This document shows positions 1 through 34,070 of a stretch of DNA of 34,070 nucleotides, in pieces (the first letter of the stretch is position 1; each line of letters starts with the position of its first letter). Made by a program: the position numbers and the translations under genes. The notes under the pieces were generated by a model. That model did not search any database and was not told the DNA's origin. It worked only from the letters and a program-made list of their open reading frames with translations. The stretch spans positions 1 to 34,070 of the forward strand of contig JAJZUI010000009.1 in NCBI GenBank assembly GCA_021847175.1. Reading direction: 5' to 3'. The DNA is from Pseudomonadota bacterium (GTDB taxonomy: Bacteria > Pseudomonadota > Alphaproteobacteria > Acetobacterales > Acetobacteraceae).

Positions 1-2151
1 AGCTTCCAGGGCGCCGCCCCCGCCGAATTCGACCGCCAGGCGGAGCGGCTGCGCGGCCTCGCGGGCGAGGCGTTCCGCCAAGTGGCGCTGGACGTCTCGT
101 TCCGCTCCGCCGCCCCGGTGCTGGCGCTGGTGGACGCGGTGTTCGCCGCCGGCGAGGTGTGCGACGGCGTCGTCGAGCCCGCCACCCTGCACCACCGCAG
201 CGCGCGCGAGGGCCAGGCCGGGCGCGTCGAGCTCTGGCCGCTGGTGGAGGCGCGCGGCACGGACGAACCGGGGCCATGGACCGTGGCGCCGGCCAACGCC
301 AGCGCGCTGGGCGCGCCGCAGCGCCTCGCGGCGATGCTCGGGCAGTGGATCGCCGCGGCGACGCATCCGCAGACCGGCGAGATGCTGCCTTCGCGTGCGC
401 GGCGCCTGCGGCCCGGCGACATCATGCTGCTGGTGCGCAAGCGCGGCGTGTTCGAGCGCGCGCTGGTGCGCGACCTCAAGGTGCGGGGCGTGCCGGTCGC
501 GGGGCTCGACCGCATGGCGCTGGTGGACCAGCCGGCGGTGGCCGACATCCTGGTGCTGCTGGACGCGCTGCTGCTGCCGCGCGACGACCTGGCCTTCGCG
601 ACGTTTCTCACCAGCCCCCTCGGCGGGCTCGACGACGACGACCTCATCGCGCTCGCGCCGGGGCGGACGGGAACGCTGCACGCGGAACTCGCGGCGCGCG
701 CGGCGGAGAACCCGCGCTGGCAGGCGGCGCACGGCTTCTTCGCGGAGCTGTTCCGCCGCGCCGACTTCATGGCCCCGCACGCGCTCGTCGCGCATGCGCT
801 CGGCCCGCTCGGCGGGCGGGCCCGGCTGCTCGCGCGGTTCGGCAACGACGCCGCGGAGCCGCTCGACGAGTTGCTGGCGATGGCGCTGGAGCATGCGCGC
901 GAGGAACCGCCGTCACTGCTCGGCTTCCTGGACTGGCTGCGGTCCTCGACGGCGGAGATCAAGCGCGAGCCCGGCGCCGGCGCGGACGCGGTGCGCATCC
1001 TGACCGTCCACGGCGCGAAGGGGCTGCAGGCCCCGGTGGTGATCCTCCCGGACACGACGGGCAAGCCGCCGCGCCCGCCAGGCATGCGCTGGATCGGCGA
1101 CGGCACGGGGCGCGAGCTGCCGGTCTATGCGCCGGGCGGCGCGCTCGGCTGCGAGGCGACGCGCGATGCGGCGCAGGCGGCGGCGGAGGCGGAGCGGGAG
1201 GAGCGCAACCGCCTGCTCTACGTGGCGCTGACGCGCGCGGAGGACCGGCTGGTCGTCTGCGGCTGGAAGGGCGTCAACAGCCCGCCCTCGAACTGCTGGT
1301 ACCGTGCCGTGGAGCAGGGCTTCGACCGGCTGCCTGGCGTGGCGGAACCGCTCGCCGGCGACTGGCCGGGCCCGGCGCGCGTCTTCGCGAGCGAGCAGCA
1401 GGCACCGCCGCGCACGGCGGAACGGGCGCTCGCGGCGACGGAAGCGCCACCGCCGGACTGGGCCGGCACCGCGCCGGAATGGCGTCCGCGCCTGCCGCCG
1501 GCGGAGGACGCGGTCGCCGCCCTGGTGCCGAGCCGGCCGGAAGGGGTCGCCTTCGGCGCGCCGCCCGCGGCAGTTTCCCCGCTCGCCGCGCGGATGGAGG
1601 CCTCGCGAGGGCGCGCGCGCGGCCGGGCGCTGCACGCGCTGCTGCAGCACCTGCCGGACCTCGACCCCGCCTCGCGCGAGGCGGCGGCGCGCCGCTTCCT
1701 GGAGGCGCCCGGCCAGGGTTTTTCGGCGGCGGACGCGGCGGCGGCGCTGGCGGAAGTCGCCGCCGTGCTGGCGCATCCGGCGCTCGCCGCCGCATTCGGG
1801 CCAGAGAGCCGCGCCGAGGTGCCGGTCACCGGCGTCGTCGGCGGCATGATCGTGGGCGGCGTCGTGGACCGCATCGCGATCACGTCCGACGGTGCCGCCA
1901 TCCTCGACTACAAGACGGACCGCCGCCCGCCTGCCTCGGTGGAGGCGGTGCCCCTCGCCTATCTGCGCCAGATGGCGGCGTACCGCGCGACCGTCGCCGC
2001 CGCCCTGCCCGGCCGCGCGGTGCGCTGCGTGCTGGTCTGGACCGTGGGCGCCGCGGTGATGGAACTGCCGGACGCGCTGCTCGACCGCTACGCGCCTGGC
2101 TTGCCGAGCACCTCGGGGTTGACGACGTTGATCGGCGAGCCCGCGGCATAG
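1..2151 (+). CDS. addA: Double-strand break repair helicase-nuclease AddA, C-terminal part (5' end outside window)
   Basis: This is the helicase-nuclease subunit of the AddAB complex, which processes double-strand DNA ends for RecA-dependent recombination. The frame is open from base 1, so the ATP-binding N-terminal half lies upstream. The visible 716 residues hold UvrD-type motifs: [19 protein letters not shown] near residues 331-349 and [16 protein letters not shown] near 401-416. A RecB-family nuclease domain follows, with [18 protein letters not shown] and the QMAAYRA helix close to the end. The gene normally sits after addB and before trxA in alphaproteobacteria. The last 20 or so residues after LLDRYAP are translated antisense to the end of the convergent dehydrogenase gene (64-bp overlap) and are probably not a conserved part of the protein. 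Identification is firm. Confidence 0.95.
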
Positions 2152-3065
2152 GCCACGATCTGGTCGAACACGTCGGAGAACTGCGACTCGTAGTCCTCGC
2201 GCGTCACGTAGCCGATATGCGGCGTGCAGATGCAGTTGGGCAGCGCGAACAGCGGGTGGGAGACCGCCGGCTCCTGCTCATAGACATCGACGGCGGCGAG
2301 GCCGGGGCGGCCGGCGCGCAACGCGGCCTCGAGCGCGCCGGGCTCGATCAGGCCGGCGCGACTGGTGTTGATCAGCATCGCCTCCGGCTTCATGCGCGCG
2401 AGCAGCGCCGCCGTCACGATGCCGCGCGTCGCCGGCAGCATGCGCATGTGCAGCGTCACGATGTCGGCGCGGCTGTAGAAATCCTCGGCGCTTGCCGCGA
2501 CCTCGTGCCCGTCCGCCGCCGCGCGGGCACGGGATTCCTCGCGCGCCCAGACCAGCACCGGCAGGCCGAAGGCGCGCCCGACATGCGCGACCGCCGAGCC
2601 GATCCTGCCGTAGCCGTGGATGCCCAGCGTCCTGCCGCGCACCGTGCTGCCCATGCCCCACTGCCAGTGCCCTGCCTTGGCGGAGGCGATCTGCTCCGGC
2701 AGGCGGCGCGCGGCGGCGAGGATCAGCGCCCAGGTGAGTTCCACCGTCGCGTGCGAGGGCCCGCCCGCCTGCAGGTTGGAGGAGACGATGATCCCGGCCC
2801 GCGTGCAGGCCGGCACGTCGATATGCGGAAAGACGCCGCGCTGGCTGATCAGCCGAAGCTTCGGCAGGCGCTCGACCAGCGCCGCCTCGATGCGCGTGCG
2901 CTCGCGGATCAGCACCAGGGCCTCGGCCTCCTTCAGCCGCTCGGCGAGGATGGCGGTGTCCTGGGTGTGGTCATTCCAGATCGTGACCTCGTGGCCCGCG
3001 AGCTTGGCGTAGCAGGGCAGCGTGCGCAGCACGTCGAACACATCGTCGAGGATCGAGATTTTCAT
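2088..3065 (-). CDS. D-2-hydroxyacid dehydrogenase family protein
   Basis: This 325-residue NAD(P)-dependent enzyme of the D-isomer 2-hydroxyacid dehydrogenase superfamily would act in the cytoplasm on a 2-oxo or 2-hydroxy acid. The Rossmann signature is [20 protein letters not shown]. The catalytic Arg is in [13 protein letters not shown], the Glu in DVYEQEP and the His in CTPHIGY, so the active-site triad is complete. The substrate cannot be read from the sequence; phosphoglycerate, glyoxylate and other 2-oxoacids are all possible. The gene is convergent with addA, overlapping it by 64 bp, and divergent from trxA. It is not part of the usual addA-trxA arrangement, so it looks like a lineage-specific insertion. 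Confidence 0.9.
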
Positions 3066-3217
3066 GCGCGCCGCCTCCGCCTTGTGTTGGCGGCAGCATG
3101 GCGGCGGGCCCGATCCCTGTCCATCGATGTGCCGGTCCGGGGCCGGGCTTGATCACGGGGGGGCGGCGCGCCACCTTGAACGCCAGCGAATCGGGGCCAG
3201 AGGATCAGGAACAGCAG

Positions 3218-3544
3218 ATGAGCGAACACACGAAGAACGTCACCGACGACAGCTTCACCGCCGACGTGCTCAAGGCGCCCGGCCCGGTGCTGGTGGACTT
3301 CTGGGCGGAATGGTGCGGCCCGTGCCGCGCGATCGCGCCGGCGATCGACGAGATCTCCGCGGAATACGCCGGCAAGCTGACGGTCGCGAAGGTGAACATC
3401 GACGAGAACCCGATGACGCCGACGCAGTACAATGTGCGCGGCATCCCGACTCTGATGCTGTTCAAGGACGGCAAGCCGGTGGCGACCCAGGTCGGCGCCG
3501 CGCCGAAGAGCGCGCTCCGGCAGTGGGTGGCGAACGCCCTGTGA
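3218..3544 (+). CDS. trxA: Thioredoxin
   Basis: This 108-residue cytoplasmic thioredoxin carries the active site EWCGPC (Cys33 and Cys36), which reduces protein disulfides and is recharged by thioredoxin reductase. The cis-proline loop [12 protein letters not shown] is also present. The frame is open further upstream, but ATG 3218 gives the standard length, and AGGA at 3207-3210 lies seven bases before it. trxA is a normal member of the addA-trxA-folC neighbourhood. The 53-bp gap to the next gene contains a short five-base-pair hairpin with no T-run. Confidence 0.96.
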
Positions 3545-3597
3545 CGCGGCGCCTGTTGACGCGCCACCCGTAGCGCGCTGCCCATGACGCTTCGCCC

Positions 3598-4518
3598 ATG
3601 ACGGGGGGCGACGCCCCGGCGTTCCTTTCCGCCGCCCGGCTCGACGCGCTCCGCCTCTCCACCGCCGACGTGGTGGAGGCGATCGAGCAATCCATCCGCG
3701 CGCGGGAGGCGGGCGCGCTGCACACCGCGCCCAAGGCCTATATCGAGCCGGGCGACGGGCGGCTGGCGCTGGCGATGCTGGCGGTGGATGCCGAGGTGAT
3801 GGTGGTGAAGGCGGTGATCGCCAACGCCGCCAACAAGGCGCGCGGGCTCGCTTCCGTCCTCGGCAGCGTGCTGGTGCTGGACGGGCAGACCGGCGAGCCG
3901 CTCGCCCTGCTCGACGGCCCGTGGGTCACCGCGGTGCGCACGGCGGGGCTTTCGGCGGTCGCGGCGAAGCGCCTGGCGCGGCCGGATTCCTCCACGCTGG
4001 GGCTGATCGGCTGCGGCGTGCAGGCGCACTCCCACCTCGCGGCCTTCGCGGAGATGTTCCCGCTGCGCCGGGTGCTGGTCGCCGGGCGCGGGGCGGCGAA
4101 CCGCGACGCGGTGCTGGCGGCGGTGCGCGCGCGCGGGCTCGAGGCGGTGGCCGTCGATGCCGAGGCGGCGCTAGGCGCGGATATCGTCGTGACCTCGGTC
4201 GATCTCGGCGTGGCGCCGTTCCTCGACGCGCGGCACATGCGGCCGGGCGCCTTCGCCGCCATGGTCGATCTCGCGGTGCCCTGGCTCGAACCCGGGCTCG
4301 CGGGCTTCGACCGGATCGCGATCGACGACCTCGTGCAGGAACGGACCGTGGCGAAGCCGATGGTGCCGATGGAGCGCGTCAACGGTGACCTCGCCGACCT
4401 CGTCACCGGGCGGATGCCGGCGCGGCTCAACGCGACCGAACGGACCGGCTTCGCCTTCCGCGGCATCGCGCTCGGCGACATCGCGCTCGCGGGCCTGGTC
4501 TGGCGGCGCGTGCGCTGA
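3598..4518 (+). CDS. Ornithine cyclodeaminase / mu-crystallin family protein
   Basis: This 306-residue NAD(P)-binding enzyme belongs to the ornithine cyclodeaminase and mu-crystallin family. Members include ornithine cyclodeaminase, alanine dehydrogenase and ketimine (1-pyrroline-2-carboxylate) reductases. The family signature WVTAVRTAGLSAVAAKRLAR is followed by the dinucleotide-binding loop LGLIGCGVQAHSHLAAF. The motif GSVLVLDGQTGEPLALLDG comes just before them. The exact reaction cannot be assigned. The gene lies between trxA and folC, which are usually adjacent, so it is a second insertion in the conserved block. It ends ten bases from the convergent folC, and its stop codon lies in a hairpin loop. 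Confidence 0.88.
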   Translation: MTGGDAPAFLSAARLDALRLSTADVVEAIEQSIRAREAGALHTAPKAYIEPGDGRLALAMLAVDAEVMVVKAVIANAANKARGLASVLGSVLVLDGQTGEPLALLDGPWVTAVRTAGLSAVAAKRLARPDSSTLGLIGCGVQAHSHLAAFAEMFPLRRVLVAGRGAANRDAVLAAVRARGLEAVAVDAEAALGADIVVTSVDLGVAPFLDARHMRPGAFAAMVDLAVPWLEPGLAGFDRIAIDDLVQERTVAKPMVPMERVNGDLADLVTGRMPARLNATERTGFAFRGIALGDIALAGLVWRRVR

Positions 4519-4526
4519 GGCGCCGC
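4503..4526. terminator. Hairpin enclosing the stop codon of the cyclodeaminase-family gene
   Basis: A perfect seven-base-pair stem, GCGGCGC (4503-4509) with GCGCCGC (4520-4526), closes a ten-base loop that contains the TGA stop at 4516-4518. It lies at the junction of two convergent genes and is the only visible candidate for a transcription boundary there. There is no T-run, so intrinsic termination is uncertain. Confidence 0.4.
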
Positions 4527-4528
4527 GT

Positions 4529-5821
4529 CTATTCCGGCAGCGTTCCGTCGGCCTTGAGCACTTCGCCCGCGAGGTAAAGGCTGCCGCAGATCAGCACGCG
4601 CGCCGGCCGCTCGCGCGCACCTGGTTCGCGCGCGAGCGCCGCGAGCGCCCCGGCGACGGTCGGCCCCGGCCGTGCGACGCCGCCCGAGGCCGCGACAATG
4701 TCCTCGACCGGCATCGCGAGGTGCTGGCCCGGCTCCGCCACCGCCCACAGCGTCGCGGCATGCGGCAGGATCGGGGCGAGGAACCCGGCGCTGTCCTTCG
4801 ATTTCTTCATGCCGACCACCACATGCGTGGGCCGGTCCGTCCAGCCGGCGAGGAAGGCGCCGATCACCGCGCCGCCGCCCTCGTTGTGCCCGCCATCGAG
4901 CCAGAGTTCCCAGCCCGGCGGCAGGGATTTCGCGAGCGCGCCGGCGAGGCGCTGCAACCGCGCGGGCCAGGTCGCGCGCGCGATGCCGGCGGCGATGGCC
5001 TCGTCGCCGATGCCGAGCCGTGCCGCGCGGACCGCGGCGACCGCGATCCCCGCGTTGTCGTGCTGGTGCTCGCCCGGCAGCGACGGGAACGGCAGCGCGA
5101 GCGAACCGGCGGCGTCGCGCCACAAAAGGCCGCTCGCCGTCGCCTCGATGTTCCATTCATGGTCGCGGCGCAGCAGGGCCGCGCCCTGGGCCGCCGCCCC
5201 GGCCTCGATCACCGCCATCGCCTCCGCGACCTGCCGCCCGGTCGCGACCGGCACGCCCGGCTTGATGATCCCCGCCTTCTCGCCCGCGATCATGGCGATC
5301 GTGTCGCCGAGGAAGTCGCGGTGGTCCATGGAGATGGAGGTGATGGCGCAGGCCGCCGGATGCTCGACGACGTTGGTCGCGTCCCAGCGTCCGCCGAGTC
5401 CCACCTCCAGCACGCAGAGATCGGCCGGCGTCTCGGCGAACAGCAGGAACGCGGCGGCCTGGATCGTCTCGAACACGGAAAGAGGCGCGTCGGCGTTGAC
5501 CCGCTCCACCGTGCCCACCGCCGCCTCCATCACGGAGTCCGAAACCAGCGTGCCGGCGAGGCGGATGCGTTCGTTGAAGCGCACCAGGTGCGGCGAGGTG
5601 AAGACGTGCACGCGCATCCCCGCCGCCTCGCCGATCGCGCGCATGAAGGCGCAGGTGCTGCCCTTGCCGTTGGTGCCGGCGACGTGCAGCACCGGCGGCA
5701 GGTGGCGGTGCGGGTCGCCCAGCGCGGCGAGCACGCGCTGCAGGCGCCCGAGCGAGAGGTCGATGAGGCGCGGATGCCGCGCTTGCAGGCGCGCGATCAG
5801 CCCCTCGATGCGGCCGGACAT
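4529..5821 (-). CDS. folC: Bifunctional folylpolyglutamate synthase / dihydrofolate synthase
   Basis: This 430-residue Mur-ligase-family enzyme adds glutamate to dihydropteroate to make dihydrofolate, then extends the polyglutamate tail of folates. The ATP-binding loop is GTNGKGST (residues 49-56). The folate-binding and ligase motifs TSPHLVRFNERIR, DHRDFLGDT and GEKAGIIKPGVP follow in order, with LDGGHNEGG in the C-terminal domain. ATG 5821 follows the accD stop by six bases, so the gene is the last of the accD-folC unit. The folC-accD-trpA order is conserved in alphaproteobacteria. Confidence 0.96.
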   Translation of the reverse strand: MSGRIEGLIARLQARHPRLIDLSLGRLQRVLAALGDPHRHLPPVLHVAGTNGKGSTCAFMRAIGEAAGMRVHVFTSPHLVRFNERIRLAGTLVSDSVMEAAVGTVERVNADAPLSVFETIQAAAFLLFAETPADLCVLEVGLGGRWDATNVVEHPAACAITSISMDHRDFLGDTIAMIAGEKAGIIKPGVPVATGRQVAEAMAVIEAGAAAQGAALLRRDHEWNIEATASGLLWRDAAGSLALPFPSLPGEHQHDNAGIAVAAVRAARLGIGDEAIAAGIARATWPARLQRLAGALAKSLPPGWELWLDGGHNEGGGAVIGAFLAGWTDRPTHVVVGMKKSKDSAGFLAPILPHAATLWAVAEPGQHLAMPVEDIVAASGGVARPGPTVAGALAALAREPGARERPARVLICGSLYLAGEVLKADGTLPE

Positions 5822-5827
5822 GCGTGC

Positions 5828-6691
5828 CTAGGCGGCTTCCTGGTGGGCGACGGTGAGCAGGCCGATGACGCGCGCGAGCGTCGCCGGCAGATCGGCGCGC
5901 TTCGTCACCATGTCGAGGATGCCGTGCGCCAGCAGGTATTCTGAGCGCTGGAACCCTTCCGGCAGCTTCTCGCGCACCGTCTGCTCGATGACGCGCGCGC
6001 CGGCGAAGCCGATCTCGGCACCGGGTTCGGCGATCTGCACGTCGCCCAGCATCGTGAAGCTCGCGGTGACGCCGCCGGTCGTCGGGTCGGTCAGCACCGT
6101 GATGAAAGGCAGCCCCGCCTCGCGCACCATCTGCACGGCGGCGACGGTGCGCGGCATCTGCATGAGGCTGATCGCCCCCTCCTGCATGCGCGCGCCGCCC
6201 GAGGCGGTGAAGACGATGAGCGGCGCCTGTTGCAGCACCGCCAGTTTCGCCGCGGCAACGATCCCCTCGCCGACGGCCGCGCCCATGGAGCCGCCGATGA
6301 ACTCGAACGCCATCACGGCAACGACGGCCTTGTGCCCGCCGATGGTGCCGTGGGCCACGACCAGCGCGTCCTCGAGCCCGGTTTTCTCGCGCGCCTCGCG
6401 CAGCCGGTCCGTATAGCGCTTGGTGTCGCGGAAGCGCAGCGGGTCGGCGGCCACCTTGGGCAGCTCGACGCGCGTGTAGCTGCCAGCGTCCAACGTCCAT
6501 TCCAGCCGCTGCGGCGCCGGCACGCGCAGGTGGTGGCCGCAATGGTGGCAGACGCGCCGGTGCCGCTCCAGTTCCGCCGCGAACAGCATCTGCTGGCAGG
6601 ACGGGCATTGCGTCCAGAGATTGTCCGGCACCTCCCGTCGCCCGAGCAGGGTGCGGATCTTCGGGCGGACATATTCGGTGAGCCAGCTCAT
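5828..6691 (-). CDS. accD: Acetyl-CoA carboxylase carboxyltransferase subunit beta
   Basis: AccD is the zinc-binding beta subunit of the carboxyltransferase that makes malonyl-CoA for fatty acid synthesis. The N-terminal ribbon CPSC...CHHCGHH supplies Cys29, Cys32, Cys48 and Cys51. The crotonase-like body contains FTASGGARMQEG and LTDPTTGGVTASF. The start is ATG 6691 (MSWLTEYVRPK), not an in-frame ATG 14 codons earlier. This gives the usual N-terminus, 287 residues and a good GAGGAAG Shine-Dalgarno site. The gene starts ten bases after the trpA stop, so it is co-transcribed with trpBA. The stop TAG lies in an eight-base palindrome, GCCTAGGC. Confidence 0.96.
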   Translation of the reverse strand: MSWLTEYVRPKIRTLLGRREVPDNLWTQCPSCQQMLFAAELERHRRVCHHCGHHLRVPAPQRLEWTLDAGSYTRVELPKVAADPLRFRDTKRYTDRLREAREKTGLEDALVVAHGTIGGHKAVVAVMAFEFIGGSMGAAVGEGIVAAAKLAVLQQAPLIVFTASGGARMQEGAISLMQMPRTVAAVQMVREAGLPFITVLTDPTTGGVTASFTMLGDVQIAEPGAEIGFAGARVIEQTVREKLPEGFQRSEYLLAHGILDMVTKRADLPATLARVIGLLTVAHQEAA

Positions 6692-6701
6692 CGGTACTTC
6701 C

Positions 6702-7528
6702 TCACATGCCCGCGCGGGCCGCGCGCACGGCATCCGCGAGCGCCTTCACGCCGGCGAGCACCGTGGGTACGGTCGTTTCGGTTGCGTGTCCGCGGGTGTC
6801 GAGCGTTGCGGCCATCGTGTCGATCAGCGCCGAGGCGACGACGGCGGCATCCGCGACGCGCACCGCCTCGGCGGCCTGCGTGGGCGTGCGCACGCCGAAG
6901 CCGATGGCCACTGGCAGCTTCGTCACCCGGCGGATGCGCGGCAGCGCCGCCGCCAGCTCATCGCCGCTGGCGCTGCGCGTTCCCGTGATGCCGGTGATGG
7001 CGACGTAGTAGACGAAGCCGGAGCTGCCATCGAGCACGTGCGGCATGCGCGCGTCGGTCGTCGTCGGCGCCACGAGGCGGATGATGTCGAGCCCCGCCCT
7101 GGCCGCGAGTGGGGCGAGCAGGTCGCTCTCCTCGGCCGGCAGGTCGACGACGATGAGCCCGTCGACGCCCGCCGCCGCGGCATCGGTGCAGAACCGTTCC
7201 GTTCCGTAGGACAGGATCGGGTTGAGGTAGCCCATCAGCACGATCGGCGTCGCGGCATCGCCGGCGCGGAAGTCGCGCACCAGCGCGAGCGTGCGCGCGA
7301 GCGTGGCCCCGGCCCTGAGCGCGCGCTTGCCGGCGGCCTGGATGATCGGGCCGTCCGCCATCGGGTCGCTGAACGGCACGCCGATCTCGATCAGGTCGGC
7401 ACCCGCCGCCGGCATGCCGCGCAGCATCGCCGCCGAGGTGTCGTGGTCCGGGTCCCAGGCTTCCAGGAACGTGATCAGCGCGCCGCGCCCCTCCCTGCGA
7501 AGCTGCGCGAAACGCGCCTCGATGCGGC

Positions 7529-7532
<4 letters not shown>
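6702..7532 (-). CDS. trpA: Tryptophan synthase alpha subunit
   Basis: TrpA cleaves indole-3-glycerol phosphate to indole and glyceraldehyde-3-phosphate, and indole is channelled to TrpB. The product is 276 residues. The catalytic Glu and Asp lie in [16 protein letters not shown], and phosphate-binding glycines lie in [13 protein letters not shown]. The start is GTG 7532, within the four-base GTGA overlap with the end of trpB (7529-7532), which indicates translational coupling. This matches the equimolar alpha-beta complex. It stops ten bases before accD. Confidence 0.97.
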
Positions 7533-8761
<1,229 letters not shown>

Positions 8762-8829
8762 GCGGCGCTCTTAGCAAGGGCGGCGGCGCGGGTCACGCCG
8801 TCTCGCCCACGGAAGCGGTACGGATTGCG

Positions 8830-9873
8830 TCAGGCGGCGGTGATGCCGGCCGTGGTGGCGGCGGCGGCGGGTGTCGGTTCCGGGCGCAGCGCCAGCGCCG
8901 CGCCGCCGAGCATCGTCACCATGCCCACCGCCTCGAACGCCCCGATATGCTCGCCGAGCAGCACCATGCCGGCGATGACCGCGATCACCGGGGAGACGAA
9001 GGCATAGGTCCCGGCCTTCGCGGCACCCCAGTCGCGCACCAGGAGGTAGTACATCAGCGTCGCCCCGGTCGCGGCCGGGCCCACGAGGTAGAGCCAGCCC
9101 AGCCATGCCTCCCACCCCCAGGCGAAGTCGAGCGCGTGCGCCGAACCGGGCTCGAAGGCGAGCGAGCCCAGGACCAGCGCCACCCCGCCCATGAGGTTGG
9201 TCACGGCCGCCAGCTCCACCGGCGGGAAGCGGCGCACCATCGGCCGGATCAGCAGCGAGCCCCAGCAATAGGCCAGCGTGGAGATGATGATGCCGCCGGC
9301 ACCCAGCAGTTCCGCGGGCGCGAGCGAGCCCTGCGCCGCCTGCGGGCCGAACAGCAGCAGCACCCCCGCGATGCCGATCCCGATCGCGACCACCCGCATC
9401 CGGGTGATGCGTTCCTGGCCCATCGCCGCGCCGAGGCCGAGCAGTGCCAGAGGCGTGAGCGCCGCGCTGATCACGGCGGCGATGCCGGAGGAGACGAAGC
9501 GCAGCGCATAGAGCTGCACCACCTGGTTCACCACGATGAGCAGGAAGGTCACCGGCGCCAGCATCACCATGTCGCGCGCGGTGATGCGGCGGCGATGCCC
9601 GCGCATCGCCTCCAGCCCCAGCAGCATGAGTCCCGCGCAGGTCCAGCGCAGGCCCGCCATCATGGCGGGCGGGATGACGGCGATGCTGACCTTCATGCCG
9701 AGCCAGGTGCCGCCCCAGATGAGGCAGACATAGGCAAACTGCAGGTGCTGGCGGGTCAGCCCGAGACGGGCGCGGCCGATGGCCACCTCTGGGGTCGCTG
9801 TGGGAGCTGACATAGACTGTGTGGGACTGGGACTGGCCGTTTCCGCTCGCGCCAGACTAGGCCGGGAGCCCAT
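8830..9873 (-). CDS. EamA/RhaT-family (DMT superfamily) membrane permease
   Basis: This is a drug/metabolite-transporter-type permease of 327 to 347 residues with about ten hydrophobic segments in two EamA halves. The first begins at LQFAYVCLIWGGTWLGMK, and the second half contains the motif TGATLMYYLLVRDWGAAKAG. Such proteins export metabolites or amino acids, but the substrate cannot be inferred. ATG 9873 and ATG 9813 are both possible starts. Translation from 9873 adds 20 polar residues, and a GGAGGT lies 14 bases before it, so the start is unsettled. It interrupts the trpF-trpB pair; a role linked to tryptophan pathway compounds is only a guess from position. Confidence 0.88.
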   Translation of the reverse strand: MGSRPSLARAETASPSPTQSMSAPTATPEVAIGRARLGLTRQHLQFAYVCLIWGGTWLGMKVSIAVIPPAMMAGLRWTCAGLMLLGLEAMRGHRRRITARDMVMLAPVTFLLIVVNQVVQLYALRFVSSGIAAVISAALTPLALLGLGAAMGQERITRMRVVAIGIGIAGVLLLFGPQAAQGSLAPAELLGAGGIIISTLAYCWGSLLIRPMVRRFPPVELAAVTNLMGGVALVLGSLAFEPGSAHALDFAWGWEAWLGWLYLVGPAATGATLMYYLLVRDWGAAKAGTYAFVSPVIAVIAGMVLLGEHIGAFEAVGMVTMLGGAALALRPEPTPAAAATTAGITAA

Positions 9874-9954
9874 GCCGCGTCATGCGTGACCTCCGCGCAG
9901 CCGCCATGCGCGGCGATCTGCATCGCCGCCCCTGTTTCGTCGCATTCGGCGGCG

Positions 9955-9972
9955 TGCGCCTATTTCGGCGCA
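9955..9972 (-). terminator. Hairpin overlapping the stop codon of the exported-protein gene
   Basis: Six-base arms TGCGCC (9955-9960) and GGCGCA (9967-9972) enclose the loop TATTTC. The minus-strand stop TAG (9962-9960) sits across the loop and the first base of one arm. There is no adjacent T-run, so a terminator role is possible rather than shown. Confidence 0.35.
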
Positions 9973-11453
9973 TTCGGCGCCAGGGCGGAAACGTCGTTGC
10001 CGTTCACGAGCAGCTTCTGCCCGTCGAAGACGAGGTGCCAGACCAGCGCGTCGCCCTCCGGCTTGGCGAGGCCCTTGAGGAAGATGAGCATGCCGAGCGC
10101 CTTCTGGCCCTCGGGGTCGGCGGAGAGTTCCTTCATCGCGGCGTCGATGCCGGTCGCGCGCAGCGTAGCACTCCCCTGCGCGTCGCCCGGACCGCGCACG
10201 GTGAGCGTGCCGTGGCCGGTGATGCGCGCCGGCCCGGTGTCGATCAGGAGCGAGTCGATCGCGACGGTCGCCGGATGTGCGTCGAGCACCGCCATCGCGA
10301 GGCCCGGCAACGCGCTCGGCTCGGGGCTGTCCACGGCGGCGTCGAGGGAGCGGCGCAGCGCCGCGGCGTCGATGCCGGCGAGGCGCGGGCGCAGCACCAC
10401 GCGGCTGGGCATGAACCTGGCCAGGATCCCGGCGGGGACGAGCGCGGGGAAGGACGGTTTGTCGAGCACGAAGCGCAGCGCCAGCGCGACGCTGCCGTTG
10501 CGCTGGCCGAGCCGCATGCCGAAGCCGACATGGCCGATCGTTCCCTGCACCGGGCCCGTGCCGTGGATCGCGATCCCGCTCTCGGAGGACCGCATCGAGA
10601 CCGAGGTGGCGCCGCTCGCGAGGTCGGCGATCAGCGTGTGCAGTTCCTTGCGGACCGCCGGGTCGGTGCCGGTTCCCCCGCTGGTCCCGGGGGCCGGGTT
10701 CGGCAGCGTCGCCAGCGTGGTGATCGCGCGTATCCCCGCGCGCAGCGCCGGCAGCGAAAGGTTGTCGATGCGCAGCGAGCCGCTGGCGCTCGCGACGTCG
10801 CTGCTGGTCGTGAGCTTGCCGATCGCCGAGTTCGTGTGCATGCCGCGCAGGCTGCTGGTGTTGGCCAGCGTGACGCGGCCATCGGCGGCGGGGGTGACGA
10901 GCAGCGCGCCATCGGCGGCGTCGAGATGCCCGCCGTTGCTGATGCCCGGACCCACGCCGGCCACGGTCTCGTCGGCGATATGGAACCGCAGCCGGGTGGG
11001 TGTCGCGAGCGTGGTGTCGATCACGCCGGAAAAGCTGCCCACCTTCATCGTCATCGCGGTGAGGCTGGCGACGCCGGGGGGCGGGTGATCGACGTTGAAC
11101 TCGAGGTGGCGCGGCAGCGCGCCGTCGCCGACCCGCCAGCGCCCATCGCCGAGCGGGACCAGGTTGGCACCGATGGAATCGCCGCCGACGCCGCCGCCGT
11201 TCCAGCGATGCGCGACGGGGATTTCGATGCGGTAATGATCGCCCTGGACCGTCGCGTGCAGCAGGCCGGACGCGGGCGCGAGCGTGCCGAGCACGCCGGC
11301 GAGCATGGCGTGGACGCCCTCGACGATCGCCCGCGCGCCGGCTTGGTCGATCGCCGGTGGCGCGGAGGCGGGTGGCGCGGAGGCGGGGGCTTGGGCCGAG
11401 ACCACGAGGGCGGCGGCGGCGAGCAACAAGGACCGCGGGCGGAACGGGCTCAT
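9960..11453 (-). CDS. Exported protein of unknown function (possibly DUF2125-like)
   Basis: I do not recognise this 497-residue protein with confidence. From ATG 11453 it begins with a clear signal peptide, SPFRPRSLLLAAAALVVSAQ followed by APASA. The rest has no membrane helix. It is rich in Gly, Ala and Thr with alternating hydrophobic residues, suggesting a beta-rich periplasmic protein, and has a lysine-containing C-terminus ending NAPK. DUF2125, a family of secreted alphaproteobacterial proteins, is a possible match that I cannot test here. A GTG at 11507 would give 18 extra residues and a four-base GTGA overlap with trpF (11504-11507). That would fit the coupling seen elsewhere in this operon but makes a long n-region. 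It sits inside the trp block. Confidence 0.75.
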   Translation of the reverse strand: MSPFRPRSLLLAAAALVVSAQAPASAPPASAPPAIDQAGARAIVEGVHAMLAGVLGTLAPASGLLHATVQGDHYRIEIPVAHRWNGGGVGGDSIGANLVPLGDGRWRVGDGALPRHLEFNVDHPPPGVASLTAMTMKVGSFSGVIDTTLATPTRLRFHIADETVAGVGPGISNGGHLDAADGALLVTPAADGRVTLANTSSLRGMHTNSAIGKLTTSSDVASASGSLRIDNLSLPALRAGIRAITTLATLPNPAPGTSGGTGTDPAVRKELHTLIADLASGATSVSMRSSESGIAIHGTGPVQGTIGHVGFGMRLGQRNGSVALALRFVLDKPSFPALVPAGILARFMPSRVVLRPRLAGIDAAALRRSLDAAVDSPEPSALPGLAMAVLDAHPATVAIDSLLIDTGPARITGHGTLTVRGPGDAQGSATLRATGIDAAMKELSADPEGQKALGMLIFLKGLAKPEGDALVWHLVFDGQKLLVNGNDVSALAPNAPK

Positions 11454-11503
11454 GCCGCGACCATACGCCAGGCGGCGCGCGCGGCGGGAAACGATTTTGC
11501 CGT

Positions 11504-12130
11504 TCACGCGGCCCTCGCCGCCGCAATGAAGGCGCGGATGCGCGCGGGGTCCTTGTGGCCGGGCGCGGACTCGACGCCGGAGGAGACGTCGACCGCTTCC
11601 GCCCGCGTCGCGCGGATCGCCGCCGCGACGTTCTCCACCGTGAGGCCGCCCGCCAGCAGCCACGGCCCCGGCGCGCGCCAGGCGGCCATGAGCGACCAGT
11701 CGAAGGCGGCCGCGTTGCCGCCGGGGCGCGTGGCGCCCGCCGGCGCGCGTCCCTCGATCACCAGCGCCGCCGCACCTCCCATCGCGTCCGGCAGGTCCGC
11801 GGCCGCGCTCACCGGCACTGCGCGCCAGAACGGCTTCGCGAAACGCGCGCCGATCGCGGCGGCACGCTCGGGGGCGGCGTAGAGCTGCAGGATGTCGAGC
11901 GGCACCGCCTCCAGCACGGCAGCCACCTCGTCATCGGTCGGTTCCACGAAGAGCCCGACCAGCGTCGGCCCACCCGCCGGGCGTCGCGCCGCGAGCGAGG
12001 CCGCGAGCGCCGCCGTGACGAAGCGCGGGGAGCGCGCGAAGAACACCAGGCCGATCCAGTCCGCGCCGGCCCCGGCCGCGGTGTCGAACGCCGCCGCGTC
12101 GTTGATGCCGCAGACCTTGACCCGCGTCAC
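11504..12130 (-). CDS. trpF: Phosphoribosylanthranilate isomerase
   Basis: TrpF converts N-(5-phosphoribosyl)anthranilate to its carboxyphenylamino-deoxyribulose isomer in tryptophan synthesis. The product is 208 residues. The catalytic Cys7 is in RVKVCGIND, and the catalytic Asp is in AVDVSSGVES near residue 181. LVGLFVEPTDDEV and LLAGGLTVENV are family motifs. The start is GTG 12130, forming a GTGA overlap with the stop of the upstream lapA-like gene (12127-12130). The frame stays open further upstream, but that part is antisense-like sequence inside the lapA gene. Confidence 0.96.
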   Translation of the reverse strand: MTRVKVCGINDAAAFDTAAGAGADWIGLVFFARSPRFVTAALAASLAARRPAGGPTLVGLFVEPTDDEVAAVLEAVPLDILQLYAAPERAAAIGARFAKPFWRAVPVSAAADLPDAMGGAAALVIEGRAPAGATRPGGNAAAFDWSLMAAWRAPGPWLLAGGLTVENVAAAIRATRAEAVDVSSGVESAPGHKDPARIRAFIAAARAA

Positions 12131-12432
12131 GCCGGCGGCGGCAACGCGGTGCCGGTGCGCGGTGCGTCCCGCAGCTTCGCGAGGTCGGCGGCGAGCAGGC
12201 TGGCGCGGCGCTCCGCCCGGCCGGCGCGGCGGCGCTGGGCGACGGCGGCGAACCACATCGCCACCGCGCCGAGCAGGAACCCGAGTGCCGCCGGCACCAG
12301 GATGGCGAGCGCCACCGGCAGCTGGATGGAGACATCGGTGGGCCACAGGCCGAGCTCCACCATCTGCCGGTTGGAAAGCGCGAAGACGACGATGATCAGG
12401 ACGAACGGTGCCGCGAACAGCAGGCGCAGCAT
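12127..12432 (-). CDS. LapA-domain (DUF1049) small membrane protein
   Basis: This 101-residue inner-membrane protein has two hydrophobic segments: LLFAAPFVLIIVVFALSN at residues 3-20, and LPVALAILVPAALGFLLGAV at residues 38-57. A basic, Arg/Ala-rich cytoplasmic tail follows. The layout and the SNRQMVELGLWP stretch after the first helix fit the lipopolysaccharide assembly protein A domain family. In alphaproteobacteria such a gene commonly lies between ihfB and trpF, as here. It starts nine bases after the ihfB stop with GAGG upstream. Confidence 0.85.
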   Translation of the reverse strand: MLRLLFAAPFVLIIVVFALSNRQMVELGLWPTDVSIQLPVALAILVPAALGFLLGAVAMWFAAVAQRRRAGRAERRASLLAADLAKLRDAPRTGTALPPPA

Positions 12433-12441
12433 GGCACGCCC

Positions 12442-12735
12442 TCAGGCGCCGCGCTTGCCGCGGTTGACACGCTCGCGCAGCTCCTTGCCGGCCTTGAAGA
12501 ACGGCACCGCCTTTTCGTCCACATCGACCGCGGCGCCGGTGCGCGGGTTGCGGCCGAGCCTGGCGTCCCGCTTCTTGACCGAGAAGGCGCCGAAGCCGCG
12601 CAGCTCCACCCGCTCCCCGCGCGACAGCGCCGCGGTGATCTCGTTGAACACGGTGCCGACGATCGTTTCGACGTCGCGCGCCGTCAGATGCGGGTTCGCC
12701 GTTGCCAGTTCCGCGATCAATTCCGACTTGGTCAT
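12442..12735 (-). CDS. ihfB: Integration host factor subunit beta
   Basis: IHF-beta pairs with IHF-alpha to form a DNA-bending nucleoid protein. The 97-residue product starts [11 protein letters not shown] at ATG 12735. The DNA-inserting beta-arm RNPRTG and the [13 protein letters not shown] core are present, and the family length is normal. Upstream is a GCGAGG element very close to the start. The gene follows the rpsA terminator, so it probably has its own promoter in 12736-12866. Confidence 0.96.
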
Positions 12736-12804
12736 GGCCTCGCCGCCAGTGCCGTCCCTGAAATCATTGTTGTAGCCATACGGAGTTTGCCCGCTTGCCG
12801 AGGG

Positions 12805-12833
12805 ACGTTGCCAGAACGGAACCTGGGCGTCAA
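12805..12833 (-). promoter_or_regulatory. Possible ihfB promoter
   Basis: On the minus strand TTGACG (12833-12828) is separated by 17 bases from CAACGT (12810-12805), 70 bases before the ihfB ATG. The -35 is good and the -10 poor. It lies just after the rpsA terminator, where a promoter is expected. Confidence 0.3.
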
Positions 12834-12866
12834 TCGCACGCCTGGCGCAAGTGCTTGTGAGCCAAC

Positions 12867-12895
12867 AAAAAAGCTCCCGCCACGGGGGCGGGAGC
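12867..12895 (-). terminator. Rho-independent terminator of rpsA
   Basis: On the minus strand, GCTCCCGCC and GGCGGGAGC form a perfect nine-base-pair stem with the loop CCCGT, followed directly by six T residues (12872-12867). It lies 58 bases beyond the rpsA stop and points away from rpsA. It is the clearest intrinsic terminator in the window. Confidence 0.92.
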
Positions 12896-12925
12896 CTGTT
12901 TGTCGCCGGCGAGGCCGACGCGTTG

Positions 12926-12955
12926 CTCTTCCGGCGGTTACTCTTCCGGCGGTTA
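12926..12955 (-). repeat. 15-bp tandem duplication containing the rpsA stop codon
   Basis: CTCTTCCGGCGGTTA occurs twice in direct tandem (12926-12940 and 12941-12955), and the next eight bases begin a third copy. In coding sense each unit carries a TAA in the rpsA frame, so rpsA has a second stop five codons after the first. Confidence 0.9.
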
Positions 12956-14677
12956 CTCTTCCGTCTGGGCCTGCTGGTTGCGCCGGCGGATCGCCGCACC
13001 GAGGATGTCGCCGAGCGAGGCGCCGCTGTCGGACGTGCCGTAGTCGGCGATCGCCTGCTTGTCCTCCTCGACCTCCTTGCCCTTGATCGTGAGCTGGAGC
13101 TTGCGCGCGGAACGGTCGATCGCGGTGACCTTGGCATCGACCTTCTCGCCGACCGCGAACCGGTCCGGCCGCTGCTCCGCCTTGTCGCGGGCAAGCTCGG
13201 CGCGGCGGATGAAGCCGGTGAGCACGTCGTCCACGCGCACCTCGATGCCGTTGGACTGCACCGCGGTGACGACGCAGGTGACGATCGTGCCCTTGTGGAC
13301 GCGGTCGAGCACCGCCGCCGCCGGGTCGTCCTGCAGCTGCTTGATGCCGAGCGAGATGCGCTCCTTCTCGATGTCGATGTCGAGCACCTTGGCCTTGACG
13401 ATCTGGCCCTTCTCGTACTTCGCGATCGCCAGCTCGCCGGGCTCGTCCCAGGAGAGGTCGGACATGTGCACCATGCCGTCGATCTCCGGCGCGAGGCCGA
13501 CGAACAGGCCGAACTCCGTGATGTTGCGGATCTCGCCCTCGATGGTGGAGCCGATCGGGTGCTCGTCCTGGAACTGCTCCCAGGGGTTGCGCTGCACCTG
13601 CTTGAGCCCGAGCGAGATGCGGCGCTTGGCGGCGTCCACATCCAGCACCAGCACGTCCACCTCCTGGCTGGTGGCGACGATCTTGCCGGGGTGCACGTTC
13701 TTCTTGGTCCAGGACATCTCCGAGACGTGCACCAGGCCCTCGACGCCCGGCTCCAGCTCGACGAAGGCGCCGTAGTCGGTGATGTTGGTGACGCGGCCGG
13801 AGAACTTGGCGCCCGGCGGGTACTTCGCCATCACGCCTTCCCACGGATCGGTCTCGAGCTGCTTCATGCCGAGGCTGATGCGCTGGGTCTCCGGGTTGAA
13901 GCGGATCACCTGCACGCGCACCTGCTGGCCGATCTGCAGCGCCTCGGACGGGTGGTTGATGCGCCGCCAGGCGATGTCGGTCACGTGCAGCAGGCCATCG
14001 ACGCCGCCGAGATCGACGAAGGCGCCGTAGTCGGTGATGTTCTTCACCACGCCGTCCAGGATCATGCCTTCCTTGAGGCCCTGGATCAGCTCGCTGCGCT
14101 GTTCCGCGCGCGTCTCCTCCAGCACCGCGCGGCGGGAGACGACGATGTTGCCCCGCGTGCGGTCCATCTTGAGGATCTGGAACGGCTGCGGCTGGCCCAT
14201 CAGCGGCGTCACGTCGCGCACCGGGCGGATGTCCACCTGGCTGCCGGGCAGGAACGCGACCGCGCCGCCGAGATCGACGGTGAAGCCGCCCTTCACGCGG
14301 CCATAGATCGTGCCGTTCACGCGCTGCTGCGTCTCGAAGGCGCGCTCGAGCGTGGACCAGGCCTCCTCGCGCCGCGCCTTCTCGCGCGAGAGCACGATGG
14401 AGCCGTCGCGGTCCTCGTAGCGCTCGACGAACAGCTCGACGACGTCGCCGGGCTTCACCTCCGGCGGCTGGCCGGGGGCGGAGAATTCCTTGAGGGCGAC
14501 GCGGCCCTCGCTCTTGAGGCCGACATCGACGATGGCGAACTCGTCGGTGAGGCGGACGACGCGGCCGGTGACGACCGAGCCGTCGAAGGCGGTGTCGCGG
14601 CCGAGCGTCTCTTCGAGGAGCGAGGCGAAATCCTCGCCTTTTGACGCCCGTGCGGGCGCGGTGGCGGTAGCTGACAT
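12953..14677 (-). CDS. rpsA: 30S ribosomal protein S1
   Basis: S1 captures mRNA on the 30S subunit through repeated S1 (OB-fold) RNA-binding domains. The 574-residue product contains the expected series of about six repeats, seen as recurring phrases such as [40 protein letters not shown] and [20 protein letters not shown]. The start ATG 14677 ([17 protein letters not shown]) gives the normal alphaproteobacterial N-terminus. The frame remains open upstream, but that stretch covers the promoter and leader. The gene has its own promoter about 170 bases upstream and a strong terminator. In E. coli S1 represses its own translation, so the long leader may be regulatory. Confidence 0.97.
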
Positions 14678-14843
14678 GCTGTGCTGGGTGACCTTGTTGC
14701 GGCGGCCGGGAGTGGCCTCTGCCGCGATGGCATGCGCGCCCTGTATCGGCACGGCTTCCCGCGGCCCTTCATCGTGTCCGGGGCACGGGCGATGTGGTGA
14801 CACCGGGTCCCCCGGCGGACGCGGACCATCCGCGACGGGGCGC

Positions 14844-14872
14844 ACATAGGGCGCCGGACCCCGGAAAGTCAA
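14844..14872 (-). promoter_or_regulatory. Probable rpsA promoter with long leader
   Basis: On the minus strand TTGACT (14872-14867) and CTATGT (14849-14844) are separated by exactly 17 bases. Transcription would start near 14837, giving a leader of roughly 160 bases before the rpsA ATG. A six-base-pair inverted repeat, CGCGGA-CCA-TCCGCG (14820-14834), lies at the leader's 5' end. Confidence 0.65.
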
Positions 14873-14946
14873 GGTTAACCCGCCTCCCGCCCCGTTTCGC
14901 GTCCGGGCAATCGTTGCGAGAGCGGTTTCATCCGCCCCCGCCCCGG

Positions 14947-15069
14947 CGGACAACGGGGCCGGACCGGGCGGACGAAACGGACGGATGAAAAAACCCCAGT
15001 CCGGGGCTGGAGCGGACAAAAGCGGACGAAGGCGGACGGACGACCGACAGGGGGGCGGACGGAGCGGAC
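14947..15069. repeat. CGGAC/GTCCG repeat cluster between cmk and rpsA
   Basis: CGGAC occurs ten times on the plus strand in this 123-base stretch. It begins at 14947, 14960, 14969, 14978, 15013, 15023, 15033, 15037, 15056 and 15065. Positions 15011-15040 are three consecutive decamers of the form RGCGGACRRA. Further copies in the opposite orientation lie in the 3' end of cmk. Together with the rpsA promoter and leader this fills the 400-base gap 14678-15077. I see no gene there. Confidence 0.85.
14988..15008 (-). terminator. Possible intrinsic terminator of the aroA-cmk unit
   Basis: On the minus strand, AGCCCC-GGACT-GGGGTT forms a stem of four G-C pairs extended by a G-T and an A-T pair. 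It runs into TTTTTT (14993-14988). It is 70 bases past the cmk stop and upstream of the rpsA promoter, in the right place to end aroA-cmk transcripts. Confidence 0.55.
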
Positions 15070-15093
15070 AGCCCCCTTTAGGGGGCTGTCCGC
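15064..15093 (-). terminator. 13-bp hairpin with the cmk stop codon in its loop
   Basis: A perfect 13-base-pair stem (15064-15076 with 15081-15093) closes the four-base loop TTTA. The cmk stop TAA occupies loop positions 15080-15078. No T-run follows directly. It may block 3' exonucleases, or act together with the T6 hairpin at 14988-15008. Confidence 0.6.
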
Positions 15094-15782
15094 CGTCCGG
15101 CCTGTCCGCTTGCGGTATGGGAACCATGCGCGCCGGGATGGCCGGCCTGCGCCGGCCATCGTTCCCCGATCAGCGCCAGCGCGGCGGCGAACACCGCGTC
15201 GGCGTCCTTGCCGGTGGTGTCGATTTCGATCGCGTCATCGGCCTTCTTGGCCGGGGCGGCGAGGCGGCGCGTGTCGCGCTCGTCGCGCGCCGCGAGTTCC
15301 GCCTCCACCTCCGCGAACGGGCGGTGGATGCCCTTGGCCTCGAAATCCAGGAAGCGGCGGCGGGCGCGTTCCCTCTGGCTCGCGGTGACGAACAGCTTCA
15401 CCCGCGCCTCCGGGAACACGACGGTGCCGATGTCGCGCCCGTCCAGCACCGCGCCGTGCTCGTCGCCGAAGCGGCGCTGGAAGCCGAGCAGCTCCGCGCG
15501 CACGCCCGGCTGGGCCGCGACCAGGCTCGCCGCCTCGTCCGCGTCCGGCCCGCGCAGGTCCGCCCGGTCGAGGTCGGCCGGTGCCAGGCGCTTCGCGGCG
15601 GCGAGTGCCGCCTCGGGGTCGGCGGGGTTGCCGCCGGCATCCAGCACCAGGCGGCCGACGGCACGGTAGAGCAGTCCGGTGTCGAGATACGGCAGGCCGT
15701 AATGGGCGGCCAGCCGGCGCGCCAGCGTGCCCTTGCCGGCCGCCGACGGCCCGTCGATGGCGATGACCATCCCCGCCGTCAC
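15078..15782 (-). CDS. cmk: Cytidylate kinase
   Basis: Cmk phosphorylates CMP and dCMP. The P-loop is GPSAAGKGT (residues 11-19). [14 protein letters not shown] and the LID-type arginine stretch [13 protein letters not shown] follow. The product is 234 residues from GTG 15782, which forms a GTGA overlap with the aroA stop (15779-15782). ATG 15770, four codons later, is an alternative start. The fold normally ends near ALALIGERW. The last 24 or so residues, rich in Gly, Ala and His, are encoded by the GTCCG-rich DNA and the terminal hairpin, and look like an acquired tail. aroA-cmk-rpsA is a conserved order. Confidence 0.95.
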
Positions 15783-17158
15783 GGCGCGACGAGCGCCGGG
15801 GTTTCGCCGGCCAGCCCGTTCATCAGCCCGACGAAGCCCGGGAAGCTGGTGTCGATGAAGCTGGTGTCGTCCACCGCGACCGGCGCTTCCGCCGCGAGGC
15901 CCAGCACCAGCGCGCTCATCGCCAGCCGGTGGTCCATGTGCGTCTCGACCATTCCCCCGCCGGCCGGCGGCCTGCCGGAGCCGTGCACCAGCAGGTCGTC
16001 GCCCTCGATCTCCACCCTGGCACCGTTGGCGGCGAGCAGGGCGGCGGTGGCGGCGAGGCGGTCGCTCTCCTTCACCCGCAGTTCCGCGAGGCCGCGCATG
16101 CGCGTGGTGCCGTGGGCGAAGGCGGCGGCGACGGCGAGCACCGGGTATTCGTCGATCATCGAGGGCGCGCGCTCATAGGGCACGTCGACGCCGCGCAGCG
16201 CGGCGTGGCTCGCCACCAGGTCGCCGACGGCCTCGCCCCCCTGCTCGCGCCGGTTCGCGACGGCGATGTCCGCGCCCATCTCCATGAGCGTCGTCAGCAG
16301 TCCGGTGCGCAGCGGATTGAGGCCGAGGTCGCGGATGGTGACGCGCGAGCCCGGCACCAGCAGCGCCGCGACCAGCGGAAAGGCGGCGGAGGACGGGTCG
16401 CCGGGCACCGAGACGTCGCGGGCGAAAAGCTCCGGCTGGCCGCGCAGGGCGATGCGCCGACCGGCGCCGACCTCCTCCACCGCCACGTGGGCGCCGAAAT
16501 GGCGCAGCATCGCCTCGGTGTGGTCGCGCGTGGCCTCTTTTTCCTCCACCACGGTCACGCCGGGCGCGTGCAGGCCGAACAGCAGCAGCGCCGACTTCAC
16601 CTGCGCGGAGGGAACCGGCGTGGTGACGGCGAGCGGCATCGGCTCGGCCGGGCCGCGGATCGCGAGCGGCAGGCGCCCGCCCTCGCGCGAGAGGAACGTG
16701 GCGCCGCCGTGGACCAGCAGGTCCGTCACCCGGCGCATCGGGCGGCGGCGCAGGCTGGCGTCGCCGGTCATGACGGAAAGAAACGGGTGCGCCGCCAGCA
16801 CGCCCGCGAGCAGCCGCGCGGCGGTGCCGGAATTGCCCATGTCGAGCACGTCCCCGGGCTCCGCGAGGCCGCCGACGCCGCGCCCGGCCACCAGCCAGTC
16901 CGCCCCCTCGCCCTGGGCATCGTCGCGGGAGATGGTGGCGCCGAGCGCCTGCATCGCGGCGGCGGTGCGCAGCACGTCCTCGCCCTCCAGCAGGCCCTTG
17001 ATGCGGGTCTCGCCGATCGCCAGCGCCGCGAACATCAGGGCGCGGTGGCTGATCGACTTGTCGCCGGGCACCGTGATGGCGCCGGCGAGCGGACCCGCCG
17101 GGCGGCGTGCGACGAGCGGTTTCGGCCGGGGGCTGGCGGCGGTGTCTGGGCTGGTCAT
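15779..17158 (-). CDS. aroA: 3-phosphoshikimate 1-carboxyvinyltransferase (EPSP synthase)
   Basis: AroA joins shikimate-3-phosphate and phosphoenolpyruvate in the pathway to chorismate, which supplies the trp genes nearby. The 459-residue product has [10 protein letters not shown] (Lys34), [57 protein letters not shown] and [14 protein letters not shown], SAQxK and RxHTE are features of the CP4-like (class II) branch. Gly is kept where CP4 itself has the Ala linked to glyphosate tolerance. ATG 17158 is preferred; an in-frame ATG six codons upstream (17176) is possible. The gene is divergent from the TIGR02300 gene and heads aroA-cmk. Confidence 0.96.
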
Positions 17159-17236
17159 CGCGCCGCGATAGACCATGCCGCGAGGGCCGGCGCAACGCGG
17201 CCAGGGGCGGCCTGGGTTGCGGGGCGCACGCAGTGT

Positions 17237-17265
17237 TTGACAGCGGCGGCGAGGGGTGGCATGCG
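17237..17265 (+). promoter_or_regulatory. Possible promoter of the TIGR02300 gene
   Basis: A perfect -35 TTGACA (17237-17242) is followed after 17 bases by CATGCG (17260-17265), a weak -10, some 77 bases before the ATG at 17342. Two direct copies of CCACTCACT, 21 bases apart, lie between it and the gene, near 17285-17314. Confidence 0.4.
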
Positions 17266-17341
17266 CGCCGCCCTCGGCGAGAGCCCACTCACTCCCCGCG
17301 ATCCGCCACTCACTTCCCACGACCCGAAGGCAAGGCACGGC

Positions 17342-17668
17342 ATGGTCAAGCCCGAACTCGGCAACAAGCGCGTCTGCGTCGCCTGCGGCGCGAAGTTCTA
17401 CGACCTCGGCCGCGTGCCGGCGGTTTGCCCGAAATGCGACACCGAGCAGCCGGCCGAGCAGCCGCGCGTGCGCCGCATCGCGCCCGTGGCACCCGTGGAG
17501 GTGGCTCGCGGCAAGCCCCAGCCAGCGCCCGGTCTCGAGGACGTGGACGTCGAGGTTGAGGCCGAGGAGGAGGAGGAGGGCGTGCTCGAGGACACCTCCG
17601 ACCTCGAGGGCGACGACGCCATCGCCGATGTCGAGGTCGAGCAGGAGCCGGGCGAGGAAGAGCGCTAG
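17342..17668 (+). CDS. TIGR02300 (FYDLN-acid) family protein
   Basis: This 108-residue protein starts [20 protein letters not shown]. The two CxxC pairs (CVAC and CPKC) flank the family signature [14 protein letters not shown], forming a small zinc ribbon. The remaining two thirds is a Pro/Val linker and a very acidic tail, mostly Glu and Asp, ending GEEER. The family is typical of alphaproteobacteria and its function is unknown to me. It is commonly found divergent from aroA, as here. The stop TAG overlaps the stop of the convergent methyltransferase gene through the palindrome CTAG (17665-17668). Confidence 0.92.
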
Positions 17669-17675
17669 GGCGCTC
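17660..17675. terminator. Hairpin at the shared CTAG stop of two convergent genes
   Basis: GAGCGC (17660-17665) pairs with GCGCTC (17670-17675) around the loop TAGG, which holds the plus-strand stop. The CTAG at 17665-17668 reads as TAG on both strands and ends both genes. There is no T-run on either side. Confidence 0.45.
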
Positions 17676-18498
17676 CCTCCACCACGGGGCTCCACGCGGC
17701 GAGCCGCCCGGTCATGACCCCGACCGCCTCGGGGTTGCTGTCGGCGAGCAGGAAGCGCCGGCCGTTGCGCGCCGCGGCCTCGCCGAAGGAGCCGGAGCCG
17801 GCGAAGAAATCGGCGAGCAGGTCGCCCTCGCGGCTGTGCACGCGCACGATGCGCTCCAGGATGCCGAGCGGCTTCTGCGTCGGGTAGCCGGTCTTTTCCC
17901 GTCCCGTCGGGCTCACGATCGTGTGCCACCAGACATCCGTGGGCGTCTTGCCCCGCGCGGCCTTTTCCGGCGGCACCAGGCCCGGCGCCATGTAGGGGAT
18001 GCGGTCCATCGCCTCGGCGTCGAAGACGTAGTTCGCGGGGTCTCGGGCATACCAGAAGATGGTGTCGTGCTTGGTCGGCCAGCGCCGCTTGTGCCGCGCG
18101 CCATAGTCGTAGGCCCAGACGATCTCGTTCATGAAGCTGGCGCGGCCGAACACGGTGTCGAGCAGCAGCTTGCAGTAATGCGCCTCGCGCGGGTCGATGT
18201 GGAAGAACAGCGAGCCGTCGGCGGCCAGCACCCGGCGGATTTCCACCAGGCGCGGTTCGAGGAAGCCGAGATAGTCGTCGAACGCGTCGGCGAAGCGCAT
18301 GGAGCCGAGCAGCTTCGTCGCGTAGCGGTGCCCGCCGAAGCCGGTGCGGTCGCCGGCCTCGTCGCGCACGGTCGCGAGCCGCGTGCGCGCCTGGGCGATG
18401 CCGGTGTTGAAGGGCGGGTCGATGTAGACGAGCGCCACCGAGGCGTCCGGCAGCCCGCGCAGCAGGTCGAGGTTGTCGCCGAGGACGATGCGGTTCAC
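17665..18498 (-). CDS. Orphan site-specific DNA methyltransferase, beta-class (N6-adenine or N4-cytosine)
   Basis: This 277-residue amino-methyltransferase has catalytic motif IV DPPFNTG at residues 27-33. The S-adenosylmethionine motif [14 protein letters not shown], is near residues 230-242. The order IV, then target-recognition region, then I defines the beta class, which includes CcrM-like enzymes. [15 protein letters not shown] is motif X. No restriction nuclease gene is next to it. The recognition site is not readable. The start is a GTG at 18498: an in-frame TAG lies only one codon before it, and no ATG follows for about 65 codons. Its purine-rich AGGGGG abuts the GTG, which is unusually close for a ribosome site. 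Confidence 0.88.
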
Positions 18499-18530
18499 CC
18501 CCTAGCGGTAGCCGCCCGCGCGCGAGCCGC

Positions 18531-18564
18531 CAAGTGAAAGGGTCCGGCAAGTGAAAGGGTCCGG
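18531..18564. repeat. 17-bp tandem direct repeat, left arm of a doubled inverted repeat
   Basis: CAAGTGAAAGGGTCCGG occurs twice in direct tandem (18531-18547 and 18548-18564), just upstream of the methyltransferase gene. Its AAGTG and AGGGT blocks are complementary to CACTT and ACCCT blocks in the repeat at 18604-18633. Confidence 0.88.
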
Positions 18565-18603
18565 GGAGCCAGCTCCGTGGCGGCGGGACCGGGCAGCGCC
18601 CGC

Positions 18604-18633
18604 CACTTAGAACCCTCGGCACTTAGAACCCTT
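18604..18633. repeat. 16-bp-period tandem repeat duplicating the protease stop codon, right arm of the inverted repeat
   Basis: CACTTAGAACCCT occurs at 18604-18616 and again at 18620-18632. In coding sense each copy contains TTCTAAGTG, so the M48 gene's TAA (18625-18623) is duplicated 16 bases further on. The core between the two arms (18565-18603) is GC-rich and can itself fold. Confidence 0.85.
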
Positions 18634-20035
18634 CCAGGTTGGCCTTCTTCGTCGCGTTCGAGATGTCCTGCGCCCGCATCCGGTCCGGCCCCGGCGGCAG
18701 GGCTTTCTCCGCCGCGATGGCGAAGCCCTTGGCGCGGGGGATGTCGCCCAGGACCATCGCCGACTCGGCGGAGGCGAGCTGCGCCTGGCCGATCTCGCCG
18801 AGGCGCCCATAGGCGTCCGCCAGCGCCTGCCAGAACTCCGCCTGGTCGGGGGCGGCGGCGACGGCGATCTGCAGCTGGGTGATCGCGGGGCGCAGCAGGC
18901 TCGCGTCGCCGGTCTCGATCATGGCGCGGGCGAGCTCGCCGCGGATCAGCATCGCGCCGGGGGCGAGGCGCAGCGCCTCCTGGTAGGGCCCGATCGCCGC
19001 GCGCGGATTCCCGCCGTCGAACAGCACCTGGCCCTCCAGCTCGCGGAACCAGGGGTTGCCGGGGTCCTGCGCCTCCAGCCCCTTGAGCAGCGCCAGCGCC
19101 TCCGCGGTGTGGCTGAGCCGGTAGAGCGCGATCGCCCGGGCATAGCGGGCGGGGGCGGAGGTGTCGCTCGCCTTCACGCGCGACAGCGTGAGCGAGGACG
19201 GGGTGAGGAAGGCGTCGAGCTTGGCGCGCATCAGCGCGTAGCGGGTGTCGAAGCCGGCGGGCAGCTTCGCGTTGGACCACGGGCTGGTGGCGACGTGGTG
19301 GGCGACGTAGTCGATGCGGTCCTGGGTCAGCGGGTGGGTCTGGATATAGGGGTCCTGGTTGGCGCTGATGAGCGATTCCTCGTCCTTGAGCTTGTTCAGC
19401 AGTTCGAGGAAGCCGCGCGCGGACCAGTGCAGCGTGTCGAGGAAATGCATCGCCGCCGCGTCCGCCTGCGCCTCCATGTCGCGGGTGAAGGCGAGCATGT
19501 TGCGCGTGGCGATGTGCTCGGAGGCAAGCGCGCCGCCGACCCCCGCGCCGGCGTTGCCGGTGGCGATGCCGGCGGCGGCGGCGATGAGCATCCCGGCGAT
19601 CGCCTCGATATAGGCGTTGCGCAGCGCCTCCGGCAGCAGCACCAGGTGGCCCTCGAAGATGTGGCCGGTCTCGTGCGCGATGACGCCGACGACCTCCGAG
19701 GCGTCCGTCGAGGCGTGGATCATGCCGGAGAACAGCACCATCCGGTTGCCGGTTGTGACGAACGAGTTTATGGCGTCGTCCCGGACGAGGAGGATGCGGA
19801 CGAGCCCTGGATCGATGCCGGCCGCACGGAAAAGGGGGTCGGCGAAATTGCGCAGCAGGGTCTCGGTCTCGGCGTCGCGCAGCAGCTCGATGCCACCTGT
19901 CGCCGCGTGGGCGGCGGAAAGCGGCACGGCGGTGGCGGCGCCCAGCGTGGTGATGCCGGCGCAGGCGAGGCAGCAGAAGCGCCGCCTGCCCATCCTGGGG
20001 CCGGTCCCGGGGCTGTTTGGGGAACTTCGTGCCAT
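18623..20035 (-). CDS. Periplasmic M48 family metalloprotease with TPR domain (BepA-like)
   Basis: This is a zinc metalloprotease of the outer-membrane quality-control type. The zinc motif is HETGH (residues 121-125 counted from ATG 20035), with the third ligand Glu in RDMEAQADAAAMHFL. After the protease domain, THPLTQDRIDYV leads into C-terminal TPR-like helices from about residue 285, for example ALALLKGLEAQDPGNPWF. The N-terminus has a twin-arginine-like signal, GRRRFCCLACAG, cleaved near AAHA. Two starts are possible, ATG 20035 and ATG 19993, and neither has a good ribosome site. The first would share CCATGG with the start of the divergent gene. The length fits BepA/YfgC-like proteins. 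Confidence 0.9.
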   Translation of the reverse strand: MARSSPNSPGTGPRMGRRRFCCLACAGITTLGAATAVPLSAAHAATGGIELLRDAETETLLRNFADPLFRAAGIDPGLVRILLVRDDAINSFVTTGNRMVLFSGMIHASTDASEVVGVIAHETGHIFEGHLVLLPEALRNAYIEAIAGMLIAAAAGIATGNAGAGVGGALASEHIATRNMLAFTRDMEAQADAAAMHFLDTLHWSARGFLELLNKLKDEESLISANQDPYIQTHPLTQDRIDYVAHHVATSPWSNAKLPAGFDTRYALMRAKLDAFLTPSSLTLSRVKASDTSAPARYARAIALYRLSHTAEALALLKGLEAQDPGNPWFRELEGQVLFDGGNPRAAIGPYQEALRLAPGAMLIRGELARAMIETGDASLLRPAITQLQIAVAAAPDQAEFWQALADAYGRLGEIGQAQLASAESAMVLGDIPRAKGFAIAAEKALPPGPDRMRAQDISNATKKANLEGF

Positions 20036-21383
20036 GGGTCGCAATGTAGCGCGCCGCGGCGTCGCCGTCGCCTGCGCCGCCGCGCTCGCAACGAGCGGCT
20101 GCTCCACGGTCGGCTCCCTGTTCGGGTCGGGGCAACCGCAGGGAAAGCCGGGCTATGTCGGCGGCTTCATCGGCGCGGTGGTGGCGGATGAGCCGCAGGC
20201 GGCGCTGATCGGGCGCTCGACGCTCGCCGCCGGCGGCGATGCCGCGGACGCGGTGGTGGCGATGGCCTACACGCTGGCGGTGACGCTGCCCTCGCGCGCC
20301 AGCCTTGGCGCCGGCGGCGGCTGCCTCGCCTTCTCGCCGGACCGCAAGGCGCCGGGCGGCGGCGTGCCGCAGGCGATCCTGTTCCCCTCGCATCCGGGCG
20401 GTGGAGGGGCCCAGGCTGGAGCGGTGGGCGACCGGCCGGCCGCGGTGCCGATGCTCCCGCGCGGCATGTACCTGCTGCACGCGAACTACGGGCGGATGAA
20501 CGAGGCGCAGCTGATCGCGCCGGCGGAGCGCCTGGCCCGCCTCGGCGCGCCGATGAGCGATGCGCTGGAGCATGACATCAGCGTGGTCGCGGGCCCGCTC
20601 GCCGGCGACCCGCAGGCCCGTTCCGTTTTCTTCGACAACGGCGCGCCGCTGCCGCCCGGGGCCGCGATGGTGCAGCCGGCGCTGGCGGCGACGCTGGCGC
20701 GCATCCGCGTCGACGGGGTGGGCGCGTTCTACACCGGGCGGGAGGCGCGGCGCTTCGCCGAGGCCGCGACCTCGGTGGGCGGCGGCATCACGGCGCAGGC
20801 GATGCAGGCCGCGATCCCCACCATGGCGCCGGCGACGGTGCTGCCAGCGCGGGGCAACGACAGCGTGGCGTTCCTGCCGATGGACGGGGGTGCGGCGGCA
20901 CGGCTGTGGCAGCAGGCGGGCGGCAACCCGGCGGCGATGCACGCGATCGGCGCCGACCGCCCGGCCTCCACCACCTTCGGGGCGGTGGACCGGCAGGGCA
21001 ACGCGGTGGTCTGCGCCGTTTCGCTCAACAATCTGTTCGGCACCGGGCGCATCGCGCCGGGCACCGGGGTGATGCTCGCGGCCTCGCCCGCGACGATGCC
21101 GGCGCCGCTGCTCTCCGCGGCGATCGCCTTCAACCCCAACCTGCCGGCGTTCCGCGCGCTGGCGGGCGGCTCCGGCCAGCAGGGCGCGCCGGCGGCGGCG
21201 GCGGCGGCGATCGGCCAGGCGCTGGATGACACCGCCTCGCCCGCGCACCCGCAGCCCGGCGCCGTGCCGGACCCCGGCCGCGCCAACGTCATCGCCTGCA
21301 CGCGCTACCTGCCGGGCAGCCCCGGCAGCTGCGGCTGGGCGGTCGATCCCAGGGGGCAGGGCCTGGCGCTCGGCGGGGGATAG
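20034..21383 (+). CDS. Degenerate gamma-glutamyltransferase-like protein, putative lipoprotein
   Basis: The 449-residue product starts MGRNVARRGVAVACAAALAT, with a signal segment ending TSGC (Cys23). That is a lipobox-like site with Thr instead of Leu at -3. The body resembles the gamma-glutamyltransferase (Ntn hydrolase) family: AAGGDAADAVVAMAYTLAVT, then TTFGAVDRQGNAVVCAVSLN and FGTGRIAPGTGVML. The nucleophile region aligns with TTHYSVVD of classical enzymes. Without a gap, the catalytic Thr falls on Ser312; with a one-residue gap it is Thr313. The SSMxPT substrate-loop motif is not recognisable, and the protein is shorter than the usual 550-580 residues. It may be inactive or altered in activity. 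Confidence 0.72.
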   Translation: MGRNVARRGVAVACAAALATSGCSTVGSLFGSGQPQGKPGYVGGFIGAVVADEPQAALIGRSTLAAGGDAADAVVAMAYTLAVTLPSRASLGAGGGCLAFSPDRKAPGGGVPQAILFPSHPGGGGAQAGAVGDRPAAVPMLPRGMYLLHANYGRMNEAQLIAPAERLARLGAPMSDALEHDISVVAGPLAGDPQARSVFFDNGAPLPPGAAMVQPALAATLARIRVDGVGAFYTGREARRFAEAATSVGGGITAQAMQAAIPTMAPATVLPARGNDSVAFLPMDGGAAARLWQQAGGNPAAMHAIGADRPASTTFGAVDRQGNAVVCAVSLNNLFGTGRIAPGTGVMLAASPATMPAPLLSAAIAFNPNLPAFRALAGGSGQQGAPAAAAAAIGQALDDTASPAHPQPGAVPDPGRANVIACTRYLPGSPGSCGWAVDPRGQGLALGGG

Positions 21384-21401
21384 CGTGAGGCGGCGTCTCG
21401 C

Positions 21402-22559
21402 ATGCTGAAGGTCGGCCGCGGCGCAGCGGTGCCGCCGTTCATGGTGATGGACGTCATCGCCGCGGCCAACGCGCGCCAGGCGCAACTCGGCGAGCGCGGC
21501 AGCGTTATCCGCATGGAGGTGGGCCAGCCCGGCACCGGCGCCCCGGCGGGCGCGGTCGCGGCGGCGATGGCGGCGCTGCGCGCGGGCCTGCCGATGGGCT
21601 ACACGGAGTCGCTGGGCCGCGCCTCGCTGCGCGCGCGCATCGCCCGGCATTACCGGGAGTGGTACCAGGCCGGGGTCGATCCCGCGCGCATCGCCGTCAC
21701 GGTCGGTGCCTCGGGCGCGTTCCCGCTCGCCTTCCTCGCCGCGTTCGACGCCGGCGACCGCGTCGCGATGGCGAGCCCGTTCTACCCGCCCTACGTCAAC
21801 ATCCTGACCTCGCTCGGCATGCAGCCGGTGCTGATCGAGGCGGGGCCGCAGACACGCTTCCAGCCCACCGTCGCGGCACTGGAGCGGCTCCGTCCGCGCC
21901 CGCACGGCCTCATCGTCGCCAGCCCCTGCAACCCCGCGGGCACGATGCTGCACCCGGAGGAACTCGCGGCCATCGGCGCCTGGTGCGCGGCAGAGGGCGT
22001 GCGGCTGATCTCCGACGAGATCTACCACGGGCTGCACCACGAGTCGCCGATCGCGACCGCCGCGAACATTCCCGGCGCCGTGGTGATCAACTCGTTTTCG
22101 AAATATTTCTCCATGACGGGCTGGCGCGTCGGCTGGATGGTGCTGCCGGAGGATCTCGTCCGCCCCGTCGAGTGCCTGGCGCAGAACCACATGATCAGCG
22201 CGCCGCACATCGCCCAGGTCGCGGCGGAGGCGGCGTTCGACTGCGGGCAGGAACTCGACGCCAACGTCGCCCGCTACCGCCGCTCGCGCGACGTCCTGCG
22301 CGCGGCACTGCCGGCGGCGGGGATCGACCTCGCCACGCCGGCGGAGGGCGCGTTCTATCTCTGGGCGGATGTGTCCCGGCGCAGCAACGACTCACGGGAA
22401 TTCTGCGCGCGTCTGCTGGCGGAGGCGGACATCGCGGCCTCGCCCGGCGTGGATTTCGACCGCACGCGCGGCGCGCGCTACGTGCGCTTCTCCTATTGCG
22501 GGCCGGAGGCGGACATGGCGGAGGCGGCGCGCCGCATCGCCGCCTGGACCGCGGGGTGA
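21402..22559 (+). CDS. PLP-dependent aminotransferase (class I/II fold)
   Basis: This 385-residue fold-type I aminotransferase has the PLP lysine Lys234 in NSFSKYFSMTGWRVGW. SPCNPAGTML, the ISDEIYHGL aspartate loop and the C-terminal RYVRFSYCG, whose first Arg would bind the substrate carboxylate, are all present. The substrate is not determined; aspartate/aromatic-type or alanine-type use are possible. It begins 18 bases after the preceding stop with GAGGCGG before the ATG, and its own stop overlaps the EamA gene start. The two probably form a coupled pair in which the permease moves a compound related to the enzyme's substrate, which is inference. Confidence 0.92.
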   Translation: MLKVGRGAAVPPFMVMDVIAAANARQAQLGERGSVIRMEVGQPGTGAPAGAVAAAMAALRAGLPMGYTESLGRASLRARIARHYREWYQAGVDPARIAVTVGASGAFPLAFLAAFDAGDRVAMASPFYPPYVNILTSLGMQPVLIEAGPQTRFQPTVAALERLRPRPHGLIVASPCNPAGTMLHPEELAAIGAWCAAEGVRLISDEIYHGLHHESPIATAANIPGAVVINSFSKYFSMTGWRVGWMVLPEDLVRPVECLAQNHMISAPHIAQVAAEAAFDCGQELDANVARYRRSRDVLRAALPAAGIDLATPAEGAFYLWADVSRRSNDSREFCARLLAEADIAASPGVDFDRTRGARYVRFSYCGPEADMAEAARRIAAWTAG

Positions 22560-23431
22560 TACCGGCGCGGGCCGCGCCCTTTCTCTTCGTGCTGCTGTGG
22601 AGCAGCGCCTTCGTGGCGGTGCAGATCGGGCTGCGCCACCTCTCGCCGCTGCTGTTCGTCGCGGTGCGCCTGGTGCTCTGCGCCACGGTGCTCACGGCAA
22701 TCGCCCTGTGGCGCCGGGTTTCGCTGCGCCGCGTCGGCTGGCGCCGCGCCATGCACTGCGCCATCGCCGGCGTGCTGATGAACGGCATCGGGCTGATGGT
22801 GCCGCATGTCGGGCTGACCATGACGACGCCGGCGCCGATCGCGCTGGTGCAGTCCCTGACACCGCTGCTCTCGGCGGGGCTCGGCGTGGTGATGCTCGGC
22901 GAGCGGCTGCGCTCGCGGCAGTGGCTCGGGATGGTGCTGGGCTTTGCCGGTGTGGCGGCCGTCGCCGCCATCGCGGCGCTGCACAGCGCGCGGCTGGTGG
23001 AGGGCATGGCGTTCGGCCTGGGCGGCGTCGTGTCGTTCGTTGCGGGGACGATCTGGTTCGGCCGCTACTGCCGCGGCGTGCCGCTGCTCGCCGGCGCCTG
23101 GATCCAGTTCCTCGCCGCCGCGGCCGCCGCGGTGCTGAGCGCCTCGCTGTTGGAGACCAGCCGGTGGGATCTCTCGCTCGGCGCCGTGGGGGCGGTGGCG
23201 TGGAACGCGGGTGCCGTTTCGCTGGGCGGCATGGGGCTCTACGTGCTGATGCTGCGCGACGGCACGGCGGCGCGCACGACCGCGAATTTCTATCTCGTTC
23301 CCGGAACGACGGCGCTGCTCACCTGGCTCCTGCTGGGCGACCGGCTGACGGCGCCCACGCTTGCGGGCTTCGTCGTGGCCGGCATCGGCTGCTGGCTGGT
23401 CAGCAGCGGCGCCCGCCCGGCATCCGCGTGA
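22556..23431 (+). CDS. EamA-family (DMT) membrane permease
   Basis: This 291-residue permease starts at GTG 22556 inside a GTGA overlap with the aminotransferase stop. About ten hydrophobic segments are visible, starting with FLFVLLWSSAFVAVQIGLRH, a typical EamA first helix. PAPIALVQSLTPLLSAGL ends the first half. The second half contains TTANFYLVPGTTALLTWLLL and GDRLTAPTLAGFVVAGIGCW. It is not closely similar to the other EamA protein in the window (8830-9873). The substrate is unknown. The end is convergent with the GntR gene, 18 bases away. Confidence 0.9.
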   Translation: MIPARAAPFLFVLLWSSAFVAVQIGLRHLSPLLFVAVRLVLCATVLTAIALWRRVSLRRVGWRRAMHCAIAGVLMNGIGLMVPHVGLTMTTPAPIALVQSLTPLLSAGLGVVMLGERLRSRQWLGMVLGFAGVAAVAAIAALHSARLVEGMAFGLGGVVSFVAGTIWFGRYCRGVPLLAGAWIQFLAAAAAAVLSASLLETSRWDLSLGAVGAVAWNAGAVSLGGMGLYVLMLRDGTAARTTANFYLVPGTTALLTWLLLGDRLTAPTLAGFVVAGIGCWLVSSGARPASA

Positions 23432-23450
23432 CGCCCGCCCGCCGGCGGAT
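23422..23450. terminator. Weak hairpin between EamA and GntR genes, stop codon in loop
   Basis: ATCCGC (23422-23427) and GCGGAT (23445-23450) can pair around a 17-base loop containing the EamA stop TGA (23429-23431). The large loop makes it weak evidence on its own. Confidence 0.25.
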
Positions 23451-24202
23451 CAGTCGCTGCCACCCTTGCCGCGCGCGGCCATCATGGTGCGATAGCGCTC
23501 CTGCCCGCGCGTGAGGTGCTCGCGCATCGCCGCCCGTGCTGCCGGCGCATCCCCGGCGCGGATCGCCGCGGCGATGGCGCGGTGCTCCTGCTGGAAGGTA
23601 CGCATGTAGAGCAGCCGGTCGCCGCGCGGACCGCTTTCGAGGCGGATGGCCTGGCGCGGCACGACGAAGTGGCCGAGATAGTCGAGGAAGCGCTGGAACT
23701 GCGCATTGCGCGTCGCCTCCGCGATCGCGGCGTGGAAGCGCATGTCCTCCTCGATCGCCGACTCGCCGCGGTCGATCGCGCGGTCGATGGCCGTCAGCGC
23801 AGCGGCCAGCGCGCGGTGGGCGCGCGCCGTCGCGCGTTCCGCGGCGAGGCCCGCGGCCTCCATCTCCACGGCGCGGCGCAGTTCCATCACCTCGACCAGG
23901 CCGTCGAGTGCCGCGAGCGTTTCAGCCTCGATGCGGAACGGTTCGCTGGCGCCGCCCTCGGCGACGAAGCCGCCGAGCCCCTGGCGCGTGACCACGAGGC
24001 CGCGCGCCCGCAACGCCGCGATCGCCTCGCGCACCACCGTCCGGCTGGCGTCGAAGCCGGCCATCATCGCGGCCTCGGTCGGCAGCCGCGCGCCGGGCGC
24101 GAGCCTTCCCGCCGCGATCTCGTCGGCGAGCCGGTCGGCGATCTCGGCCGCGCGCGTGGGCGGGCGCGCGATCGGGCGCAGCAGGGGGGGCTGGCTTGAC
24201 AG
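23450..24202 (-). CDS. GntR-family (FCD/FadR-subfamily) transcriptional regulator, start uncertain
   Basis: The product has an N-terminal winged helix (ADRLADEIAAGRLAPGARLP, SRTVVREAIAALRARGLVV, GLGGFV). An all-helical FCD ligand domain follows, with DMRFHAAIAEATRN and the EHRAIAAAIRAGD metal-site histidine. No ATG, GTG or TTG exists in this frame upstream of the winged helix. The first ATG (24067) would cut the helix-turn-helix. CTG 24202 has GAGGA eight bases upstream and gives 250 residues, a normal size. Alternatively, a TTG at 24236 in another frame joins this one if one base of the C7 run (24190-24184) is removed. The gene is divergent from the TRAP operon and most likely represses it. 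Confidence 0.82.
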   Translation of the reverse strand: MSSQPPLLRPIARPPTRAAEIADRLADEIAAGRLAPGARLPTEAAMMAGFDASRTVVREAIAALRARGLVVTRQGLGGFVAEGGASEPFRIEAETLAALDGLVEVMELRRAVEMEAAGLAAERATARAHRALAAALTAIDRAIDRGESAIEEDMRFHAAIAEATRNAQFQRFLDYLGHFVVPRQAIRLESGPRGDRLLYMRTFQQEHRAIAAAIRAGDAPAARAAMREHLTRGQERYRTMMAARGKGGSD

Positions 24203-24224
24203 GCGGGCGGTCCTCGGCTGTATG
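24196..24224 (+). promoter_or_regulatory. TRAP operon promoter
   Basis: A perfect -35 TTGACA (24196-24201) is followed by a 17-base spacer and TGTATG (24219-24224), or by TATGGT with a 19-base spacer. Transcription would begin near 24231, inside the operator, and run into dctP. The -35 overlaps the proposed CTG start of the divergent regulator. Confidence 0.65.
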
Positions 24225-24225
24225 G

Positions 24226-24236
24226 TTGTCAGACAA
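24226..24236. promoter_or_regulatory. FadR-subfamily GntR operator
   Basis: TTGTCAGACAA is palindromic around its central base and fits the FadR-subfamily consensus TNGTNNNACNA at every fixed position. It lies directly after the -10 of the TRAP promoter, where a bound repressor would block initiation, and next to the gene for an FCD-type GntR regulator. Confidence 0.75.
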
Positions 24237-24301
24237 GCGGATGATTAACCGGCACGGATGATGCGATCAACCGCCCCGTGCCTGCAAGAGGGAGAGAAAC
24301 G

Positions 24302-25297
24302 ATGATCCAGCGGCGGCCACTGCTCGGGATGGGAGCGCTTGGAATGGGTGCGGCCGCGGCCGGCATCGCGACGCCGGCCTTCGCGGGCACCGTCTGGAAG
24401 CAGGCGAACCCGCACCCGGAGGGCTATCCCTCCGTCGTCGCGATGGAGCATTTCGGCAAGAAGCTCGCGGCGGCGACCGGCGGGCGGCTGTCCACGCAGA
24501 TGTATGCCGCGATGCAGCTCGGCGCGGAGAAGGAAACCATCCAGCAGGCGCAGATCGGCGCGATCCAGATGCTGCCCGCGAGCGTCGGTGCGCTCGCCGC
24601 CGTGGTCGACGAGCTCAACGTCTTCAACCTGCCCTTCGTGTTCCGCAACACCGCGCACATGCACCACGTGGTGGACGGCAAGGTGGGTCAGGACCTGCTC
24701 GACGCCATCACCAACAACCCGAACTCGAAGCTGGTCGGTCTCGCCTGGATCGATGCCGGCGCCCGCAGCGTCTACGACGTTCCGCGTCCGATCCATGGCC
24801 TCAAGGATCTCAAGGGCCTCAAGATGCGGGTGATCCAGAACCCGATCTTCCTCGCGATGATGGACGCGATGGGCGCCAACGCGATCTCGATGGGCTATGA
24901 CCAGGTGTTCAGCGCGCTGCAGACCGGCGTGATCGACGGCGCCGAGAACAACATGCCGAGCTATGTCTATGACCACCATTTCGAGGTGGCGAAGCACTAC
25001 ACCTTCACCGAGCACCTGATCCTGCCGGAGGTGCTGATCTTCTCGCGCGACACCTGGGACAAGTTGTCCAAGCCGGACCAGGACCTGGTGCGCAGGCTCT
25101 CGCACGAGGTGCAGGCCGAGGCGCGGACGCTCTGGGCGTTGAAGGAGAAGGACGCGCTCAAGAAGATGATCGAGGCGAAGATCGACATCGTCCACCTCAA
25201 GGACAAGTCCGAATTCGTGAAGGCGGTGCAGCCGGTCTGGAAAAAGTACGGCAGCAAGTACGACGCCATGATCAAGCGCATCCAGGCCGTCGCCTGA
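24302..25297 (+). CDS. dctP: TRAP transporter substrate-binding protein (DctP family)
   Basis: This 331-residue periplasmic receptor captures an organic acid for the DctQM permease. ATG 24302 (MIQRRPLLGMG) has GGGAGAG upstream. The signal peptide has a QRRPLLG twin-arginine-like motif and is cleaved near PAFA-GT. Typical DctP features are LNVFNLPFVFRN, the ligand-binding Arg in LKGLKMRVIQNP, and GVIDGAENNMPSYVYDHHFE. The Glu-Asn-Asn stretch is common in receptors for carboxylates, but the substrate is unknown. The gene is controlled by the operator and promoter at 24196-24236. It is followed by a strong hairpin before dctQ. Confidence 0.94.
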   Translation: MIQRRPLLGMGALGMGAAAAGIATPAFAGTVWKQANPHPEGYPSVVAMEHFGKKLAAATGGRLSTQMYAAMQLGAEKETIQQAQIGAIQMLPASVGALAAVVDELNVFNLPFVFRNTAHMHHVVDGKVGQDLLDAITNNPNSKLVGLAWIDAGARSVYDVPRPIHGLKDLKGLKMRVIQNPIFLAMMDAMGANAISMGYDQVFSALQTGVIDGAENNMPSYVYDHHFEVAKHYTFTEHLILPEVLIFSRDTWDKLSKPDQDLVRRLSHEVQAEARTLWALKEKDALKKMIEAKIDIVHLKDKSEFVKAVQPVWKKYGSKYDAMIKRIQAVA

Positions 25298-25307
25298 CGC
25301 AACTCCG

Positions 25308-25332
25308 GCGGCGCCGCCGCGCGCGGCGCCGC
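25308..25332 (+). promoter_or_regulatory. Intercistronic stem-loop between dctP and dctQ
   Basis: GCGGCGCCG (25308-25316) and CGGCGCCGC (25324-25332) form a perfect nine-base-pair stem with a seven-base loop. It starts 11 bases after the dctP stop. There is no T-run. Its position fits a stem that protects the binding-protein mRNA or partly blocks read-through, giving more receptor than permease. Confidence 0.65.
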
Positions 25333-25349
25333 TCCTCGCGGGTGAAACG

Positions 25350-25862
25350 ATGACCAAGCTGCTGCGCGGCACGATGAACGTGCTCGACGGAATCTGCATC
25401 ACGGTCGCGAGCGTGGCGCTCGTCGTGATCTCCGCCATCGTCCCCTACGGCGTGTTCACGCGTTACGCGCTGAACGAGGGTTCGGCCTGGCCGGAGCCGG
25501 GCGCGATCCTGCTCACCATCGTGATGACGTTCCTCGGCAGCTGCACCTGCTATCGCGGCAGCGTTCACATGCGCGTGACCGTCGTGCGCGAGGCGATGCC
25601 GCCGCTGTTCAAGGCGGCGGCGAGCATCGCGGCGGAACTCGTGGTGGCGGCGCTGGCACTGTTCATGCTCGTCGACGGCACGGGCCTGGTGCGGGCGACC
25701 TGGCACGAGAACGTCGCGTCGTTCCCGTGGCTCAAGGAAGGCGTCACTTACCTGCCGATCCCATTGAGCGGCGCGATCCTGCTGCTGTTCGTGGCCGAGC
25801 GGATGCTCATCGGCCCGCCCTCGCCGCCGCCCGATCCCGCCCATGCCGTCTCGGTGGATTAG
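25350..25862 (+). CDS. dctQ: TRAP transporter small permease subunit (DctQ family)
   Basis: This 170-residue inner-membrane protein has four hydrophobic segments: GICITVASVALVVISAIVPY, AILLTIVMTFLGSCTCYRG, ELVVAALALFMLVDGTGLV and IPLSGAILLLFVAERMLIG. This is the layout of the DctQ subunit that bridges receptor and large permease. Members usually carry a conserved region such as ITRYVFN in the first loop, seen here as FTRYALNEG. It is followed after two bases by dctM, so both subunits are probably translated together. Confidence 0.9.
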   Translation: MTKLLRGTMNVLDGICITVASVALVVISAIVPYGVFTRYALNEGSAWPEPGAILLTIVMTFLGSCTCYRGSVHMRVTVVREAMPPLFKAAASIAAELVVAALALFMLVDGTGLVRATWHENVASFPWLKEGVTYLPIPLSGAILLLFVAERMLIGPPSPPPDPAHAVSVD

Positions 25863-25864
25863 CC

Positions 25865-27154
25865 ATGAGCGTGCTTGTTCCGTTGTTCGCGATGTTCGCC
25901 TGCTTCGCGATCGGGGTGCCCATCGCCTACGCGCTCGGCATCGCGGCGATCGCCGGCGGGCTCTATGTCGGCGTGCCGCTGCCCGCGGTGATGCTGCAGA
26001 TCTCGAGCGGCGTCGGCAAGTTCGCGATGCTGACCATCCCGTTCTTCGTGCTCGCCGGCGCGATCATGGCGGAGGGCGGCATGGCGCGAAGGCTGGTGGC
26101 ACTCGCCAACGTGATCGTCGGCTACACGCGCCTGCGTGGCGGGCTTTCCGTCGTCAACGTGCTTGCGACCACCTTCCTCTCCGGCATCTCCGGCTCCGCG
26201 GTCGCGGACACCTCGGCAATCGGCTCGGTGCTGATCCCGCAGATGGTCGAGAGCGGCTATCCGCGCGCCTTCGCGACCGATGTGACGATCAGCGCCTCGG
26301 TGCAAGCGCTGCTGGTGCCGCCGAGCCACAACGCGGTGATCTACTCGATCGCGACCGGCGGGCTGATCTCCGTGATCTCGCTGTTCATGGCCGGCGTCCT
26401 GCCCGGCCTGCTGCTTGGCTTCGCGATCATCCTGCTCTGCCTGTTCTACGCCTACCGCGACCGCCATCCGCGCGGCATCGTCGTGCCCGCGGGCCAGGCG
26501 CTGCGCATCGCCGGCGAGGCGTTCTGGGGGCTGATCACGCTCGCGATCATCCTTGGCGGCATCCTCGGCGGCGTGTTCACCGCGATAGAGGCCGGCGCGG
26601 TCGCCTGCGTCTGGGCCTTCTTCGTCACCATGTTCATCTACCGCGACTATCGCTGGCGCGACCTGCCCACGCTGGTCTCGCGCACGCTGCGCACGGTGGC
26701 GATGGTGCTGACGCTGATCGCGTTCGCCGGCGCGCTCGGCTACATCATGGCGATGGTGCAGATGCCGGCGAAGGTGACGGCATTCTTCCTCACCCTCTCG
26801 CACAACAAGTACGTGATCCTGTTCCTGGTCAACGTGCTGCTGCTGCTGCTCGGCACCTTCATGGACATGGCGCCGTCGATCCTGATCACGACGCCGATCC
26901 TGCTGCCGGTGATGGCGAGCTTCGGGGTCAATCCGGTCCATTTCGGCATCATCATGATGCTCAACCTCGGCATCGGCCTGTGCCATCCTCCGGTGGGCGG
27001 CATCCTGTTCGTCGGCTGCGCCGTGGGCGAGATCTCGATGGAGCAGGTGGTGAAGTCGATCTGGCCGTTCTACCTGGTGATGCTCGCGGTCCTGATGCTC
27101 GTCACCTACATCCCCGCGATCTCGCTCTGGCTGCCGCACATGCTGGGGCTGTGA
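25865..27154 (+). CDS. dctM: TRAP transporter large permease subunit (DctM family)
   Basis: This 429-residue inner-membrane protein is the sodium-dependent translocating subunit. ATG 25865 (MSVLVPLFAMFACFAIGVPI) is two bases after the dctQ stop. A frame open further upstream is only read-through of dctQ sequence. About twelve hydrophobic segments are visible. Family motifs include FLSGISGSAVADTSAIGSVL, FMDMAPSILITTPILLPV and GIGLCHPPVGGILFVG. The stop is four bases from that of the convergent ETF-QO gene, so there is no room for a separate terminator. Confidence 0.95.
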   Translation: MSVLVPLFAMFACFAIGVPIAYALGIAAIAGGLYVGVPLPAVMLQISSGVGKFAMLTIPFFVLAGAIMAEGGMARRLVALANVIVGYTRLRGGLSVVNVLATTFLSGISGSAVADTSAIGSVLIPQMVESGYPRAFATDVTISASVQALLVPPSHNAVIYSIATGGLISVISLFMAGVLPGLLLGFAIILLCLFYAYRDRHPRGIVVPAGQALRIAGEAFWGLITLAIILGGILGGVFTAIEAGAVACVWAFFVTMFIYRDYRWRDLPTLVSRTLRTVAMVLTLIAFAGALGYIMAMVQMPAKVTAFFLTLSHNKYVILFLVNVLLLLLGTFMDMAPSILITTPILLPVMASFGVNPVHFGIIMMLNLGIGLCHPPVGGILFVGCAVGEISMEQVVKSIWPFYLVMLAVLMLVTYIPAISLWLPHMLGL

Positions 27155-27158
27155 GGCG

Positions 27159-28781
27159 CTACATCCCCGCGGGGTAGTTCGGCCCGCCACCGCCCTCGGG
27201 CGTACACCAGTCGATGTTCTGGCCCGGGTCCTTGATGTCGCAGGTCTTGCAGTGCACGCAGTTCTGCGCGTTGATCTGCAGTCGCGGCCTGCCCTCCTCC
27301 GCGCCCACGATCTCGTAGACGCCCGCCGGGCAGTAGCGCGTCTCCGGGCTGCGGAAGCTGATCCAGTTGCGCGCGATCGCCTGGTCGGGGTGGCGCAGCT
27401 TCAGGTGCGCGGGCTGGTTCTCCTCGTGGTTGGTGTTGCTGATGAAGACCGAGGAATTGCGGTCGAAGCTCAGCACCCCGTCCGGCTTCGGGTAGGCGAT
27501 GGGGCGGGCGGCGTCGGCCTCGAGCAGCGTTTCGTTGTCGGCATGGCTGTAGCCGAGCGTCCACGGCGCCTTGCCGCGGAAGACGTAGGTGTCGATGGCG
27601 GCGTTCACGAGCCCGCCCCACAGTCCCCATTTCGCGAAGCCCGGGCGGATGTTGCGCACCGCGTGCAACTCGTCATGCAGCCAGCTGCCGCGGAACGCCT
27701 CGGCCAGTCCCGCGGGTTCCGCCTCGCCCGCGGCACGCGCCGCGAGCACCGCCTCGGCCGCGAGCATGCCGGACTTCATCGCCGCGTGCGTGCCCTTGAT
27801 CTTGGGCACGTTGAGGAAGCCGGCCGTGTCGCCCGCGAGGCAGCCGCCGGGAAAGGTGAGCTTCGGCAACGATTGCAGCCCGCCCTCGGAGATCGCGCGC
27901 GCGCCATAGGCGATGCGCCGCCCGCCCTTGAAGTTCCCGCGCACCGCCGGGTGCGTCTTGAGCCGCTGCATCTCCTCGAACGGCGAGAGCCACGGGTTGC
28001 GGTAGTCGAGCCCCACGACGAAGCCGTAGGAAACCAGGTTCTCGCCCCAGTGGTAGAGAAACGAGCCGCCATAGGTGGCACCGTCCAGCGGCCAGCCGAT
28101 CGTGTGCAGCACCAGCCCCTTGCGGTGCGTCTCGGCCGGCACCTCCCACAGCTCCTTGATGCCGATGCCGTAGGTCTGCGGCGCCGCGCCTCGCCGCAGG
28201 TCGAAGATGTCGAACAGCTTCTTGGTGATGGAGCCGCGGCAGCCCTCGGCGAGGATCGTGTGGCGGGCGCGCAGTTCCATCCCCGGCTGGAAGTTCGGCC
28301 CCTGCTCGCCGTCGCGCCCGATGCCCATGTCGCCGGTGACGACGCCACGCATCGCCCCGTCCTCCACGATCGGCGCCGCCGCCGCGAAGCCCGGGTAGAT
28401 CTCGACGCCGAGCGCCTCGGCGCGCGCGCCCATCCAGCGCACCACCGAGCCGAGCGAGCCGATGTAGTTGCCCTTGTTGTGCATCGAGGGCGGCGTCGGC
28501 AACTGCAACGAGCGGCCGGCGGTGAGCCAGAGGAAGCGGTCGTCCGTCGCCTCGGTGGAAAGCGGCGGCTCGTCGTCGCGCCAGCCCGGCAGCAGCTCGT
28601 CGAGGGCGCGCGGCTCGATGACGGCGCCGGAGAGGATATGCGCGCCCACCTCGCTGCCCTTCTCGACGACGCAGACCCCGAGATCCGGCTGCAGCTGCTT
28701 GAGGCGGATGGCGGCGGCGAGCCCCGCGGGGCCGGCCCCCACGACCAGCACGTCGAACTCCATGGTCTCGCGTTCGGTCAT
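27159..28781 (-). CDS. Electron transfer flavoprotein-ubiquinone oxidoreductase
   Basis: ETF-QO passes electrons from fatty- and amino-acid dehydrogenases, through ETF, to ubiquinone at the membrane. The 540-residue product has the FAD Rossmann motif VLVVGAGPAGLAAAIRL near residues 11-27. TFPGGCLAGDTAGFLNVPKI lies mid-protein. The C-terminal 4Fe-4S ligands are in CPAGVYE and CVHCKTCDIKDPGQN. The start ATG 28781 has GGGGGA just upstream; an in-frame ATG 13 codons earlier is less likely. Alphaproteobacterial genomes often place it divergent from the uracil-DNA glycosylase gene, as here. Confidence 0.96.
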   Translation of the reverse strand: MTERETMEFDVLVVGAGPAGLAAAIRLKQLQPDLGVCVVEKGSEVGAHILSGAVIEPRALDELLPGWRDDEPPLSTEATDDRFLWLTAGRSLQLPTPPSMHNKGNYIGSLGSVVRWMGARAEALGVEIYPGFAAAAPIVEDGAMRGVVTGDMGIGRDGEQGPNFQPGMELRARHTILAEGCRGSITKKLFDIFDLRRGAAPQTYGIGIKELWEVPAETHRKGLVLHTIGWPLDGATYGGSFLYHWGENLVSYGFVVGLDYRNPWLSPFEEMQRLKTHPAVRGNFKGGRRIAYGARAISEGGLQSLPKLTFPGGCLAGDTAGFLNVPKIKGTHAAMKSGMLAAEAVLAARAAGEAEPAGLAEAFRGSWLHDELHAVRNIRPGFAKWGLWGGLVNAAIDTYVFRGKAPWTLGYSHADNETLLEADAARPIAYPKPDGVLSFDRNSSVFISNTNHEENQPAHLKLRHPDQAIARNWISFRSPETRYCPAGVYEIVGAEEGRPRLQINAQNCVHCKTCDIKDPGQNIDWCTPEGGGGPNYPAGM

Positions 28782-28809
28782 TGCGTCCCCCGGCGTCCTG
28801 TGCCCCGAG

Positions 28810-28832
28810 GTTCGCCGCAACCGGCGGCGAAC
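28810..28832. repeat. 8-bp inverted repeat in the ETF-QO / UDG divergent region
   Basis: GTTCGCCG (28810-28817) and CGGCGAAC (28825-28832) are perfect complements separated by seven bases. The element lies 29 bases upstream of the ETF-QO ATG. It could be an operator or a 5' UTR stem-loop. The rest of the 168-base divergent gap shows no convincing promoter to me. Confidence 0.5.
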
Positions 28833-28949
28833 GGAAGGGACAAGCAGGCGGCCCGATACAAAAATCCGATCCGGTCCCGCGTTGCGGGCGGCCGGAGGGA
28901 TGGTCTAGCAACGGCGGCGGGCTTGGAAAGAGACGAGGGAAGGAGCGCG

Positions 28950-29786
28950 GTGGACGAACTCGCGGCACTGCGCTGGCAGATCGAGATCGGCGCCGACGAG
29001 GCGATCGCCGAGGCGCCGGTGGACCGGCTTGCCCGGCGCGAGGCGCCGCGAGCCGTCGTTCCGCCGCCGGCACCGTCCGCGCCCACGCCGCCCGCCGCCG
29101 CCGCGCCGCGCTCACCTCCGTCCGCGGCCGCGCGGGCGGAACCTCCTGCCGCACCAGCCCTGCCCACCGTCCCCGCGGCACGCCGCGCCGAAGAAGTCGC
29201 CGCCGCCGCCGCCACGCGCGAGGAGTTGCGCGCGGCGCTCGCCGCGTTCGACGGCTGCGGACTCGCCGCGACCGCAACGAATCTGGTCTTTTCCGACGGC
29301 AACCCCGAATCAGGGCTGATGTTCGTGGGCGAAGGGCCGGGGGCGGAGGAGGATCGCGCCGGCCTGCCCTTCGTCGGGCCCTCCGGCAAGCTGCTCGACC
29401 GCATGCTCGCCTCCATCGGGCTCGACCGCACGCGGTTCCTCATCACCAACCTCATTCCCTGGCGGCCGCCGGGCAACCGCAACCCGAGCGATGCCGAGGT
29501 CGCGATCTGCCTGCCGTTTCTGATGCGACACATTGCCCTGGTGCGGCCGCGGCGGCTGGTGCTGCTGGGCGCGATGGCCACGCGGGCCGTCACTGGGAGC
29601 AAGTCAGGTATTCGTTCCTTGCGTGGCTCCTGGCGAAATGTGGCAATTCCTGGGCTGGAAAATCCGATCCCGGCCCTGCCGATGCTCCACCCGGCCTATC
29701 TGCTGCGTACGCCCGGCGCCAAGCGCGAAGCCTGGGCTGACCTTATTCTCTTGCGTCGCACGCTTGATCACGATGCCGCCGGCTGA
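28950..29786 (+). CDS. Uracil-DNA glycosylase, family 4-like, lacking two Fe-S ligands
   Basis: This 278-residue enzyme excises uracil from DNA. The start is GTG 28950, with AAGGAG five bases upstream. Residues 34-80 are a Pro/Ala-rich linker. The core has GEGPGAEEDRAGLPFVGPSG (128-147), LITNLIPWRPPGNRNP and PMLHPAYLLR, which are family-4 motifs. Of the four Cys that hold the 4Fe-4S cluster in family 4, only Cys103 and Cys187 remain; the other two are Phe100 and Trp171. The 3' quarter uses noticeably more A/T-ending codons than the rest. The stop TGA lies in a hairpin loop. Confidence 0.88.
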   Translation: MDELAALRWQIEIGADEAIAEAPVDRLARREAPRAVVPPPAPSAPTPPAAAAPRSPPSAAARAEPPAAPALPTVPAARRAEEVAAAAATREELRAALAAFDGCGLAATATNLVFSDGNPESGLMFVGEGPGAEEDRAGLPFVGPSGKLLDRMLASIGLDRTRFLITNLIPWRPPGNRNPSDAEVAICLPFLMRHIALVRPRRLVLLGAMATRAVTGSKSGIRSLRGSWRNVAIPGLENPIPALPMLHPAYLLRTPGAKREAWADLILLRRTLDHDAAG

Positions 29787-29796
29787 GACGCCGGCG
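29777..29796 (+). terminator. Hairpin with the UDG stop codon in its loop
   Basis: CGCCGGC (29777-29783) and GCCGGCG (29790-29796) form a perfect seven-base-pair stem around the loop TGAGAC, whose first three bases are the stop codon. A T/C-rich stretch, CTTCTTTCTTG, starts 15 bases later. This may aid termination but is too far for a classical intrinsic terminator. Confidence 0.5.
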
Positions 29797-29904
29797 CGCT
29801 GGAACGCGATCTTCTTTCTTGTCAACCCCGTCTCATGACCTGAGATCGGCCGATTCGCAAGAGGGTTGCCCCGGGGGACCGCGAGCGGCTAGGGCCGCGC
29901 CGCC

Positions 29905-31749
29905 ATGCGAGAGAGCGGTCGAACCCCCTCCCGCCTCGTGGCCCCGGCCCGCGCGCTGCGCACTCTCCTCGCCGGAGCCGTCCTTCTGGCGAGCGCCGGA
30001 GTTGCCGAGGCCCATAGCGGTGGATCCATCCCCGGACGCGCCGTGCCCACGCGTCGCCATCTGGATGTGGCCTTCGCGGTGCCGCGCTTGTCGCCCGCGC
30101 ACCCGGTGGCGCTGCCCGAGCCGCTGACGCCGAGCCAGGCGGCACTGCTGCGCGGCATCCTCACGACGCAGGAACGCGGCGAGGCTGCCCGCGCCGCTGC
30201 CCTCGATCCCGGCCTCGATACCTCGACCCCGCTCGGCCAGGCGATGCTCGGCCATGTGCTCGCCAATCGCTATCTCGGCCCCGGCACGCATCCCGGCGCG
30301 AAGACTCTGGAGGCCTGGCTCGCGCGCTGGCCCACCCTCGCGGAGGCGCCGCAGATCCACGCGCTGCTGCTGCAGCGCCTGCCGCCGGGCGCCAGGCCTC
30401 CGCCGGCGCCCGCGCTGCCCACGCTTGCTCCGCCCCCGCCCCCGGCCGACGCGCCCAACCCGGATCTGGCACTCGGTCCCGGCCTGCGACGCAACTGGGC
30501 GCTCGACCAGCGGGTGCTTGCCGCCGCCCATGGCCGCACGGCCTATGCCGCCGCGACGCTGATCGCGCGCAGCCACGTTCCGCCCGCCTACGCGGCGATG
30601 CTGCGCGCGGAAGCCGGGCACGTGCTGTTCCTCGAGAACCGCGACCAGGAAGCCTACGACACCGCCGCCCCCGCGACGCACGAATGCATCGGCCATCCGC
30701 ATTGCGAGGCGCCGGCGCTGGCCGGGTTCGTCGCCGGGCTCGCGGCGTGGCGCATGGACGAGCCGGCCAAGGCGCGCCCGATGTTCGAGGCGGCATGGCT
30801 CGCCCCGCGCACCACCCCCAACCTGCGCGCCGCCGCCGCGTTCTGGGCCGCGCGCGCGCACCAGGCGCTGCACGATTCCCACGGCGTCGGGGTCTGGCTC
30901 GCCCGCGCCGCGCGGCAACCCGCGACCTTCTACGGCCTGCTCGCGCGGCGCATCCTGGGCATGAGCCTGCTCGGTCCGGCGATTCCCGGCGGGCTGTTGG
31001 AGACGCTGGGCGAGGCGGACGTGGACGCGCTGCTGGCCAACCCCGCCGGCGCCCAGGCCTTCGCCCTGCTGCAGGTGGGCGAGCGCGCCACGGCGGAGGC
31101 GGAACTGGCGCTCGCCGCCGCCTCCGACCCCTCGCTCGCGCGCTCGGTGATGCTGGTGGCACAGCGCGCGCGCATGGGCACGCTTGCCACCCAGGCCGCC
31201 GACCTCGTGGCTGCCATCGACGGCAAGCCGCGCGCGTCGATCCGCTTCACCGTGCCGTCCTATGCGCCGAGCGGCGGCTTCACCACCGATCCCGCGCTGA
31301 TCCTTGGCATCGCGCGGACCGAATCGAATTTCAAGGTGCGGCTGGTGTCGCGCGCCGGCGCCAGCGGGCTGATGCAGATCATGCCCGCGACCGCCTATTT
31401 CATCACCGGCGGCCGGCCCGGCGACGTGTTCGACCCCGCGAACAACCTCGCCCTCGGTGAGCGCTACCTCGCCTGGCTCGGCGCCAGCCCCGGCATCGGC
31501 GCCAACCTGCTCAAGGTGCTCGCGAGCTACAACGCCGGCCCGAATGCGTTCGCGGACTGGTCGAAGGGCATCGTCGACCACGGCGATCCGCTGCTCTTCC
31601 TCGAGGCGATCCCGATCGACGAGACCCGCGCCTTCATTCCGCGCGTCCTCACTTATACATGGCTCTATGCCGCGCGGATGGGCCACGTCCCCGCCTCGCT
31701 CGACGCGCTGGCGGCGGACACCTGGCCGCGCTACCGTCCGGCGCGATAG
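29905..31749 (+). CDS. Soluble lytic murein transglycosylase
   Basis: This 614-residue periplasmic enzyme cleaves peptidoglycan to 1,6-anhydromuropeptides. Its signal peptide runs to AGVAEA-HS (about residue 37). A Pro-rich region near residues 152-185 is followed by a helical superhelix domain. The catalytic SLT domain starts near residue 462, with the catalytic Glu473 in ILGIARTESNF, then SGLMQIMPATAYF and VLASYNAGPNAFADW. The overall plan matches Slt70-type enzymes. It lies 118 bases after the UDG gene and 30 bases before moaB. A weak promoter-like pair, TTGTCA-N16-TGAGAT, lies around 29819-29846. Confidence 0.93.
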   Translation: MRESGRTPSRLVAPARALRTLLAGAVLLASAGVAEAHSGGSIPGRAVPTRRHLDVAFAVPRLSPAHPVALPEPLTPSQAALLRGILTTQERGEAARAAALDPGLDTSTPLGQAMLGHVLANRYLGPGTHPGAKTLEAWLARWPTLAEAPQIHALLLQRLPPGARPPPAPALPTLAPPPPPADAPNPDLALGPGLRRNWALDQRVLAAAHGRTAYAAATLIARSHVPPAYAAMLRAEAGHVLFLENRDQEAYDTAAPATHECIGHPHCEAPALAGFVAGLAAWRMDEPAKARPMFEAAWLAPRTTPNLRAAAAFWAARAHQALHDSHGVGVWLARAARQPATFYGLLARRILGMSLLGPAIPGGLLETLGEADVDALLANPAGAQAFALLQVGERATAEAELALAAASDPSLARSVMLVAQRARMGTLATQAADLVAAIDGKPRASIRFTVPSYAPSGGFTTDPALILGIARTESNFKVRLVSRAGASGLMQIMPATAYFITGGRPGDVFDPANNLALGERYLAWLGASPGIGANLLKVLASYNAGPNAFADWSKGIVDHGDPLLFLEAIPIDETRAFIPRVLTYTWLYAARMGHVPASLDALAADTWPRYRPAR

Positions 31750-31779
31750 ACGACCCCCTCGCTGCTGTCAGGCGCCGCC

Positions 31780-32322
31780 ATGCCCATCGACGAATCCCGC
31801 CCCTTCCAGCCCGTCAACATCGCCGTCCTCACGGTATCGGACACGCGCAGCCTCGCCGAGGACCGCTCCGGCGACACGCTGGTGGCGCGCCTCGGGGCGG
31901 CGGGGCATCACCTCGCCGACCGCAAGCTGCTGCGCGACGAGGTGGACGACATCGCGGCCCAGCTTGCCGCCTGGATCGACGATCCCAGGGTGGACGTGGT
32001 GATCAGCACCGGCGGCACCGGGATCACCGGCCGCGACGTGACGCCGGAGGCCTTCGAGCGCGTGCTGGAGAAGCGCATCGAGGGGTTCGGCGAGCTGTTC
32101 CGCATGCTGAGCTACCAGACCATCGGCACCTCGACGATGCAGTCCCGCGCCCTCGGCGGTGTGGCGCGCGGCACCTATCTCTTCGCGCTGCCGGGCAGCA
32201 CCGGCGCGGTCAGGGACGCTTGGGACGGGATCCTGTCCACCCAGCTCGACATCCGGCACCGGCCCTGCAACCTCGTCGAGCTCATGCCCCGGCTGCAGGA
32301 GCATCTGCGCAAGGCGAGCTGA
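31780..32322 (+). CDS. moaB: Molybdenum cofactor biosynthesis protein B (MoaB/MogA family)
   Basis: This 180-residue protein belongs to the MoaB/MogA molybdopterin-binding fold. MogA-type enzymes adenylylate molybdopterin before molybdenum insertion. The motifs [32 protein letters not shown] and [16 protein letters not shown] are clear. The length fits MoaB. The 3' end overlaps the convergent DJ-1 gene by 41 bp. The start is ATG 31780, 30 bases after the transglycosylase stop. Confidence 0.94.
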
Positions 32323-32989
32323 TCCCGGCACGCTTCACCAGCGCCTCGCGCGCGGCGCGCATCGCCGCCCCACGCCGGCGCGCCTCCGCCAGCACCGCGG
32401 CGGGCGCCGTCTCCGGCGAGCCGGCATCGAAGGGCGGAGCCGGCGCGTATTCGATCTGCAGCTGCACGCGCTGCGCCTCCGCCTCGCCGAACAGTTCCGC
32501 GACCAGGCTCAGCGCGAAGTCAATCCCCGCGGTGACGCCGCCGCCGGTGACGAGGTTGCCGTCGCGCACCACGCGGCCTTGGGTCGGGATCGCGCCGAGG
32601 CCCGCGAGCAGGTCGTGCGCGGACCAGTGCGTGGTGGCGCGGCGGCCGCGGAGCAGCCCGGCGGCACCGAGCACCAGCGCGCCGGTGCAGACGGAGGTGA
32701 CGTAGCGCGCCACGGGCGCCCGCGCGCGCAGGAACGCGAGGATCGCCGGGTTTTCCATCGCCGCGTTGGCGCCGGGCCCGCCGGGCACGCAGAGGATATC
32801 GAGCGGCGGGCAGCCGGCGAGCGTGGTGTCGGGCAGGATGCGCATGCCGGTCTCGGCCGCCACGGGATCGAGGCTTTCCGCCACCAGGTGCACGGCGAGG
32901 CCGGGCGTCTTGCGGAACACCTCGTACGGGCCCGTGAGGTCGAGCTGGGTGAGGTCGGGGAAGAGCAGCAGGCCCACATGCAGCGTCAT
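32282..32989 (-). CDS. DJ-1/PfpI family protein (isonitrile hydratase / glutamine amidotransferase-like)
   Basis: This 235-residue protein of the DJ-1/PfpI superfamily has the nucleophile-elbow cysteine Cys101 in [15 protein letters not shown]. The partner acid Glu23 is in LTGPYEVF, and [13 protein letters not shown] follows. This layout is shared by isonitrile hydratase and by the sensory domain of GATase1-type AraC regulators, but no DNA-binding domain is present. The true substrate is unknown. ATG 32989 has a strong GAGGAG site upstream. The C-terminus overlaps moaB by 41 bp. Confidence 0.9.
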
Positions 32990-33039
32990 TGATTTCTCCT
33001 CAGGTCGGCGCCGTCCAGCGCCGGGGTAACGACAGCTTT

Positions 33040-33054
33040 GTTCTCAAGATGTTC
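33040..33054 (+). promoter_or_regulatory. LexA (SOS) box, alphaproteobacterial type
   Basis: GTTC-TCAAGAT-GTTC is an exact match to GTTC-N7-GTTC, the known LexA site of alphaproteobacteria. It directly abuts a possible -35, TTGACC (33055-33060), of the radical SAM gene. Confidence 0.8.
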
Positions 33055-33083
33055 TTGACCGATCTTTCCGGGTTCGGCAGGGT
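33055..33083 (+). promoter_or_regulatory. Possible promoter of the radical SAM gene
   Basis: TTGACC (33055-33060) is followed after 17 bases by CAGGGT (33078-33083), a poor -10. It is supported mainly by its position between the two LexA boxes. Confidence 0.35.
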
Positions 33084-33090
33084 AGCGCGA

Positions 33091-33105
33091 GAACGAAGCA
33101 GGAAC
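33091..33105 (-). promoter_or_regulatory. Second LexA (SOS) box
   Basis: GAAC-GAAGCAG-GAAC is the reverse-complement form of GTTC-N7-GTTC and matches exactly. It ends seven bases before the ATG of the radical SAM gene and would lie over the transcription start or leader. Confidence 0.75.
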
Positions 33106-33112
33106 ACGTGCC

Positions 33113-34070
33113 ATGACGCCCGATCGTGCCACACTTCCGGCCGGAACCAGCCTCCCCGCCTCGCTGCGGCGGGGCCGCGGCGCGGTGGACAACCCCGCCA
33201 ACCGCTTCGACCGGCAGAGCGTTGCGGCCTTCGACGACGGCTGGGAGACGCTGGCGGAATTCGCGGACCTGCCGCCGCTCGCCACCACGCTGACCAAGGA
33301 CGCGACGCGTTCGGCGATCAGCTGGAACCAGTCGCCGGATATCGGGTTCGATCGCGCGGTGAACCCTTATCGCGGCTGCGAGCACGGCTGCATCTACTGC
33401 TACGCGCGCCCGACGCACGCCTATCTCGGCTACTCGCCCGGCCTCGATTTCGAGACCAAGCTGCTGTTCAAGCCGGAGATCGCCGCGCTGCTGGAGCGTG
33501 ATCTGAAGAAGCCCGGCTACGTGGCGCGCACGCTGGCGCTCGGTTCCAACACCGATCCCTACCAGCCGGTGGAGCGCACGCTCGGCCTGACGCGCGCGGT
33601 GCTGGAGGTGATGGACCGCTACAGCCACCCTGTCAGCATCGTCACCAAGTCCGCGGGCGTGCTGCGCGACCTCGATATCCTCAAGCGGCTCGCCGCGCGC
33701 AACCTCGTGCGCGTGCATCTCTCCGTGACGACGCTGGACGCGGGCCTCGCCCGCGTGATGGAGCCGCGCGCGGCCACCCCCTCGCGCCGCCTCGCCGCCG
33801 TCGCGGCGCTGGCGCGCGAGGGCGTGCCGGTCTCGGTGCTCGCCGCGCCGATGATCCCTGGCCTCAACGACGCGGAGCTGGAGAGCATCCTGGAGGCCGC
33901 GGCGAAGGCCGGCGCGCGCGAGGCCGGCTACATCCTGCTGCGCCTGCCGCATGAGCTGAAGGAGATGTTCGAGGCCTGGCTCGCCGAGCACCGGCCGGAC
34001 CGCGCGGCGAAGGTGCTGTCGCTGATCCGCCAGACCCGTGCCGGCGGGCTCAACGATTCGCGCTTCGGCC
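33113..34070 (+). CDS. PA0069-family radical SAM protein (SplB-like), 3' end outside window
   Basis: The gene starts at ATG 33113 with AGGA about ten bases upstream, and the frame runs open to the end of the window (319 codons). The radical-SAM cluster motif is CEHGCIYC (Cys89, Cys93, Cys96), preceded by NPYRGC, a hallmark of the PA0069/SplB-like group (COG1533, annotated as DNA repair photolyase-related). ALGSNTDPYQPVERTLGLTR and VTKSAGVLRDLDIL are further family stretches. The actual substrate is unknown. Two LexA boxes upstream suggest induction by DNA damage. Confidence 0.9.
   Translation, partial: MTPDRATLPAGTSLPASLRRGRGAVDNPANRFDRQSVAAFDDGWETLAEFADLPPLATTLTKDATRSAISWNQSPDIGFDRAVNPYRGCEHGCIYCYARPTHAYLGYSPGLDFETKLLFKPEIAALLERDLKKPGYVARTLALGSNTDPYQPVERTLGLTRAVLEVMDRYSHPVSIVTKSAGVLRDLDILKRLAARNLVRVHLSVTTLDAGLARVMEPRAATPSRRLAAVAALAREGVPVSVLAAPMIPGLNDAELESILEAAAKAGAREAGYILLRLPHELKEMFEAWLAEHRPDRAAKVLSLIRQTRAGGLNDSRFG

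Follow-up and report, generated by a model that had tools for sequence, protein, structure and literature searches.

The window, as we call the whole stretch of 34,070 nucleotides analysed here, contains two LexA boxes in front of a radical SAM gene of the PA0069 family. Judged from sequence comparison, it is highly probable that they form a dual operator through which LexA represses this gene until the DNA is damaged. The elements concerned, and the genes on either side, are arranged as follows.

33040-33054, plus strand: LexA box 1, GTTCTCAAGATGTTC, an exact GTTC-N7-GTTC directly upstream of the -35 element
33055..33060, plus strand: predicted -35 element, TTGACC, adjoining box 1 and proposed from its conservation
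33078..33083, plus strand: predicted -10 element, CAGGGT, a weak match to TATAAT at a spacing of 17 bp from the -35 element
33091-33105, minus strand: LexA box 2, GAACGAAGCAGGAAC, an exact GAAC-N7-GAAC, inverted relative to box 1
33113..34070, plus strand: PA0069-family radical SAM gene (NF033668, PF04055), cut by the contig end
32282..32989, minus strand: DJ-1/PfpI gene (PF01965), a divergent neighbour that is not counted in the system

The coordinates and letters of both boxes, reported in the original prediction as exact matches to the alphaproteobacterial LexA site, proved correct. The boxes lie in the 123-bp gap (32990-33112) that is common to the divergent DJ-1/PfpI and radical SAM genes, with the start of box 2 located 51 bp after that of box 1. 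Counted on both strands, GTTC-N7-GTTC occurs three times in the window, compared with a mean of 0.43 in 100 dinucleotide shuffles, none of which reached three matches. Genome-wide, the motif is matched 60 times and its reversed control 32 times, an enrichment so weak that a single match constitutes weak evidence. The original prediction had argued from expected pattern frequencies that the pair is unlikely to have arisen by chance. Those statistics alone are insufficient to settle the point, since single boxes are not rare, but the claim is upheld by the orthologue comparisons and control patterns described below. The spacing, the orientation and the identity of the downstream gene are conserved across the family, and on these grounds we reject coincidence, which we regard as scarcely credible. 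The third match in the window, at 3224-3238 on the minus strand, is unrelated to the pair. It sits at the very beginning of a thioredoxin-like gene that follows an AddA-like helicase gene (both named from their translations) and, judging by the genome-wide rates, may well be a chance match.

Whether the boxes persist in the promoters of orthologues was the question on which the original prediction turned, and the Acetobacteraceae give a clear answer. The radical SAM gene is present in 58 of 80 sampled genomes of the family. Upstream regions were analysed for 58 loci, one of them the present locus, and 57 of these have at least one GTTC-N7-GTTC within 400 bp of the gene. In the same 58 stretches, control patterns with a spacer of six bases, a spacer of eight bases, reversed half-sites and inverted half-sites were found at 0, 4, 4 and 0 loci, respectively, and the true N7 pattern was found at a single locus in an equal length of coding sequence. 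A plus-strand box followed by a minus-strand box occurs at 37 loci, at 36 of which the two starts are 49-52 bp apart. Where a perfect pair is missing, a partner box stands in the right place with one mismatch at seven loci and with two mismatches at two more; random placement yields a partner with one mismatch or fewer in <1% of trials. About a dozen members of the family have no recognisable partner box, which implies that the second box is dispensable for control.

Both boxes are retained in each of the three congeners, at positions -73 and -22 and with the same orientation and spacing. Box 1 is identical in two of them, and in the third it differs by two bases, both confined to the spacer. 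The sequence between the boxes and the upstream flank have diverged in these species while the boxes themselves persist. At three loci (L074, L083 and L084), a third GTTC-N7-GTTC lies 56 bp upstream of box 1, forming a possible triple operator.

The paired arrangement is closely tied to this one gene. The composite pattern GTTCN7GTTC-N34-40-GAACN7GAAC has a single copy in the genome under study. It was found in 33 of 150 genomes drawn from the order, all of which belong to the same family, Acetobacteraceae, with one copy in each, and its reversed control in one of the 150. Every one of the 33 copies stands directly upstream of a PA0069-family radical SAM gene. We conclude that in these genomes the paired operator is specific to the gene rather than a general feature of SOS genes. 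As the order-level scan covers one family, the case for family restriction rests instead on the class-wide and named loci. The alphaproteobacterial box precedes the radical SAM gene at 26 of 29 class-wide loci analysed and at 71 of 80 named loci. Outside the Acetobacteraceae, Alphaproteobacteria usually have a single box, of the form GTTCTTGNNNTGTTC, as in Rhizobium, Phyllobacterium, Brevundimonas, Phenylobacterium, Azospirillum, Stella and other genera. Taken together, these comparisons make the paired, fixed-distance operator look like a special feature of the Acetobacteraceae.

Beyond the class, the motif changes with the lineage. Two named Pseudomonas loci have CTGTATATTTAAACAG and CTGTATTTATATACAG in place of the alphaproteobacterial box, which was found at none of 26 loci from elsewhere in the phylum. 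CTGT-N8-ACAG is present at 18 of these 26 loci, and two control patterns at none. The radical SAM gene thus appears to be placed under whichever LexA motif its lineage uses. That LexA control should be kept across lineages with wholly different LexA motifs makes it very likely that this is a real SOS gene.

The original prediction also placed a possible promoter between the boxes, and comparison of 49 distinct dual operators bears this out. Immediately after box 1, TTGA is present in all 49 and TTGAC in 48, and it is this near-invariance that argues for a sigma-70-like promoter at TTGACC/CAGGGT, oriented towards the radical SAM gene by prediction. In a scan for the -10 element restricted to spacings of 16-18 bp from the -35 element, the commonest best form in these operators was CAnnnT. 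A strict sigma-70 scan of this locus reported no promoter, because the -10 element is too weak. Box 2 begins 4-9 bp past the -10 candidate throughout the 49 operators, so that it would cover the predicted transcription start.

In 32 of the 49 operators, the start codon follows box 2 by 3-8 bp, commonly by 6 bp, so that the 3' end of the box probably doubles as the ribosome-binding region. In the dual operators, box 2 is rich in G over its 3' half, and its conservation may be partly translational, given the overlap with the probable Shine-Dalgarno region. Taken further, these features could mean that box 1 is the sole LexA operator and that box 2 is mainly a purine-rich Shine-Dalgarno sequence that has come to resemble a box through shared constraint, as the presence of one box only in most Alphaproteobacteria outside the family might also suggest. 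All eight letters are nevertheless retained at the fixed spacing even where the start codon is 13-51 bp away, and the pair pattern occurs nowhere else in the genomes scanned. Moreover, read on its own strand, box 2 shares the inner preferences of box 1, a T at the fifth and a pyrimidine at the seventh spacer position, which favours LexA over ribosome binding as the force behind its conservation. We therefore consider a mainly translational box 2 unlikely and retain the reading in which both boxes are LexA operators.

The gap is common to two divergent genes, and the boxes might in principle serve mainly to control the DJ-1/PfpI gene. The boxes persist, however, although a DJ-1 homologue accompanies the radical SAM gene at just three further loci out of about 140 and at none of the congeners' loci, and the -35 and -10 elements between them face the radical SAM gene. 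With the neighbour not conserved, we rejected the DJ-1 gene as the target, an assignment to which we attach very slight probability. The moaB gene (31780-32322) is a much better kept neighbour than the DJ-1 gene, being found near the radical SAM gene both here and at roughly 40 of about 140 alphaproteobacterial loci. Elsewhere in the window, at 17665-18498 on the minus strand, there is an N6/N4 DNA methylase gene (PF01555), possibly encoding a solitary methyltransferase.

The regulon to which the radical SAM gene would belong was read from the stretches around boxes in this genome, with open reading frames picked by codon usage. The same box lies upstream of recA; before uvrA, where it lies 4 bp ahead of the start; before an ImuA-like gene, identified by a weak model match; and before a ribonucleotide reductase gene. 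It also overlaps the start of parE. Boxes that overlap or abut a start codon are found at parE (L207), uvrA (L195) and genes for an aminotransferase-like and a luciferase-like protein (L234 and L235). In seven of eight relatives, the box is present upstream of lexA itself. A search of this draft assembly (290 contigs, 94.5% complete) found no lexA gene, and the boxes could accordingly be relics in a strain that has lost LexA and expresses the radical SAM gene constitutively. The three congeners all have lexA, at 78-80% identity to a LexA of the family, which makes an assembly gap likelier than loss of the gene; a gap in a draft of this kind is the simplest explanation. Both boxes and the recA box are, besides, intact. 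Loss of LexA is thus very unlikely.

On the dual-operator reading, one LexA dimer, bound to box 1, would block the -35 element in undamaged cells while another, on box 2, would cover the transcription start, switching the gene off. Following DNA damage, RecA filaments would trigger self-cleavage of LexA and both sites would be emptied. The radical SAM enzyme would then be made alongside the RecA, UvrA, ImuA-type and ParE proteins, and we infer that it repairs or processes damaged DNA. The function of the PA0069 radical SAM family thereby becomes a directly testable DNA-damage question, and with its dual operator the locus is well suited to studying what makes one SOS gene require stricter repression than the others.

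The gene product scores 442 bits against NF033668, the PA0069 family model, compared with a cut-off of 360, even though the contig end truncates it; the C-terminal portion is encoded on another contig of the same genome (C250). With NF038135, the model for the related Rv2578c-family radical SAM subfamily, it scores 205 bits, which is below that model's cut-off of 430. The Radical_SAM domain PF04055 is also matched. The CxxxCxxC motif of the [4Fe-4S] cluster reads CEHGCIYC, and its three cysteines are invariant in 37 orthologues.

The original prediction had assigned the protein to a PA0069/SplB-like group with kinship to spore photoproduct lyase. The family assignment stands, and the kinship is supported at the level of predicted fold. 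When a full-length orthologue model (pLDDT 84.6) was compared with solved folds, spore photoproduct lyase (PDB 4fhc and mutants) ranked first, with a VIA Z of 19.3 and an rmsd of 3.8 over 272 residues at 15% identity. The next family had a Z of 15.3, and other radical SAM enzymes were at about 15. The lyase shares with the present family the CxxxCxxC motif with a tyrosine before the last cysteine. Kinship is not borne out by sequence, however. Searches of the PDB with the protein by phmmer and with the 37-orthologue profile returned chance or generic radical-SAM matches and no spore photoproduct lyase chain, and no SPL model is among the NCBIfam matches of the gene product. The hydrogen donor of the lyase is a further cysteine, C140/C141, which also figures in the mutant names of its structures. 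Outside the cluster motif, no cysteine is conserved in even half of the 37 orthologues, so that the donor cysteine is without a conserved counterpart. The host, moreover, is not a spore former. Overall, a fold kinship to spore photoproduct lyase is supported by the model but a common reaction is not, and since a conserved counterpart of the catalytic cysteine and sequence-level kinship are both missing, the name should not be taken to denote a 'photolyase'.

A more far-reaching interpretation may be offered tentatively. The family may have evolved a unique dual operator, inverted, with starts 51 bp apart and placed at -35 and +1, for this gene only, one that holds an enzyme of SPL-like fold but different chemistry fully off until damage occurs. 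The target of this enzyme may be a type of damage whose repair has so far been attributed to no radical SAM protein. We consider this possible, though doubtful as a whole.

That splB-like genes are regulated by LexA is not new. A comparative genomics study of 2012 predicted that splB, a putative photolyase gene, is controlled by LexA in alpha- and beta-Proteobacteria, and did not observe such regulation in Gammaproteobacteria (PMC3323433). A paper of 2021 describes SplB (COG1533) as SOS regulated in several species, and extends the predicted control to Bacteroidetes (PMC8565304). The present locus resembles the predicted splB cases (PMC3323433) in its type of gene, an SplB-like radical SAM gene (COG1533), in having a LexA site at the promoter and in belonging to the same class; it differs in that, within one family, the promoter is enclosed by two inverted boxes at a fixed spacing, and in that two named Pseudomonas and other non-alphaproteobacterial loci were here found to carry CTGT-N8-ACAG. 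What is added here is the conservation of the boxes, the geometry of the promoter, the confinement of the dual operator to one gene and, apparently, to one family, and the lineage-matched motif in non-alphaproteobacterial relatives, together with a caution against naming the enzyme a photoproduct lyase. Our searches of the open-access literature turned up neither an account of the dual operator nor any link between PA0069 or Rv2578c and LexA; both of these genes may be entries in published LexA regulon lists. Operators with several LexA boxes are familiar from the lexA and recN genes of Escherichia coli. As would be the case here, these bind more than one LexA dimer per promoter for tighter repression. 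The Acetobacteraceae operator is distinguished from them by boxes of the direct-repeat type, set as an inverted pair whose starts are separated by 51 bp and flanking the predicted -35 element and the predicted +1 position.
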